From positions 43,744 through 107,743 of the forward strand of contig CAJOHV010000001.1 of assembly GCA_905234485.1 (NCBI GenBank): 64,000 nucleotides of DNA. Reading direction: 5' to 3'. The translations under genes and the position numbers were made by a program. This document shows, piece after piece, positions 1 through 64,000 of this stretch. The DNA comes from an uncultured Bacteroidales bacterium. Lineage in GTDB: Bacteria > Bacteroidota > Bacteroidia > Bacteroidales > UBA932. Every line of letters starts with the position of its first letter. Position 1 is the stretch's first letter. A model generated the notes under the pieces. It made no database searches and was not told where the DNA came from. It was given only the letters and a program-made list of their open reading frames with translations.

Positions 1-2247
1 GTCGAACATAGGCCGTTTCGCATACGCAACTTTCGGCGCCGAAGGGTCGAAGTTGTCGATATTCGCATACAGCGCGAACACCGAATATGAGTTATAGAGC
101 GTGCCGAAGAACTTCCTGCGTACTTCGTCCACGCCAGCTTCGTCGAATTTGAGATTATCCCACGGCTGGGCGTTCGTGAGCATATACCAGCGAAGAGCGT
201 CCGGGCCGTAGGTGTCCAGGGCCTTGAATGGATCCACGGCGTTGCCGAGGCGCTTGCTCATCTTCTCGCCCTTCTTGTCCAGCACCAGGCCGTTCGAGAT
301 CACGCGCTTGAATGCGGGAGTGCCGCTGACCATAGTGTGGATGGCGTGCAGGGTGTAGAACCATCCGCGCGTCTGATCCACGCCTTCGGCGATGAAGTCC
401 GCCGTGGCGCCGAAATCGGGCGTCTCCAGCCCACGGAGACCGGTCTGCGCGTACGGCATCGCGCCGCTGTCGAACCAGACGTCGATGAGGTCGGTCTCGC
501 GCTTCATGCGTTTGCCGCTCGGGCTGACGAGGAAGATGTTGTCCACGTAAGGGCGGTGGAGGTCGATCTTGTCGTAGTTCGCCTTGCTCATATCGTCAGG
601 GTCGAAGCCCCTCGCTTTGAGCGGGTTCTCGGACATAACGCCTTGTGCGACCGCCTTTTCTATCTCGTTGTACAGTTCTTTGACGCTGCCTATGCAGATC
701 TCTTCCCTGCCGTCTTCAGTGCGCCATACGGGCAGCGGAGTACCCCAATAGCGGCTGCGGCTGAGGTTCCAGTCCTGGATATTCTCCAGCCACTTTCCGA
801 AACGGCCGGTGCCGGTCGCTTCCGGTTTCCACTCGATGCCTTCGTTCAGTTCCATCATCTTCTCGCGCACGGCGGAAGCCTTGATGAACCAGCTGTTCAG
901 CGGGTAATAGAGCACGGGCTTGTCCGTCCTCCAGCAATGAGGATATGAGTGGACGTGCTTCTCGATCTTGAAGGCTTTGTTTTCCTGCTTCATCCAGACG
1001 CAGAGATCCACGTCCAGGGTAGGAGTCTCCGGAGTCGCATCCGGGTCGTAAGCGTTCTTCACATAACGGCCGGACCACTGCTTGTAAAGGTCCACGTTGA
1101 CGTTGGTCTTTACATACTCGGGGTCGAGGTCTTCGATGCGGTAGAAGCGGCCCTTCACGTCCACCTGGGCCTGCGGGTTGCCGTCTTTGTCCTTCACGTA
1201 TAGCGCGGGGACGCCGGCCTCTTTCGAGACACGGGCGTCGTCTGCGCCGAAGGTTCCGGCTATATGCACTATTCCCGTTCCTTCGGAGGTGGTGACATAG
1301 TCGCCAAGAATCACCCTGAAGGCGCCCTCGCCGGGGTTGAACCAAGGAAGGAGCTGCTCGTAGCGCATGCCTTCAAGTTCCGCTCCCTTGATTTCGCCGG
1401 GAAGGACTTCATATTCGGTTTTGCCGTCGAACCATGCTCCGACCAGGTCTTTCGCGATAATGTAAGTCGCGGGGATTCCGGTATAAGGATTCGCGCTGCG
1501 CACCTTCACATAGTCGATCTTGGGGCCGACGCAGAGGGCGCAGTTGCTGGGAAGAGTCCACGGGGTGGTCGTCCAGGCAAGGAAATACAGATCATCCTCG
1601 CCCACGACCTTAAACTGCACGCAGCAGGTAGTGTCTTTCACGTCGCGGTAGCAGCCGGGCTGGTTGAGTTCGTGCGAACTCAGGCCCGTTCCGGCAGCGG
1701 GGCTGAAGGGCTGGATGCTCTTGCCTTTGTACAGATAACCCTTTTTGTAGATATCCTTCAGGAGATACCAGAGGGTCTCGATGTAACGGTTATCGTACGT
1801 GATGTACGGGTCGTCCATATCCACCCAGTAACCGATGCGCTCAGTGAGCGTACGCCACTCGGCGGTGTATTTCATAACCTCCTCGCGGCAGGTTTTGTTG
1901 TATTCTTCTACACTGATTTTAGTGCCGATGTCTTCCTTCGTGATGCCGAGTTTCTTCTCCACTCCAAGTTCCACGGGAAGGCCATGGGTGTCCCAGCCGG
2001 CGCGGCGACGGACCTTGAAACCGCTCTGCGTCTTGTACCTGCAGACGGCGTCCTTGATGCTGCGCGCCATAACGTGGTGTATGCCGGGCATACCGTTCGC
2101 GCTGGGCGGACCTTCGAAGAAGATGAACTCGGGAGCGCCCTCTCTCACCTCGAGCGAGCGCTCGAAGGCTTTGTTCTTCTTCCACCTTTCCAACACCTCT
2201 GCCGATGTCGCCACGAGGTCCAAACCCTTATACTCTTTAAAAGTCAT
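1..2247 (-). CDS. ileS: Isoleucyl-tRNA synthetase, 3' end cut by window start
   Basis: Minus-strand reading from ATG at 2247 gives MTFKEYKGLDLVATSAEVLERWKKNKAF...GWDTHGLPVELGVEKKLGI...KMSKRLGN; open to base 1, so absent from the ORF track. Confidence 0.93.
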   Translation of the reverse strand, partial: MTFKEYKGLDLVATSAEVLERWKKNKAFERSLEVREGAPEFIFFEGPPSANGMPGIHHVMARSIKDAVCRYKTQSGFKVRRRAGWDTHGLPVELGVEKKLGITKEDIGTKISVEEYNKTCREEVMKYTAEWRTLTERIGYWVDMDDPYITYDNRYIETLWYLLKDIYKKGYLYKGKSIQPFSPAAGTGLSSHELNQPGCYRDVKDTTCCVQFKVVGEDDLYFLAWTTTPWTLPSNCALCVGPKIDYVKVRSANPYTGIPATYIIAKDLVGAWFDGKTEYEVLPGEIKGAELEGMRYEQLLPWFNPGEGAFRVILGDYVTTSEGTGIVHIAGTFGADDARVSKEAGVPALYVKDKDGNPQAQVDVKGRFYRIEDLDPEYVKTNVNVDLYKQWSGRYVKNAYDPDATPETPTLDVDLCVWMKQENKAFKIEKHVHSYPHCWRTDKPVLYYPLNSWFIKASAVREKMMELNEGIEWKPEATGTGRFGKWLENIQDWNLSRSRYWGTPLPVWRTEDGREEICIGSVKELYNEIEKAVAQGVMSENPLKARGFDPDDMSKANYDKIDLHRPYVDNIFLVSPSGKRMKRETDLIDVWFDSGAMPYAQTGLRGLETPDFGATADFIAEGVDQTRGWFYTLHAIHTMVSGTPAFKRVISNGLVLDKKGEKMSKRLGNAVDPFKALDTYGPDALRWYMLTNAQPWDNLKFDEAGVDEVRRKFFGTLYNSYSVFALYANIDNFDPSAPKVAYAKRPMFD

Positions 2248-2310
2248 TTTTTTTACCTAATTTTGAGCCTACAAATTTAACAAAAATCAAGGCCAAAAGC
2301 AAATAAGGAA

Positions 2311-2829
2311 ATGGCAGTTCTGGACATCGTTCTTCTGGTGATATTTATCCCCGCAATTATCAGGGGAATAAGCAAAGGTTTCATCGAGCAACTCGCCGCT
2401 TTACTCTCGATTTTCCTGAGCGCATATGTGGCATATCTCTTTGCCGACAAGGTGGGCGCGTGGCTCTCGCAGTGGATTACCGTCAACTCCCCCACCGTCC
2501 TTTACATCGTTTCTTTCGTGGTGGTTATCATCCTCTGCGTGCTTGTGATGAACCTGGTCGCGAAGTTGCTTTCGAAGGTGATCGACGCCATCGCCCTGGG
2601 CTGGCTTAACCGCATACTCGGTTTCGTGATCGCCATCTTCAACACCGCCCTGGTGCTCGGCATACTCTTCGTGCTATTTGGAGACCTCAACGAAAAATAC
2701 CTCCACCTCAGCACTCAGTTCATGCAGGATTCTGTGATTTATGCATGGATTCAGAAACTCACGGACATCGTATTCCCCTATCTCGAGGGCCTTTTCACCA
2801 AGATAAGCAATGGCATCCAGGAAATCTAG
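2311..2829 (+). CDS. CvpA family membrane protein
   Basis: 172 aa with several TM helices; MAVLDIVLLVIFIPAIIRGISKGFIEQLAAL is typical of CvpA. Confidence 0.8.
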   Translation: MAVLDIVLLVIFIPAIIRGISKGFIEQLAALLSIFLSAYVAYLFADKVGAWLSQWITVNSPTVLYIVSFVVVIILCVLVMNLVAKLLSKVIDAIALGWLNRILGFVIAIFNTALVLGILFVLFGDLNEKYLHLSTQFMQDSVIYAWIQKLTDIVFPYLEGLFTKISNGIQEI

Positions 2830-3514
2830 GATAATCCTGATCGAGACTTCCGCCTCGCTCTGTTCGGTCGCATTGGCCGAAGAGGGAAATGTGCTGGCCT
2901 ACCGCGAGAGCGCCGGGGGCCGGGAGCACGCAGCGCTGACCGCGCCCTTCGTCAGCGAGGTGCTCGCAGAAAGCGGGCTGAAGGTCTCCGACTGCGCGGC
3001 AGTCTGCGTCAGCGCCGGCCCCGGCTCCTACACCGGACTCCGCGTGGGTTCCTCCACTGCAAAAGGCCTGTGCTTTGGCGCAGGCATCCCGCTGATCAGC
3101 GTGTCCACGCCGGATATCGTAGTCGCGAAGGCCATTTCCGGCGGGCTTGTGCCCGACGGCTGCACGGCGATCATCCCGATGATCGACGCCCGAAGAATGG
3201 AAGTCTATTCAGCGGTCTACTCTCCCGCCGGCGAGCGGCTCACCGAAATCGCGCCCGTTGTGGTCGAAGGACCGGAGTCTTTTGCCTCGCTGCCTGACGG
3301 GAAGATTCTGCTCGTGGGTGATGGCGCTTTGAAATGTCGCGAGGTCCTCGGCGGGCTGGACGCCTCGTTCGCCGAACTCGTCGCCGACGCCGCCTCCATG
3401 GCGCCCCTTGCATTCAAAAAACTCGAAGCACGCGAGTTCGAAAACACCGCCTACTTCGAGCCTTTCTACCTTAAGGATTTCGTCGCTACCGTCTCCCGCA
3501 AACAACTCTGGTAG
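2810..3514 (+). CDS. tsaB: tRNA threonylcarbamoyladenosine biosynthesis protein TsaB
   Basis: ILIETSASLCSVALAEEGNVLAYRES...VSAGPGSYTGLRVGSSTAKGLCFG motif; overlaps the CvpA ORF end. Confidence 0.9.
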   Translation: MASRKSRIILIETSASLCSVALAEEGNVLAYRESAGGREHAALTAPFVSEVLAESGLKVSDCAAVCVSAGPGSYTGLRVGSSTAKGLCFGAGIPLISVSTPDIVVAKAISGGLVPDGCTAIIPMIDARRMEVYSAVYSPAGERLTEIAPVVVEGPESFASLPDGKILLVGDGALKCREVLGGLDASFAELVADAASMAPLAFKKLEAREFENTAYFEPFYLKDFVATVSRKQLW

Positions 3515-3553
3515 CCCGTGGCACGCAAGTGACTGGCATTCAGAAAGTTAAAT

Positions 3554-3588
3554 AAAACTCGACTCCGGAAAATCTAGAGCCGAGTTTT
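3554..3588. terminator. Bidirectional terminator-like hairpin between convergent genes
   Basis: AAAACTCG...CGAGTTTT inverted repeat between tsaB (+) and a thioredoxin-like gene (-). Confidence 0.55.
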
Positions 3589-3625
3589 AGTAAAGTGCTG
3601 TGAGTGAGGGGCTTATGCGCCACGC

Positions 3626-4723
3626 TTATTTCAGGAGGATAGCGAGTTCGCGTCGCAACGCAACCTCGCTGTCGATCTTCGCGGAGGAGATTTCGTCGTT
3701 CGCGATGAGAATCGTGCTAGGAAGAGTCTGGAGGTTGTAGAGGCGAACTGCCGGAGAGGCGGCGCCATAACCGTCGCAGACATTGATCCAGGGCAGAGCC
3801 TGGTTCTTCACGACCGATGCCCAGAGAGCCTTGTCAGTGGTGACGCCCACGGCATAGATCTCGAGGCCCTTTGAGTGATATGCTTTGTAAAGCGGAAGGA
3901 GGACATCCAAGTTGAAGAGTTTCTGAGCGGCATCGTCCACATCCCAGAAGTGGAGCATAATCACCTTTGCGTCCACGCCGGCCAGGGAGACCTTTTCTGC
4001 GTTGATGTCCGGCAGGGCGATGTCCGGGAAACCGGCCTGCTCGGCCTGAAGGATTGCGCGCTCGAGTTCCATGTTGTTCTTACGCCTTTCAGCCTCGACC
4101 TCAAGCGCCTTCACATACTTCGACTTGGGGTATACGGTCTTCAGGGAATCCACGATTCCTCCGAAAAGTATCGCGTCGGTGGACTGGCTGAAAACCGGAA
4201 GGTCGGCAGTAACATTCTGGAACATGACCGGCACCACGGACAGGGAATGCGAATTGTTCAAGACATAAGCCAGCCTGTCGCGATAGTAGCGGACATAAGT
4301 GTTCATGGCTTCCTGCGGAGTGCCGGATGAGGCGAACTCGCGAATGAAGTCCGAGTATGCTTTCTCCACTTCCGCCATTTCAGCGGAGCCCTTGGAGCCT
4401 TCTACGGTGTAGTTTCCGAGAGTGTCAGCCTCCACGACTGCCTTTTCGCCGACCTCCAGAAGCAGCGCGGCAAGACGGGTGTCACCCTTGAAAATGTAGA
4501 TGAATTCGGGCTGACCTTTTGCGACGGGAACGTTGTAAGTAAAACGACCCTTCGAATCAGTCTTCACGGAGTCAAGCAGGTCGGCGGAACTGACATTCAG
4601 TTTGTGCACTGCAAGCGAGGCGCCGGGAGCGTCTGCCACGGTCATCGACACACTGGCCTTCGGAGCGCAGGATGCGAAAAGCGCCAGGACAGCGCCCAGC
4701 GCGAGGATTCTAAAGTTTCTCAT
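3626..4723 (-). CDS. TlpA/AhpC-TSA-like thioredoxin-fold lipoprotein with DUF4369-like N-terminus
   Basis: Lipobox LFASCAPKA; C-terminal thioredoxin-like fold (VIMLHFWDVDDAAQKLFNLDVLLPLYKAYHSKGLEIYAVGV), no CxxC visible. Confidence 0.65.
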   Translation of the reverse strand: MRNFRILALGAVLALFASCAPKASVSMTVADAPGASLAVHKLNVSSADLLDSVKTDSKGRFTYNVPVAKGQPEFIYIFKGDTRLAALLLEVGEKAVVEADTLGNYTVEGSKGSAEMAEVEKAYSDFIREFASSGTPQEAMNTYVRYYRDRLAYVLNNSHSLSVVPVMFQNVTADLPVFSQSTDAILFGGIVDSLKTVYPKSKYVKALEVEAERRKNNMELERAILQAEQAGFPDIALPDINAEKVSLAGVDAKVIMLHFWDVDDAAQKLFNLDVLLPLYKAYHSKGLEIYAVGVTTDKALWASVVKNQALPWINVCDGYGAASPAVRLYNLQTLPSTILIANDEISSAKIDSEVALRRELAILLK

Positions 4724-5111
4724 ATTCGGCGAGGATTGCTGCGGCCAGTTCGGCCTTACGTTCGTCGGAAACTGTCGGGCGCTTCTTCCTGAAGTCCAGG
4801 TCGCCCTCGGTCTGAAGCGGCACGAGATGGATGTGAGTGTGCGGCACTTCCATTCCGAGCACGGCGACGCCCACCCTCTTGCAGGGCACGGCCGCTTTCA
4901 GAGCCACGGCGACCTTGCGGGCGAAAGCCCACAGACCTTCGTAGGTCTTTTCGTCCAGATTGAAAATATAATCGTCCTCCACGTTCTTGGGGATCACAAG
5001 GGTGTGCCCTTCAGCCAGAGGATTGATGTCCAGGAAAGCGTAGAATTCGTCGCTCTCGGCCACTTTGTACGAAGGTATTTCGCCTTTCGCGATGCGTGTG
5101 AAGATAGTCAT
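4710..5111 (-). CDS. HIT family protein
   Basis: MTIFTRIAKGEIPSYKVAESDEFYAFLDINPLAEGHTLVIPK...HTHIHLVPL histidine triad. Confidence 0.92.
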   Translation of the reverse strand: MTIFTRIAKGEIPSYKVAESDEFYAFLDINPLAEGHTLVIPKNVEDDYIFNLDEKTYEGLWAFARKVAVALKAAVPCKRVGVAVLGMEVPHTHIHLVPLQTEGDLDFRKKRPTVSDERKAELAAAILAEYEKL

Positions 5112-5115
5112 AGGG

Positions 5116-5586
5116 CTAAAGGCTGATTTCGAGAATCTTGAACTTAAGCACGCCGGCGGGCACCTGTGCCTCCACGATCTCGCCCACACCGTGGCCGATG
5201 AGGGCCTTGCCGATAGGGGTCGTGGCGGCGAGTTTGCCCTTCGTGAAGTCTGCTTCCGACTCGCCCACGATGCTGAACTTCATCTTGGTTTTCGCGGAGA
5301 GGTTCTCCACGACGACCGTTGTCAACATCTGCACCTTATCTGTGCTGAGTTGCGAGGCGTCCAGCACCTTCGCGTTGGTGATCATGTTTTTCAAGTTCGC
5401 GATCTTGAGTTCAAGAAGACCCTGCGCCTCGCGGGCCGACTCATACTCGGCATTCTCCGAGAGGTCACCCTTCTCGCGGGCCTCAGCGATCTGGGCCGCG
5501 ATGACGGGGCGCTGCGCGAGCGCTTCTTCCAACTCTTTCTTCAGTTTCTCGAGTCCTTCCTGACTCATATAATGTACTTCTGCCAT
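5116..5586 (-). CDS. greA: Transcription elongation factor GreA
   Basis: YMSQEGLEKLKKELEEAL...EAREKGDLSENAEYESAREAQ; C-terminal TPIGKALIGHGVGE. Confidence 0.95.
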   Translation of the reverse strand: MAEVHYMSQEGLEKLKKELEEALAQRPVIAAQIAEAREKGDLSENAEYESAREAQGLLELKIANLKNMITNAKVLDASQLSTDKVQMLTTVVVENLSAKTKMKFSIVGESEADFTKGKLAATTPIGKALIGHGVGEIVEAQVPAGVLKFKILEISL

Positions 5587-5654
5587 AACTGGTTTGGTGT
5601 TTTGTCAACTAAAAGAGAGTCCTGCCTTTCGGCAGAACCCCTGGTTTGCTAATG

Positions 5655-5662
5655 CAAATATA
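5655..5662 (-). promoter_or_regulatory. Bacteroidetes -7 box (TATATTTG), candidate greA promoter
   Basis: caaatata on + strand = TATATTTG on -, upstream of greA start 5586; matches TAnnTTTG. Confidence 0.5.
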
Positions 5663-5675
5663 AGGAATTTTCGGA

Positions 5676-5816
5676 TTATTTCAACCCTTCCTCATACTTG
5701 GGCTTCATGATGGCTTCGTAGACCACGAGCTTTTTGAGCTCCTTCTTACGGGCCTTCTTGTCCTCCTTGTTCTTCAGATCTTCGAGGACATCCGATTGTT
5801 TCTTATTCTTCGTCAT
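5676..5816 (-). CDS. Small basic protein (46 aa), unknown function
   Basis: MTKNKKQSDVLEDLKNKEDKKARKKELKKLVVYEAIMKPKYEEGLK*; ATG overlaps the stop of the upstream peptidase gene. Below the ORF-track length cutoff. Confidence 0.55.
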   Translation of the reverse strand: MTKNKKQSDVLEDLKNKEDKKARKKELKKLVVYEAIMKPKYEEGLK

Positions 5817-7798
5817 AGGCTTCCGTATTTCTTACCGTACTCGAGTTGCTGGGCGAGGAAATCGTCGGGGTACTTCACGCGGAAGTCCACAATCTTGCCG
5901 CACTTCTTGACTGGAACGATTTCCGGATTGATGAAACCGCCATAAGGCTTGAGGTTGAGAGCCTCGTAGCGAGCCTTGACCTCCTTGTGGAGTTCGGGAT
6001 CGATGTTGACAGCGTAAGTTTCAATGAGATACTTGCCGGCTTTGTAATCTCCCTCACTCTTGATGCGCTGGATCTCCGCGAGCAGTTCTGCGAACAGGCA
6101 GCGCAGTTTCTCATAATCGTTCACCACGAAATAGGTCTTTCCGTCGCGGACCTTCTTCTCGATCACATTGTCCTTGGCGCCCTTCTCGTAGCACCACTCG
6201 GCGATGAGTTTACGGTTCTGCATATGCGCTTCCGTGTTCGGGCGGCCGAGTTCCACGCGGGTGAACTGAGTGAACAAGCCGTTGCGGATGTAACTCGAAT
6301 ATTCGGCTTTGTAGGCATCCTTGTCCGGCATCACGCCCAGTTCGACCATCTTCGGGTCGGCGGTGTAGTAGAGGCCGAACAGGTCCGCGCGCGCTTCTTC
6401 GAGAGCGGAGGCATACTCGCCCATAGCGGTCGTGCTCACGCCGGGCAGCAACTGGCCGGATCCATGGCCGAGGCATTCGTGCAGATCGGTGTGAACCTCG
6501 TCTGCCCAAGGGCCGTACTTGCGGACCATGGCCTTTTCTTCGTCGTCCCACGCGAATTCGTCGAGCATGTTGCGCGGCGATTCCTTGGCCGCATAGTCAT
6601 AGGCGTGCGTGATATTCGCGATCGTCACGCTCTTGCTGCCGTACTCCTTGCGGATCCAGTCCGCGTTCGGGAGGTTGATGCCGATCGGGGTCGAGGGATA
6701 ACTGTCGCCCGCGAGACAGACGGCGTTGATGACCTTCGCGCTGACGCCCTTGACTTCCTTCTTGCGGAAGCGCGGGTCCACGGGCGAATTGTCCTCGAAC
6801 CACTGCGCGTTCTTCGATATTATCTCCGTGCGGCGCGAGGCCTCGAAGTCCTTGATGTTCACATATCCTTCCCACGCGCCCTTGCGGCCGAGCGGGTCGT
6901 TGTAGTCTTCGATGAAACCGTTGATGAAATCCACCGTTCCGACAGTGTCCTTCACCCACTCGATGTTGAACTCATCCCAGACGTGAAGGTCGCCGGTCTC
7001 ATAGTACTTGATCAGCAGCGCGAGAGCGTTCTTCTGGATATCGTTTTCCGCATACTCAGCAGCCTTTGCGAGTTCCTCGCATATATTGCTGATCGCAGCG
7101 TCGTAAATGCCTCCCTTCTTCCAAGGCAGTTCCACCACTTTGCCATCCTGCTTCACGACCTTGGTATTCAGACCATAAGCAATCGGGCGGGGATCATCGG
7201 GAACGTTAATACTATCATAGTACTTCTCCACCTCTTCGCGAGTGACTCCGTCGTAGAAGTTCACGGCCGAGAGTTTAACGATATCGCCCGTGATCTCGGT
7301 CGAACGGCGCTGCAGGCCCTTCGTCGCGTCGTAGACATAGTCGGCGATCTCAGAGTTCTCGCCCACCGCTTCGAGCAGGCCTTCGAAGTACTCTTTAGGG
7401 CACTCCGGGAAGAACTTATCCTCAGCGTAGTGATGATGCACACCGTTCGAGAAGAACACGCGTTTTGCGTACACGACGAAAGCATCCCAGTCAGCGCCCG
7501 CGCGCTCACCCTTATAATTATTAAGGATGTTTTCGAGGGCATGCCTTAGGGGGATGTTTCCCGCAGAGTTCTGATCCCAGAGAATGTCGCGGCCCCATTT
7601 CGCAGCCTCTGCGAGATGGTAGGCATACGCTTTCTGCTGGAAAGTCAGGTTCTCCCAGCCGGGGATTGTGTACCTCATCACTTTGAGGTCGGCGAATTCG
7701 TCCACCAGATAGCGGAATCCCTCCACCTTGTCGTTCTTAACGGTGCAAGAAATCATGGTAAGTGCTGCCACGAGGCAGAATGATATTGAACGTTTCAT
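5813..7798 (-). CDS. Dipeptidyl-peptidase III family (M49) lipoprotein
   Basis: HECLGHGSGQ (HEXXXH-type M49 motif), EEARADLFGLYY, lipobox MISCTVK. Confidence 0.9.
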   Translation of the reverse strand: MKRSISFCLVAALTMISCTVKNDKVEGFRYLVDEFADLKVMRYTIPGWENLTFQQKAYAYHLAEAAKWGRDILWDQNSAGNIPLRHALENILNNYKGERAGADWDAFVVYAKRVFFSNGVHHHYAEDKFFPECPKEYFEGLLEAVGENSEIADYVYDATKGLQRRSTEITGDIVKLSAVNFYDGVTREEVEKYYDSINVPDDPRPIAYGLNTKVVKQDGKVVELPWKKGGIYDAAISNICEELAKAAEYAENDIQKNALALLIKYYETGDLHVWDEFNIEWVKDTVGTVDFINGFIEDYNDPLGRKGAWEGYVNIKDFEASRRTEIISKNAQWFEDNSPVDPRFRKKEVKGVSAKVINAVCLAGDSYPSTPIGINLPNADWIRKEYGSKSVTIANITHAYDYAAKESPRNMLDEFAWDDEEKAMVRKYGPWADEVHTDLHECLGHGSGQLLPGVSTTAMGEYASALEEARADLFGLYYTADPKMVELGVMPDKDAYKAEYSSYIRNGLFTQFTRVELGRPNTEAHMQNRKLIAEWCYEKGAKDNVIEKKVRDGKTYFVVNDYEKLRCLFAELLAEIQRIKSEGDYKAGKYLIETYAVNIDPELHKEVKARYEALNLKPYGGFINPEIVPVKKCGKIVDFRVKYPDDFLAQQLEYGKKYGSL

Positions 7799-7805
7799 AT
7801 AAATC

Positions 7806-7880
7806 AGAAGCTTAAGGCTATTTTGGTGCTAAGTTTCAGCGTTTTTCCGAAGGTTAGGGCATTTTTGAGGCTAAGCTTAG
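7806..7880. repeat. 75-bp REP-like bipalindrome, copy 1 (overlaps ribF 3' end)
   Basis: agaagcttaaggctattttggtgctaagtttcagc...ggctaagcttag; same length and layout as the 20079 and 23472 copies. Confidence 0.7.
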
Positions 7881-8807
7881 AACGGCGGAGGCGCGGTCCT
7901 TTTCGAGTTGAGCCTTCAGTTCCTCGAAGGAATTGAAATGTATCTCATCGCGGAGTTTGTCCACAAAAGTCACTTTCAGGTCGAGACCATATATTTCTTC
8001 GTCAAAGTCGAAAATGTTAGTCTCGATCTTTTCGTTATGGTCTATGTTGGTCATGCCCCACAACCGACGGCCCTCGACCTCAACCTTCGTCAGGTACGCT
8101 CCGACTCCAGGAAGGCACTTCAGCGGTTCGCGCAATTTCATGTTTGCAGTCGGAAAGCCTATCGTCCGGCCCATCATGTTTCCGCTCACCACCACTCCGC
8201 TCAAACTGTACTCGTATCCCAGCATCTGAGCCGCCGCTTTCACATCACCAACACTCAAAGATTTTCTGATTTTGGTGGAAGAAATGAATGCAGATTCGTT
8301 ATCAGCGGAGGGTGTCGCCCCCCAGGAAAACTGTGCCACCCTCGGCACCATAAGAGGGGGAACCGTGAACGAAGTGAACGGTGGGGTCGAGCGAAGCGAG
8401 ACGTTTTGTCGGGGGGCGACACTCTCCGCCAACTTCGCTATCTGCTCTGTACTAAGCCCATCCGATCCGAAACGGTTGTCGTAACCGAGGACGATGGAGG
8501 TGACGCCGTAGTCGCGCCGAAGCATTTCAAGATACTCGCGGGCAGTCAAAGCAGCGAAGTCGCGGGTGAAAGGCAGGACTTCGACGCGGTCCACGCCGAG
8601 CCCCTTCAAAATGGCGATTTTTTCATCCAGAGACGTCAACAATCGCAAATCGCGCGATCCGCCACGGAGGACGGTGCGGGGGTGAGGCCAGAAAGTGAGG
8701 ATGAGACTCTGCTCGGAGCGCTCGCGCGCCGTTTTGAGCAGAGTCTCTATCACTGCGCGATGTCCGAGGTGGACACCGTCGAAAAAGCCTGTCGCCGCTA
8801 CAGCCAT
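7854..8807 (-). CDS. ribF: Bifunctional riboflavin kinase/FAD synthetase
   Basis: AATGFFDGVHLGHRAVIETL...SSTKIRKSL...GRTIGFPTANM; contains an atypical ~40 aa insert. Confidence 0.92.
   Translation of the reverse strand: MAVAATGFFDGVHLGHRAVIETLLKTARERSEQSLILTFWPHPRTVLRGGSRDLRLLTSLDEKIAILKGLGVDRVEVLPFTRDFAALTAREYLEMLRRDYGVTSIVLGYDNRFGSDGLSTEQIAKLAESVAPRQNVSLRSTPPFTSFTVPPLMVPRVAQFSWGATPSADNESAFISSTKIRKSLSVGDVKAAAQMLGYEYSLSGVVVSGNMMGRTIGFPTANMKLREPLKCLPGVGAYLTKVEVEGRRLWGMTNIDHNEKIETNIFDFDEEIYGLDLKVTFVDKLRDEIHFNSFEELKAQLEKDRASAVLSLASKMP
8306..8430. repeat. GC-rich structured inverted-repeat element inserted in-frame in ribF
   Basis: Arms GCGGAGGGTGTCGCCCCCC / GGGGGGCGACACTCTCCGC (18/19, the mismatch being a possible G-U pair) around internal hairpins with CGAAGTG and GAGCGAAGCGA. 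Confidence 0.75.
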
Positions 8808-11353
8808 TTAACCACGGGGAAATCCTGACGGTGAGGAAGCAGGTCGTTCTTCGGGTAGATACGAGTACCCACCTGGTACATACCTGTCCTCTCCGGCAGC
8901 ACGGTCACGCGGAAGGTCGCGATGCCGTTCTCGAACGAAACGAGTTCGAACGGCGCGACTTCCTGGATGTGGTGCTTTCCCTTCGCGTCAGTGCTGGTGA
9001 AAAGCATCTCCACTCCGATGAACTCCGGCTTGATACGGCCCATATCGATCACCACCTCGCTTATGAGGAGGTTATCCTGCGAGAGGACATACGATGCGCT
9101 CGGCTGAGTATACGAGACGATGCGCATATTGTTCCACTCATCGGCCATGAACTGCTTCCACTCGGCGATCTCGCGAGCAACTGCGGCGCCGTCGGCAGCG
9201 AGCCTGGAATAGCGCTCGGCCTGAGGGGCGTAGTACTGGTTGCAGTAGTCAGTGAGCATACGGTTGGTCGTGAAATTGGACGCGACCTTGGCGATTGTGT
9301 TCTTGATGTAGCCGATCCACTTGACGGGCAGGCCGCTCTGCTTGTCCACATCGTAGTAGTCCGGAGCGATTTCGTTCTCGATGGTGGCGTAGATGGTCGC
9401 CGCGTCGAGTTCGTTCTGGTATTCCTGGTCGTCGTAGGTACGCTCCAGCGGGAGAGCCCAGCCGGCATCCTTCTGATAACCTTCCACCCACCAGCCGTCC
9501 AGCACCGAGAAGTGCATGACGCCGTTCATCGAAGCCTTCTCTCCGGAGGTTCCGGAAGCCTCGAGCGGGCGGGTAGGGTTGTTCATCCACACGTCCACAC
9601 CCTGGACAAGCCTCTTGGCGAGGGTGATGTCGTAGCCGGGCACGAAGACAATCTTGCCGATGAAACGGGGATCCTTGCTGATCTCCACGATCTGCTTGAT
9701 GAGGTCCTGACCTGCGCCGTCGGCGGGATGCGCCTTACCGGCGAAGATGAACTGCACCGGGCACTTGGGATTGTTCACGATGGCATCGAGCCTGTCCAGA
9801 TCGCGGAAGAGGAGCGTCGCCCTCTTGTAGGTGGCGAAACGGCGGGCAAAGCCTATAGTGAGCACATCGTCGCGGAGGTTCTCCTTGATGGTCACTATCT
9901 GACCCGGGGTGTAATGCGCGCTCACGACCGGATCGGAGAGACGGTCGCGGACGGACTTGATGAGTTCGGTCTTGAGGATCTTGCGAACGTCCCAGATGTC
10001 TTTGTCCGAGACATTATAGATGCCGTCGAAGCAACTCTTGTCGTAGTGCGAGGTCTTGAATTCGTCTCCGAAAACGGTGGCGTGCAGGGCCTTCCACTCC
10101 TTGGACGCCCAGGTCGGATAATGGACGCCGTTCGTGACATAACTGATGTAGAGTTCCTCCGGGAGATAACCGGGATACATCGAAGCGAAGATATCCTGGC
10201 TGACCTTGCCGTGGAGCATAGACACACCGTTCACATTCTGGCTCATAGACGCGGCGAGGGTACTCATCGAGAACTTCTCGTCGTGGTTGTCCGGATCCAG
10301 TTTGCCAAGGGCCATAAACTGACGCCAGTCGAGGCCGAAGCGGCGCGGGTAGTGTCCGAGATACTTGCCGAGCAGCTCTTCGGTGAAAGCGTCGTGGCCG
10401 GCGGGAACGGGGGTATGGGTTGTGTAGAGGGAAGAGGCACGGACAAGCTCCATGGCTTCGCCATAGGAGTAATGGCCGTCCTGCATGAACTCGCGCAGCC
10501 TTTCAAGGCCGGCGAATGCTGCGTGACCCTCATTGTAATGGTACACGGTGGGGTTGAGGCCGAGGCTGCGCAGGGCGCGGACGCCTCCGATGCCGAGCAG
10601 GATTTCCTGCTTTAGTCGGTTCTCCCAATCGCCTCCGTAGAGTTGATGGGTGACCGAGCGGTCTTCGGGCGAATTGGCCTCGAAGTCTGTGTCCAGCAGG
10701 TAGAGGTCCGTGCGGCCGACGGCCACCTTCCAGATGCGGGCGCTGAGCTGGCGTCCGGGGAAACTCATCTGCACGGTCTTCCAATTGCCGTTTTCATCCA
10801 GCACAGGCTCGCCAGGGATCTTCATGAAGTCCTGCGCGTCGTAGCCGGCCACCTGATTGCCCTGGGGCGTCAGGCGCTGCGTGAAGTAGCCGTAGCGGTA
10901 GAGAAGGCCCACTGCCACGAGGTTCACGTTCATGTCGCTGGTCTCCTTCAGGTAGTCGCCGGCAAGGATGCCGAGACCGCCCGAATAGATCTTAAGCGAG
11001 GTGTCGAGGCCGTACTCCATGCAGAAGTATCCCACGGAAGGTTCCGTCCTCTGGTTTTTCAACTCCATGTAGGAGTCGAATTCCTTCATTACCGCTGCGA
11101 GGCGGCCAAGGAATTCGGCGTCGGCTGCGAGTTGTTTATATCTTTTGAGAGTTACTTTGTCCAGAATCACCATCGGGTTGTGGCCGGATTTGTGCCACAA
11201 TTCAGCGTCGATGCTCTTGAACAGCGCCTTTGCGCTGTCGTTCCAGCACCACCAGAGGTTTTTACACAGAGTTTCAAGCCCTCTGAGTTCCTCGGGAAGG
11301 TGACGGGTGACCATCACGCTCTGCCAGGATGGGGTTGCGTTGAGGTTGTACAT
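8798..11353 (-). CDS. glgP: Alpha-glucan (glycogen/maltodextrin) phosphorylase, GT35
   Basis: FSVGYFCMEYGLDTSLKIYSGGLGILAGDYLKETSD; FAGKAHPADGAGQDLI; VWMNNPTRPLEASGTSGEKASMNGV. Confidence 0.92.
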   Translation of the reverse strand: MYNLNATPSWQSVMVTRHLPEELRGLETLCKNLWWCWNDSAKALFKSIDAELWHKSGHNPMVILDKVTLKRYKQLAADAEFLGRLAAVMKEFDSYMELKNQRTEPSVGYFCMEYGLDTSLKIYSGGLGILAGDYLKETSDMNVNLVAVGLLYRYGYFTQRLTPQGNQVAGYDAQDFMKIPGEPVLDENGNWKTVQMSFPGRQLSARIWKVAVGRTDLYLLDTDFEANSPEDRSVTHQLYGGDWENRLKQEILLGIGGVRALRSLGLNPTVYHYNEGHAAFAGLERLREFMQDGHYSYGEAMELVRASSLYTTHTPVPAGHDAFTEELLGKYLGHYPRRFGLDWRQFMALGKLDPDNHDEKFSMSTLAASMSQNVNGVSMLHGKVSQDIFASMYPGYLPEELYISYVTNGVHYPTWASKEWKALHATVFGDEFKTSHYDKSCFDGIYNVSDKDIWDVRKILKTELIKSVRDRLSDPVVSAHYTPGQIVTIKENLRDDVLTIGFARRFATYKRATLLFRDLDRLDAIVNNPKCPVQFIFAGKAHPADGAGQDLIKQIVEISKDPRFIGKIVFVPGYDITLAKRLVQGVDVWMNNPTRPLEASGTSGEKASMNGVMHFSVLDGWWVEGYQKDAGWALPLERTYDDQEYQNELDAATIYATIENEIAPDYYDVDKQSGLPVKWIGYIKNTIAKVASNFTTNRMLTDYCNQYYAPQAERYSRLAADGAAVAREIAEWKQFMADEWNNMRIVSYTQPSASYVLSQDNLLISEVVIDMGRIKPEFIGVEMLFTSTDAKGKHHIQEVAPFELVSFENGIATFRVTVLPERTGMYQVGTRIYPKNDLLPHRQDFPVVKWL

Positions 11354-11362
11354 AAAATGTCG

Positions 11363-12547
11363 CTACTGTTTTGTTTCTATTGCTTCATCTACACGGATCT
11401 CAAAGTCGCTGAGCACATTCATGTAGTTGATGAACGCCTCATAGGGCGTGTCATAGGGGTTGAAATATTTGTGGACGTCGCCATCGGAGAAGAACTTCGT
11501 GCACATATAGTAGAAGTGGTCGCTCTCCTGGAGATGGCCGTAGTCCGCCCAAAGGATAGGGTCGTTAAGGATGGCGAGTTTCTCGCCGAGGGCGTAGACC
11601 TTGTTGAAGGCGTCCGCCTGAAGTTCGTTTCCGAGCCACGCGGTGAGGTCGCGCTCTTCGTCCGCCCATGAAATCGGGTTGGGAACGGAAAGCGGGGCGA
11701 CTGCGTTGTACTTGGCCGCGGCCTCCGAAGGGGTCACGAAGTCGTACTGCTTGTCGGCGAGGATCATCTTGGGAAGGGCCTTCATAAATTCGAAGATGCC
11801 GGACTCTTCCTTGTTGTGCTCGCCGAAGGTTTCGTAGTCCATGAAGAGGTTGATCACCTCGCCCGGAGCGGCGTCAAGCGCCTCCTTGAAGGTGTCGGCG
11901 GTCACAGCGCCCTGGGTTCCGAAACGGAAGGCAATGTCGTCCGAAAGCATATAGTTGCGGAGCAGGAGTTTCTGATCCTCCACGAAGTCATTGGAGTAGA
12001 GATAGTTCGGGCTCCTCCAACCCATGATGTGGCGCGCGCCTTCGGTAAGGACAGTCTTGAAGCCCATATCGTAGACGAGTTTGCCGATGCTGTCCGAATA
12101 TACTAATTCCGTGTTGCGGAAGGTAGTGGGGGTCTGGCCGAAATACTCCTTGATGGCAGCCTGATGCTTGAGCACCTGATGACGGAACTCAGCCTCATTG
12201 CCTATCGAAGCGAGGGAGTGGTAATAGGTCTCGGAAAGGAATTCCACACAGCCGGTTTTCGCTAACTGCTGGAAACTCTCGATAACCTCGGGAGCATACC
12301 TGTCGAACTGTTCCAGCACGGAGCCGGACAGTGAGAACGCCACCTTGAACTTGCCCTTGCCGGCCTTGATGGCGGCGAGAAGGAGTTCGTTCATCGGGAG
12401 GTAGCACTTGCGGGCCACCCTCTTCAGAATAGTTCTGTTGGCGAAGTCGTCGTAGTAGTGAGAGTCCTTGCCGATATCAAAGAAGCGATACTGACGAAGC
12501 CTGGTAGGCTGATGGACCTGGAAATACAGACATATAGATTTTGCCAT
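11363..12547 (-). CDS. Glycoside hydrolase family 57 alpha-amylase-like enzyme
   Basis: SICLYFQVHQPTRLRQYRFF...TTFRNTELVYSDSIG, LFMDYETFGEHN typical of GH57. Confidence 0.9.
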   Translation of the reverse strand: MAKSICLYFQVHQPTRLRQYRFFDIGKDSHYYDDFANRTILKRVARKCYLPMNELLLAAIKAGKGKFKVAFSLSGSVLEQFDRYAPEVIESFQQLAKTGCVEFLSETYYHSLASIGNEAEFRHQVLKHQAAIKEYFGQTPTTFRNTELVYSDSIGKLVYDMGFKTVLTEGARHIMGWRSPNYLYSNDFVEDQKLLLRNYMLSDDIAFRFGTQGAVTADTFKEALDAAPGEVINLFMDYETFGEHNKEESGIFEFMKALPKMILADKQYDFVTPSEAAAKYNAVAPLSVPNPISWADEERDLTAWLGNELQADAFNKVYALGEKLAILNDPILWADYGHLQESDHFYYMCTKFFSDGDVHKYFNPYDTPYEAFINYMNVLSDFEIRVDEAIETKQ

Positions 12548-12559
12548 AACCGTGTGTGT

Positions 12560-13849
12560 TTACTTTACGAGTGAATAATAAATGTCCTTGAGCTTTGCAG
12601 CTGCGTGATCCCACTTGAGGGCGTTGACCTCGTCGAAGCCCTGCTTAGCGGCGAAATCCGCCAGCGCAGGATACTTGATGAGGGCGTAGATGTCGTCAGC
12701 CATAGCGTCCACATCCCAGAAGTTCACCTTGAAGGCGTACTTGAGGATTTCGGCAGCGCCTGACTGGAAAGAGATGATACTCGGGACATTGCTGCGCATA
12801 GCCTCGAGAGGTGAGATACCGAAGGGTTCGCTCACGGACGGCATGATGTACACGTCGCTCAGGGCGAACATCTTCTGGACGTCGGCTCCGCGGAGGAAGC
12901 CGGTGAAGTGGAAGCGGTCAGAGATGCCGAGTTTCGCCACCTGGCGGATGGCTCGGTTCATCATATCTCCGCTTCCCGCCATCACGAAACGGACGTGGTC
13001 CGTGCGCTTGAGGACTTTCGCCGCGGCGTCGATGAAGTACTCGGGACCTTTCTGGAAGGTGATACGTCCGAGGAAGGTAACGATCTTATCCTGGACTCCC
13101 CTCTTGACCTCGATGTTTTCGCGTCCGCTGAAATCCACCGCGTTGTGCACCGCCACAACCTTATCCGGGTTGATACCGTATTTGTTGATGACTATGTTGC
13201 GGGTGAGTTCGGAGACGGCCACCACTTTGTCGGCGGCCTCCATACCGCGGCGCTCGATGGCGTAGACGCGGGAATCGACCATATCGTCCGTTCCACGGTC
13301 GAACGAGGTGGCGTGGACATGGACCACGAGCGGTTTGCCGGTCAGTTCCTTCGCGGCGATGCCGGCGAGGTAGGTCAGCCAGTCGTGGGCGTGGATAACG
13401 TCGAAGTCGTCCTTGCGCTGCATGGCGATCGTGCCGCCGACCTGAGCGTACCTGCTCACCTCTTCGAGGAGGTTCGCGCCGTACTTGCCGGAGAACTTGA
13501 ACTTCTGGCCGAAACCGATGGTGGTCTCAGTGATCTTCTTTTTCTTCATCTCCTCGATGGCCTCGAAATACTCGTCGGGGTCCACATAGGGGACGATGTT
13601 GGAATCGACATAGATGAACTTCACCTTATCGAGGAACTCGTCCACCGTCTCGCTTACATTCTCCACGGCGACATCGCTCGCATTGATGATCTTGGTGCAG
13701 GATTCATCTTCGTCTCCGCTGGCCGCGGGCATCACGAACAGAGTTTGGACGCCGTTGTGCGCAAGACCTTCCACGATACCCTTGCAGGCAGTTCCCAGAC
13801 CGCCCGCGATGTGAGGAGGAAACTCCCAGCCGAACATCAGTACTCTCAT
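12560..13849 (-). CDS. Glycosyltransferase, probable glycogen synthase (GT4/GT5-like)
   Basis: MRVLMFGWEFPPHIAGGLGTACKGI; EPFGISPLEAMRSNVPSIIS; located in a glycogen operon. Confidence 0.88.
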   Translation of the reverse strand: MRVLMFGWEFPPHIAGGLGTACKGIVEGLAHNGVQTLFVMPAASGDEDESCTKIINASDVAVENVSETVDEFLDKVKFIYVDSNIVPYVDPDEYFEAIEEMKKKKITETTIGFGQKFKFSGKYGANLLEEVSRYAQVGGTIAMQRKDDFDVIHAHDWLTYLAGIAAKELTGKPLVVHVHATSFDRGTDDMVDSRVYAIERRGMEAADKVVAVSELTRNIVINKYGINPDKVVAVHNAVDFSGRENIEVKRGVQDKIVTFLGRITFQKGPEYFIDAAAKVLKRTDHVRFVMAGSGDMMNRAIRQVAKLGISDRFHFTGFLRGADVQKMFALSDVYIMPSVSEPFGISPLEAMRSNVPSIISFQSGAAEILKYAFKVNFWDVDAMADDIYALIKYPALADFAAKQGFDEVNALKWDHAAAKLKDIYYSLVK

Positions 13850-15777
13850 TGCTTGTCCTCCTTATATGTGTTGAGAAGATTTTCACAAACGAGCAGCGCG
13901 GCCGTGCTGAGCGACGAGGAGATGGCTCCGTGCGGCTCAAACGGCGGATCGCCGTCGTAAAGTTCCGAGAACGCGCCCACACCGTGCTTGTTCAGATCCT
14001 GGAAGAAGCCTTCCAGCAGCCATTCCGCCTTCTTCCAGAACGCGGGGCCCTTGACCTTGAAGCAAAGCATCACGTACGGGGCGAGAAGAGTAGGCCAGGC
14101 GCAGCCGTTGTGGTACGCGAGATCGCGCTCCACCTGCGAGCCTTCGTAGACGCCTTTATAGCGAACGTCGCGAGGCGACAGCGAGCGTATGCCCCTGGCG
14201 GTGACGAGTTCGTTGTCCACAACCCTGAGGACGGACGGGAAACGCTCCTCGTCCACCGGAGAATTTGCGACCGCCAGCGCCGAGAGCTGGTTCGGACGGA
14301 CTTCCGTGTGCTGGCCTTCGTTGTCCACATAATCTGCCAGGCAACCGAGACGCTCATTCCAGAACATCGGGGTGAAGTTCGTCTTGACGAGCTCTGCGAT
14401 CGGGGTCCACTCCTTCGCGAAGCGGCCGTTGCCGTATTTCTTGTCCATATTGCAGGCGAACACGATTGCGCTGTACCAGAAGGCGTTGGTCTCCACCTGG
14501 TAGCCGGCGCGCTCGGTGACCGCACGGCCGTCGATATAGGCATTCATCCAACTGAGGGCGACGCCGTCCATCTGGGCCCAGATGAGTCCGTTCGGATGCA
14601 TCGCCACCTCCTTGCGCACTCCAGGCTTGTAACTCTCCAGGATGCCCTTCATCGTCTTGCCGTACTTCTTCCAGACGAGTTTTTCGTCTGCGCCGAAGGC
14701 TATGTACTGCTGGAGAGTCTCCGCCAGATAAAGCGGGGCCTCAACCTGAGTGGTGCGGCGGAAGAGGCGCTCCTGATTGTCTTCCAGGAGGTTGTCGAGA
14801 ATTTCCTCGAAGTCTTCCGGGCGGCCGGCGTAAAGGGTGAGACCGGGCAGCGCCACGAGAGTCTCGCGGAGCAAGCCGGTCGGCAGCCAGGAGTAGCCGG
14901 CCTCTATCCTCTTGCGACCGTTATGGTAAGTCGTCAGGAGGTTTGCGCAGGCCAGGAGGGCGTCGTGACCGTCGGTCTCCACGCTCTCGAGTTTGTACTG
15001 CGCTTCGTAGTCTTTCTTGAAGGTCTTGGGGTCCTCTTCGTACTTGCTTGCAGACACATACACCGCTTCGCCGGCCTTCATATTCACGCTGAAGATACCG
15101 GGCGACAGGAGGTCTTCCTTGCAGTCGAAACCGCGACGGTATTCGTCCGAGTAAGTCACTCCGTAGTACCACACGGGATCGGAGTTGAACTTCACCGCCT
15201 TGGAGAACTGGAGGTAAAGGTCCGGGAAGGCTTCGTAGAGGCGGAAGGCCGCGCCGTTTGCGGCAGGTTTCGCAGCGCCGCAGGCGACTTCGTTCGCCTG
15301 GGTCAGCGCGTGGATGTTCCTGAATGCAAGCAGCGGCCTGAACTGAACTGTGGCGGAATCGGGAGCCTCCAGGAGTTCGTACTTGATGTACAACTGATCG
15401 CGGTCCGGACAGAGCAGAAGGCTCTTGCGGAACACGATGGAGCCGATCTTGCAGGTAATCTGCGGCACAGGGTCCGAAGCGAAGTCCACCACATATTTGT
15501 GGCCCCTCGGTTCGTAGATGTCGCCGTAGCAGTGGATTCCCAGATTGAACTGCTTGCCGTTCACTATAAGGGATTCGTCCAGCGAGGAGAGCAGGAGGAA
15601 CCTGTCTCCGCCGAAACGGTCGAGCGTAACTGCAAGGAGGCCGTGGTAGCGGCGTGTGTTGCAGGCCACGATCGAGGTGTTGCAATAGGCACCGGTCTTG
15701 TTGGCGATGATGATCTCCCTCTTGAGCGAATAGGAGAGGTTCACCAACTCAGCCTTGTTGAATTTGAGTAATGCCAT
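13846..15777 (-). CDS. Glycogen debranching enzyme (amylo-alpha-1,6-glucosidase type)
   Basis: EIIIANKTGAYCNTSIVACNTRRYHGLLA...ALSWMNAYIDGRAVTERAGYQVETNAFWYSAI. Confidence 0.9.
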   Translation of the reverse strand: MALLKFNKAELVNLSYSLKREIIIANKTGAYCNTSIVACNTRRYHGLLAVTLDRFGGDRFLLLSSLDESLIVNGKQFNLGIHCYGDIYEPRGHKYVVDFASDPVPQITCKIGSIVFRKSLLLCPDRDQLYIKYELLEAPDSATVQFRPLLAFRNIHALTQANEVACGAAKPAANGAAFRLYEAFPDLYLQFSKAVKFNSDPVWYYGVTYSDEYRRGFDCKEDLLSPGIFSVNMKAGEAVYVSASKYEEDPKTFKKDYEAQYKLESVETDGHDALLACANLLTTYHNGRKRIEAGYSWLPTGLLRETLVALPGLTLYAGRPEDFEEILDNLLEDNQERLFRRTTQVEAPLYLAETLQQYIAFGADEKLVWKKYGKTMKGILESYKPGVRKEVAMHPNGLIWAQMDGVALSWMNAYIDGRAVTERAGYQVETNAFWYSAIVFACNMDKKYGNGRFAKEWTPIAELVKTNFTPMFWNERLGCLADYVDNEGQHTEVRPNQLSALAVANSPVDEERFPSVLRVVDNELVTARGIRSLSPRDVRYKGVYEGSQVERDLAYHNGCAWPTLLAPYVMLCFKVKGPAFWKKAEWLLEGFFQDLNKHGVGAFSELYDGDPPFEPHGAISSSLSTAALLVCENLLNTYKEDKQ

Positions 15778-15784
15778 ATGTACC

Positions 15785-17743
15785 TTATTTTTTAATCAGG
15801 ACCAGAGCGCACCTGCTGGGCAGGTAAAGACGCAACTGATGGTCCACGGTAAAATGTTTCTCGCCGGGAGATAGCCGGCCGAATCCGTCGAAGCAGGGTT
15901 CATCGGAAGTGAAGGCCAGGTCGTACTCTCCGTTTTCAACGTCAAACCCGTAATCCTCGAAGGATTGGGTGGGGTTGAAATTGAGCGCAAATATAGCATT
16001 TTTGCGCTTGAATATCAAGACCTTGTCGCCTTCGTTCGCCGTGATTAGTTCGGGGTAGGCGGACAGGACTTTTTCTGCTTCGAGGAAATGTATCATCCGG
16101 GCGTCGAACGCCTCCAGCGCTCCATAGCGGAGGGCGGGATTGTCCGGCAGTGACCACTGCCTTCGGGCGTACTTATACGACCAGCCGTTTCCCTCGCGCG
16201 GGAAGTCGATCCACTCCGGATGGCCGAATTCGTTGCCCATGAAAGTCAAGTAACCGTTGCCTGCCGTGGCGGCGGTGACGAGCCTGATGAGTTTGTGCAG
16301 CGCGATTCCGCGGTCCACGATCAGGTTCTGCGTGCCCTTGCCCATGGCGAAGTACATCTCCTTGTCCATCAGGCGGAAGATGATGGTTTTGTCGCCCACG
16401 AGCGCCTGGTCGTGGCACTCGGCGTAACTGACCGTCTTCTCGTCCGCGCGCTTGTTCGTGAGTTCCCACCACATCTCGCCCATGGACCATTCGTCGTCCG
16501 ATTTCTCCTTGATCCACTTGATCCAGTGGTCAGCCACTCCCATCGCCATACGGTAATCGAAGCCCACGCCGCCCGCAGCGAACGGGGCTGCCAGACCGGC
16601 CATGCCGCTGACGTCTTCCGCGATGGTGATCGCGTCTTTGTCGATTTCGTGGATGAGCATATTGGCGAGTCCCAGATAGGTGACGGCGTTTTCGTCCACT
16701 CCCGCGTTGAAGTAGAGTTCGTAGTTACCGAAGGCAGTTCCGAGGCCGTGGTCCCAATACATCATGCTGGTCACTCCGTCGAAGCGGAAGCCGTCCAGAT
16801 GATACTCCTGCATCCAGTATTTGCAGTTGCTCAGCAGGAAGTGGACCACTTCATCCTTGCCGTAGTCGAAGCAGCGCGAGCCCCACGCCGGATGATGCCC
16901 GGCCGCGCCCTGGTAGAAGTAGAGGTCGTCGCGGCCGTCGAAGCGGCTTAGGCCCTCGAGTTCGTTTTCCACGCTGTGCGAATGGACCATGTCCATGATC
17001 ACGGCTATGCCGGCCGCGTGCGCTTCGTCCACCAGGCGTTTGAACTCCTCGGGTGTGCCGAAGCGGCTGCTGAGCGCGAAGAAGTTGGAGACCTGGTAGC
17101 CGAAACTGCCGTAGTACGGGTGCTCCTGAAGGGCCATTATCTGGATGACGTTGTAGCCGAGCTTGATAATGCGCGGCAACACGTCTTTACGGAAATCCTC
17201 GAAACTGGCGACCTGCTCCTTCTCGCCGCTCATACCAATGTGGCATTCGTAGATGAAGGGGGTCTGTATTTTGCCCGGGGATTTGGCTTTCCACTTGTAC
17301 GGCTGAGGGTCCCAGACCTGGGCGGCGAACGCCTTGGTCTCGGGGTCCTGGACAGCGCGGGTGACGTAGGCCGGGATGCGTTCGCCGCCCCCGCCGGGCC
17401 ACTCTATCCAGAGTTTGTAGAGTTCTTCGTGGTGCAGGAAGAATTCCGGAAGACGTATCTCCCAGTTGCCGTTGCCCACCGGCTTCAGGGCATAGGCTTC
17501 GCTCTTCTTCCAATTGTTAAAGTCGCCGATGAGGTAAATCCTGGTCGCGTTCGGCGCCCACTCGCGGAACACCCAGCCTTCTTTGTCTTTATGAAGACCG
17601 TAGAAGAGGTGGTTGTTCGCCGCGTCGCTGAGACTGCCCTTTCCGGCGAGTTTATTTTTCCACTCGAGAATGCGGGTGTGTCTCGCCTCGATCGCGTCTT
17701 TCCACGGTTCGAGCCACGGGTCCGATTGATAGATTTTCTGCAT
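15785..17743 (-). CDS. glgB: 1,4-alpha-glucan branching enzyme (GH13)
   Basis: FREWAPNATRIYLIGDFNNW; DGFRFDGVTSMMYWDHG; LTFMGNEFGHPEWIDFPR. Confidence 0.93.
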   Translation of the reverse strand: MQKIYQSDPWLEPWKDAIEARHTRILEWKNKLAGKGSLSDAANNHLFYGLHKDKEGWVFREWAPNATRIYLIGDFNNWKKSEAYALKPVGNGNWEIRLPEFFLHHEELYKLWIEWPGGGGERIPAYVTRAVQDPETKAFAAQVWDPQPYKWKAKSPGKIQTPFIYECHIGMSGEKEQVASFEDFRKDVLPRIIKLGYNVIQIMALQEHPYYGSFGYQVSNFFALSSRFGTPEEFKRLVDEAHAAGIAVIMDMVHSHSVENELEGLSRFDGRDDLYFYQGAAGHHPAWGSRCFDYGKDEVVHFLLSNCKYWMQEYHLDGFRFDGVTSMMYWDHGLGTAFGNYELYFNAGVDENAVTYLGLANMLIHEIDKDAITIAEDVSGMAGLAAPFAAGGVGFDYRMAMGVADHWIKWIKEKSDDEWSMGEMWWELTNKRADEKTVSYAECHDQALVGDKTIIFRLMDKEMYFAMGKGTQNLIVDRGIALHKLIRLVTAATAGNGYLTFMGNEFGHPEWIDFPREGNGWSYKYARRQWSLPDNPALRYGALEAFDARMIHFLEAEKVLSAYPELITANEGDKVLIFKRKNAIFALNFNPTQSFEDYGFDVENGEYDLAFTSDEPCFDGFGRLSPGEKHFTVDHQLRLYLPSRCALVLIKK

Positions 17744-17744
17744 A

Positions 17745-17924
17745 TTATTCTATGTTCGACAATTTCTCTCTTGCTGTTCTCAGATACTCGCGGCACTTCC
17801 CTATCAATTCCTCAGCCTCGGCGAGATAGTTGTCCATCTCGCCCAGCCCCGTCTGCGGGTCCTCCACCTTCCGCGCTATCTCCTCCAGGCGCTCCACCGC
17901 CTTCGCGTAATCGAAAATCTCCAT
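17745..17924 (-). CDS. xseB: Exodeoxyribonuclease VII small subunit
   Basis: MEIFDYAKAVERLEEIARKVEDPQTGLGEMDNYLAEAEELIGKCREYLRTAREKLSNIE; adjacent to xseA. Confidence 0.9.
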   Translation of the reverse strand: MEIFDYAKAVERLEEIARKVEDPQTGLGEMDNYLAEAEELIGKCREYLRTAREKLSNIE

Positions 17925-17940
17925 ATCAAAACTTATTATT

Positions 17941-18060
17941 TCACGCAGAGGGGTTTGCCCCGGAGACCTGTGGCCGCCCGTGGCCACATGAACGGGAGGG
18001 GCCCACGAAGTGGGAGGGATGAGCGAAGCGAAGGTTTTCCGGGGCAACCCCTATGCGTGA
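17941..18060. repeat. GC-rich structured inverted-repeat element filling the xseA-xseB gap
   Basis: Arms TCACGCAGAGGGGTTTGCCCCGGA / TCCGGGGCAACCCCTATGCGTGA; inner CCCACGAAGTGGG hairpin and GAGCGAAGCGA motif shared with the ribF element. Confidence 0.8.
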
Positions 18061-18065
18061 AAATT

Positions 18066-19223
18066 CTATACATTATCTACTGTTGCTGCTATTGTTCCGT
18101 CTGATAACATTATGGTTATTGTGTCACCTTTTGCGACGTTCTTTATTGATTTGATCACACGTCCATTCGCGTCCACGGCGAGGGTGTAACCACGGCTGAG
18201 GACGGCGCGGGGGTCGGCGGCTTTGATGCGGCGGTCCAATTCATCGAGCGCCGAGAGGCGCTGCTGAATCTTCGCCGCAAAAGCCCGCGCCAGCCGCGCC
18301 CCGAGGCTGCCGATGCGCTCGTCTTCCGCCATGTACATCTGGATGAACTCGTCCGCCAGAGCGGTCGGGGTCTTCACGAACCTGTATGCAACCATGTCCG
18401 CGACATGGTAATCGCGGTCGTGGCCGATGGCGGTGAACACGGGAATCGGGCACTGGGCGATCGCGAGCGCGAGGCCGTAGTCGTCGAAGCAGGCGAGGTC
18501 CAGGTTCGAGCCGCCGCCGCGAAGGATTAGGACCGCGTCGTAGCCGGGATGCTTTGAACCGGTTCCGCCTGCCGCTGTTGCACGTCCCTTCGTTCCCTTG
18601 GCGTTCCCCGCCGCTTCGACCGCGCCGAGCGCGTCCGCGATGCTTTCAGGAGCGGAATCTCCCTGCATGGTCGCGGGGAAAAGGTCCACTTCGAAATAAA
18701 AGCCGTATTGATTCTCAGTGAGGTGACGCTTGAAATCTCCGAAGCCCGCGGCGTCCGGAGCTGAGATTACTGCCAGTTTGTAAGGTATTACCGCGAGAAC
18801 CAGTTCCTGCTGAAGGTCCATCATCCCCTCCTCCTGCAGCATCTTGATAGTCTGCTGCTTACGGAGTTCCGCATCGCCAACCGTGAATTCGGGATTGATG
18901 TCATCCACCACGAGGCTCAGACCATACAGTTCGGAGTAATTCACCTCCGCCAGCACGAGCACCTGCTGCCCCACTTCCAGTTCTTTTCCCGTGGCGTCTT
19001 TGAAGAATGCGCGAAGCAGCGGATACTTGGACTTCCAGATCACGGCCTTGACCTTCGCGAGTTGCCGGCCATCCTCACTCTGGACCAAATCCAGATAGCA
19101 GTGGCCGTTCATTCTTGCCTGCACTGCCGCAATCTCCGCCTTCACCCAAACCTTCTCCGGGAAGAGCTCCGTCAGCCCATCCTTAATCGTACTTTGAAGT
19201 GTCCGCAGATCCATGTACTCCAT
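18066..19223 (-). CDS. xseA: Exodeoxyribonuclease VII large subunit
   Basis: OB-fold KVWVKAEIAAVQARMNGHCYLDL; VLILRGGGSNLDLACFDD; start taken at an internal ATG of the tracked ORF. Confidence 0.9.
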   Translation of the reverse strand: MEYMDLRTLQSTIKDGLTELFPEKVWVKAEIAAVQARMNGHCYLDLVQSEDGRQLAKVKAVIWKSKYPLLRAFFKDATGKELEVGQQVLVLAEVNYSELYGLSLVVDDINPEFTVGDAELRKQQTIKMLQEEGMMDLQQELVLAVIPYKLAVISAPDAAGFGDFKRHLTENQYGFYFEVDLFPATMQGDSAPESIADALGAVEAAGNAKGTKGRATAAGGTGSKHPGYDAVLILRGGGSNLDLACFDDYGLALAIAQCPIPVFTAIGHDRDYHVADMVAYRFVKTPTALADEFIQMYMAEDERIGSLGARLARAFAAKIQQRLSALDELDRRIKAADPRAVLSRGYTLAVDANGRVIKSIKNVAKGDTITIMLSDGTIAATVDNV

Positions 19224-19285
19224 ACCACTCAAAGATACGATTTTTTACTTAGATTTGCATCAGTAAATCCTAACACTTAAATGAT

Positions 19286-20257
19286 ATGTCAAAACTTCAA
19301 TTCCGCCCCGGCTTTCAACACATCTGTCAGCTCTCCGCCGATAAGGGAATCATCTTTTACACTATCGCTGACATCCTCGTTTATTATTCAATCTTTGCAA
19401 TCAGGTGTATTAAGGAAGAGATTATTGTGCTTGCCATCAGCATCATGCTTAATCACGTTCATTTCGAAGGCTATTTCAAACTGGAATCACGCATGGTCGC
19501 ACTCCTGCACGGAATCAATACTTCATTCGCAAAGACCTATAATTCCAATTACCACCTACAAGGTCCAGTGTTCCACCATGGCTTTCAGCACAGTCAAAGA
19601 TACGGCGAACAGAAAATCAGGGACGCTTTCATCTACATAGGAAATAATGGCAAAGTCAAAACTCCTGGAATTAATGCCGAGGATTATCGATGGAACCTCA
19701 TAAAGTACTTGGCGTCTCCCAATCCATTCAGCGATATGATTGACTATAAGACGGCGAGCCCAAATCTGTTATACCTTCTCTCTGACGTGTTGAACCGAAG
19801 ACGCAAACTTCAACCCCTTGACTATGGTTTTTTTGGCGATAAGTATCTAGCGCTCAATGAAATTGAAAGGCAGCAACTTATCGATTTCATCATCTCGGTA
19901 TACTATTGTCTGGACAGGGAAAAGATTATGCCTCTGTACGGCACTTATGACAATATCTGTACTGCCCTTAATGCAGTATCCGGCAGCGAACACGGTTTTG
20001 TCGACGATCTCTCAAAAGAAGATTACAGGCATTACTACAAGATGATGTCCATTTGCAGGCGACTTGGATACGACATTACGAAGCTTAGGTCGTTTTCAAC
20101 CCTAAGCTTAGCCGAATCGTCGAAGCTTGGCACCGAAAATGCCTTAAGCTTCGCACTCGAGCAAAACTATGGTTTTAGGAAACTGGCATCGACCCTCAGA
20201 GCGGAATCCGGTTGTTCAGACTACGAACTCGCGAAGTTCTTCCACCTGCTGGATTAA
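19286..20257 (+). mobile_element. RAYT-type Y1 (IS200-like HUH) transposase CDS with extended C-terminus
   Basis: HUH motif in IMLNHVHFEGYF; INTSFAKTYNSNYHLQGPVFHHGFQ...IRDAFIYIGNNGKVKTPGINAEDYRWN matches the Y1_Tnp layout with catalytic Tyr region. Confidence 0.8.
20079..20153. repeat. 75-bp REP-like bipalindrome, copy 2 (inside the RAYT ORF)
   Basis: Reverse complement cgaagcttaaggcattttcggtgccaagcttcgacgattcggctaagcttagggttgaaaacgacctaagcttcg; about 47/50 identical to copy 3 over the second part. Confidence 0.85.
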
Positions 20258-20262
20258 TAGCC

Positions 20263-21570
20263 TTATTTCTGCCTGCAAAAGATTTGTATCGGGCAGCCGG
20301 TGAGATTGAAGCGGCTGCGGAGCTGGTTCTCCAGGAAGCGCTTGTAGGGTTCCTTGATATACTGCGGGAGGTTGCAGAAGAACGCGAACGAAGGGAAACG
20401 CGTCGGCAACTGGGTGATGTACTTGATCTTGATGTACTTACCCTTGGTGCTCGGCGGAGGGGTTTCCTCGATGATGGGCAGCAGTTCTTCGTTGAGGCGC
20501 GCGGTCGGAATCTTACGGGAATAGTTCTCATAGACCATCGCCACGGCGTCCAGCACATCGCTGATTCGCTGCATCTTCAGCACTGAAGTGAAGATGATTG
20601 GCACGTCCGTGAAAGGAGCGATACGCTCACGCAGAGCGTTTTCGTAGTCGCGAAGGGTGTTGCTGTCCTTGATGAAAAGGTCCCATTTGTTCACAACCAG
20701 CACGCAGCCCTTACGGTTCTTCAGGATGAGGTTGAAGATATTCATATCCTGCGACTCCATTCCGGTGGTGGCGTCGATCATCATCACGCACACATCTGAA
20801 TGCTCAATTGCGCGGATTGAACGCATCACGGAGTAGAACTCCAGGTCTTCGCGGACCTTGGTCTTGCGGCGTATGCCGGCGGTGTCCACCAGCATGAATT
20901 CGTGGCCGAACTTATTATAATAAGTCTCGATCGAGTCGCGGGTAGTGCCTGCGACCGGGGTGACTATGTTGCGTTCCTCGCCGAGCAGCGCGTTGGTGAT
21001 GGACGATTTGCCCACGTTCGGCTTACCGACTATCGCTATTCGCGGAAGGTCTTTGTGCGGGTCCTCAACCTCCGGCTCGTCCGGCAGAACCCTGACGACT
21101 TCATCCAGCAGGTCACCGGTGCCGGAGCCATTGGCGGCCGATATGCTATAGATTTCACCAAGGCCCAGAGAATAGAACTGGTAGGCGTCGAACATCTTCT
21201 CGCCGCTGTCCACTTTGTTCACACAGAGCACGACGGGCTTCTTCGCCCGACGCAGCACGTCTGCAATCTCTGCGTCGTAGTCGGTCACGCCTGTCGCGGC
21301 CTCCACCATGAACAGGACCACGTCGGCCTCATTGATGGCTATCTGCACCTGCTCGCGGATGGCGCTTTCGAACACATCCTCCGAGTTGGTGGTGTAACCG
21401 CCAGTGTCCACGACCGAGAACTCGCGGCCGCACCATTCGCAGCGGCCGTAGTGGCGGTCGCGGGTAACGCCCGCGGTGTCGTCCACTATCGCCTGGCGCA
21501 TTCCCACCAGACGGTTGAACAGTGTACTTTTGCCGACATTCGGCCGGCCGACTATAGCGACTAGACTCAT
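20263..21570 (-). CDS. der: Ribosome biogenesis GTPase Der (EngA)
   Basis: Two GTPase domains: [18 protein letters not shown] and [20 protein letters not shown]-terminal [11 protein letters not shown]. Confidence 0.95.
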
Positions 21571-21573
21571 ATA

Positions 21574-21840
21574 TTAGGAGGATGAAGATCCCGGATCAAG
21601 TCCGGGATGAGGGTTTAAATGGCAGTCCTTGCAAGCTTCGGAGTAATTGCCGTCGCACTTCACAGGCTTGCCGTGCAGTTCGGCGTCTTCGTCCTTGAAG
21701 CAGCGGATTCCCCGTTTTTGCATTTCGGGATTGGAGCCCACATCGTACTTCGGGAACTCGCCGTCCTTCTTCAGAAGGAAGACGCACATCCCGAGGATGC
21801 CGAGGCCCAGCACTATCGCCGCTGCTACAAAGGTCGTCAT
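21574..21840 (-). CDS. Small single-TM Cys-containing protein, unknown
   Basis: 88 aa, TM VAAAIVLGLGILGMCVFLL, C-terminal HPGLDPGSSSS encoded by a palindrome. Confidence 0.55.
   Translation of the reverse strand: MTTFVAAAIVLGLGILGMCVFLLKKDGEFPKYDVGSNPEMQKRGIRCFKDEDAELHGKPVKCDGNYSEACKDCHLNPHPGLDPGSSSS
21588..21608. repeat. Short palindrome at the 3' end of ORF 21574..21840
   Basis: ATCCCGGA-tcaag-TCCGGGAT. Confidence 0.7.
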
Positions 21841-22814
21841 TACTTATCGAACTCGGGGCTGATGGATTCGTAGTTGTAGACCTTGTCTATGATGGAAGCG
21901 AAGACAGGAGCCATCGAGATAATCCTGATCTTCGAATCGTTTGCAAGTTCGGGATGAGGGATAGTGTCGGTGATGAGCACTTCCTCGAGGGCAGAGTCGT
22001 GGATGCGCTGGAGAGCCTCGCCGCTGAGCACTCCGTGCGTCGCGCACGCTCTCACGCTGAGGGCGCCCATAGACATAAGGACTTCCGCCGCCTTGCACAG
22101 GGTTCCGGCGGTGTCGATCATGTCGTCGATGATGACGATGTTCTTTCCCTCCACCTCGCCGATGGCGGTGATGTTACCGACCACATTAGCCTTGACGCGG
22201 GTTTTGTGGCAGATGATCATCGGAGTTCCAAGGGTCTTGGCGAAGATGTTCGCCTTCTTGGCTCCGCCCATGTCGGGAGCGGCAATCGCAAGATTCGTGA
22301 GTTTCATCTTCTTGATTTCGTTGCGGAAAACCTTGGCCGCATAGACGTGGTCCACGGGGATGTCGAAAAAGCCCTGGATCTGGTCTGCGTGGAGATCACA
22401 GGTCATCACGCGATCCGCTCCCGCCGCGGTAAGCAGGTTGGCCACAAGTTTTGCTCCGATTGCCACACGCGGACGGTCTTTGCGGTCCTGCCTTGCCCAT
22501 CCGAAATACGGCATTACCGCCACCACCTTGTCCGCCGAGGCTCTCTTGGCCGCATCGACGGCGAGAAGCAGTTCCATCAGATTGTCTGCCGGGGGGATAG
22601 TGGACTGGAAAATAAACACAGTGGCTCCACGGACGCTTTCGTCATACTGGGGCTGGAATTCGCCATCGCTGAAGCGCACGACCTTCATATCACCGAGGTG
22701 ATACGGGCGCTCGCTGTCCGGGCGGTCAATATTGTTCAACTCATCAATGACCTTGCTCGCGAAATCTTTAGTGGCATCGCAAGCAAACAACTCCATTCTG
22801 TGATTGTGTTGCAT
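21840..22814 (-). CDS. prs: Ribose-phosphate pyrophosphokinase
   Basis: RFSDGEFQPQYDESVRGATVFIFQST; MPYFGWARQDRKDRPR; NIVIIDDMIDTAGTLCKAAEVL. Confidence 0.95.
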   Translation of the reverse strand: MQHNHRMELFACDATKDFASKVIDELNNIDRPDSERPYHLGDMKVVRFSDGEFQPQYDESVRGATVFIFQSTIPPADNLMELLLAVDAAKRASADKVVAVMPYFGWARQDRKDRPRVAIGAKLVANLLTAAGADRVMTCDLHADQIQGFFDIPVDHVYAAKVFRNEIKKMKLTNLAIAAPDMGGAKKANIFAKTLGTPMIICHKTRVKANVVGNITAIGEVEGKNIVIIDDMIDTAGTLCKAAEVLMSMGALSVRACATHGVLSGEALQRIHDSALEEVLITDTIPHPELANDSKIRIISMAPVFASIIDKVYNYESISPEFDK

Positions 22815-22817
22815 AGG

Positions 22818-23414
22818 TTACAAGGATTTCAGTATGTTGTCTATATAATCAAGTATCTCTTCGCGTCCCGCTCCGGTCTGGGCCGAACTTTCGAACATAG
22901 GCGGCATCTCCTCCCACTCTTCGGAAAGAATCTGCTTGTCTTTCTCGATCTGCGCCTTCAGCACGTTCGGGCCGGATTTGTCACCCTTGGTGAAAATGAT
23001 TCCGAAAGGAATGCCGTTTTCACCCAGTTCGCGGATAAAGTCACGGTCGATTTTCATTATGTCGAAGCGACTGTCCACCAGCACGAACAGCATCACGAGT
23101 TCCTCGCTGCCGAGGATGTAGTCGTTGATGACGGCCTTCAGTTCGTCGCGTCCCTTCTGGCCCATCTTGGCATAGCCGTATCCGGGGAGATCCACCAGAT
23201 ACCACTGGTCGTTGATGAGGAAATGGTTCACCAGTTTGGTCTTGCCGGGAGTGCTCGAGGTCATCGCCAGGCGGCCATTGCGGCAGAGCATATTGATGAG
23301 GCTGCTCTTGCCCACATTGCTCCTGCCGATAAACGCAAATTCCGGCAGCTTCCTCTGCGGCTTTCCCGCCACTCTGGTGCTGCTTCCGGCAAATGTTGCG
23401 CTGCTGATTTTCAT
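22818..23414 (-). CDS. engB: YihA/EngB GTP-binding protein
   Basis: EFAFIGRSNVGKSSLINMLCRNGRLAMTSSTPGKTKLVNHFLI...LVDLPGYGYA. Confidence 0.94.
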   Translation of the reverse strand: MKISSATFAGSSTRVAGKPQRKLPEFAFIGRSNVGKSSLINMLCRNGRLAMTSSTPGKTKLVNHFLINDQWYLVDLPGYGYAKMGQKGRDELKAVINDYILGSEELVMLFVLVDSRFDIMKIDRDFIRELGENGIPFGIIFTKGDKSGPNVLKAQIEKDKQILSEEWEEMPPMFESSAQTGAGREEILDYIDNILKSL

Positions 23415-23433
23415 GTTGACCCTAACCGCATAG

Positions 23434-23441
23434 CAAATATA
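23434..23441 (-). promoter_or_regulatory. Bacteroidetes -7 box (TATATTTG), candidate engB promoter
   Basis: caaatata on +, about 20 nt upstream of the engB start (23414). Confidence 0.5.
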
Positions 23442-23471
23442 GCAAAAATTTGCTAGCGTTTGTCGCCGACA

Positions 23472-23546
23472 CGAAGCTTAGACACTTTTTAATACTAAGT
23501 TTCGACGATTCGGCTAAGCTTAGGGTTGAAAAAGGCCTAAGCTTCG
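23472..23546. repeat. 75-bp REP-like bipalindrome, copy 3 (intergenic)
   Basis: cgaagcttagacactttttaatactaagtttcgacgattcggctaagcttagggttgaaaaaggcctaagcttcg. Confidence 0.85.
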
Positions 23547-23552
23547 ACTCTC

Positions 23553-23588
23553 GGCTGCCCAATCCAAATCTTCTGCAGGCAGAAATAA
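23553..23588 (+). pseudogene. Displaced 3'-terminal fragment of der
   Basis: GGC TGC CCA ATC CAA ATC TTC TGC AGG CAG AAA TAA = [11 protein letters not shown], identical to the Der C-terminus; 33/36 nt, all three differences synonymous. Confidence 0.8.
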
Positions 23589-23592
23589 TAGT

Positions 23593-26500
23593 TTATTCTT
23601 TCGGGTACCTTATCGTGAAGCAGGCGCCGCCGAGGGCGAAGCTGCGCGAGTAGGCGATGGCGGCGCCGCAGCGCTCCAGGATGCTCTTGCAGATAGACAG
23701 GCCGAGGCCGCTGCCGCCGGTCTTGGTGGTGAACTTCGGGGTGAAGAGTTTCGAGAGATTCTCCTCGTCCACTCCGGGGCCATTGTCTTCGAAGACTATT
23801 TCGTAGAATCCCGGATCAGTACCATTCCTCAACGAAACAACCACCTTGGCACCGTCGCGGCCCTCGCAGGCCTGAACGGCGTTGTTCAGGATGTTCACGA
23901 ACACACGCACGAGTTGCGGGCGAGGGCCGCGGACGGTCACGCCAGGCAAACCGAGATACTCGAACTCCACTCCGGGACGAGCGCCATACATATCGACCTC
24001 ATCCTGTAACAATTCGTCCAGTTTGATCTCCACCGGCTCCTCGGAGTAGAGTTTTGCAAAATCGGAAAACTGGTTGGCCGTTTCGGTCAGCACGTCGATA
24101 TGGTCAAGCAGGATGGTGGCCATATCGTCGAATTTGGTCTGCCAACTCGGGTCGCCGTTAGCCTTCAGGCGCTGGATGCGCTGAATCTGAAGGCGCATAG
24201 GCGTCAAAGGATTCTTGATCTCGTGCGCCACGTTGCGGGCCATCTCGCTCCAGGCCTTGTCGCGCTCGGCCTGGGCCAGCGCCTTGGTGGACGCGGTGAG
24301 GTCCGTGACCATACGGTTATACGACTGCACCAGCGAAGAGATTTCGTCCTGTCGGTCGTAGGAGATATATTCCAGACGGTCCACTCCGCCGGCCTCCATC
24401 TTGCGGCTCATCTCGGAGATAGGCCTGAAGGTGCGGTCCACGGCGTAGGAAATAAGCGCCAGCGAAAGGAGCAGCAGGATAAAGAACACTATCAGTATGC
24501 TGATTGTGTGCGTCGCCGCATCCAACTGGAAGTCGTAACTGCGCTCCATATAAGGCGACGAGAAGATAGCGACTATGTTTCCGTCCGAGCCCATCACGGG
24601 AGCGTACATAGTGTAAATCCAACGTGTGCCGTATTTCTCCCGCTGAATGTAATGGCCTTCATTCAGGAACATTATGTGGTAGTACGCCTTTTCGTTCAGG
24701 CGGCTGCCGAGCACCATCTTCTCGAAGAGTTCCGGCGAGGTGGACATAAGGATTCTGCCGTCCGGACGGAAAATGGAAATATCCGAACCGGTGTTGTCCG
24801 AGACGCGACGGATGAGTGCCAGGGTCTCACGCGAGAAGAGCGCATCGCTCGAACTGTAACTGCGGAGTCCGGCCTGGAGCATAGTGCGTATGCTGTTGGT
24901 CTTGTCCGACATCATGGTTCGGGCGTTGGCCTCGTTGCGACCGAAGACGAAGGTGACGCTGAAGGTGACGAGCACCGCCATAGTCACGGTCAGGGAGACC
25001 GTGGTCAGAATCGTAATGGTCTTCTTGAAGGAGTTCGGAGGCAGCGGCACACGCGCCGTCTTGCCCGAGAAGATGCTCGCGAACAGGAAGAACACCAGAG
25101 TGACCATGGCGAGCGCCAGCAGGTTCGAATCCACATTCTTATACTGCCGCGAAATGATGATGATTTCATCCTCGGACACCTTGTTCACGAAATGCAGATA
25201 TCCGCCCGAGACATAGTTGGTCTCCTCGAGCGAGCGGAAGCCCGCAAGTTTTTCTTCCGTCAGGCGAGTCGGGTAGGCGTACGAGCCTTTCAAGTACTGC
25301 CTGTCCAACCCTTTATATTTGGCGTAAGAATAGCGCCAAGGAATTTCGTCCGCTTTGTTGCCGAGGCCGAGAACGGACGAAATCGAGCGTCCGGCATCGC
25401 CCGACTTGGGCTCAACGCTGACATAGATGGTGTTCTGACCCTGATCCTCCAGATAGTACTGGAACACTCCCACATAGCGGCTGCGCTGACCGGAAAGCGG
25501 CGCATAGAAGAAGCGCGAATTCTGGTCGATGCGGGTGCCGGACTCCAGGCCGAGGCCGTCCGAGTCGCCGCCTATCTGCACCCTGATATCGTAGTCAGAA
25601 AGGACTCTGAACAGATAATTGTCGATTATGCGCTCCCTGGCGATCTGGGCGTTGTCTTCAGAGCCCGAAGCGCGGCTCAGCACATCGTCGGCGGCGATGA
25701 AATTCTCCGCCCTCTTGAGTTGCTGCTCCACCGCGTTGTCGCGGTCGTTCGCCAGGTTCTCCGCCCACGACGACGCAATCATCGTCTCGCGCTCGAAGCC
25801 CATGGACGTTGTCACCAGCACCAGATAAAGCGCCAGCGCAAGCGAGCCTATCACCCTTCCGGGCACGGAGAAAATGTTCACCCTGCGGGCGCTACGGTTC
25901 AGGGCCGGCATAAGCAGAACCGCCAGCAGCATGGTCGCTACAAGCATAAGCACGAAAGTGCTCAGCACGGCGGCTGACTCCCAACTCAGCAGGTCCAGTT
26001 TCGTGAGATCCAGGCTGATATGGGTGTAGACGAACACTTTGAACAGTTCGATATAGGAGAACGCGAAAACGCCGAGAATTGCGATCACGTCCGCAATGCC
26101 CGCGATGATCCTGCCCGCCTTGGACTTGAATCCGGCCCAAATACTTTCGCGGCAGAGGTAGAGGCAGAGCGATATCATAAAAGTGATCAGGTTGATCACC
26201 AGAATGACCGAAATCTGGTTGAGTTCTCCTTCCGTGATCGGGAACCATCTCGCGAGCGAGGAGGTGGAGAGGAGAAGCAGGCCTATGGACACCAGCGCGC
26301 CGCGGACGCTGGGCTGCGATTTCAAGCGTATGATAATGCCTACGGCAAACAGCGCGAACGCCAGCCAAATGAGTTGGTTGGGCCGTTTGTTCCTCACGGG
26401 CAGCGACTCATAAACCACCTTGAAGACGGGCTGGCCGGCATACGACACGCCGGTTCCGTCCGGAGTGTGGAGATTGCGTATGGAATAGCCTTCGCCCAGG

Positions 26501-26985
26501 CGAAGTTTTTCATTCCCCTCCAACTTGAGACCTACGACCACGGACACCAGGCCGCGGTCCACCCGCTTCACGAGATAACTCTCCTGCGGGCTGAGTTTCA
26601 TGAAGGTGTAGTAAGAGTTCAGGTCCAGGAAAGGGGTCTGCACGATGCCGCGGCGGCGGTAGCGGGTGACGTAGGTTCGGCTGACTATGTCGTCGTTGCT
26701 GACCGGGAACTGGTTCGCCCACGATTGGAGACGGTCGCTGACATAGCGGTAGACGACCATATCGCCGGGCAGTTTCCCGAGGTCCATCCACTGGTCCGGC
26801 GAGCCTTCGAACGCCTTCTCGGCGAAGGAGTCGAGGGTCTGGAGCCTATGGTTGAGGACGGTCTCCACACGGCGCGCCTCGCGCTTGCTGTCTCCCTTGG
26901 CCTGGGGGATAATCAGAGAAATGGCGAACAGCAGCACTGCCGCGCCTATGAAAATGGCCGAAATGAGTTTGCGACTGACTTTCAT
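23593..26985 (-). CDS. Large membrane sensor histidine kinase, NtrY-like
   Basis: Multiple TM helices, HAMP-like region, ARNVAHEIKNPLTPMRLQIQRIQRL (H box), GGSGLGLSICKSILERCGAAI. Confidence 0.88.
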   Translation of the reverse strand: MKVSRKLISAIFIGAAVLLFAISLIIPQAKGDSKREARRVETVLNHRLQTLDSFAEKAFEGSPDQWMDLGKLPGDMVVYRYVSDRLQSWANQFPVSNDDIVSRTYVTRYRRRGIVQTPFLDLNSYYTFMKLSPQESYLVKRVDRGLVSVVVGLKLEGNEKLRLGEGYSIRNLHTPDGTGVSYAGQPVFKVVYESLPVRNKRPNQLIWLAFALFAVGIIIRLKSQPSVRGALVSIGLLLLSTSSLARWFPITEGELNQISVILVINLITFMISLCLYLCRESIWAGFKSKAGRIIAGIADVIAILGVFAFSYIELFKVFVYTHISLDLTKLDLLSWESAAVLSTFVLMLVATMLLAVLLMPALNRSARRVNIFSVPGRVIGSLALALYLVLVTTSMGFERETMIASSWAENLANDRDNAVEQQLKRAENFIAADDVLSRASGSEDNAQIARERIIDNYLFRVLSDYDIRVQIGGDSDGLGLESGTRIDQNSRFFYAPLSGQRSRYVGVFQYYLEDQGQNTIYVSVEPKSGDAGRSISSVLGLGNKADEIPWRYSYAKYKGLDRQYLKGSYAYPTRLTEEKLAGFRSLEETNYVSGGYLHFVNKVSEDEIIIISRQYKNVDSNLLALAMVTLVFFLFASIFSGKTARVPLPPNSFKKTITILTTVSLTVTMAVLVTFSVTFVFGRNEANARTMMSDKTNSIRTMLQAGLRSYSSSDALFSRETLALIRRVSDNTGSDISIFRPDGRILMSTSPELFEKMVLGSRLNEKAYYHIMFLNEGHYIQREKYGTRWIYTMYAPVMGSDGNIVAIFSSPYMERSYDFQLDAATHTISILIVFFILLLLSLALISYAVDRTFRPISEMSRKMEAGGVDRLEYISYDRQDEISSLVQSYNRMVTDLTASTKALAQAERDKAWSEMARNVAHEIKNPLTPMRLQIQRIQRLKANGDPSWQTKFDDMATILLDHIDVLTETANQFSDFAKLYSEEPVEIKLDELLQDEVDMYGARPGVEFEYLGLPGVTVRGPRPQLVRVFVNILNNAVQACEGRDGAKVVVSLRNGTDPGFYEIVFEDNGPGVDEENLSKLFTPKFTTKTGGSGLGLSICKSILERCGAAIAYSRSFALGGACFTIRYPKE

Positions 26986-27452
26986 TCGTGGTGGTACGAC
27001 TCTCCCTTCAGGATGGTGAGAGCGCGGTAAAGCTGTTCAACAAAAATCGTGCGAACCATCTGATGCGAGAAGGTCATCTTCGAAAGGGAGACCATCCCGC
27101 CTGCGCGGGAGTAGACTTCCTGACTGAAGCCGTAAGCCCCGCCGATGACGAACACGAGGTCACGTCCCTGCTGGAATTTTCGCTGCAGCCAGTCGGCGAA
27201 TTCCACCGAGCGAAACTCCTTTCCGCGCTCATCCAAAAGGATGAGTTCATCGGAGTCCTTCAGCGCTTTGAGGATAAGCCGACCTTCAGCGGTTTTAATC
27301 TGCTCCTTCGAGAGAGCCGACACGTTCTTGAGTTCCGGAATTTCGCGGACCTCGAAGGGTATATAGTGCTGAAGCCTGGAAGAATACACTTCCAGGCCTT
27401 CAGATACCCACTTTATGTCGGTCTTCCCGACTGTAAGAAGCGAAACGCGCAA
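26982..27452 (-). CDS. rlmH: 23S rRNA (pseudouridine1915-N3)-methyltransferase RlmH
   Basis: FVIGGAYGFSQEVYSRAGGMVSLSKMTFSHQMVRTIFVEQLYRALTILKGESYHHE. Confidence 0.95.
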   Translation of the reverse strand: MRVSLLTVGKTDIKWVSEGLEVYSSRLQHYIPFEVREIPELKNVSALSKEQIKTAEGRLILKALKDSDELILLDERGKEFRSVEFADWLQRKFQQGRDLVFVIGGAYGFSQEVYSRAGGMVSLSKMTFSHQMVRTIFVEQLYRALTILKGESYHHE

Positions 27453-27456
27453 ACGC

Positions 27457-28023
27457 TTAGACTCTCTGACCGTAGGTGCGGTCCGTGGTGTTAACCGTGA
27501 TCTTGTCTCCCTGCTCGATGAAGAGAGGAACCATAATCTTGGCGCCGGTCTCGAGGGTGACTTCCTTGAGGGCGGAGGTGGTGGCGGTGTTACCCTTCAC
27601 TGCAGGCTCGGAATAAGTAACCTCGAGGGTCACATAGGTCGGGAGTTCGCAGGTGAGGCAGCGCTCTTCGTCTCCGGTAACGAACATCATTTCGACATGC
27701 TGTCCTTCCTTCATGAGGTCGGAATTATCCACAACGTCGTGGGGCAGAGTGATCTGCTCGTAGGTCTCTTCGTGCATAAAGTTGAAGGCCTCGCCGTCGT
27801 CATAGAGGAACTGGTAGGGACGACGCTCGACCTCGATGGTCTCGATCTTCGCGCCGGCGGTGAAGGTGTTCTCCAGGATGCGGCCGTTCTCCAGATTGCG
27901 GAGTTTGGTCTTCACGAAAGCGGGGCCCTTGCCCGGCTTGACGTGCTGGAACCACACGATCATACACGGTTTGTCGTTGTACTTAAGATAAAGTCCGTTT
28001 TTAAAATCAGCTGTTGTTGCCAT
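27457..28023 (-). CDS. efp: Elongation factor P
   Basis: DFKNGLYLKYNDKPCMIVWFQHVKPGKGPAFVKTKLRNLENGRILENTF. Confidence 0.96.
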   Translation of the reverse strand: MATTADFKNGLYLKYNDKPCMIVWFQHVKPGKGPAFVKTKLRNLENGRILENTFTAGAKIETIEVERRPYQFLYDDGEAFNFMHEETYEQITLPHDVVDNSDLMKEGQHVEMMFVTGDEERCLTCELPTYVTLEVTYSEPAVKGNTATTSALKEVTLETGAKIMVPLFIEQGDKITVNTTDRTYGQRV

Positions 28024-28057
28024 ATATGTAATGTGTAATTAGTATTTCTAAAACGTG

Positions 28058-28065
28058 CAAATATA
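28058..28065 (-). promoter_or_regulatory. Bacteroidetes -7 box (TATATTTG), candidate efp promoter
   Basis: caaatata on +, upstream of efp start 28023. Confidence 0.5.
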
Positions 28066-28926
28066 CTAAAAATCGGAAATATACTCCACCACCTTCTCCA
28101 GCAGCCACCGAGGTGTGGAAGTGGCTCCCGAGACGCCTATCGTGTCGCCGGGGCGGAACCATGAGGGGTTGATGTCCGCCACGCTTCCGACCACATACGT
28201 GCGGGGGTTGACCGAGCGGCAGAGGTCGCTGAGCACGCGCCCGTTCGAACTGGCTTTGCCGGTGACGAACACCACGGCGTCGTGCGAGCGCGCGAAGGCC
28301 GCGAGGGCGTCGTGGCGGGTTGCGACCTGGCGGCAGATGGTGCGGTGGATGCGGAGCCCGGGGAGGCCGCCGGCCAGCAAACCGCACACCTCTTCGTAGC
28401 CCACCGGACTCATGGTAGTCTGCGAGAAAATGTCCGCGTCCGCCGTGGGACCGTCGTCCAGAGCCAGCAGTTCGCGCGCCTGGTCCATATTCTCCACCAC
28501 CCACACCCGGCCGCGGGCGTTACCCACCAGCCCGATCACTTCCGGGTGGCCCTTCTTGCCGTAGATAATCACATCGCCGGGGGCGGCCGCGATCTTGCGC
28601 TGGATGCCGAGCACCACCGGGCAGGTGCAATCGATAATCTCGTAGCCGAGACGGCGGAGTTTTTCGAGCGTTTCGGGGGCCTCGCCGTGGGCTCGGATGA
28701 TCACCGGCCTGCCTGCGCCGCCGATCTGCTCCAATTCGACCGCGCTGACAGCCTCGAGCCCAAGTGAGGACAGGCGCTCGAGTTCGGATTCATTGTGGAC
28801 CACGGGGCCCAGGGAGTAAAGGGTCGTGCCGGGATGCGAGCCGAGGAAATCCTCGGCGCTGCCTATCGCGCGGATCACTCCGCCGCAAAAGCCGCCGCTC
28901 CCGTCGATCTCGACCTTTTTAATCAT
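28066..28926 (-). CDS. ispH: 4-hydroxy-3-methylbut-2-enyl diphosphate reductase
   Basis: GFCGGVIRAIGSAEDFL; IIRAHGEAPETLEKL; DCTCPVVLGIQRK; TTMSPVGYEEV. Confidence 0.93.
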   Translation of the reverse strand: MIKKVEIDGSGGFCGGVIRAIGSAEDFLGSHPGTTLYSLGPVVHNESELERLSSLGLEAVSAVELEQIGGAGRPVIIRAHGEAPETLEKLRRLGYEIIDCTCPVVLGIQRKIAAAPGDVIIYGKKGHPEVIGLVGNARGRVWVVENMDQARELLALDDGPTADADIFSQTTMSPVGYEEVCGLLAGGLPGLRIHRTICRQVATRHDALAAFARSHDAVVFVTGKASSNGRVLSDLCRSVNPRTYVVGSVADINPSWFRPGDTIGVSGATSTPRWLLEKVVEYISDF

Positions 28927-29608
28927 CGTAGAGATTGAACTTGCCCTTGATAAGGCCTTTGACCCATGCGACTTCCTCGCTGATGGTCATATTCGAATTG
29001 TCCAGGATGAAGGCATCCGCCGCGCGGCTCAGAGGCGAAGTCTCGCGATGCGAATCTATGTAATCGCGCTGACGCAGATTCTCCTTGACCTCCTCCAGCA
29101 CGGGATTCTCGCCCTTCATCACCAGTTCGTCGAAGCGCCGCTGAGCGCGGACGTCCGGATCTGCGGTCATAAAGATCTTGATCTCCGCGTTCGGGAACAC
29201 GGTCGTGCCGATGTCGCGGCCGTCCATGATCACGCGCCCGCCCTTTGCGAGTTCGTGCAACTTCGCGTCCACAAAGCGGCGCACATACGGGACGGCCGCG
29301 ATGGGGCTGACCTGGCTGGAGACCTCCATAGTGCGGATTTCCTTCTCGATGCAGCGCTCGCCTATGAAGGTGCGGTTGTCCGTGGCGAACCACAGATCCA
29401 CCCCCTGCAGCGCCGCCTCAAGCGCCGGATTGATCTCATTGTTATTGTCTATGAAACGCTCTTCCTGCGCAAATAGGGTCACGCCGCGGTAAAGGGCGCC
29501 TGAATCCAGGTAAAGGAAACCGAGTTCCTTGGCCATAAGTTTTGCGAACGAACTCTTTCCGGTGCTGGAATAGCCGTCGATCGCGATGATTATATCCGGA
29601 ACAATCAT
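28919..29608 (-). CDS. cmk: Cytidylate kinase
   Basis: IIIAIDGYSSTGKSSFAKLMAKELGFLYLDSGALYRGVTL; MDGRDIGTTVFPNAEIKIFMTA. Confidence 0.95.
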   Translation of the reverse strand: MIVPDIIIAIDGYSSTGKSSFAKLMAKELGFLYLDSGALYRGVTLFAQEERFIDNNNEINPALEAALQGVDLWFATDNRTFIGERCIEKEIRTMEVSSQVSPIAAVPYVRRFVDAKLHELAKGGRVIMDGRDIGTTVFPNAEIKIFMTADPDVRAQRRFDELVMKGENPVLEEVKENLRQRDYIDSHRETSPLSRAADAFILDNSNMTISEEVAWVKGLIKGKFNLYDD

Positions 29609-29611
29609 ATG

Positions 29612-30760
29612 TTAAACGTAGTCTTGCACATTAGCGACTGAAATCACGTCTTCGCCGAGGATGAGCAGACGCTCCACCACATTGCGAAGTTCGCGTATGT
29701 TACCTTTCCACGAACGGGCCTGAAGAGCCTTCACTGCATCAGGGCTGAAGGTCTTGCGGGGCATAGCGGTCTCGGCGCAGATTTGCTCCACAAAGTAATC
29801 TACCAGCAGAGGGATGTCTTCCTTGCGGTCGTCCAGCGAGGGGACTTTGATCACTATCACGCTCAGGCGGTGATAGAGGTCCTCGCGGAAACGACCTTCG
29901 GCTATCTCCTTCCTAAGGTCTTTGTTGGTGGCGGCTATCACACGAACATCCACCTTTATGTCAGCGTCGCTGCCCACGCGGCTCAGTTTGTTCTCCTGCA
30001 GCACGCGGAGCACCTTCGCCTGGGCGGCCAGCGACATATCGCCTATTTCGTCAAGGAACAGAGTTCCGCCGTCCGCCTGCTCGAACTTGCCCTTATGCTG
30101 TTTGATGGCGGAAGTAAACGAGCCTTTTTCGTGGCCGAAGAGTTCGCTCTCAATCAGTTCGGAAGGGATGGCCGCGCAGTTCACCTCAATGTAAGGGGCG
30201 GCGGCGCGATCGCTCTGGGCGTGCAGACTGCGGGCCACCAGCTCCTTTCCGGAGCCGTTGGGCCCCTCGATCAGCACGCGCGCAGGCGTCGCCGCCACTT
30301 TCGCGACTATATCCCTGATATGCTGCATAGGAGCCGACTCCCCTATCATCCTCGCAGCGCCGAAGACCTTTTTCTTAAGCACCTTGTTCTGGGTGGTGAG
30401 GGTCGCCTTGTCAGTGGCGTTTTTGATGGTGATAAGGATTCTGTTCAGATCCAGCGGTTTCTCGATGAAATCGAAAGCGCCTTTCTTGATGCAGTCCACG
30501 GCAGTGCCGATATCGGCGTGGCCGGAGATCATCACTATCGCGCTGTCCACTTCCTCTTCCGCAAGTTTGGCAAGCACTTCCGTGCCGTCCATAACGGGCA
30601 TCTTGATATCGCAGAAAATCACGTCGTAGTGCGCGGCTGTCGCGGCCTTGAGGCCCTCGGCGCCGTCTTCCGCAACCTCAACTTCGTAGCCTTCGTCCGA
30701 AAGAATCTCGCGCAGCGAGTTGCGTATTGCGCGCTCGTCGTCTATAATCAATATTTTCAT
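29612..30760 (-). CDS. NtrC-type sigma-54 response regulator, apparently lacking a C-terminal HTH
   Basis: Receiver [20 protein letters not shown]...[13 protein letters not shown]+ with GAFTGA-like [24 protein letters not shown]; ends at [12 protein letters not shown]. Confidence 0.85.
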
Positions 30761-31551
30761 TGTTGTGCTGCTTTTTGTGCCGCTAATTCACGTTCATGGT
30801 CTGCCGCGGCCCTTTCCACACTCACGGAGCGCTTCAGCACGAAGCCGGCTCCGAGATACTTGGTGCGCACGTCTTCATCGGCCGCAAGCGCCTCCGGAGT
30901 TCCCTGCTGGAGGATGGTTCCTTCGTAGAGCAGATAGGCGCGGTCCGTGATGGCGAGGGTCTCGCCCACGTTGTGGTCCGTGATGATGACGCCAATGTTC
31001 TTATACTTGAGTTTGGCGATAATGTACTGGATATCCTCCACGGCGATGGGGTCCACGCCGGCGAACGGTTCGTCCAGAAGGATGAACTTCGGGTCTATCG
31101 CGAGCGCGCGGGCTATCTCGCAGCGGCGGCGCTCACCTCCGGACAACTGTATGCCGAGCGACTTGCGCACCTTCGAGAGGTTGAACTCCGCGATGAGTTC
31201 CTCGAGGCGCTCTTCCCTCTGCTGCTTGGGGACTCCCTTCATCTCCATCACGGAGAGGAGGTTCCCCTCCACGGACATCTTCCTGAAGACGGATGCGTCC
31301 TGCGGGAGGTAGCCCAGGCCCATCTGGGCGCGCTTGTACATAGGGAGTTTGGTAATCTCCGTGTCGTCCAGATAGACGTGGCCGTCGTTCGGCACTATCT
31401 GACCGGTTATCATATAGAAACTTGTGGTCTTTCCGGCTCCGTTCGGGCCGAGGAATCCCACAATCTCACCCTGGTTCACTTCCATCGAGACACCCTTCAC
31501 GACTGTGCGGATGCCATACTTCTTAACCAGGTTTTCGCAACGCAGTTTCAT
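30757..31551 (-). CDS. lptB: LPS export ABC transporter ATP-binding protein
   Basis: [22 protein letters not shown]...[44 protein letters not shown]. Confidence 0.94.
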
Positions 31552-31553
31552 AC

Positions 31554-33329
31554 TTAGTTAGTATCGAGTTCGAGGTCGATTATAAGGTTTTTCGTTTCCG
31601 GATTCTCTTCCATCAACACTTTCGCTTTGTCTTTGTCCAGATAAATCACGGGTTTCTGGGCTTCGGCGGGCACCGCGTCCACCTCCAGATGCACCTTTGT
31701 GGTGCCGAGCAGTCCGCGGAACTCCTTCTCCATCTGGGAGAGCATATTGGCCTTTATCCAGTCTCTCTGCGGCTCCGAGACCACCTTGAAGAGAACCACC
31801 ATCACGCCGTCTGCCTCGGACATTTCGAGTTCGGCGTTCTGGATGGCGCTCGCAAGGCGCGGCTTCGATGCGTAGATCTCTGCAAGGGCCTTCCACTTCT
31901 CGGTGACCTGCTCGTCCGAAGGAATCGGATCCGTGGAATGGTCGATAGTCTCGGCCGAAACGGCGTTCTCCGCTTCTGCAATTAACGAGCCAAGCGAAAG
32001 CGAAGCAGCCGTCCTCGCTGCGCTCGGGCGTCGCTTCGGTTCGCTTGGCTCACCGAGCTTCTCACCCCCGCCGCTTCGCGGCTGCCCCGAGGGGCATGCC
32101 GCCTCCGCTTCGCTCCCGGCGGGTGCCTTCCGGTCGTCGCCCTGCTCCTCCCTCACGGCACGGCGGCTGATGCCGCCCTCGGCGCTTCGCGCCTCTACGC
32201 TCGATCCAACGGGCTTAACAGCCTCAACAGAGGGTGACGCGACCAGGAAGCAGAGGCGCATGAGGGCGTACTCGATGTGCAGGCGCTGGTTGGCAGCCTG
32301 CTTATAGCCCGCCTCGCAGGCGGTGGTGACTCCGAGCGCGTCGTAGATGAACTTCACGGAGCAGCGGGCGGCCTGTTCGGCGTAGCGCTTGCGCAGGCTG
32401 TCCGGAAAATCGAGCAGACTCTCCAGCCCGCCCGTGCGGCTCACGAGGAGGTCGCGAAGATGCCCGCCGAGCGAGGAGATGAAGTACTGCGCGTTGAAGC
32501 CCTTCGCGAGTATCTCGTCGAAGGTCAGCAGCGCAGTGGCGTAGTCTCCCGCAAGCGCGGCATCCACAATCTTGAAGCCGTATTCGTAGTCGAGGACATT
32601 GAGGTTTTTCAGCACGTCCTCGTATTTGATTTCAGTTCCGCAGAACGCCACCGTCTGGTCGAAGATGGTGAGGGCGTCGCGCATGGCTCCGTCCGCCTTG
32701 CGGGCGATGACGTGCAGCGCTTCGTCGTCCACAGTGATCCCCTCTTTGGTCGCAACCATGCGCAGGTTCTGAACGATGTCAGGCACGCTGATTCTGTTGA
32801 AATCGTAGGTCTGGCAGCGCGAAAGGATAGTCGGGAGTATCTTGTGCTTCTCGGTCGTACACAGGATGAAGATCGCGTGTGCCGGCGGCTCCTCGAGCGT
32901 CTTGAGAAAGGCGTTGAAGGCCGACTGCGAGAGCATATGGACCTCATCGATGATGTACACGCTGTACTTTCCGACCTGCGGGGGAATCTGCACCTGGTCC
33001 ATCAGGGCCTTGATATCGTCCACGCCGTTGTTCGAAGCGGCGTCCAGTTCGCGTATGCAGTACGAACGGCCCTCGGCGAACGACTGGCAGGACTCGCACT
33101 CGCCGCACGGCTCCATGTCCGCCGACGGGTTCGAGCAGTTGATAGCCTTCGCGAAGATGCGCGCTGTCGAGGTCTTGCCGACTCCGCGGGGACCGCAGAA
33201 AAGATAGGCGTGGGCCAACTGCCCCCTGATGATGGAGTTCTTCAGGGTTCTGGCGATATTGTCCTGTCCGATGAGAGTTCCGAAGGAATCCGGACGGTAC
33301 TTTCTTGCTGATACTATATAATCTGACAT
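31554..33329 (-). CDS. dnaX: DNA polymerase III subunit gamma/tau
   Basis: [59 protein letters not shown]. Confidence 0.95.
31987..32051. repeat. Inverted repeat inside the dnaX linker
   Basis: GAGCCAAGCGAA (31987-31998) / TTCGCTTGGCTC (32040-32051), perfect 12-bp arms. Confidence 0.8.
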
Positions 33330-33362
33330 AACTCACAAATTTAAACATTTATTTGGTTATCT

Positions 33363-34247
33363 TTGCCCGTGGTGCGAACATGGTGGAAAAAATACTTGAT
33401 CGCCCTTGCGGTCATCCTGTTTTTCGGGGGCTTCCAAGCCTTCGGACAGGGCAGGATTTATACCCGTAAAGCCAGGCTTGCAGACTTCCAGACCAAGACC
33501 ACGAAGGTGGTGCTGAGCGGCGACGACCTTCTGGACATCGCGCTGCGCGAGGAAGTCCGTCGCCGCTGGCGCATCTCCCCCTTCGAATTCTGCGACCAGG
33601 AAGATTTCGAGGCGCTGAAAAACGAAGCGGCCTACTATTTCCTCTATCTTTCGCAGGACAAGGCCGGCCTAGCTTATATGACCCTCCTGAAAGGCGGCAA
33701 CGACGAATCGTTCCGCAGCCTGGACGGCAAGTTGGAAGTGGTCCGCATCCCCTTCTCCCCCGTGAAGATCACCTCAGGCCGCGAGTTCGTCTATATCTCG
33801 GCGCTGCTGGACATAGTGCAGACTTTCGTGGAGGAATCGCTGACCAACACCGCCCAGAACATATTCGGGTTGTCGTTCTACAACGGCAACCTGTCCAAGG
33901 CGCATAAGAAGAAAATCTATTTCGTCAGGGAGGATCTGGATTCGAGCGTGCCGGCGCGCGACTCCGTGGACGTGCTCGCCCCGGGGCTCATCGCCGTGGA
34001 CAACTTCGAGGCGGACAGCCTGTTCGACTCAGGCTCACACGATGCGCTCGTCGCGTTCAGCATCTCCCCCGCCGAACCCGGCCGCCGCGCCAAATGCTAC
34101 AATTTCATTGTGGCCGCGGACACGCACGAACTCTATTACTATCAGGCCCGCAGTTACACCCAGACTGGGAAGCGCGGTTTTTCCAGAAGCGCTATAAAAT
34201 CCATACGAAAGGAACACGGATACAAGGATGAGAAGCGGAAGAAGTGA
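33363..34247 (+). CDS. Exported protein of unknown function
   Basis: Signal peptide LIALAVILFFGGFQAFGQG; no recognised motif; true start uncertain (TTG or GTG). Confidence 0.6.
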   Translation: MPVVRTWWKKYLIALAVILFFGGFQAFGQGRIYTRKARLADFQTKTTKVVLSGDDLLDIALREEVRRRWRISPFEFCDQEDFEALKNEAAYYFLYLSQDKAGLAYMTLLKGGNDESFRSLDGKLEVVRIPFSPVKITSGREFVYISALLDIVQTFVEESLTNTAQNIFGLSFYNGNLSKAHKKKIYFVREDLDSSVPARDSVDVLAPGLIAVDNFEADSLFDSGSHDALVAFSISPAEPGRRAKCYNFIVAADTHELYYYQARSYTQTGKRGFSRSAIKSIRKEHGYKDEKRKK

Positions 34248-35390
34248 GAATGGACTGATGTACGCCGTGAAGAGCAGCGCCAGCAAGGTGGGCTACTGTT
34301 CGCTCAGCATACGCTGCGGCACACGCGCCGAGGGCGATCTGCCCGAAGGCACGGCGCATTTCGTGGAGCACACCATCTTCAAAGGCACCAGGCGCCTTAG
34401 CGCCGCGCGTATCAACTCTTACCTGGACCGCCTCGGCGGCGAACTCAACGCCTACACAACCAAGGAGGAAATCGTGCTTCACGCCACCGTCCTGCGCGAA
34501 GACATCTGGAAAGCCGTGGGACTTCTTATGGAAATCGCCACTGAAGCGACCTTCCCGGAGCACGAAGTTGAGACCGAGCGCGGAGTCATCCTGGACGAAA
34601 TAATCTCCTACAAAGACAGCCCGTCGGAAGACATCTTCGACAACTTCGAAAGCCGTTTCTTCGCCGGAAGTCCGCTCGGAAGGCTCACCCTTGGCACGCT
34701 CGAATCGGTCGGAAGAACGACAGTCGAAGACCTCAAGACTTATTACCGTCGCAACTTCATCCCGCAGAACATGGCCCTATGCGTCGTCGCGAATGGCGAT
34801 GAAGCGGAACTCGAAAAGAAGATCAGAAGAATATGCAGCAGTTTGACATCACCGAAGACCGCGGGAATCACGAAGTAAACGTGGTGATGGGAGCGGAGGC
34901 TCCGTCGCTCTACGACAAGAAGGGCCGGATCACTGCGGTTCTTCTGGCGAACATACTCGGAGGTCCGGCGTCGAACAGCCTTCTCGGAGCGGAACTTCGC
35001 GAAAAACACGGATGGGTCTATTCGATCGAGTGCGGCTATGCGCAATACTCGGACACCGGCCTGATGACGGTAAGCCTCGGCTGCGACCGTGCAAATATCA
35101 AAAAGTGCCAGACCGCCGTGAAGCGTATCCTCACCAAAGTCAGCACGACCCCCATGAGCCCGACCGCCCTTAAGGCGGCCAAAAAGCAACTGCTCGGCCA
35201 ACTCGCCATCAGTTCGGACAGTGGAGAGACGCAGTGCCTCTCGATGGGCAAGAGTCTTCTGGCATTCGGAGAGATTATGCCGGACACCCAGGTGCGCGAA
35301 CTGGTGGAGTCCGTAAGCGCCGAAGACCTACGCCTGATGGCAGGCAGAATCTTCTCTCCTGACAAAGTCTCCAGGCTGATTTATTTGTAA
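34228..35390 (+). pseudogene. M16 peptidase split by a frame change at ~34.84 kb
   Basis: ORF1 34228..34878 has zinc motif HFVEHTIFKG; ORF2 34833..35390 has LANILGGPASNSLLGAELREKHGWVYSIE; together they form one M16 chain in different frames. Confidence 0.75.
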
Positions 35391-35558
35391 CTATCCCCGT
35401 GGGGACGAAATCTTCCAACCCCGAATTTCAGCCCAAATAACGCGATTTAATCACAAAAAACGCCCTCTACATCACTTTTCGGGGCGTTGTGTGACAATTT
35501 CTTTCGTGAGCCTCACCCGCGCGATACCTTTGCATTCGTCAAAACGAAATGTAAAGCA

Positions 35559-36815
35559 ATGACAGCACTTACGATGAGACTCGACAACGCGTCGAACATT
35601 TATCCTGCCTCGCTTACCAAGAGGTACGCTTCCCTGTTCAGGCAAAGCGTAACCCTCTCCGAACCCGTGAACGTCAATTACCTCCAGCAGGCCCTTAATA
35701 ATACAGTACAAAGAATCCCCAGTTTCGGTTGCACCCTCAAGAACGGCGCATTCTGGTGGTATCTCAAAGAACTCGACAGTATGCCCACCGTGGGCGAACT
35801 CGCTTCGCTTTCCCCCTTCGGATACAAATTCCACGGCGGATACCTGTTCAAGGTCAGCGCTGACGGTTGCAGAATAGTCCTCGACGTGTTCCACGCCCTT
35901 GCAGACGGCAAGGGGGGACAAACTTTCCTTCTTACTCTAACAGCAGAATATCTCAGACTCCGCTACGGAATCGACATACCTTACAATGATCTTATTCTCG
36001 ATCCTACTGACACTCCTTCTAAGAGGGAGTCAGAAGACAGCTTCACCGAATTCAGCGGCAAGAAAGGCGCAATGGAGCAGAACGACTCTGCCTATCACGC
36101 CAATGGCCATAAAATAGGCTACCGTATCCTTCATAACGAAAGGATTATCGTTCCCTTCGACGAGCTGAAACCCGTGGCGGCAAAGTACTCCTGCACGGTG
36201 ACCGAACTCATCACCGCAGCCATGGTTTCAGCTCTCCAGGAGGTGCACAAGCACGACCACCGCAAGGCGAAAAAGTCCGCCATAAAGGTGAACGTGCCGG
36301 TTAACCTCCGTCCCCTTTTCGGCAGCAGGACCCTGCGCAACTTCTCCTCCTACATTAACCTCGGAGTGGATGTGGCGAACGGTTACTACGACTTCGATGA
36401 GATCGTGAAGATTGTCTCCGCCCAGAAGCGCCACCTCGTGCTGAAGAGCGAACTCGAAAAGAAGGTCGCCGCGAACGTGGCCCTTGAGAACAACTTCGCA
36501 ATCGCCATGATTCCGCTCTTCATCAAGAAGCGCGTGATCGACCTCGTCTGCAAGCTTAAGGGAGACAAGTTCCTCTCACAGACCTTCTCCAACCTCGGCA
36601 ACGTGGTGCTTCCGGAGTCAATGCAGAAGTACGTGCGCGAGATGGACTTTATGCTCGGCCGCCAGAGAGGCGTTCCCGGAGCCGCCGCCGGAGTCGGTTA
36701 CAACGGCAATCTGTACCTGAACTTCTCCAGGAACATCGCGGAGAACGACTTCGAATCTTACTTCGTCGATCAACTCCACCAACTCGGAATAACAACAAAA
36801 CAGGTCTCGGAATAA
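35559..36815 (+). CDS. Acyltransferase of the condensation/alcohol-acetyltransferase superfamily
   Basis: HALADGKGG matches the HxxxDG catalytic motif; INLGVD and INVPVNLRPLFGSRTLRNF typical of the family. Confidence 0.7.
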   Translation: MTALTMRLDNASNIYPASLTKRYASLFRQSVTLSEPVNVNYLQQALNNTVQRIPSFGCTLKNGAFWWYLKELDSMPTVGELASLSPFGYKFHGGYLFKVSADGCRIVLDVFHALADGKGGQTFLLTLTAEYLRLRYGIDIPYNDLILDPTDTPSKRESEDSFTEFSGKKGAMEQNDSAYHANGHKIGYRILHNERIIVPFDELKPVAAKYSCTVTELITAAMVSALQEVHKHDHRKAKKSAIKVNVPVNLRPLFGSRTLRNFSSYINLGVDVANGYYDFDEIVKIVSAQKRHLVLKSELEKKVAANVALENNFAIAMIPLFIKKRVIDLVCKLKGDKFLSQTFSNLGNVVLPESMQKYVREMDFMLGRQRGVPGAAAGVGYNGNLYLNFSRNIAENDFESYFVDQLHQLGITTKQVSE

Positions 36816-36826
36816 CCGAGACCTGT
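36800..36826 (+). terminator. Intrinsic terminator overlapping a stop codon
   Basis: ACAGGTCTCGG-aataa-CCGAGACCTGT followed by TTATTTA. Confidence 0.8.
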
Positions 36827-36849
36827 TTATTTAGAATTGTAAAGAGTCT

Positions 36850-36879
36850 GGACTACTTCAGGGTTCCGGCCTCGACGGC
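36850..36879. repeat. 30-bp direct repeat, left copy (duplicate of the OmpA-gene 3' end)
   Basis: ggactacttcagggttccggcctcgacggc, identical to 37889..37918. Confidence 0.9.
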
Positions 36880-36900
36880 AACTGGCGTATATAACGGGCG

Positions 36901-37410
36901 TTAATTGAAATCCTCCTCACTATAGCCGTTGTAGTAATATGTATGCATCAATGAATCCTCGCTGGGAGGAAAATGAATTATGGTCATATCCCTTTCCTTG
37001 TTGTCCTTGTCAAAGAAATCCTTGTTTAAATAAGATAGGCGAGCGATGAGCGCGTTGGCCTTTATTTCATCTGGGTCCAAATGGTATTTGTGTTGGCCAT
37101 CATAATACATTAAAAGTGAATCCATAAAAGCCACATAAATAAAAACCGAATCATCTGGGCTTTTTTTAAAAGACAAATAATAATCTGCCGGGAAAAATCT
37201 TTGTTCATGCCGCCAAACATCGTTCTGTAGATTGATATTAGAAATTGCAGTTGGCGATGGATTGAAGTCCATAAGAACGAACAAATCCACATTGGAGTCA
37301 TTGTTAAATAAAAAATCATATTGTACTGGCTCCATTGTCAAATTATCCAACAACAATTTGCAGGAACTCAAAAGAACAAAGCATAATAGAAAAATGGTTA
37401 TTCTTTTCAT
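36901..37410 (-). CDS. Lipoprotein, unknown function, in an AT-rich insert
   Basis: MKRITIFLLCFVLLSSCKLLLDNL lipobox; ATG overlaps the upstream ORF stop. Confidence 0.6.
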   Translation of the reverse strand: MKRITIFLLCFVLLSSCKLLLDNLTMEPVQYDFLFNNDSNVDLFVLMDFNPSPTAISNINLQNDVWRHEQRFFPADYYLSFKKSPDDSVFIYVAFMDSLLMYYDGQHKYHLDPDEIKANALIARLSYLNKDFFDKDNKERDMTIIHFPPSEDSLMHTYYYNGYSEEDFN

Positions 37411-37766
37411 ACTGGTGCCTGACTATTATACACTAAAGAAACAGATGGGACAAAACTGAAACCAGCCGCTGTCGGTATCTTTACAACGTACGTTCTGCCT
37501 CCTGAAGGAGTTATTCCATCTTCGAGCGGTATTTCATTCACAGCCCTTCCGGAGTAATCCTCCATAATACTACGAGTCGACCCGCTTAATAGAACCGCTA
37601 CTATTGAATCTTTTTCTGCTCGAATCCTATTGTGTAATTGAAGATTTTCCTCCTCAGTGAGAATACGCGGGCGAGGGAATGTGTCTGTCAGCTCCCCTGA
37701 AACACCTCTTAAACTGATAGCAGTCAATAATAATGAGAACGACAATTTTAGGAATCTATTCCACAT
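37407..37766 (-). pseudogene. Truncated RHS/SpvB-type N-terminal fragment
   Basis: Signal peptide, then PLEDGITPSGGRTYVVKIPTAAGFSFVPSVSLVYNSQAPV*, resembling the segment before YD repeats; ends at 119 aa. Confidence 0.55.
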
Positions 37767-37826
37767 GTGGTTAGTGTTTGGTAATTACCTTCACTAAGGT
37801 ACAGATTCATTGGATATAATCAAATA

Positions 37827-37876
37827 AAAAGTTATGGCTAACCTGCGGTTTTTCCCGCAGGTTAGCCATAACTTTT
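37827..37876. terminator. Perfect 22-bp inverted repeat
   Basis: AAAAGTTATGGCTAACCTGCGG-tttttc-CCGCAGGTTAGCCATAACTTTT, downstream of the OmpA-family gene. Confidence 0.75.
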
Positions 37877-37888
37877 CCCAAAAAAACG

Positions 37889-37918
37889 GGACTACTTCAG
37901 GGTTCCGGCCTCGACGGC
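37889..37918. repeat. 30-bp direct repeat, right copy (OmpA-gene 3' end)
   Basis: Identical to 36850..36879; encodes the final residues AVEAGTLK*. Confidence 0.9.
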
Positions 37919-38572
37919 TTTCACCATGTCCTCGTTGGCGGTGATGTAGATCTCCACGCGACGGTTCTTGGCGCGGCCTTCTTCGGTCTCGTTGTCAGCA
38001 ATGGGCTTGTTGAAGGAAAGACCCTGGGCATAGAGGTGGTTGGCATCCATACCGTCCTTCTTGAGTTCCTTCTTCACAGCGTCTGCCCTCTTCTGGGAAA
38101 CCTTCTCGTTAGCCTCGGCGGTGCCCACGTTATCGGTGTGGCCGAGGATGGTGATGTCCGCGTTGGAGCCGAGATCCTGGAGGACAGTAGCGAACTGCTT
38201 GAGGGACTCCTTGGACTCTGCGCTGAGTTCAGAGCTGTTGAAATCGAAGAGAATTCCGCTGGAGAATGTGACCTTGATGGCCTCGAAGCCGTTGGCATCG
38301 GTGATGGTCTCAATCTTGGCAGCCTCGATCTTCTCGAGTTCCTTTGCCTTCTTGTCCATAACTGCGCCGATGGTGGTTCCGGTCGCCGCTCCTGCTGCGC
38401 CACCGATAGCGGCTCCCTTGAGAGCACCCTCTGTGTCACCGGTGATGAGGTAGCCGATACCTGCGCCGACCGCGGCGCCGCCTACTGCACCCGCGAACAG
38501 GCCTTTGAGAGTTGCACAAGACGGAGCGAGAAGCAATGCCGCTGCCGCCACTACGAGTAAACCTTTCTTCAT
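37892..38572 (-). CDS. OmpA family lipoprotein with glycine-zipper domain
   Basis: Gly-rich GAVGGAAVGAGIGYLITG...; OmpA motif ITILGHTDNVGTAEANEKVSQKRADAVKKEL...NRRVEIYI. Confidence 0.9.
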   Translation of the reverse strand: MKKGLLVVAAAALLLAPSCATLKGLFAGAVGGAAVGAGIGYLITGDTEGALKGAAIGGAAGAATGTTIGAVMDKKAKELEKIEAAKIETITDANGFEAIKVTFSSGILFDFNSSELSAESKESLKQFATVLQDLGSNADITILGHTDNVGTAEANEKVSQKRADAVKKELKKDGMDANHLYAQGLSFNKPIADNETEEGRAKNRRVEIYITANEDMVKAVEAGTLK

Positions 38573-38609
38573 AATTTTAATGTATTAAATGGTTAATAAA
38601 AAAAGTGTG

Positions 38610-40673
38610 TTATCCAATTGTCGCACCGTTGACCAGCGCCTCTTCGGGCGAGACGATTCGCATCTTTCCGTCGCCCTGGCGAGCCATCAGGATCATACCC
38701 TTCGACTCGATTCCGCGGATTACGCGCGGAGCGAGGTTGGCAAGGATGCAGATTTGTTTTCCGACCATCTGCTCGGGGGTATAGTACTCGGCGATACCGC
38801 TCACTATCACCCTCTTGTCGATGCCGGTGTCTATGGTCAACTTGAGTAATTTGTCCGTCTTCGGGACGCGCTCGGCCTCCAGAACGGTAGCGGTGCGTAT
38901 GTCCATAGCCTCGAACTGGTCGAAGGTTACTTCGGCCTTCTGCGGTTCCACATGCGCAGCAGCCTCGGCTGCCGCAGCCGCCTTAGCCGCCGCCTCGCGC
39001 TCCTCGCGGATGCGCGCCAGCCTGTCCAGCTGCGCCTGAATGGCATCATCCTCAATCTTCTCGAAGAGCAGCTCGGCCGCGCCGATCTGATGGCCTGCGG
39101 GCAGGATTTCCTCACGGCCGAGCAGATCCCACTCCAGCGGCGAATCTATCATCTTGCGGAGCTTCTCAGCAGCGAACGGGGTGAAGGGCTCGAAAGCAAT
39201 TGCCAGGTCAGCGCAAATCTGCAGACAGACATTGAGTATCGTCCCCGTGCGTGCCATGTCGGTCTTCGCGACCTTCCACGGCTCGGTGTCGGAGATATAT
39301 TTGTTGCCCACGCGGGCCATGCTCATCGCATCTTTCAGAGCCTCCCGGAAACGATAGTTCTCGAGGTTCTTCTCCAGCGAAGCACGCAGCGCAGGAATCT
39401 CATCCAGCGCTTCCCTATCAATAGCTTCAAGTTTGCCCGCTGCCGGCACTTTGCCTTCGAAGTACTTATGAGTTAGCACCACGGCGCGGTTCACGAAGTT
39501 GCCGAAAATAGCCACCAGCTCGGAGTTGTTGCGGACCTGGAAGTCCTTCCAACTGAAATCGTTGTCCTTGGTTTCAGGAGCGTTGGCTGTGAGAACATAG
39601 CGGAGCACGTCCTGCTTTCCGGGGAAATCCTCAAGATACTCGTGCGCCCACACTGCCCAGCCACGCGAAGTCGAGATCTTGTCGCCCTCCAAATTCAAAA
39701 ATTCATTGGACGGAACGTTGTCCGGGAGGATGTAGCCGTCGCCATAGGCCTTCAGCATCGAAGGGAAGACGATGCAGTGGAAGACGATATTGTCCTTGCC
39801 GATGAAATGCACGAGCTTCGTGTCTTCACTCTTCCACCACTTCTCCCAGTCGTTCGGGAGCAGTTGCTTCGTATTGCTGATGTAACCGATGGGAGCGTCG
39901 AACCAGACATAGAGGACTTTGCCCTCGGCGCCCTCGACGGGCACTGGCACGCCCCAGTCCAGGTCACGTGTGACCGCACGGGGCTGCAGACCGCCGTCGA
40001 GCCAGCTCTTCACCTGGCCATAGACGTTCGACCTCCATTCCTTATGTCCGTCAAGTATCCATTCGCGCAGCCACTGCTCGTAGTCCTGCAGGGGCAGATA
40101 CCAGTGGGTCGTTTCTTTCTTGATGGGCTCGGCGCCGCTGAGTTTGCTCTTGGGGTTGATCAGTTCTTCCGGGCTGAGGGTGCTGCCGCACTTCTCGCAC
40201 TGGTCGCCATAGGCATCGGGGTTACCGCACTTGGGGCAGGTTCCCACTATGTAACGGTCCGCCAAAAAGGTCTTAGCCTCCGGATCGTAGTACTGCTCGG
40301 TGGTCTTCGTGATGAACTTTCCGGAATCGTATAACTTCTTGAAGAACTCGGAAGCGGTCTCTTCGTGGATCTTGGACGAAGTGCGTCCGTACACGTCGAA
40401 ATTGATTCCAAAGCCCTTGAATGAATCCGAGATTATCTTGTCGTATTTGTCAACTATATCCTGCGGGGAGCAACCCTGCTGACGGGCCTTGATGGTGATG
40501 GGCACTCCGTGCTCGTCGCTTCCGCACACGAACAGGACGTCGCGTCCTCTCATACGCAGATAACGGACGTAAATGTCCGCAGGCACGTAAACTCCTGCGA
40601 GGTGTCCGATATGCACGGGGCCGTTGGCGTAGGGCAAGGCCGCTGTCACGAGCGTTCTTTTGTAGTCTTTCAT
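38610..40673 (-). CDS. metG: Methionyl-tRNA synthetase
   Basis: [28 protein letters not shown]; zinc [19 protein letters not shown]-terminal tRNA-binding domain. Confidence 0.96.
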
Positions 40674-42655
40674 TTCTTAATCTTCTTCGTAAGTTCTCTC
40701 TGGAACTTCTGGAACTTCACAAGCGCCTGCATAATCTTCAACTGCTCTGCGGAGTCGGTGGTCTTCGCGAGCGAATCTTTCAGGAAATCTATCTTCATCT
40801 GCACGCGGCGCTCGGCGTACATAAGGATAGTTTTCGGCACATAATTGACCAGCCACGACTCCACACTCATCATCGAATCGGTGAAGTTCTGCACCGTAAT
40901 CTGGTATTTTTCTATCGATAGGTCTGCTGTGACCTTGCGTATTTCGGGGTCCGGGCTGTCGAACAGACGGCGGATAATGCCGTCCTGGTCCAAACCTTCG
41001 CAATAAGCGTCCACGAACGCATCATAGGTCTTGCGATAAACGGTATTCTGCATCTCGGAGCCGTCTTCTTCGATTGCTCCGCGGATGAAATCGGTCACAT
41101 TGGAGACTTCCTCGGTGTAGTACTCAGAATCCGTCTCGAACTTCATCGGGAGGTCGCCATAGCGGAGCAGGAAACTGAGGATATCCGCCTCCAGCGGCGC
41201 GAGCAGTTTGTTCTCGAAGACTATCTCCTGCGGGCGGACGGGCATAAACTCGGGCGCATCCATCTCCTCGGCCGGAGCCATCTCCTCCAGTCCTTCGTCG
41301 GCCGCACGGGCCGCGCGTCTCACCTCTCTCTCACGAGCCTTCTCAGCATCCTCACGCGCCCTCTCCCGCGTCTTCACGATACGGTCGAAGATAATCTGCG
41401 CCTCCATGCCGAACTTGGCCGCCGTCTCCTGGACGTAGACCGAACGCTGGACGGCGTCCGGAATAAGGGCGATAGTGTCTGCGATATCGTTGATGAGACC
41501 CGACTTCTTATACGGGTCGCCGGCCGCTTCCTCGAGCAGCAGATCTGTCTTGAACGAGATGAAATCGCGCTCGTTCGCCGCTATATAGTCCTGCACCTCC
41601 TGCAGGCTGTGCGTACGGCCGAAACTGTCCGGATCTTCGCCCTCGGGCAGCAGCACTATTCGTACGTTCATTCCCTCCGGCAGCACGAGGTCCGTGCCGC
41701 GGATGGCGGCGTGGATGCCCGCCGAATCACCGTCGTACATGATGGTCATGTTATTGGTGAAACGGTGGATCAGCCGCACCTGCTCCACGGTCAGGGACGT
41801 GCCGCACGAGGCGACCACGTTCGTCACTCCCAGTTGCTGCATGGTGATGACGTCCACGTTACCCTCCACCAGAATACATTTGTCCTGCCTGGAAATCTCC
41901 GATTTCGCGAAGTAAATGCCCAGCAGGGCTTTGCTCTTGACGTAGATCTCCGTCTCCGGGGAGTTGACGTATTTCGCGGGGTTGTCGCTTTTCAGCGTAC
42001 GGCCGGAGAATGCTATCACGCGGCCGGCGAGCGAGTGGATCGGGAACATCACGCGCTCGCGGAAGCGGTCAGCGAGCGAGCCGTCTTCGTGCTGCACGGT
42101 CAAGCCGGCCGCGATCAGATACTCGGGCTTGTAACCCGCCGCGATTGCAGCGTCGGTGAGAGCCGAGCGGCCGGACGGCGCCCAGCCGAGGCCCCATTTG
42201 GCGATGGTCGCGTCTTCGATACCGCGAGCGTGATAATATGCCAGACCGACGTTCTTTCCCTCGGGAGTCTGCAACTGTTCATAGAAGAACTTGTGCGCGA
42301 ACTCGCTCACCAGCAGGATGCTCTCCCTGCGCTGGCGGTTGGCAATCTCCTCCGCGGACAGTTCTTCTTCCTGAATCTCTATGTGATACTTCTGCGCCAG
42401 ATAACGCAGCGCCGCCGGATAATCGAGATGCTCATATTCCATCACGAAGCCCACGGCGGTGCCGGCCTTGCCGCAGCCGAAGCATTTGTAGATACCCTTC
42501 GAAGGGGTCACATAGAACGAAGGAGTCTTCTCGTTGTGGAAAGGACAGCAAGCCACCAGGCTGGCTCCGCGCCTCTTGAGCGAGACGAAGTCGCCGACGA
42601 CCTCCTCAACCCGGGCCGTCTCAAGGATTAGGTTTACTGTCTCCTGGGGAATCAT
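40670..42655 (-). CDS. dnaG: DNA primase
   Basis: [63 protein letters not shown]. Confidence 0.96.
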
Positions 42656-44872
42656 TTAAGACGCTACTTCACAGATGAATTTTATACGGGTAAGGCGGAT
42701 TTCCATCTCGGAATAGTCGTTCTCGAGGGCGCGGATGGCGTCGTCGAGCGAATCCGAAGCGGCTTCGTGGCGGAAATAATCCATCAGTTCAGCCACCACA
42801 TCGGGCTCCACCTCCTGGTTGACATAGTAATTGATATTCAGACGGGTGCCGGCGGACACTATCGTCTCCACCTCCGTCAGCAGATCGCACATAGGCATAT
42901 CCAGACCCTTCGCGATGTCGTCGAACGGCAGGCGCTTGTCGATCATGCCGATAATCTGAATCTTCACGGCCGACTTGCTCGCGGTGCTCTTCACGATGAG
43001 GTCCTGCGGGCGCTCGATCTCGTTCTCATCCACATATTTCGCTATGAGATCGATGAACGGCTGGCCGTATTTCTTCGCCTTTCCTTCACCCACTCCCTGG
43101 CAGTTCTTCAGTTCTTCCAGGGTGATAGGATAAAGGATGCTCATATCGTCCAGCGCCGGATCGCCGAAGAGTATCCACGGCTGGAGATCCAGTTTGTGCG
43201 CGAGGTCCTTGCGGAGGTCCTTGAGCATGGCGAGCAGCACGGGATCTCCCCCGCCGCCCTTCATAGCCGCGGCATTTGCCGCCGCATCTTCGTCGTCCTC
43301 TTCGTCGTCCGGCGAGCCGTCGCCAGTGAACACGCGGTCTTCAACCAGATTCAGTTGCCAAGGATTCTCGAGGAACTGCTTTCCGAGCGGAGTCACGAAG
43401 ATGAGTCCATAGGTCTCGATCTCCTTGTCCAGCAGGTGCATGATGAGACCCTGGTGGATGACCGTCGCCCAGAACTTGTCAGTATGTTCATCTCCGGCGC
43501 CGAAGTACTGGATCTTGTCGTGGTGGTAACTCTTCACCAGAGCGGTGTCGTTGCCTGACAGAATCGCGGCGAGATGCTCCAGTTTGAAGTGTTCCTTCAG
43601 CGAAAGGATGAGTTTGATAACGAGTTTCATCTCCGCGCGGCCGTCGAAGACCTTGCGAGGATGCAGGCAGTTGTCGCAGATGCCGCAGTTGTCGTTTGGA
43701 TAATCCTCACCGAAATAACCGAGCAGCAGCCTTCTGCGGCAGTCGCTGGATTCAGCGTACGCCACCACTTCGTTCAGCAGTTGCTTGTTGATTTCCTGCT
43801 CGGACACGGGCTTGCCGCGCATAAACTTCTCCAGTTTCTGGATGTCCTTGTAACTGTAGTAGGTTATGCAGAGGCCTTCCCCGCCGTCGCGGCCGGCGCG
43901 GCCTGTTTCCTGGTAGTAACTCTCCACGCTCTTCGGGATGTCGTAGTGGATCACGAACCTGATATCGGGTTTATCGATGCCCATACCGAAGGCGATTGTG
44001 GCCACTATCACGTTGACGTCCTCCATCAGGAACTTGTCCTGATTCTCCGCGCGCACTTTGGCGTCCAGACCAGCGTGGTACGGGAGCGCCTTGATGCCGT
44101 TGATCTGCAGGAACTCCGCCATCTCCTCCACCTTGCGGCGGCTGAGGCAGTAGACGATGCCCGACTTGCCGGGATGCTGGCGGATGAAGCGGACTATGTC
44201 CTTGTCCGCGTCCACCTTGTCGCGCACCTCGTAATACAGGTTCGGGCGGTTGAACGAAGATTTATAGACCACGGCGTCCGGAATCGCGAGCGTCTTGAGG
44301 ATATCGCTCTGCACCTTCGGGGTCGCGGTCGCAGTAAGGGCGATAATCGGAGCCCTGCCGATAGTATCAACGATGGGGCGGATTCGGCGGTACTCCGGGC
44401 GGAAGTCGTGGCCCCACTCTGAAATACAGTGCGCTTCATCCACCGCGTAGAAGGAAATCTTTATTGTCCTCAGGAACGCCACGTTCTCGCCCTTGGTGAG
44501 CGATTCCGGCGCGACATAGAGGATCTTGGTCTTGCCTTCCTTGATGTCGTTCTTGACTTCTTCGATCTGAGGTCTGGAGAGCGAGGAATTGAGGAAGTGC
44601 GCTATGCTTTCGTTACCGGACACAAAGCCCCTGATAGCGTCCACCTGATTTTTCATCAGAGCGATGAGAGGGGAAATAACGATCGCGGTACCGTCCATCA
44701 GCAGCGCGGGCAACTGGTAACAAAGCGATTTGCCGCCGCCCGTGGGCATAAGCACGAAACAGTCCTTTCCGTCCGTCAGGTCTTTGATGATCTCTTCCTG
44801 ATCTCCCTTGAACCCGTCGTAACCGAAGAACTCCTTGAGTGTCTTGCGTATTTCTGCCGATGTGACTGACAT
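42656..44872 (-). CDS. recQ: ATP-dependent DNA helicase RecQ
   Basis: VLMPTGGGKSLCYQLPALL; DEAHCISEWGHDFRPEYRRI; QETGRAGRDGGEGLCITYYS; HRDC domain. Confidence 0.95.
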   Translation of the reverse strand: MSVTSAEIRKTLKEFFGYDGFKGDQEEIIKDLTDGKDCFVLMPTGGGKSLCYQLPALLMDGTAIVISPLIALMKNQVDAIRGFVSGNESIAHFLNSSLSRPQIEEVKNDIKEGKTKILYVAPESLTKGENVAFLRTIKISFYAVDEAHCISEWGHDFRPEYRRIRPIVDTIGRAPIIALTATATPKVQSDILKTLAIPDAVVYKSSFNRPNLYYEVRDKVDADKDIVRFIRQHPGKSGIVYCLSRRKVEEMAEFLQINGIKALPYHAGLDAKVRAENQDKFLMEDVNVIVATIAFGMGIDKPDIRFVIHYDIPKSVESYYQETGRAGRDGGEGLCITYYSYKDIQKLEKFMRGKPVSEQEINKQLLNEVVAYAESSDCRRRLLLGYFGEDYPNDNCGICDNCLHPRKVFDGRAEMKLVIKLILSLKEHFKLEHLAAILSGNDTALVKSYHHDKIQYFGAGDEHTDKFWATVIHQGLIMHLLDKEIETYGLIFVTPLGKQFLENPWQLNLVEDRVFTGDGSPDDEEDDEDAAANAAAMKGGGGDPVLLAMLKDLRKDLAHKLDLQPWILFGDPALDDMSILYPITLEELKNCQGVGEGKAKKYGQPFIDLIAKYVDENEIERPQDLIVKSTASKSAVKIQIIGMIDKRLPFDDIAKGLDMPMCDLLTEVETIVSAGTRLNINYYVNQEVEPDVVAELMDYFRHEAASDSLDDAIRALENDYSEMEIRLTRIKFICEVAS

Positions 44873-44880
44873 AGTTCTTT

Positions 44881-46116
44881 CTAGAATGTGTGTATTGCGA
44901 GGCCCGATCTGAGTTTTGGCTCAAACCAGGTGGTTTTCGGAGGCATTATGTTTCCGCTGTCCGCGATATCCGTGATCTGTTTCATGCTCACGGGATACAG
45001 GGCGAAAGCAATCTTCATCTCACCGCTGTCCACCCTGCGCTTTAGTTCGCCAAGGCCCCTGATTCCGCCCACGAAGTCGATGCGGTCGTCTGTGCGGAGG
45101 TCTTTGATTCCGAACACGGGGCCGAGCACCCTGCTTGACAGGATCGTGACATCGAGCACGCCTATCGGGTCGTGGTCGTCGTAGGTTCCCGGACGGGCCC
45201 TGAGTTGATACCACTTCCCTTCCAGATACATCGAGAAGGTGTGCAGTTCGTCAGGAGTATAGATCTCCGTTCCCTGGCAGGTGACATCGAAGGTCTCGCC
45301 GAGGATGCCGATCACCTGGCTCGGAGTCAGACCATTGAGGTCTTTCAGCACGCGGTTGTAGTCCAACACCTTGAGTTGATCCTCGGGGAAGCACACTGCC
45401 ATGAAGTAGTTGTACTCTTCCTCGCCAGTATGGTTCGGGTTTTTCTTGGCCCTTTCAGCGCCCACGCGGGCCGCGGCGGCGCTGCGATGGTGGCCGTCGG
45501 CGATATAGAAGGCGTCGATCTTCTCGGTGAAGAGTTTAGTGATCTCCGCAATCAGTTTGTCATCGTCGATTACCCAGAATTCGTGGCCGAAGTTATTCTC
45601 GTCCGTGAACTTGTACTCCGAAGGCTTCTTCACGGTGTCCGCGATAATCTGCTCCAGTTCCGGCTGGTGTTTGAAGGCAAAGAACACGGGCTCGATGTTC
45701 GCGCTCTGGATTTCCACATGCTTCATGCGGTCGTCTTCCTTGTCCTTGCGGGTCAGTTCGTGCTTCTTGATGCGACCCTCGACATAGTCTGCCGAATTCG
45801 CGCAGAGCACATATCCGTACTGAGTACGGCCGCCCATAGTCTGGGCATAGATATAGTAGCAAGGCTTCGAATCGCGCACGAGCCAGCCCTTCTCCTGCCA
45901 CTTCTTGAAGTTCTCCACCGCCTTGGCGTAGACCTTCGGATCGTGCTCCTCGGGCATGGGATCGAAATCGATCTCCGGCTTGGTGATATGCAGAAGCGAC
46001 TTCTCCCCCGCCATCTTGCGGGCCTCCTCGGAATCGAGGACATCGTACGGTGGAGCGGCTACTTCGGTAACGAGATTCTTGGGCGGACGAACTGCCGCAA
46101 AGGGTCTTACTTTCAT
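44881..46116 (-). CDS. DUF1015 family protein
   Basis: [52 protein letters not shown]; adjacent to serA/serC. Confidence 0.88.
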   Translation of the reverse strand: MKVRPFAAVRPPKNLVTEVAAPPYDVLDSEEARKMAGEKSLLHITKPEIDFDPMPEEHDPKVYAKAVENFKKWQEKGWLVRDSKPCYYIYAQTMGGRTQYGYVLCANSADYVEGRIKKHELTRKDKEDDRMKHVEIQSANIEPVFFAFKHQPELEQIIADTVKKPSEYKFTDENNFGHEFWVIDDDKLIAEITKLFTEKIDAFYIADGHHRSAAAARVGAERAKKNPNHTGEEEYNYFMAVCFPEDQLKVLDYNRVLKDLNGLTPSQVIGILGETFDVTCQGTEIYTPDELHTFSMYLEGKWYQLRARPGTYDDHDPIGVLDVTILSSRVLGPVFGIKDLRTDDRIDFVGGIRGLGELKRRVDSGEMKIAFALYPVSMKQITDIADSGNIMPPKTTWFEPKLRSGLAIHTF

Positions 46117-47033
46117 TTGTTAACCTGGAATTTAGTGTTGCCGGTAAGGGCGAAATCTACTATCTGGCGTGCAGCCGCGAGGCCGGCGTTGATGTTCGCC
46201 TCGGCTGTCTGAGCGCCCATCTTCTTGGGGGTCGCGAAGACACGCAGTCCGAACTTCTCCTGCAGAGCGGCGAGGTTATCCGGAGCCACATCGGTGACAT
46301 ACTTGAGGTCCGCGCGATCCTCCAGGGCCTTCTCCAGACCAGCCTCATCGATGACTTCCTTGCGGGCTGTGTTCACGAGAGTCGCGCCCTTGGGCATCTT
46401 GGTGATAAGGTCGTAGTTAATGCTGCCTATGGTCGACGGCAGGGCGGGAATATGCAGGCTGAGATAATCGCTGCCTTCGTAGAGTTCGTCCAGAGTGTGA
46501 ACCGGCTCCGCTCCGCCGGCGAGAATCTGCTCGTCCGTGAGGAACGGGTCAAGGGCCTTGACCTTCATTCCGAGGGCCTTCGCTTTCGCGCCCACGAGAC
46601 GGCCTACGTTGCCGAATGCCTGGATTCCGAGGGTCTTGCCCTGAATCTCCGAGCCCGTGGCGGGCGTGAACTGCGTCCTGGCCATGAAGATCATCATCGC
46701 GATCGCGAGTTCGGCCACGGCGTTCGAGTTCTGGCCCGGGGTGTTCATAACCACCACGCCGGCCTTCGTCGCGGCCTCCAGATCGACATTGTCATATCCG
46801 GCTCCGGCGCGCACGACAATCTTGAGCTTCGGGGCGGCCGCGATAACCTCGGCGGTCACCTTGTCTGAGCGGATGATCATCGCCTCAGCGTCTGCGACGG
46901 CTTTTACGAGATCCGCCTGGGCCTCGTATTTTTCAAACAGCACGACTTCGTGTCCGGCGGCCTCGAGGATATCCTTGATACCCTTAACAGCCACAGCCGC
47001 GAACGGCTTCTGAGTAGCAACCAGTACTTTCAT
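46113..47033 (-). CDS. serA: D-3-phosphoglycerate dehydrogenase-like 2-hydroxyacid dehydrogenase
   Basis: [62 protein letters not shown]. Confidence 0.88.
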
Positions 47034-48106
47034 TATGCGTGAATTTTTTCAAACTCCTGCATGCAGGCGACGAGGGCCTTGACGTCCTCGAGGGTGCAGG
47101 CGTTGTAAATCGATGCGCGGAATCCGCCCACGCTGCGGTGGCCTTTCAGGCCGACCATGTCGTGCTCCTTCGCGAACGCGAGGAACTCGTCCTGCAGTTC
47201 TTCGTAGCCGGGGGCCATCACGAAGCAGACGTTCATGATTGAACGGTCTTCCTTCGCGGCAGTTCCCACGAACAGCGGGTTACGGTCGATCTCGGCATAC
47301 AGCGCCTCGGCCTTTTCGTCGTTGCGCTTCTTCATGGCTGCGACTCCGCCCTGGTCCTTGATCCAGTGCAGCGTCCTGTTCATCACGTACAGCGGCAGCA
47401 CGGCCGGGGTGTTGAACATGGAGAGTTTGTCGATATGGGTGTGCAGGTCCAGCATAGTCGGGATGTACCTGCTGACCTTTCCGAGGGCATCCAATTTCAC
47501 GATTGCGAAGGTGCAGCCGGCAGGGCCGACGTTCTTCTGGGCGCCGCCGTAGATCATCGCGTACTTGGAGACGTCCACCGGCCGGCTCATGATGTCCGAA
47601 GACATATCCGCGATCAGCGGAACGGGGCTGTCGAGGTCTTTCTTGATCTCCGTGCCGTAGATCGTGTTGTTCGTGGTGATATGGAAATAGTCCACGTCAC
47701 TCGGAATCACGAAGTCTTTCGGGATGTACGAATAATTCTTGTCAGACGAACTGGCGAGGGCGTACGCGTCGCCATAGGCTTTCGCCTCCTTCAGGGCCTT
47801 CTTCGCCCACACTCCCGTCTCCAGGTAGGCCGCCTTCTTCTCGAGGAAGTTCAGCGCCACGAAGAGGAACTCCATGCTGGCTCCGCCGGGCAGGAAAACC
47901 ACCTCATATCCCTCGGGGATATTGAGGATTTCCTTCCAGAGCGCGCGGGTTTCGTCCATCACGGCGTCCCACTCCTTGGTACGGTGAGAAATGCAAAGCA
48001 GGGACACACCAGTCCCCGCAAAATCTTTTATCGCATCGATAGTCGCGTCCAGCGCTTCCTGCGGAAGCAGACAGGGACCGGCATTGAAAACGTGTTTTTT
48101 ACCCAT
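47033..48106 (-). CDS. serC: Phosphoserine aminotransferase
   Basis: [23 protein letters not shown]...[33 protein letters not shown]. Confidence 0.95.
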
Positions 48107-48119
48107 GATATAGTATAAG

Positions 48120-48728
48120 TTATAAATTTCCGATAGTGAAGTTAGTGATATTTTTAGTTCTTTCCAAGAAATCCTCCTCCTGAGCCAGCCTTACCCTGAC
48201 CTGCATGCTGCAGCTCGCCTCGAAGCGCTGGTCGCGGCTCGGAAGGCCCAGGTCCTTGACTACTTTCATCACTTCGGGCATCTGAGCGTAGTCGAAGCTG
48301 AGTTCGTACCACTTCCCCGCTACTTTTTCTATTATTTGAGCATTATTGATAGCGTCTGCAGTAGAGGATTTGTAGGCTCTGATAAGGCCGGGTATTCCCA
48401 GTTTTATTCCGCCGAAGTATCGCACCACGACGACGGCGACGTCGCTCAGGCCGGCGCTGTCGATCTGGCCCAGAATGGGCCTGCCAGCCGACCCGGCAGG
48501 CTCGCCGTCGTCGCTAGCGCGCCAGACTTCGCCCTTCAGCCCGATTCTGTAGGCCACGCAATGATGACGGGCGTCGTGGTACTCCTTGCGGGCTTTTTCC
48601 AGAAGCGACTTCACCTCTTCCTCGCTCTCTACCGGATAAGCGAGAGCGATGAAGCGGCTGCCCTGGTCCTTGAAAAGACCTTCGGAAGGTGCTGCGATAC
48701 TTTTGTATGTGTCCTGGATTGCCGCCAT
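48120..48728 (-). CDS. YigZ/IMPACT family protein
   Basis: [14 protein letters not shown]...[50 protein letters not shown]. Confidence 0.92.
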
Positions 48729-48818
48729 ACTTCTCAAATTTACAATTTTTCCTTCGGATACCGTGCGCACCCTCCGTTTTTTCCACGAGTGAACATGCGA
48801 AAACACACCCAAAACGAA

Positions 48819-48847
48819 CGTACCCTCGGCTTTTCACCGAGGGTACG
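48819..48847 (-). terminator. Hairpin downstream of the fimbrillin locus, member of an oriented hairpin family
   Basis: CGTACCCTCGG...CCGAGGGTACG; on - strand followed by TTCGTTTTGGG. Confidence 0.65.
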
Positions 48848-48874
48848 CACACCTAAAGGTGATTGTTATTACGG

Positions 48875-51800
48875 TCAGAGATCGCTGCGGACTATTCCGA
48901 GTGTCAGGTCGGCCGGGTTCAGCAGAAGGTCGTAGGTGCCGGCTTCCGGAACCAGGAAAGCATTCTCGCTTGCAACGACAAGGGGATATGTCTGTCCCGG
49001 CTGCATGGTAACTACTTCCTGCTCCGGACCAAGTGAATAAGACCAATGGAACGTGAGCCTGATCGCTTCCTGCTCGGAGAACTCCTTACCGGAAAGTTTC
49101 AGGACGGGACCGTTGTCCGTGGACAGTACGCTGTCGAACGCCCATTCATAATTGACCAGCCAGGGAGATTCCTCTCCAAATGGATGTATCTCCAGGTGCT
49201 TGTAATCGCTTGTGATATTAAGCTGGGCCTCAAAGTAACCGACGTAAGGCAGCAGGAAAGGATTTCCGTCCCTGATAAGAGTGCGGGAACCTATTCCGCT
49301 GATACCGTAGTCCGTGCTCCATTTGTCTCCGGTTGTCTTGTTGAGGACCTGGAACTTCTCTCCGGCCTTATAATGGACAATAGCGTAGAGCATCTCGCTC
49401 GTGTAGGAATCTTTCTGTCTGGAGCCCACAAAGCGGAGCGGGATTTCCGTTCCCATGTTGCCGGAAAGCACCCAGTCGCATCCGAAGTCATCCGACGCGC
49501 CTTCCGAAGACGTGGTGCCGTTGATCGAATAGATGTAACCCTGGATTGCTTCCGCGGTAGAGCCGCCGTAGTAGACAAGAGGCGAATAGATTATGACCTC
49601 GTCGTCATCACTGATATCCAGCTGGCCTTCCTGCCATCTCTCACCGCCGAAATACAGGATCTGGTACGCCTGGAGAATCTGCTCACGGTCGTTTCCGTCC
49701 CACATGCCAAAGGTGGCGTTGCCGTACGCGCTTCCAAAGCAGTTGCGGACATTCGTGACACGTCCTTTGATGTAATAGGAGTCCTCAGATGCATTTTCGC
49801 CGACCGCCTGCGCCTTATGGATGGCATCCTGGACGGTGAAAGGATTCTCAAGGGAGCCGTCTCCCACATACTGGTAAGGAGCCGGAACCTCGGAAGTCAT
49901 GCCGTTGAGGCTGTAAAGATAGGCCTGTGAAGGAGCTGTCCTCGTCCCTCCGTTACTGTCAAGGTAAAGCTTTCCACACACAAGGACGCGGTCCCATCTG
50001 TAGATTTCAGAGTTGCCTTCTACCCACGGCTTGTTCTCAAGGAATGCGGCATCGTCCATCTCGAAACAGCATTCGTAGCTGCTCTCACCTCCAAGGGTAA
50101 TGCGGAAGCTGGCGGTCCCGGTGTCTGCTGAGTACTGCTTCAGGACCTCGCTCACGTATCCATGGATGAACACATCCTCAGCCGAGGCGGAACCGGGCTC
50201 CAGCGTCTTGGCGTAAAGAACGGCACCCACCGGGTCGAAAGGACTGTCGAGAGTCCCCTTTCCGTGGTCAAGCTCCTGAAGTCCCTCGATTGCATCCACG
50301 GTGATATAGCCGAAATTATCGGTATTTCCACCGTACCAGCCGCGGACTTTTACCCTGGAGCCATAATACTTCAGGTATTCGTCAAAGCAGTAATGGGTCC
50401 TGAACATCCCCCATGGAGAGTCTATGAACACAACTTCATGGTTGGTGAACGGCCTCACATAAAGCTGTCCCTCGAAGGTCACGGGGACGGAGACGGAATA
50501 CCTGCCGCCCTGCAACTCGGAATAAACCACTTCCTCGAGCGCAGCCTCGCCCGTCTTTTCAAATGTCGCACCGATAATCTCGGGGAGTTCAGCGAATGTT
50601 GTCTTCACGCCCTGAATCTTTACGACATCTCCGACGGCAGGGAGCGAATTCCCATATCCGGAATAGACATAAAGACCCAAATGTCCGTCTTCGGAAACCA
50701 CAAAGCCTTCTTCAGAGAGGGAATACACGGTCACATTTTCCAGGGAAACTGCCGTGTCGTCGGCCACGGAGCTGTAGATCCTGCGTATCGTAAAGCCCTG
50801 GTTCTCACTCCTGTTCATCGTGAACAGCCCTTCCTCCGGGCTCCATGTAAAGTCCATCCAGCCGCCGTTTTCCACATACATGAGCACCGAACCGCCCATG
50901 ACAAGGCTCACAGGGGATTCGGGCGAAATGGACGCCACGTCATAACCGTCTACGCTCTGCTCGCCGGACTCCAGTCCATACTGGTTCCAGTTCCAGTCCT
51001 GAAGGGCCAGGATGCCACCGTCCTGCACATAGACGTCTTCAAGTGCATATGCGCCGTCCTTCCATTCCATTTCCTTCCAGAAGTCGAAATTGGCTCCAAA
51101 CAGGGTCATGTTCCTGTGGGCCTCGCTCACAAGCGCCGTACTATTGTTGACATCCAGGGTTATGGTCACGTAACCTCCCTGAGGAAAATACAGGTTGGGA
51201 CCGCCGGGCAAGAGAGGAATAACTTTCCCCGCTTCTATCAGGGAGCGGAAATTATCGTCCACGTTTTCTTCAGTGGCGCCGAACTGCTCGTCCCATTTGT
51301 AATCCTTGCGGAACTTGAACTCCGCTTCTTCCGGAAGATCAAGAGTAACCTCATAAACTCCGTCCGAAACCTGAGTCATGTCATAGTCCCAGTCCCAGGA
51401 GGTGAAGTTGCCCACAATAGACCACCTGGGCTTGTAGGTATCGAAGAACATCCAGTCTCCGTAGACCCAGTCATAGACCTGGAAGGCGAATTCCGCATCC
51501 AGGGAGCCGTCAGCCTTGAGAGAAAGGGTTGCTTTGTAACGGCAATTGCTCTCAAACCAGATGCTCTGGCCGAGCGGATATGTCAGCTGCTCCCCGTCCG
51601 TCGTGGTCACGACCAGGGTCGGAGCAGTTTCCTGCGGCACAAGGATCAGGGACCAGACGTCCTCACCATCGGCATTCTGCGCCTTTGCAGCGAGGATCGC
51701 GCCCTTTTCTCCCACGGGGCCCTCGCCAACATTAATGACAGAATAGACATCGTCCAGGGCGACGGAAGACACCTTTCCGGCGAGAGAACCGCCTATGGCT

Positions 51801-52276
51801 ATATCCACCCTCGAAAGCCGATGACGGAATTGGAGTGCCACCGTCTCATCCGGCTTAACACGATTCTCAGCCACCATGAAATCCGACCTAGAATAGGCCG
51901 CGTGCGTTCTCTGATCCTTCTCAACTTTAATGTTGTAGGCATACTGCTCGAAAAAGTTGAAGTCCGGATCATAGGGATAGTAAGCCATGAACTCGGTGTA
52001 GTCAGTCTGGTCCTCCAGCCAGCAGATGGGCGTATCTGAAGTGAGGCTGCTGCCACTGATGGTATATTTGACATTGAGGGCGGAGATCGGCTCCAAGGCT
52101 ATGACGCCGATCTCATCACCGGCCTCAAATCCGGAGGCCGTAGCCTTGGTGGCATATTCCCCTATATTGGTCGTAAAGGCAATCTGCCTTTCATTGAGCA
52201 AAGCGTCCTTTTCCATAAGAGAGGAGCAGGATATCGCCGCAAGCACAGTCACAAGTGATAAAATAATCTTTTTCAT
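48875..52276 (-). CDS. Fimbrillin-family lipoprotein with SusE/F-like module and tandem OB-fold-like repeats
   Basis: N-terminus ISCSSLMEK...IAFTTNIGEYATKATASGFEAGDEIGVIAL; WSIVGNFTSWDWDYDMTQVSDGVYEVTLDLPEEAEFKFRKDYKWDEQFGA; GTLDSPFDPVGAVLYA and GSLENPFTVQDAIHKA repeats. Confidence 0.7.
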   Translation of the reverse strand: MKKIILSLVTVLAAISCSSLMEKDALLNERQIAFTTNIGEYATKATASGFEAGDEIGVIALEPISALNVKYTISGSSLTSDTPICWLEDQTDYTEFMAYYPYDPDFNFFEQYAYNIKVEKDQRTHAAYSRSDFMVAENRVKPDETVALQFRHRLSRVDIAIGGSLAGKVSSVALDDVYSVINVGEGPVGEKGAILAAKAQNADGEDVWSLILVPQETAPTLVVTTTDGEQLTYPLGQSIWFESNCRYKATLSLKADGSLDAEFAFQVYDWVYGDWMFFDTYKPRWSIVGNFTSWDWDYDMTQVSDGVYEVTLDLPEEAEFKFRKDYKWDEQFGATEENVDDNFRSLIEAGKVIPLLPGGPNLYFPQGGYVTITLDVNNSTALVSEAHRNMTLFGANFDFWKEMEWKDGAYALEDVYVQDGGILALQDWNWNQYGLESGEQSVDGYDVASISPESPVSLVMGGSVLMYVENGGWMDFTWSPEEGLFTMNRSENQGFTIRRIYSSVADDTAVSLENVTVYSLSEEGFVVSEDGHLGLYVYSGYGNSLPAVGDVVKIQGVKTTFAELPEIIGATFEKTGEAALEEVVYSELQGGRYSVSVPVTFEGQLYVRPFTNHEVVFIDSPWGMFRTHYCFDEYLKYYGSRVKVRGWYGGNTDNFGYITVDAIEGLQELDHGKGTLDSPFDPVGAVLYAKTLEPGSASAEDVFIHGYVSEVLKQYSADTGTASFRITLGGESSYECCFEMDDAAFLENKPWVEGNSEIYRWDRVLVCGKLYLDSNGGTRTAPSQAYLYSLNGMTSEVPAPYQYVGDGSLENPFTVQDAIHKAQAVGENASEDSYYIKGRVTNVRNCFGSAYGNATFGMWDGNDREQILQAYQILYFGGERWQEGQLDISDDDEVIIYSPLVYYGGSTAEAIQGYIYSINGTTSSEGASDDFGCDWVLSGNMGTEIPLRFVGSRQKDSYTSEMLYAIVHYKAGEKFQVLNKTTGDKWSTDYGISGIGSRTLIRDGNPFLLPYVGYFEAQLNITSDYKHLEIHPFGEESPWLVNYEWAFDSVLSTDNGPVLKLSGKEFSEQEAIRLTFHWSYSLGPEQEVVTMQPGQTYPLVVASENAFLVPEAGTYDLLLNPADLTLGIVRSDL

Positions 52277-52294
52277 ATCCTTTCTTTCTTATGG

Positions 52295-54253
52295 TTATTC
52301 ACTTTTTGTCCAAGTCTGAGGGAGAGGATAAACCACTCCGTACGATCCATACGCTCCCTCATAGTCACCCTCCTGGATGACAGCCAGCACCTCAAAGCTC
52401 GTGAACGGATACCCGTTGTAGGAAAGCCCGGGCTGGATGTCAATGGCACCGTCGTCATTGATTTTACCGGTGAGGAGGATCAGGTCGGAGAGCTCCCCGT
52501 ACAGCCAGTAATCGCCATCGTCGTCGGGGATGGAGTAGCTTGCTTTCGGCCAGTCATATGTGAGGCCGTAAATTGACCATGTCCATTCCCTCAGCCTCTG
52601 GAAATAAACATTGAACGAGGAATCGCCCGTGTTGAAACGAGCCTTGAACTGATGCCCATTGTATTCTATGTTGATCTGCAGTCCGTCCTGGCTGATCGTG
52701 ATGGGAATAAAGCTTTCATCGTCAAGCCAATACATCCAGCTGCCGACGAAAGAATCGAGAGCTTCCGGAACATAGGCCTCAAGGAATTCCGCCTTTATCC
52801 ATTTGTCCCGAACATTCAGCGTGAGATGGTAGCGGCCGGGCTCGGAAATGGTCATGTCGGCCCCGTCGTACCAAACGGTGTACAGGAAGGGATTTTCCGA
52901 CTTCGGGAGCTGCGGTCCGCCTAAATTCTTGCTCCAGTCATGGTTGCAGCGGAATTTGAACTTCTCGCCCCAGTAGTCTATATCAATCGAATAGACTCCG
53001 GAAGACTCTCTTGTCATGTCGAAGTCCTCATCCCAGTTCGTGCCTTTGTATGTGCCGATCAGCGACCACACTTCGTCGTCGGGAGCGATGAAGAACACTT
53101 CATGCTCGGGGTCCACGTTCAAGACATATTCACCTGCCTTAAGCGCACTGAAGGGCTTTCCTCCCTGCACAAGGAGATTCTTTCCTTCGGATATGGCCGC
53201 ATCGGCATCACGGGCAAGGCCGAACACCAGCTCCATCCGACCGATGCGGTAGATGAGATCGTAAGTGTCCGATGTCCTTGCGGTGAAGCCGGTCTCGAAG
53301 TGCAGGCCTCCAAAGGAATCCTGCGTCATCAGGGTTTCGTCAACGCCATTCGTCCTCAGATACCAGTCGCCCTCGGTATGGAACTCGTCGGCCACAAACG
53401 CCCCAAACTGGGCGTCCGACTCCGGAGTCCATTCCGTGACATCCAAACTGATGGCAGTCGCGGCGTTTTTGTCTATGCTGAGACCTATGGAATACTGTCT
53501 GGCCGATTCCATGGTCACGCTCTCCCTGCTGGACTTGCAGACAATCTGCTCATCCTCGGCTGTAACCACCACTATCTCGAAATCGGCTTCCTGGGGAGGG
53601 ACAACCGCAACCCAGGTCCTGCCGCCGGAATAGGGCGAGCTCAGTTTTCCGGTGCGGATCATTCCCTTTTCACCGACGGTGGCCACGGGAGTTCCGTACC
53701 ATACGCCCACCCGGGCTTTGCCATAAACACCTCTGAGGTAGATGTCCTTGACGTCCACGTCCGAGTAATTCTCAATCACAACACGGGACATGCGATGTAT
53801 GAAATTGAGAGGAATGGTTTCGGCGTCGGCATAAGCCATAAAGTTGGCACCCATGAGATCCGATGCCGTGTAGGCTTCATGGGTAGACTGGTCCGGTTCC
53901 ACGGAGAAAACGTTGAGAGCCACCAGATCCACCCAGTCCTCTCTATAAGGATAGACCGCGAAGAAGCTCACCGGCGCAGTCTTGTCCATGTCTTCGGGCC
54001 AGACTATGCTGTGCTCGGGGATAAGCTCGTTGCCGGAGAATGTCATCTTCACATTCAGCTCATTCAACGGCTCTTCCACAAACAAGGACACGGCGTCGCC
54101 TAGCTCGAAAGATCTTTCCGTCGCCTTGGTGCCGAAGTACTCAAGGTTGGAAGTGAAGCGAAGGGCTTTGCTCTCAGAGACAGGACCCTCCTTCACGGTG
54201 CAGGAGGCAAGGGCCGCAAGGGCCGATATCGCAAAAAACTTATATAATTTCAT
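52295..54253 (-). CDS. Fimbrillin-family lipoprotein with SusE/F-like C-terminal module
   Basis: LASCTVKEG...LRFTSNLEYFGTKATERSFELGDAVSLFV; WSLIGTYKGTNWDEDFDMTRESSGVYSIDIDYWGEKFKFRCNHDWSKNLGG. Confidence 0.7.
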   Translation of the reverse strand: MKLYKFFAISALAALASCTVKEGPVSESKALRFTSNLEYFGTKATERSFELGDAVSLFVEEPLNELNVKMTFSGNELIPEHSIVWPEDMDKTAPVSFFAVYPYREDWVDLVALNVFSVEPDQSTHEAYTASDLMGANFMAYADAETIPLNFIHRMSRVVIENYSDVDVKDIYLRGVYGKARVGVWYGTPVATVGEKGMIRTGKLSSPYSGGRTWVAVVPPQEADFEIVVVTAEDEQIVCKSSRESVTMESARQYSIGLSIDKNAATAISLDVTEWTPESDAQFGAFVADEFHTEGDWYLRTNGVDETLMTQDSFGGLHFETGFTARTSDTYDLIYRIGRMELVFGLARDADAAISEGKNLLVQGGKPFSALKAGEYVLNVDPEHEVFFIAPDDEVWSLIGTYKGTNWDEDFDMTRESSGVYSIDIDYWGEKFKFRCNHDWSKNLGGPQLPKSENPFLYTVWYDGADMTISEPGRYHLTLNVRDKWIKAEFLEAYVPEALDSFVGSWMYWLDDESFIPITISQDGLQINIEYNGHQFKARFNTGDSSFNVYFQRLREWTWSIYGLTYDWPKASYSIPDDDGDYWLYGELSDLILLTGKINDDGAIDIQPGLSYNGYPFTSFEVLAVIQEGDYEGAYGSYGVVYPLPQTWTKSE

Positions 54254-54265
54254 AGCCTCTCTTCT

Positions 54266-57200
54266 TTATTCGTTAACACTCTTGACAACGGGAGCGCCCA
54301 TCGGGAGCGGGACCCTCTTGAACGGGAGGACTTTGCTTCTGGCCCGGACCGGTTCGCCCTGCTCCACTTCCACATAATTGGAACGCTTCGCGGGAGCAAA
54401 GGACGCAGGAGCCGATGCCGCAGCGGCGGCGTCGGGCATGACAAGCGTCCAGCCACCCATCATCCTCATCCAATTGTAGTAAGACCTTGTGTCCACAATG
54501 CGGCCGTAAGGCGCAATATTGTAAGCCCCGTCGGAAACTTCCTTGTTGTTCCTTATATACATATGAGAACCGGGGTGCTTTTCCGCAAGGTTGTAATGGG
54601 TGAGTTCCCATGCGCCTTTTTCGGTGTCCGGCTCATTCAGGCTCTTCTCCATGTATCCGGTCCTGAACGGCAGATAGTAGATGTAGGAAATGCCTTCGTC
54701 CTCCACGAATGTGAAGTCGAAGTCCCCGGAGTATCCGATGTAGACACCATCAAGATCGGGGTTTTCTTGGACCTGCGAAGGCCATGTGTTGCTCCAGTAG
54801 TCCGCATAAGGTTGCACGGCGCGATAGCGCTCGAGGCCCTGCGCCTTAAGGATGATCACGTTCCGGGTAAATCCTCCGGTGTTCCACATATCGTCAATCC
54901 AGGTCCCTTCTCCCACTTCTTCCCACACGGACGGAGCCTTTTCCGTCTTCAGAGGGGCCGAAGTCCAGAAGGGATTGCCGTTTATGTCGTTGCCGGCAGC
55001 TATTATCAGATACTCAGTGTCCGGCTCGAGGGAGTCCACGGAGAAGTCTCCGCCGGCCGTGTCTGAGACAAAGCTCATGTAGCCGCTCTTCCAGTAATTG
55101 CCGTTCATCGCGAGGGAGTAGTAGTCGTCCTCCGTGATGCCAGACTCAATGGCCGCGGCCTGTGAGATGGCCGTGACTCCGATCACGCTGGAATAAGGAA
55201 GATCCACATGCATTGTTGCAACGCTTTCCGGGAATGCGGGATGCACAGAAACGGCGGACAAGGTCAGAGGACCGGCTTCCGGAACCTCACTGCCAGGAAT
55301 CTCCACTGTAAAATAATTATAGTAGTACGCCCAGAAATCCGTTCCCGGGGCCGATGCATAGAAGAATCCGGTGTAGCGTCCGTTCTGGAAAATGGGGATC
55401 CTCACCTCGGAGGTCTTTCCGGGAACTAGGTCCGGAACCGTCTCGCCGGCGCCCTGCCTGAAGGCGGGAAGAATATCGGCCTCGATCTCCTGATATGAAG
55501 GCCTGCCCTGGAAAAACATGTAGCGGACATCGGTCACATCCATTGAGGGAGTAATGGTAAAGCTGGCAAAACGTATTCCGTCATCTTCCACGATTCCGTT
55601 GAAGGAATACTCGAAATCAAGGACCGGCTCTCTCGTTGCTCCGGGAAGGACAAGCTGGAAAGCGTCGTTCTGGTTCATCGGAGCGGTCTCTTTGGAGTTC
55701 GTGTAATATGCAGTCAGTTCTCCGAGACGGATGACGCCATTATTGAGAGAGCCGTACTGCTCCCCGTCCTCCATAATCTCGGGAACACTGGAATAGACAT
55801 AGAACTCACGTGAGTTGTAATCGTTCCACCACCAGGGCTCCCTGAAGTTGGATGTAGGACGCAGGAATATTTTCTGGGGATCTCTGGCATCGATGATGAT
55901 CTGGTAAGGCCAATTGTCAAGAGGCAGATTCTCAAAAGCATTCTCCAGCATGTAAAGGCCGGGGGTGTTCTTTTCCTCGTACAGCCTTCCCTTCGACAGT
56001 GCGGGAGTGATTCCATACTCGCCCCAGAACATGCCCTGAACAACCTCCACTTCATCAACGTATTCGAAATCGAGGTTCTCTGGTTCATAGACAAGGACAC
56101 CCCTGTCCGGGTAGAACCATACTCCGAGAGGTCCCTCATAACCCGAAAGTTCAAACCAACCCCGGTTGTCCACAGGCCAGGTGTTGTTGTTTTCCCATAT
56201 TCCCTGGGGCACCTGAAGGTTGCAGCCGTAGAAATAATTATTGTATTCCGACAGGACATAGAACCAGTTGCCGCTGCGGTAATATGGGATTGCGGCATAG
56301 AAAGCGCCCGGAGCCTTCTCCTCCATGGGAATGACAAACCGGTTGGTGGAATTCATGAAGGACAGCCTGTAGCCTCCGCGCACACCCACTTCCGCATCCG
56401 TAAAACGAAATGATCCGCCTTCTTCCCAGCCAGAGATTGAAATCTCGAATTCGACTTGATTGCCGATCTTGATTTCCGGGATGACTATGGTACCGTGGCT
56501 CTGCTTTCCGGGCTTGAAGTCCGCGACTGCGTAGAAGATCTCAGTCCTTCCGGAGGTAAGGGTCGCGACAACCGCAAAATGTGTTTCTTCCTGAGGAGGA
56601 ACTATCAGGGAGAAGTATTGGCTGCCGGAAGCATCTTCCAGAGTGGCCGGATAGAAATAACGGTCTTCGTACCCTTCGCCGGACGAACCTTTGGCCTTCA
56701 GGGCGTCGCAGTCGATTATGGCATCGGGGCGGAAGCCCGTCAGGAAGATTTCCTTGACGGCTTCTCCGCTTCGGTTGTCGATCTTGACCAGGAGCTTCGA
56801 AAGGAGGTGGTCAAAGGTCAGATGCACTTCCGCGTCCTCCGGGCCGGCTTCTGTGACTGCAGCCATGAGGTCGTTGCGGGTGTACTTCGCGTGGGAGCTC
56901 TGGTCATAGCTCACGGGGAAAACTGCCTCGCCGGAGAGAGACTGGAGTTCCGCATTGTAAGGATAATATCCTTTGAATACAGACTTGGCGGTCTGGCCCT
57001 CTGCCCAGAACAGCTCACCGTCAAGGACAAGCTTTCTGCCGTCGGCGACCATCAGCATGTTGTTGACATTAAGGGGTGTCCCCACGAACAGACCGAGGGA
57101 GTCCCCTTTTTCAAATGCGTTATCAGTCGCCTTGGTGGCATTGTATCCGCCAACCGAGGCGGTGATAAGGACAGCCCTTGGCTTCGAAGACTGAATGTCT

Positions 57201-57274
57201 TCCTTAATATCATTGCAGCTTGAAACTGCCGCTACGGCAAGAAGTGCCGTTGCAATCCATAATATCTTTTTCAT
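54266..57274 (-). CDS. Fimbrillin-family lipoprotein, 1000 aa class
   Basis: AVSSCNDIKEDI...VLITASVGGYNATKATDNAFEKGDSLGLFVGTPLN; shares N-terminal layout with the two neighbouring genes. Confidence 0.7.
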   Translation of the reverse strand: MKKILWIATALLAVAAVSSCNDIKEDIQSSKPRAVLITASVGGYNATKATDNAFEKGDSLGLFVGTPLNVNNMLMVADGRKLVLDGELFWAEGQTAKSVFKGYYPYNAELQSLSGEAVFPVSYDQSSHAKYTRNDLMAAVTEAGPEDAEVHLTFDHLLSKLLVKIDNRSGEAVKEIFLTGFRPDAIIDCDALKAKGSSGEGYEDRYFYPATLEDASGSQYFSLIVPPQEETHFAVVATLTSGRTEIFYAVADFKPGKQSHGTIVIPEIKIGNQVEFEISISGWEEGGSFRFTDAEVGVRGGYRLSFMNSTNRFVIPMEEKAPGAFYAAIPYYRSGNWFYVLSEYNNYFYGCNLQVPQGIWENNNTWPVDNRGWFELSGYEGPLGVWFYPDRGVLVYEPENLDFEYVDEVEVVQGMFWGEYGITPALSKGRLYEEKNTPGLYMLENAFENLPLDNWPYQIIIDARDPQKIFLRPTSNFREPWWWNDYNSREFYVYSSVPEIMEDGEQYGSLNNGVIRLGELTAYYTNSKETAPMNQNDAFQLVLPGATREPVLDFEYSFNGIVEDDGIRFASFTITPSMDVTDVRYMFFQGRPSYQEIEADILPAFRQGAGETVPDLVPGKTSEVRIPIFQNGRYTGFFYASAPGTDFWAYYYNYFTVEIPGSEVPEAGPLTLSAVSVHPAFPESVATMHVDLPYSSVIGVTAISQAAAIESGITEDDYYSLAMNGNYWKSGYMSFVSDTAGGDFSVDSLEPDTEYLIIAAGNDINGNPFWTSAPLKTEKAPSVWEEVGEGTWIDDMWNTGGFTRNVIILKAQGLERYRAVQPYADYWSNTWPSQVQENPDLDGVYIGYSGDFDFTFVEDEGISYIYYLPFRTGYMEKSLNEPDTEKGAWELTHYNLAEKHPGSHMYIRNNKEVSDGAYNIAPYGRIVDTRSYYNWMRMMGGWTLVMPDAAAAASAPASFAPAKRSNYVEVEQGEPVRARSKVLPFKRVPLPMGAPVVKSVNE

Positions 57275-57285
57275 AGCTGCCATGT

Positions 57286-58539
57286 TTAATCCTGATTAAA
57301 AATCACGTCTCCGCCATCGCCCCAGTCATTTACGTCTCCGCCGACACCGCCGACGGGATTCTCCGCCGCCTCCTGCGAGACAGCAATGGTGACAGAGGCC
57401 TGGTCGCCGGCGGAAATTGTGACGGTAGCCGTGCGGACTTCGTAAGTATCATTGGCGGCGACGGTGCCCACGACCGACACGGTGCCGCCGTCACCGGAAG
57501 CGGGTGCAAGGGTTATCCATGCAACACCGGCCGTCGCAGTCCATGCCATATTGGATGTCACGGTGAATCTGAATTCTCCGCCCTCCGCAGGCAGTTGAGC
57601 GCTTGTCGGGGACGCTTCGAGAACGGGAGTCGCGCCTTTCTGCTTCACTGCAAATTCCGCAGTGAGGCCTTCCGAGCGGAACACCACCTTTCCTTCCCTG
57701 GCGCTGACGACCGTGTTCTCAGATACGGAGATCACCACCTTGGCGCCGGCGTCTCCGCTGGCGGGTGACACCGCGATCCAACTCTCGGAAGCCTCCGCCG
57801 TCCAGGCGTAATTGGCAGACAGCTGCACTGTGACTCTTCCGGCGGCGGCATCAAACTCAGTCTGATTAGAACCTAAGGTAAGATAAGCAGGCTCCGGTGC
57901 GGCATCCTGCTGCACTGGAATCTCCACCTTGAGGCTCTCGCAGGTGAAGACCACCTTGGTAGAGCGCGAAGATGTAAGCTTGCTCTCTGCAACGGTCACG
58001 GTGAGCGTGCTTGTGCCGGCAGCGCCACTAGCCGGAGACAGGGTTACCCAGTCGTCTGCGCAGGCGGCCGACCATGCGTAGTTGGCCTCAACGCTCACGG
58101 AGAGAGTCGCTCCGGCGTAAGGAGCGGAAAGCGACTTGGGCGACAGCGTCAGGGACGGGGTCGGAGGTGCGGGTTTTCCGGGCTGGATCACAATGAAGGT
58201 TTCACTGTACTCCGGTTCATCAACGGACACCTTGACGGTGCCGGTCCTTTCCGTCTCCGAGGGATTGGCATCTGCGGACACCGTGAGTACAACCTCCCCT
58301 GCCTCACCGGATGCGGGATTGATGTGCATCCAGTCGGCGGAGGGTTCTGCCTTCCAGGCAATGGGGGAAGTGAACTTGACAGTTTCCCTTCCGCCGTCTG
58401 CCGGGATAGTCACCTCTTTGGGAGATACGCTGAAGTTCACGGTGATGTCTGGAACATCCTCACATGACACCAGCGCGGAGGAGACCAGAAGCATCCCCAG
58501 CAGCCCCCAAAAGAATTTTTGCTTTAAAATTGGAATCAT
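57286..58539 (-). CDS. BACON-repeat lipoprotein
   Basis: SALVSCEDVPDITVNFSVSPKEVTIPADGG; repeated AW..ASWI.VSPASG-type BACON units. Confidence 0.85.
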   Translation of the reverse strand: MIPILKQKFFWGLLGMLLVSSALVSCEDVPDITVNFSVSPKEVTIPADGGRETVKFTSPIAWKAEPSADWMHINPASGEAGEVVLTVSADANPSETERTGTVKVSVDEPEYSETFIVIQPGKPAPPTPSLTLSPKSLSAPYAGATLSVSVEANYAWSAACADDWVTLSPASGAAGTSTLTVTVAESKLTSSRSTKVVFTCESLKVEIPVQQDAAPEPAYLTLGSNQTEFDAAAGRVTVQLSANYAWTAEASESWIAVSPASGDAGAKVVISVSENTVVSAREGKVVFRSEGLTAEFAVKQKGATPVLEASPTSAQLPAEGGEFRFTVTSNMAWTATAGVAWITLAPASGDGGTVSVVGTVAANDTYEVRTATVTISAGDQASVTIAVSQEAAENPVGGVGGDVNDWGDGGDVIFNQD

Positions 58540-58676
58540 ATTGTGGGTTATTGTCTCAAGTTTCACAATCGAAATCTCGTCATTCCTCACGAAGTTATGT
58601 GATAATTTAGAATTGTGCAACATAGCCGATAGCAAAGATGTATCGTCTTTAGGATAATGTGTGTACAAAAGCCAGT

Positions 58677-58711
58677 GCGGGTGATGTCCGTTTCAGACGG
58701 ACATCACCCGC
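58677..58711 (-). terminator. Terminator-like perfect 14-bp inverted repeat
   Basis: GCGGGTGATGTCCG-tttcaga-CGGACATCACCCGC, downstream of the SGNH hydrolase gene. Confidence 0.75.
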
Positions 58712-58732
58712 AGTTAGAGGCGAAAATAATCG

Positions 58733-59398
58733 TTAAAGTGCCTTTTTGATGATGGCTTCCATCACCTCATAGCCAGGGAGGGTGGGATGGATGCCGTCGT
58801 TGGTGTAGGAGGGGTTGAGGGAACGGCCGTCGGGGGCGACCATGGCTGAGAAGTAGTCGACATACTTGATTTTGTTAGCCTCGGCGTAGGCTTTGAGGCG
58901 AGCGTTGAGGCTGGCGACCTTCTCGGCGGAGTCGGTAACTTCCTTGCGCCAGGGGAACGCTGCGGCGGGAAGGACTGAGCACAGGATTGGACGGATCTTG
59001 TTCGCCTTCGCAAGCTCGACCATGGTGACTATGTTGCCGAAGGTGTAGTCTTCGTTGTACTCGCCCTGATTGAGGGCGATGTCGTTGCAGCCGCAAAGGA
59101 TCACGACAGTCTTGGGCTTAAGGTCGATAACGTCGCGCCTGAAGCGAAGAACCATCTGGGCGGTCACCTCGCCGCTGATGCCGCGCTCGACCATCTTGTC
59201 GTTGTCAAAAAAGCCCGGGGTTCCCTTCGTCCCCCAGCCCTCGGTGATTGAGTCGCCCATAAAGACGACGCGGCCACGGGTTCCTGCAGGGACGGTGGAA
59301 TTCTCGCCGTCGAACCAATGGTAGTGGACAAAATTCTGGGCCGAAAGGCCGAAGACGGACAGCATCGCTGCCGCGATGGTGATTATTAGTTTACGCAT
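58733..59398 (-). CDS. SGNH/GDSL-family hydrolase, exported
   Basis: VVFMGDSITEGWG (block I), GISGEVTAQM, ILCGCNDIALNQG, YTNDGIHPTLPGYEVM (block V). Confidence 0.9.
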   Translation of the reverse strand: MRKLIITIAAAMLSVFGLSAQNFVHYHWFDGENSTVPAGTRGRVVFMGDSITEGWGTKGTPGFFDNDKMVERGISGEVTAQMVLRFRRDVIDLKPKTVVILCGCNDIALNQGEYNEDYTFGNIVTMVELAKANKIRPILCSVLPAAAFPWRKEVTDSAEKVASLNARLKAYAEANKIKYVDYFSAMVAPDGRSLNPSYTNDGIHPTLPGYEVMEAIIKKAL

Positions 59399-59407
59399 AT
59401 CAGATGG

Positions 59408-59998
59408 TTATTCGTTTTCGTCGTAGATCTCCTCAGTTTCGTCGTCTCCTTCTTCATCCTCGTCATCTTCCTCGTCTTCCTCGTCTTCCTCGTCTTCAAG
59501 ATCCTCGTCGTCTTCATCGTCATCTCCGCCGAGGAGCATCTCGAGAGCGCTCTTCTCGCCGGGAAGCTTACGCTTTTCCTGAGGGAGGTCTTCGAAGGCG
59601 ACATAGCCGTTCTCAAACTCGATGGGAAGGGGACCCTTCATGTCGTTCATGAGCGTCGGGACGGTTACTTTATTGCCAGTCTCTTCTCCTTCAAGGGTGA
59701 TAATCACCTTTTTCTTGGCTTTGGTGTCGTAGAAATACTCGAAGTGGTCGGCCCCCGCCTTCACGGCCTTTTCCACGGCGATTTCGTCGACCATCCCGAA
59801 ACCGAGATTGACCAGGGCATAGCGGGCGAGGACTTCTTCGCCCGACATGGCCTTGAAGAGGATAGGCTGGTCTGTCGGGAACTCGAGGTCGGCCTGAAGC
59901 TGCTTGTGGAAGCTGTAGAATGTGTTGGCAGAATTGACCTTGTAGATTCTGTAGAAGCCCTTGATGCCGGGTAGTGTGACGCGGAACTGATAAATCAT
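59408..59998 (-). CDS. pRiA4b ORF-3-like domain protein with acidic tail
   Basis: MIYQFRVTLPGIKGFYRIYKVNSANTFYSFHKQLQADLEF; tail GGDDDEDDEDLEDEEDEEDEEDDEDEEGDDETEE. Confidence 0.65.
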   Translation of the reverse strand: MIYQFRVTLPGIKGFYRIYKVNSANTFYSFHKQLQADLEFPTDQPILFKAMSGEEVLARYALVNLGFGMVDEIAVEKAVKAGADHFEYFYDTKAKKKVIITLEGEETGNKVTVPTLMNDMKGPLPIEFENGYVAFEDLPQEKRKLPGEKSALEMLLGGDDDEDDEDLEDEEDEEDEEDDEDEEGDDETEEIYDENE

Positions 59999-60055
59999 AA
60001 CACGAAGATAGCAAAGAAAAGTCAAACACGATTCATTTTTGCTAAAAATGAGAGA

Positions 60056-60161
60056 TTCGCTCGCCTGTCCGTATTTTCTCGCTTCGCGCCAAAATACCCG
60101 CCCCGGCCGGTCGGCCCGGGTTTTTGGCGAAGACAAATACGGAACCGACGCACGAGCGAGA
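60056..60161. repeat. Large imperfect inverted repeat, intergenic
   Basis: ttcgctcg...ccgtattttctcgcttcgcgccaaaa / ttttggcgaagacaaatacgg...cgagcgag around a GC-rich core. Confidence 0.55.
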
Positions 60162-60306
60162 GAAGAAGGTACTAGTATCTTCTTCCGAGCGAGAAGGAGG
60201 CGAGCGAAGCTAAAGGGAGGAAGGCCGCAGGGGGCTCGGGGGAAGGACGCTTTCCCCGTATGAATAAAGACACAGGCCGCGAGGTGGCGAGCGGCCGGTA
60301 CTGCAA

Positions 60307-60335
60307 GTCCCCCGGCTTCGGGGTCGCCGGGGGAC
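60307..60335. repeat. Perfect 10-bp inverted repeat in structured intergenic region
   Basis: GTCCCCCGGC / GCCGGGGGAC. Confidence 0.7.
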
Positions 60336-60853
60336 TAATCCTCAATGTCGTAGCGCGAATCACGGGGACAAAGTACCCATCGCGCAAGCTGAGCCGCTCC
60401 CTCGAGCTCGGCGCAGCGCGATCGAGGGTTGGACATTGGAGTATTGAGGTCTTGAGCGTGGCTATCACCCCCTGCGAAAGGGGTCATGGGAGCGAAAAAG
60501 GCCCAAAACGTGGCTATCACCCTTCAACACACGGGCGGTAGCCACGCGAAGGGAACTGGACGATGAGAACATTCCGGAAAAGGGTGAGGTACCGCACTGG
60601 CGGCGTGGAAGATAAGTAGCTAACACACAGGGGGATAAGTGAATTAGGTCCTTTGATTTTGACAGACCTAATTTGATGATTTTACTGATAATCAGGAGGT
60701 TATCTCCCACGCTGAAGTACGAAGTTGATGAAAGTGTGCGATTTGGGCTTCTGCCACACCAGGGCGCGCAAGGTGGAAGAAAAGGGGCGACACCTTGTGC
60801 GCTAGAAGGCATGTGATGGGGTTTTGCGCGCAAGGTCCGCGTGTTAGAATTCC

Positions 60854-60941
60854 ACCTTGTGCAAAAACAGCGGTGACCTTACGCAAATGTATCTGGGACC
60901 TTCCGCAAACGCGTGGGTGACCTTCCGCAAATAAGGGCAGG
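60854..60941. repeat. Four-unit 22-bp tandem (iteron-like) repeat
   Basis: ACCTTGTGCAAA (60854), ACCTTACGCAAA (60876), ACCTTCCGCAAA (60898), ACCTTCCGCAAA (60920): exactly 22-bp spacing. Confidence 0.75.
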
Positions 60942-60968
60942 AGACGTCCGCGGAAGGGAAAAATAGAA

Positions 60969-60996
60969 CTACTCTGCGGAAATTTCCGCGGAGTAG
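60969..60996. repeat. Near-perfect 28-bp palindrome
   Basis: CTACTCTGCGGAAATTTCCGCGGAGTAG. Confidence 0.75.
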
Positions 60997-61099
60997 TATG
61001 AAGTTTCACTAACGACGGAATTCACCCTACCCTTCCCGGTTACGAGGTGATGGAGCGGATCATTCTTAAGGCGCTGTAGCCGACAGCCCCCTGAAACCG

Positions 61100-61672
61100 T
61101 CAGAACTTGTAGACGAATCCGACGGAAAGGCCGTTACCGACGGTAATAATATCGTTTGAATCGACTCCTGCAGAAAAGGCGAAGCCACCGTCGGCCCACA
61201 TCACCGATGCGCCCAAAATATTGATGGACGTTCTCAGTAGGAAATGCCTGCTTAGGTCGTATGTGAGCACCGGCGCAAAATATGCACCGAAAGCCCCTTC
61301 GCTACAATCCTGCTTAGGCGCCAGGTTCAGACCTGCTTCAGCCCACAAGGAAAGACCTGCGAAAGAGAGCACTGAATATGACGCATAGGGGGATATAGTA
61401 AAAAGATTGACATTAGTTGTCTCATTGTGGACAGTAGGGGTGTCTACGACTGTCTGGGATTTTCCATAAGAAAGCCTTGCGCCGAAAGCCCAGTCGCTGT
61501 TAAGAATATATCCCACCTCCGGACTAAAATCAAATGCCTTTGCATTTGTGCCGCTACTTGGTCTGTCAGAGTACGAACCGCTGACGGAGCCCCCGACATA
61601 GACTTGAGCAGATGCAACTGAAGGCACCATAATCATTGCAAATGCAAGAATAACCTTTAAGGTTGTTTTCAT
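61100..61672 (-). CDS. Outer-membrane beta-barrel protein
   Basis: Signal peptide MVPSVASAQ; VYVGGSVSGSYSDR...; ends LSVGFVYKF (C-terminal Phe). Confidence 0.75.
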   Translation of the reverse strand: MKTTLKVILAFAMIMVPSVASAQVYVGGSVSGSYSDRPSSGTNAKAFDFSPEVGYILNSDWAFGARLSYGKSQTVVDTPTVHNETTNVNLFTISPYASYSVLSFAGLSLWAEAGLNLAPKQDCSEGAFGAYFAPVLTYDLSRHFLLRTSINILGASVMWADGGFAFSAGVDSNDIITVGNGLSVGFVYKF

Positions 61673-61683
61673 AATCGAGACGA

Positions 61684-62301
61684 TTAAAAGTTAAACGAAA
61701 GTCCTACTCCGCTGTTTGTTGCTCCCAGCGAAAAGGTCGGATTGTAACTTGCCGAGCGGCTTCCGACGTAGTTCTTGGTATAGTCGTCCAACATAGCGTC
61801 GAGCTTTCTGTTCGCTTTCCGCTGAATCGGAATACCAATGCTGAGGCCTGCGACCCCAACAAGTCCTGCAATAACAGGGGCAAGATAGTCATCGCGCTCA
61901 GCTACTGTTGCCACGGCTGCGGCCGCGAGCGTGACACCTCCAACTGCAGTCACCCATCTACCTGTTTTCTGCTGGGCACGCGCCTTGCGATAATCGCTGC
62001 CATAGACCGAGAAACCTATGTAGTCTGTCAATTCGTGCTTCGAAATACGGCCATTAGGGACATCGAAAGTCTCCACCTTCCCGTTTTCATAAACTATTTT
62101 AGTCACGAACTCAAGTGACATCTTATATTCAGGACCGTCAAGATTGTCGAACGCCTTGTAGTAAAGACTATTGTCGCCGATTTCCGTAACTCTAGCCTCA
62201 ATCGGATTTCCCAAAAGAGAATAAATCTTATCCTGCGCATTTGCGCTCAATGCAGCGCCGAAAAGCAGTATGGCAGCTGCAGCGATAAAACGAATTTTCA
62301 T
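61684..62301 (-). CDS. Exported protein of unknown function
   Basis: Signal peptide FIAAAAILLFGAALSANAQ; YSLLGNPIEARVTEIGDNSLYYKAFDN. Confidence 0.65.
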   Translation of the reverse strand: MKIRFIAAAAILLFGAALSANAQDKIYSLLGNPIEARVTEIGDNSLYYKAFDNLDGPEYKMSLEFVTKIVYENGKVETFDVPNGRISKHELTDYIGFSVYGSDYRKARAQQKTGRWVTAVGGVTLAAAAVATVAERDDYLAPVIAGLVGVAGLSIGIPIQRKANRKLDAMLDDYTKNYVGSRSASYNPTFSLGATNSGVGLSFNF

Positions 62302-62324
62302 ACTATTATTTATTAGAACAAATG

Positions 62325-62332
62325 CAAAGATA
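62325..62332 (-). promoter_or_regulatory. Bacteroidetes -7 box (TATCTTTG)
   Basis: caaagata on +, 24 nt upstream of the ATG at 62301. Confidence 0.55.
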
Positions 62333-62422
62333 GCCGGGGGGGGCAATTATCATAATAAAGGTGGTCGAAGCCGACATTTTGGCCGCTGAACGGCACATTT
62401 CAAGGGCTGAAGGAAAAATTAG

Positions 62423-62430
62423 TATCTTTG
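62423..62430 (+). promoter_or_regulatory. Bacteroidetes -7 box (TATCTTTG)
   Basis: agTATCTTTGcagc, 20 nt upstream of the LytTR-gene ATG (62450). Confidence 0.6.
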
Positions 62431-62449
62431 CAGCAAGATTCAAAAAGAA

Positions 62450-63277
62450 ATGTCGAAACAGAAAAAACAGACGGAGAGAGAGATGCATCTCGGGCATTGG
62501 ACGATGCTCGAGATCGCCATAGCGTTCAGCTGGGTGCTATGGAGCATCGTGAATTTTGACGTCCTCAGGCAGATAAGCGGCTGGCCGCTGGTACTCGAAA
62601 TCCTCAAGGAATTCGGGGAGCAGGTGGTCGAGACAACATTGCTGCTGGAACTGTCGCTGCTCTACATCAGGATGATAGTCAAGGCATTCTGGAACAAGGA
62701 ACACAGCATCCGCAACATCCTTCTACAAGTGATGCTGCTTGCGGTGCTCAACGGCATTTCTTCAGTCCTCGTCGCTTATGCCTACCACTGCATCTATCCG
62801 GGCAAAGCAGATATCTTCTCTAAAATCGTATTCACAGATTACCTCGACCTCTCCGTGCTTACTACGGCCTGGCTTGTGGTGTTCCTGATGAACCGCCACA
62901 AAGAAACCTTGGAGGAAGCCGGCAGGTATCGAGAAAGCACAGGCAGCAGGCTCACTCTTGTACGCGGAATAGAAACTATCTTCTGCGACGCCACGGATAT
63001 CAGCTACATTGTCTACTCCGCCGGCACCACGCGAGTCTATCTGAAGGATGGTCGCTGGGGCGATTCATATACTTCCCTACTGAAAGTCTCCGAGACTCTG
63101 CCCGAAGACCGATTCTTCAGAATCAGCCGGCAAGCCATCGTCAACCTCAGCGAAGTTGCAAGCGTCTCACCAGGGAAGGGTCGCGCATTGATCCTGACAC
63201 TAAAGGGTCCTTATTCCTCGGTTCAACTCAAAGTATCGGCTGACATGAAGAAATCCCTCACCGATCGGCTGAAATAG
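62450..63277 (+). CDS. Membrane-anchored LytTR-domain regulator (no receiver domain)
   Basis: About 4 TM helices, then IETIFCDATDISYIVYSAGTTRVYLKDGR...LPEDRFFRISRQAIVNLSEVASV LytTR signature. Confidence 0.85.
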   Translation: MSKQKKQTEREMHLGHWTMLEIAIAFSWVLWSIVNFDVLRQISGWPLVLEILKEFGEQVVETTLLLELSLLYIRMIVKAFWNKEHSIRNILLQVMLLAVLNGISSVLVAYAYHCIYPGKADIFSKIVFTDYLDLSVLTTAWLVVFLMNRHKETLEEAGRYRESTGSRLTLVRGIETIFCDATDISYIVYSAGTTRVYLKDGRWGDSYTSLLKVSETLPEDRFFRISRQAIVNLSEVASVSPGKGRALILTLKGPYSSVQLKVSADMKKSLTDRLK

Positions 63278-63312
63278 GCAGCAGGCGGCCAGCCGGGATA
63301 TCTTTTACCTGC

Positions 63313-63348
63313 GTGCATACCCTCTCCCGAATTGATGAGGGTATGTTC
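63313..63348 (+). terminator. Hairpin A, downstream of the LytTR gene
   Basis: GTGCATACCCTC...GAGGGTATGTTC. Confidence 0.65.
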
Positions 63349-63364
63349 AAATAAGGGCAAAAAC

Positions 63365-63400
63365 GAACATACCCTCCCGCAAAATGGAGAGGGTATGCAC
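63365..63400 (-). terminator. Hairpin B, downstream of the FKBP gene
   Basis: On - strand GTGCATACCCTC...GAGGGTATGTTCGTTTTTG. Confidence 0.65.
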
Positions 63401-63420
63401 GGTTTTTATTGGTCCGGAGA

Positions 63421-64000
63421 TTACTCTGCCTTCTTGCCAACCTTCTCGAGGGTGACGTTGAAGATGAGGGTTGCGCCGGGCTCGATGCCGCCCTGAGGCT
63501 GGCCGTTGTCGCCGTAACCGAGCTTAGCGGGAACGTAGAGCTCGATTTCGCCACCTTCGCCGATGAGGCCGAGGCCTTCCTGCCAACCCTTAACAACACG
63601 GTGGAGGAAGAGCTTTGCTGCATCTCCGTCGGGCTTAGTCTCATCGAATACGGTTCCGTCGAGGAGCTTACCCTGATACCTTACATAGACGGTATCCTGT
63701 CCGACGGGCTTTACATCATTACCCTCGGAGATGATCTTATACTGAAGACCGGAAGCGGAAACCTCAACGCCGGCTTTCTTTGCGTTTGCTGCAAGGAACT
63801 TGTCCTCCTTCTCCTTATTGGTATAGAGGATGAAGTTGCGACGGTCTGAAAGGAACTGGTTGAAGAGCTCATTCATAGTGTTGGGGTCAACACGGAACTG
63901 ATCGGTGAACTCAGGATCACGCTGGTTGCCCTTAGCGTGGATGAAGTCCTCCATACCCTTACGGATCTGAGCATAGTCAAGATCACCGAAGTTGTATCCC
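63421..64000 (-). CDS. FKBP-type peptidyl-prolyl cis-trans isomerase, 5' end beyond window
   Basis: VYVRYQGKLLDGTVFDETKPDGDAAKLFLHRVVKGWQEGLGLIGEGGEIELYVPAKLGYG; frame open to 64000 (GYNFGDLDYAQIRKGMEDF). Confidence 0.93.
   Translation of the reverse strand, partial: GYNFGDLDYAQIRKGMEDFIHAKGNQRDPEFTDQFRVDPNTMNELFNQFLSDRRNFILYTNKEKEDKFLAANAKKAGVEVSASGLQYKIISEGNDVKPVGQDTVYVRYQGKLLDGTVFDETKPDGDAAKLFLHRVVKGWQEGLGLIGEGGEIELYVPAKLGYGDNGQPQGGIEPGATLIFNVTLEKVGKKAE

Follow-up and report, generated by a model that had tools for sequence, protein, structure and literature searches.

The window, that is, the whole stretch of 64,000 nucleotides analysed here, includes a RAYT-like Y1/HUH transposase gene in which a REP-like repeat serves as coding sequence, and the locus raises the question of how the repeat came to be there and what it may do. 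The ORF (19286..20257, + strand, 323 aa) was recognised from the ORF list and from the profile matches of its relatives. The HUH motif NHVH (residues 56–59; 19451..19462, + strand) and the putative catalytic Tyr117 in YIGNN (19634..19636, + strand) follow each other in the expected order, with a HuH-Y spacing of 60. H57, H59, Y117, N120 and N121 are invariant in a 15-member alignment, which bears out the Y1/HUH hallmarks that an earlier note had read in this ORF. Alignment with REP-free relatives placed a conserved C-terminal RAYT segment at 20156..20254 (+ strand), after the REP.

The Pfam profile Y1_Tnp gave a mixed result: the window protein itself is a weak match below the cut-off (E 0.04, 14.5 bits, cut-off 23), but 14 of the 15 aligned RAYT relatives match (best E 1.8e-7). 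In addition, 11 of the 15 match the NCBIfam profile REP_Tyr_transpos (best E 1.2e-11). Because the relatives match both profiles, the product of the ORF is, on sequence grounds, a diverged RAYT (TnpAREP), as had been proposed. A profile search against the PDB returned weak transposase matches (E 0.01, 2xo6/2xm3) among unrelated 14-3-3 matches, and an AlphaFold model, made with two other sequences as input, was rejected as too poor to place the linker (pLDDT 48.7). The neighbours on either side, named from their protein sequences, are presumably xseA and der.

Inside this ORF, an in-frame segment of 26 codons (residues 265–290; 20078..20155, + strand), defined by BLAST, folding and a covariance model, lies after Tyr117 in the linker preceding the last 33 residues of the RAYT. 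It holds a 75-bp bipalindrome (20079–20153) with 72% identity to its own reverse complement (E 1.5e-5), built as two hairpins with a spacer of about 10 nt between them. A scan for perfect hairpins missed this REP owing to mismatches, and self-BLAST and folding-energy tests were used instead. The REP folds at −32.7 kcal/mol against a mean of about −15 kcal/mol, and none of 1000 synonymous recodings or 1000 codon-order shuffles is equally stable, which confirms the in-frame bipalindrome described before. Covariation in the REP stem exceeds that of all shuffles. Since all arms share one palindrome, pair counts favour two hairpins and one long fold about equally, and the covariance model took the long fold. 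Among the outer feet of 33 copies, GTAG and CGTC were each found in 0/33 and GTGG in 2/33, so the repeat is REP-like and not a canonical REP.

The genome from which the window comes (G000) contains the repeat at no fewer than 11 sites, as found by BLAST and extraction, each with an arm-to-arm length of exactly 73 nt. The reading in the earlier note depended on such copies elsewhere in the genome and on Y1_Tnp matches, and both are present, the latter among the relatives. That the palindrome arose by chance in an ordinary or decayed ORF, a view for which the low Y1_Tnp score of the window protein could be cited, is refuted beyond practical doubt by the lack of equally stable recodings or shuffles and by the number of genomic sites; moreover, four species preserve the ORF without interruption, and wherever dN and dS could be measured, dN is much the lower of the two. 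The repeats are palindromic, dispersed and mainly extragenic, with a low copy number of about 11–17 sites; canonical REPs usually number over 100. Scored for coding potential by hexamers, only the RAYT copy lies wholly within a gene in G000; the remainder are intergenic or at gene ends, and a further REP-gene overlap, at L006, was judged to result from a mis-set start codon.

Two further 75-bp copies had been reported in the window. The copy at 23472..23546 (− strand), in the engB-ntrY junction, is real and inverted, with 85.5% identity to the in-ORF REP (E 1.7e-17, BLAST), whereas the one at 7806-7880 (annotated as 7807..7879, + strand) is a diverged, weaker relative of the same family, with 75% identity over 53 bp in BLAST and a full-length match (E 6e-12) to a covariance model to which this copy itself contributed. 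Elsewhere in G000, at C7:40889-40963 (L067), a REP of the same architecture is built on another stem (ACAGGATGA) and represents a second family, or a relic one.

Overlapping sets of genomes at genus and family level (400, 399 and 399) were searched and yielded further orthologues in three genomes (G006, G289 and G415), 54–58% identical to the window protein. The four RAYTs form one syntenic clade (support 100/99), sampled from four draft genomes, and in each of them the REP occupies the same linker, spans exactly 26 codons and is read in one shared frame. When orthologues with and without the segment were compared, as the earlier note had advised, the linker REP was absent from the next-nearest RAYTs (G399, G137, G048, G008, G290, G245, G231 and G669, the last from another genus than the others; about 34–42% identity). 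One ancestral insertion is the simplest reading of this sequence distribution, because the clade shares the 26-codon REP at the same linker and the next-nearest RAYTs have none. In G231, whose RAYT is more distant (about 35%), the covariance model has 34 matches when both strands are counted, and several of these are 75–76 nt long with CCCGCAGGGTA stems; such repeats in a genome with so distant a RAYT imply that the REP architecture predates the in-gene insertion.

The linker length is otherwise variable in the alignment, with extra residues in G006, and the in-ORF REP of G415 folds only moderately more stably than its recodings (50/1000), as a decaying copy. Outside the REP, the genes of G006 and G289 differ by dN 0.08 and dS 1.2–2.2, the latter near saturation. 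As judged from this pair, the RAYT gene outside the REP is under purifying selection; Yang-Nielsen estimates failed or were saturated in most pairs, and the G006/G289 value alone was relied on.

The stems of the in-ORF copies fall into different types: GAAGCTTA in G000, CACAGGGT in G006 and G289, and one close to CAGGTCGA in G415. Each agrees with the dispersed REP copies of its own genome, which in G415 are few (one full and one partial). An orphan REP in G415, for which BLAST gave no second copy, was considered and rejected when the covariance model located one at the ntrY junction, along with a partial copy in another place. The stems of G000 and G006 are completely different (48–53% identity). 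The G006-type REP occupies about 17 sites in G006 and has a single weak partial match in G000, and the G000-type REP has no BLAST match in G006.

Stems so different might be taken to mean that REPs of different families entered the same linker independently in each lineage. The exact 26-codon length, frame and position common to the four species and the retention of REPs at further orthologous sites, where the copies again group by species, make such repeated entry highly improbable. Beyond the linker, the engB-ntrY junction holds a REP in G000, G006 and G289 (the G006 site orthologous to 23472–23546 is occupied by a G006-type REP) and is rearranged in G415, and a second REP junction outside the RAYT locus is shared by G000 (C11) and G006 (C14).

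When the linker and engB copies of G000 and G006 were compared, 32 informative positions grouped the copies by species and 0 by site; for the linker, engB and downstream copies of G006 and G289, the counts were 4 and 0. Since every informative base separates the species and none separates the sites, the REPs, as far as these alignments reach, evolve in concert, the in-ORF copy included. Third-position identity between G006 and G289 reaches 92% within the in-ORF REP, against 56% for the remainder of the gene (p 2e-4).

Traces of rearrangement were also observed around these repeats. Directly adjoining the REP next to ntrY is a 37-bp stretch that repeats the 3′ end of der (window 23552–23588); in G415, two der 3′-end copies lie at the REP-ntrY junction (L098, about 8060–8160), and the engB-prs-der block is inverted between the RAYT and ntrY. 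The der copies and the inverted block suggest a past inversion or duplication at REPs.

Among 48 other RAYT loci in the genus, 32 have the same repeat both upstream and downstream of the gene. This two-sided arrangement occurs in none of the four clade members (0/4), where no upstream flanking REP was found; G006 and G289 have one additional copy just downstream of the RAYT stop. The in-gene REP thus seems to have taken over from the flanking arrangement. G000 and G006 also encode several other RAYT paralogues each, flanked by unrelated palindromes (L046-L049, L050-L052). A different RAYT (L042, G007:C75) has a C-terminal tail encoded by a palindrome that ends at the stop codon, and in G231 (L095, C1) a REP-like hairpin (CCCGCACGT..ACGTGCGGG) shares sequence with the RAYT 3′ end and its stop codon.

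We propose, as a somewhat probable explanation, that an inherited RAYT received its cognate REP once, in frame, and that this copy has since changed with the genomic REPs and replaced the flanking ones. The ORF product would be a vertically inherited RAYT, by family a HUH/Y1 single-strand DNA endonuclease, and the REP would have inserted into the loop between the core and the C-terminal segment in the ancestor of the four sister species, where the protein would tolerate it. The in-ORF copy would remain part of the REP population of its genome, and a stem change in a lineage would alter all copies together, probably through REP-to-REP conversion or RAYT-mediated replacement. The enzyme presumably targets REPs of its own type, and linkage and co-variation between species point to the in-ORF REP as a putative substrate of the window RAYT. 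The gene would in this way carry its own substrate, with the in-ORF copy standing in for the flanking REPs of most RAYTs of the genus, and selection may keep enzyme and substrate linked. The missing GTAG foot speaks against this proposal, as do the moderate folding of the in-ORF copy in G415 and the scarcity of other copies in that genome. It is doubtful, though conceivable, that the in-ORF REP is furthermore an updatable cis-linked substrate or a master copy that holds the enzyme specificity and the genomic REPs in register.

The in-ORF hairpins, acting either within the mRNA or by providing a binding site, might instead let the RAYT limit its own expression, and the co-variation with genomic REPs would then follow from one protein having to recognise both. 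Such self-regulation would agree with the very stable mRNA hairpin, unequalled by any recoding, and with the upkeep of both hairpin and reading frame; it is unlikely, as translation is not usually blocked by a hairpin inside the gene and close to its 3′ end, and RAYTs are known to act on ssDNA, not RNA.

The main rival to our proposal is that the repeat is neutral and has no function. It would be a passenger that entered a permissive loop in frame long ago, is homogenised along with all other REP copies, and is retained because it can seldom be lost cleanly with the frame intact. REPs in the linkers of unrelated genes are already known (PMC3733652), the length of the RAYT linker is variable and the G415 copy is decaying, all of which would suit a passenger. 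The sole fully intragenic copy, however, is the one in the RAYT, it has a constant 26 codons in all four species, and the usual flanking REPs are missing in this clade; we regard a passenger as possible, though not probable.

The proposal that a probable REP lies within its own RAYT gene holds, but such an insertion has a precedent. In the parts of Quentin et al. (2018; PMC6006769) considered here, in-gene, in-frame REP insertion is described as predominant in TnpAREP subclass 2.4 (RAYT group 4), as a rule at a point between HuH and Y; these genes have GTAG-type REPs at their flanks as well. As far as those parts describe it, subclass 2.4 shares with the window RAYT the in-frame REP in a peripheral variable region and a YIxNNP-like Y motif. 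By the same source, the median HuH-Y spacing there is 88, against 60 here, and the insertion lies between HuH and Y, whereas here it follows the Tyr; the window RAYT also lacks the GTAG foot and the upstream flanking REP of a subclass described there with GTAG-type flanking REPs. Subclass 2.1 (RAYT group 1) resembles it in the NHVH/NHYH motif, the short HuH-Y spacing and the long C-terminal extension, but is reported without REPs and has the Y motif YIELNP or Y[IV]HLNP in place of YIxNN.

In the REPtron of Nunvar et al. (2010; PMC2817692), a RAYT is flanked by two inverted REPs, and RAYT and REPs change together. The linkage of a RAYT to dispersed REPs that change with it is common to both systems, but the REPs lie outside the ORF there and are coding here, and orthologues there are at most three REP point mutations apart, whereas whole stems have changed here. 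Intragenic REPs in other genes, such as uvrA and uvrB, and the Rickettsia palindromic elements (PMC3733652 and references therein) are likewise palindromes of about 20–30 codons, in frame and in protein linkers; their host genes are unrelated, while the host gene here probably encodes the cognate enzyme, with conservation across species. What appears to be new in the sequences analysed here is a REP located after the Tyr, in a RAYT whose spacing (60) falls outside that of subclass 2.4 (about 88), and a fixed 26-codon REP unit in four species together with the concerted replacement of its sequence. No match to these features was found in the part of the literature searched, and Figure S10 of Quentin et al. 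may include C-terminal in-gene REPs.

An enzyme and its repeat in one frame may bear on the question of how RAYTs and REPs remain matched to each other for long periods when, unlike ordinary transposons, they do not spread. The genome-wide rewriting of REPs can be followed at orthologous sites of the sister species, and three stem types with four enzymes form a natural series of matched pairs for the study of specificity switching and of the route of REP homogenisation. Over a long period, one stretch of DNA has doubled as hairpin repeat and protein linker. If the in-ORF REP is indeed a cis-linked, updatable substrate, a change of stem would shift the gene and all REP copies of the genome together.
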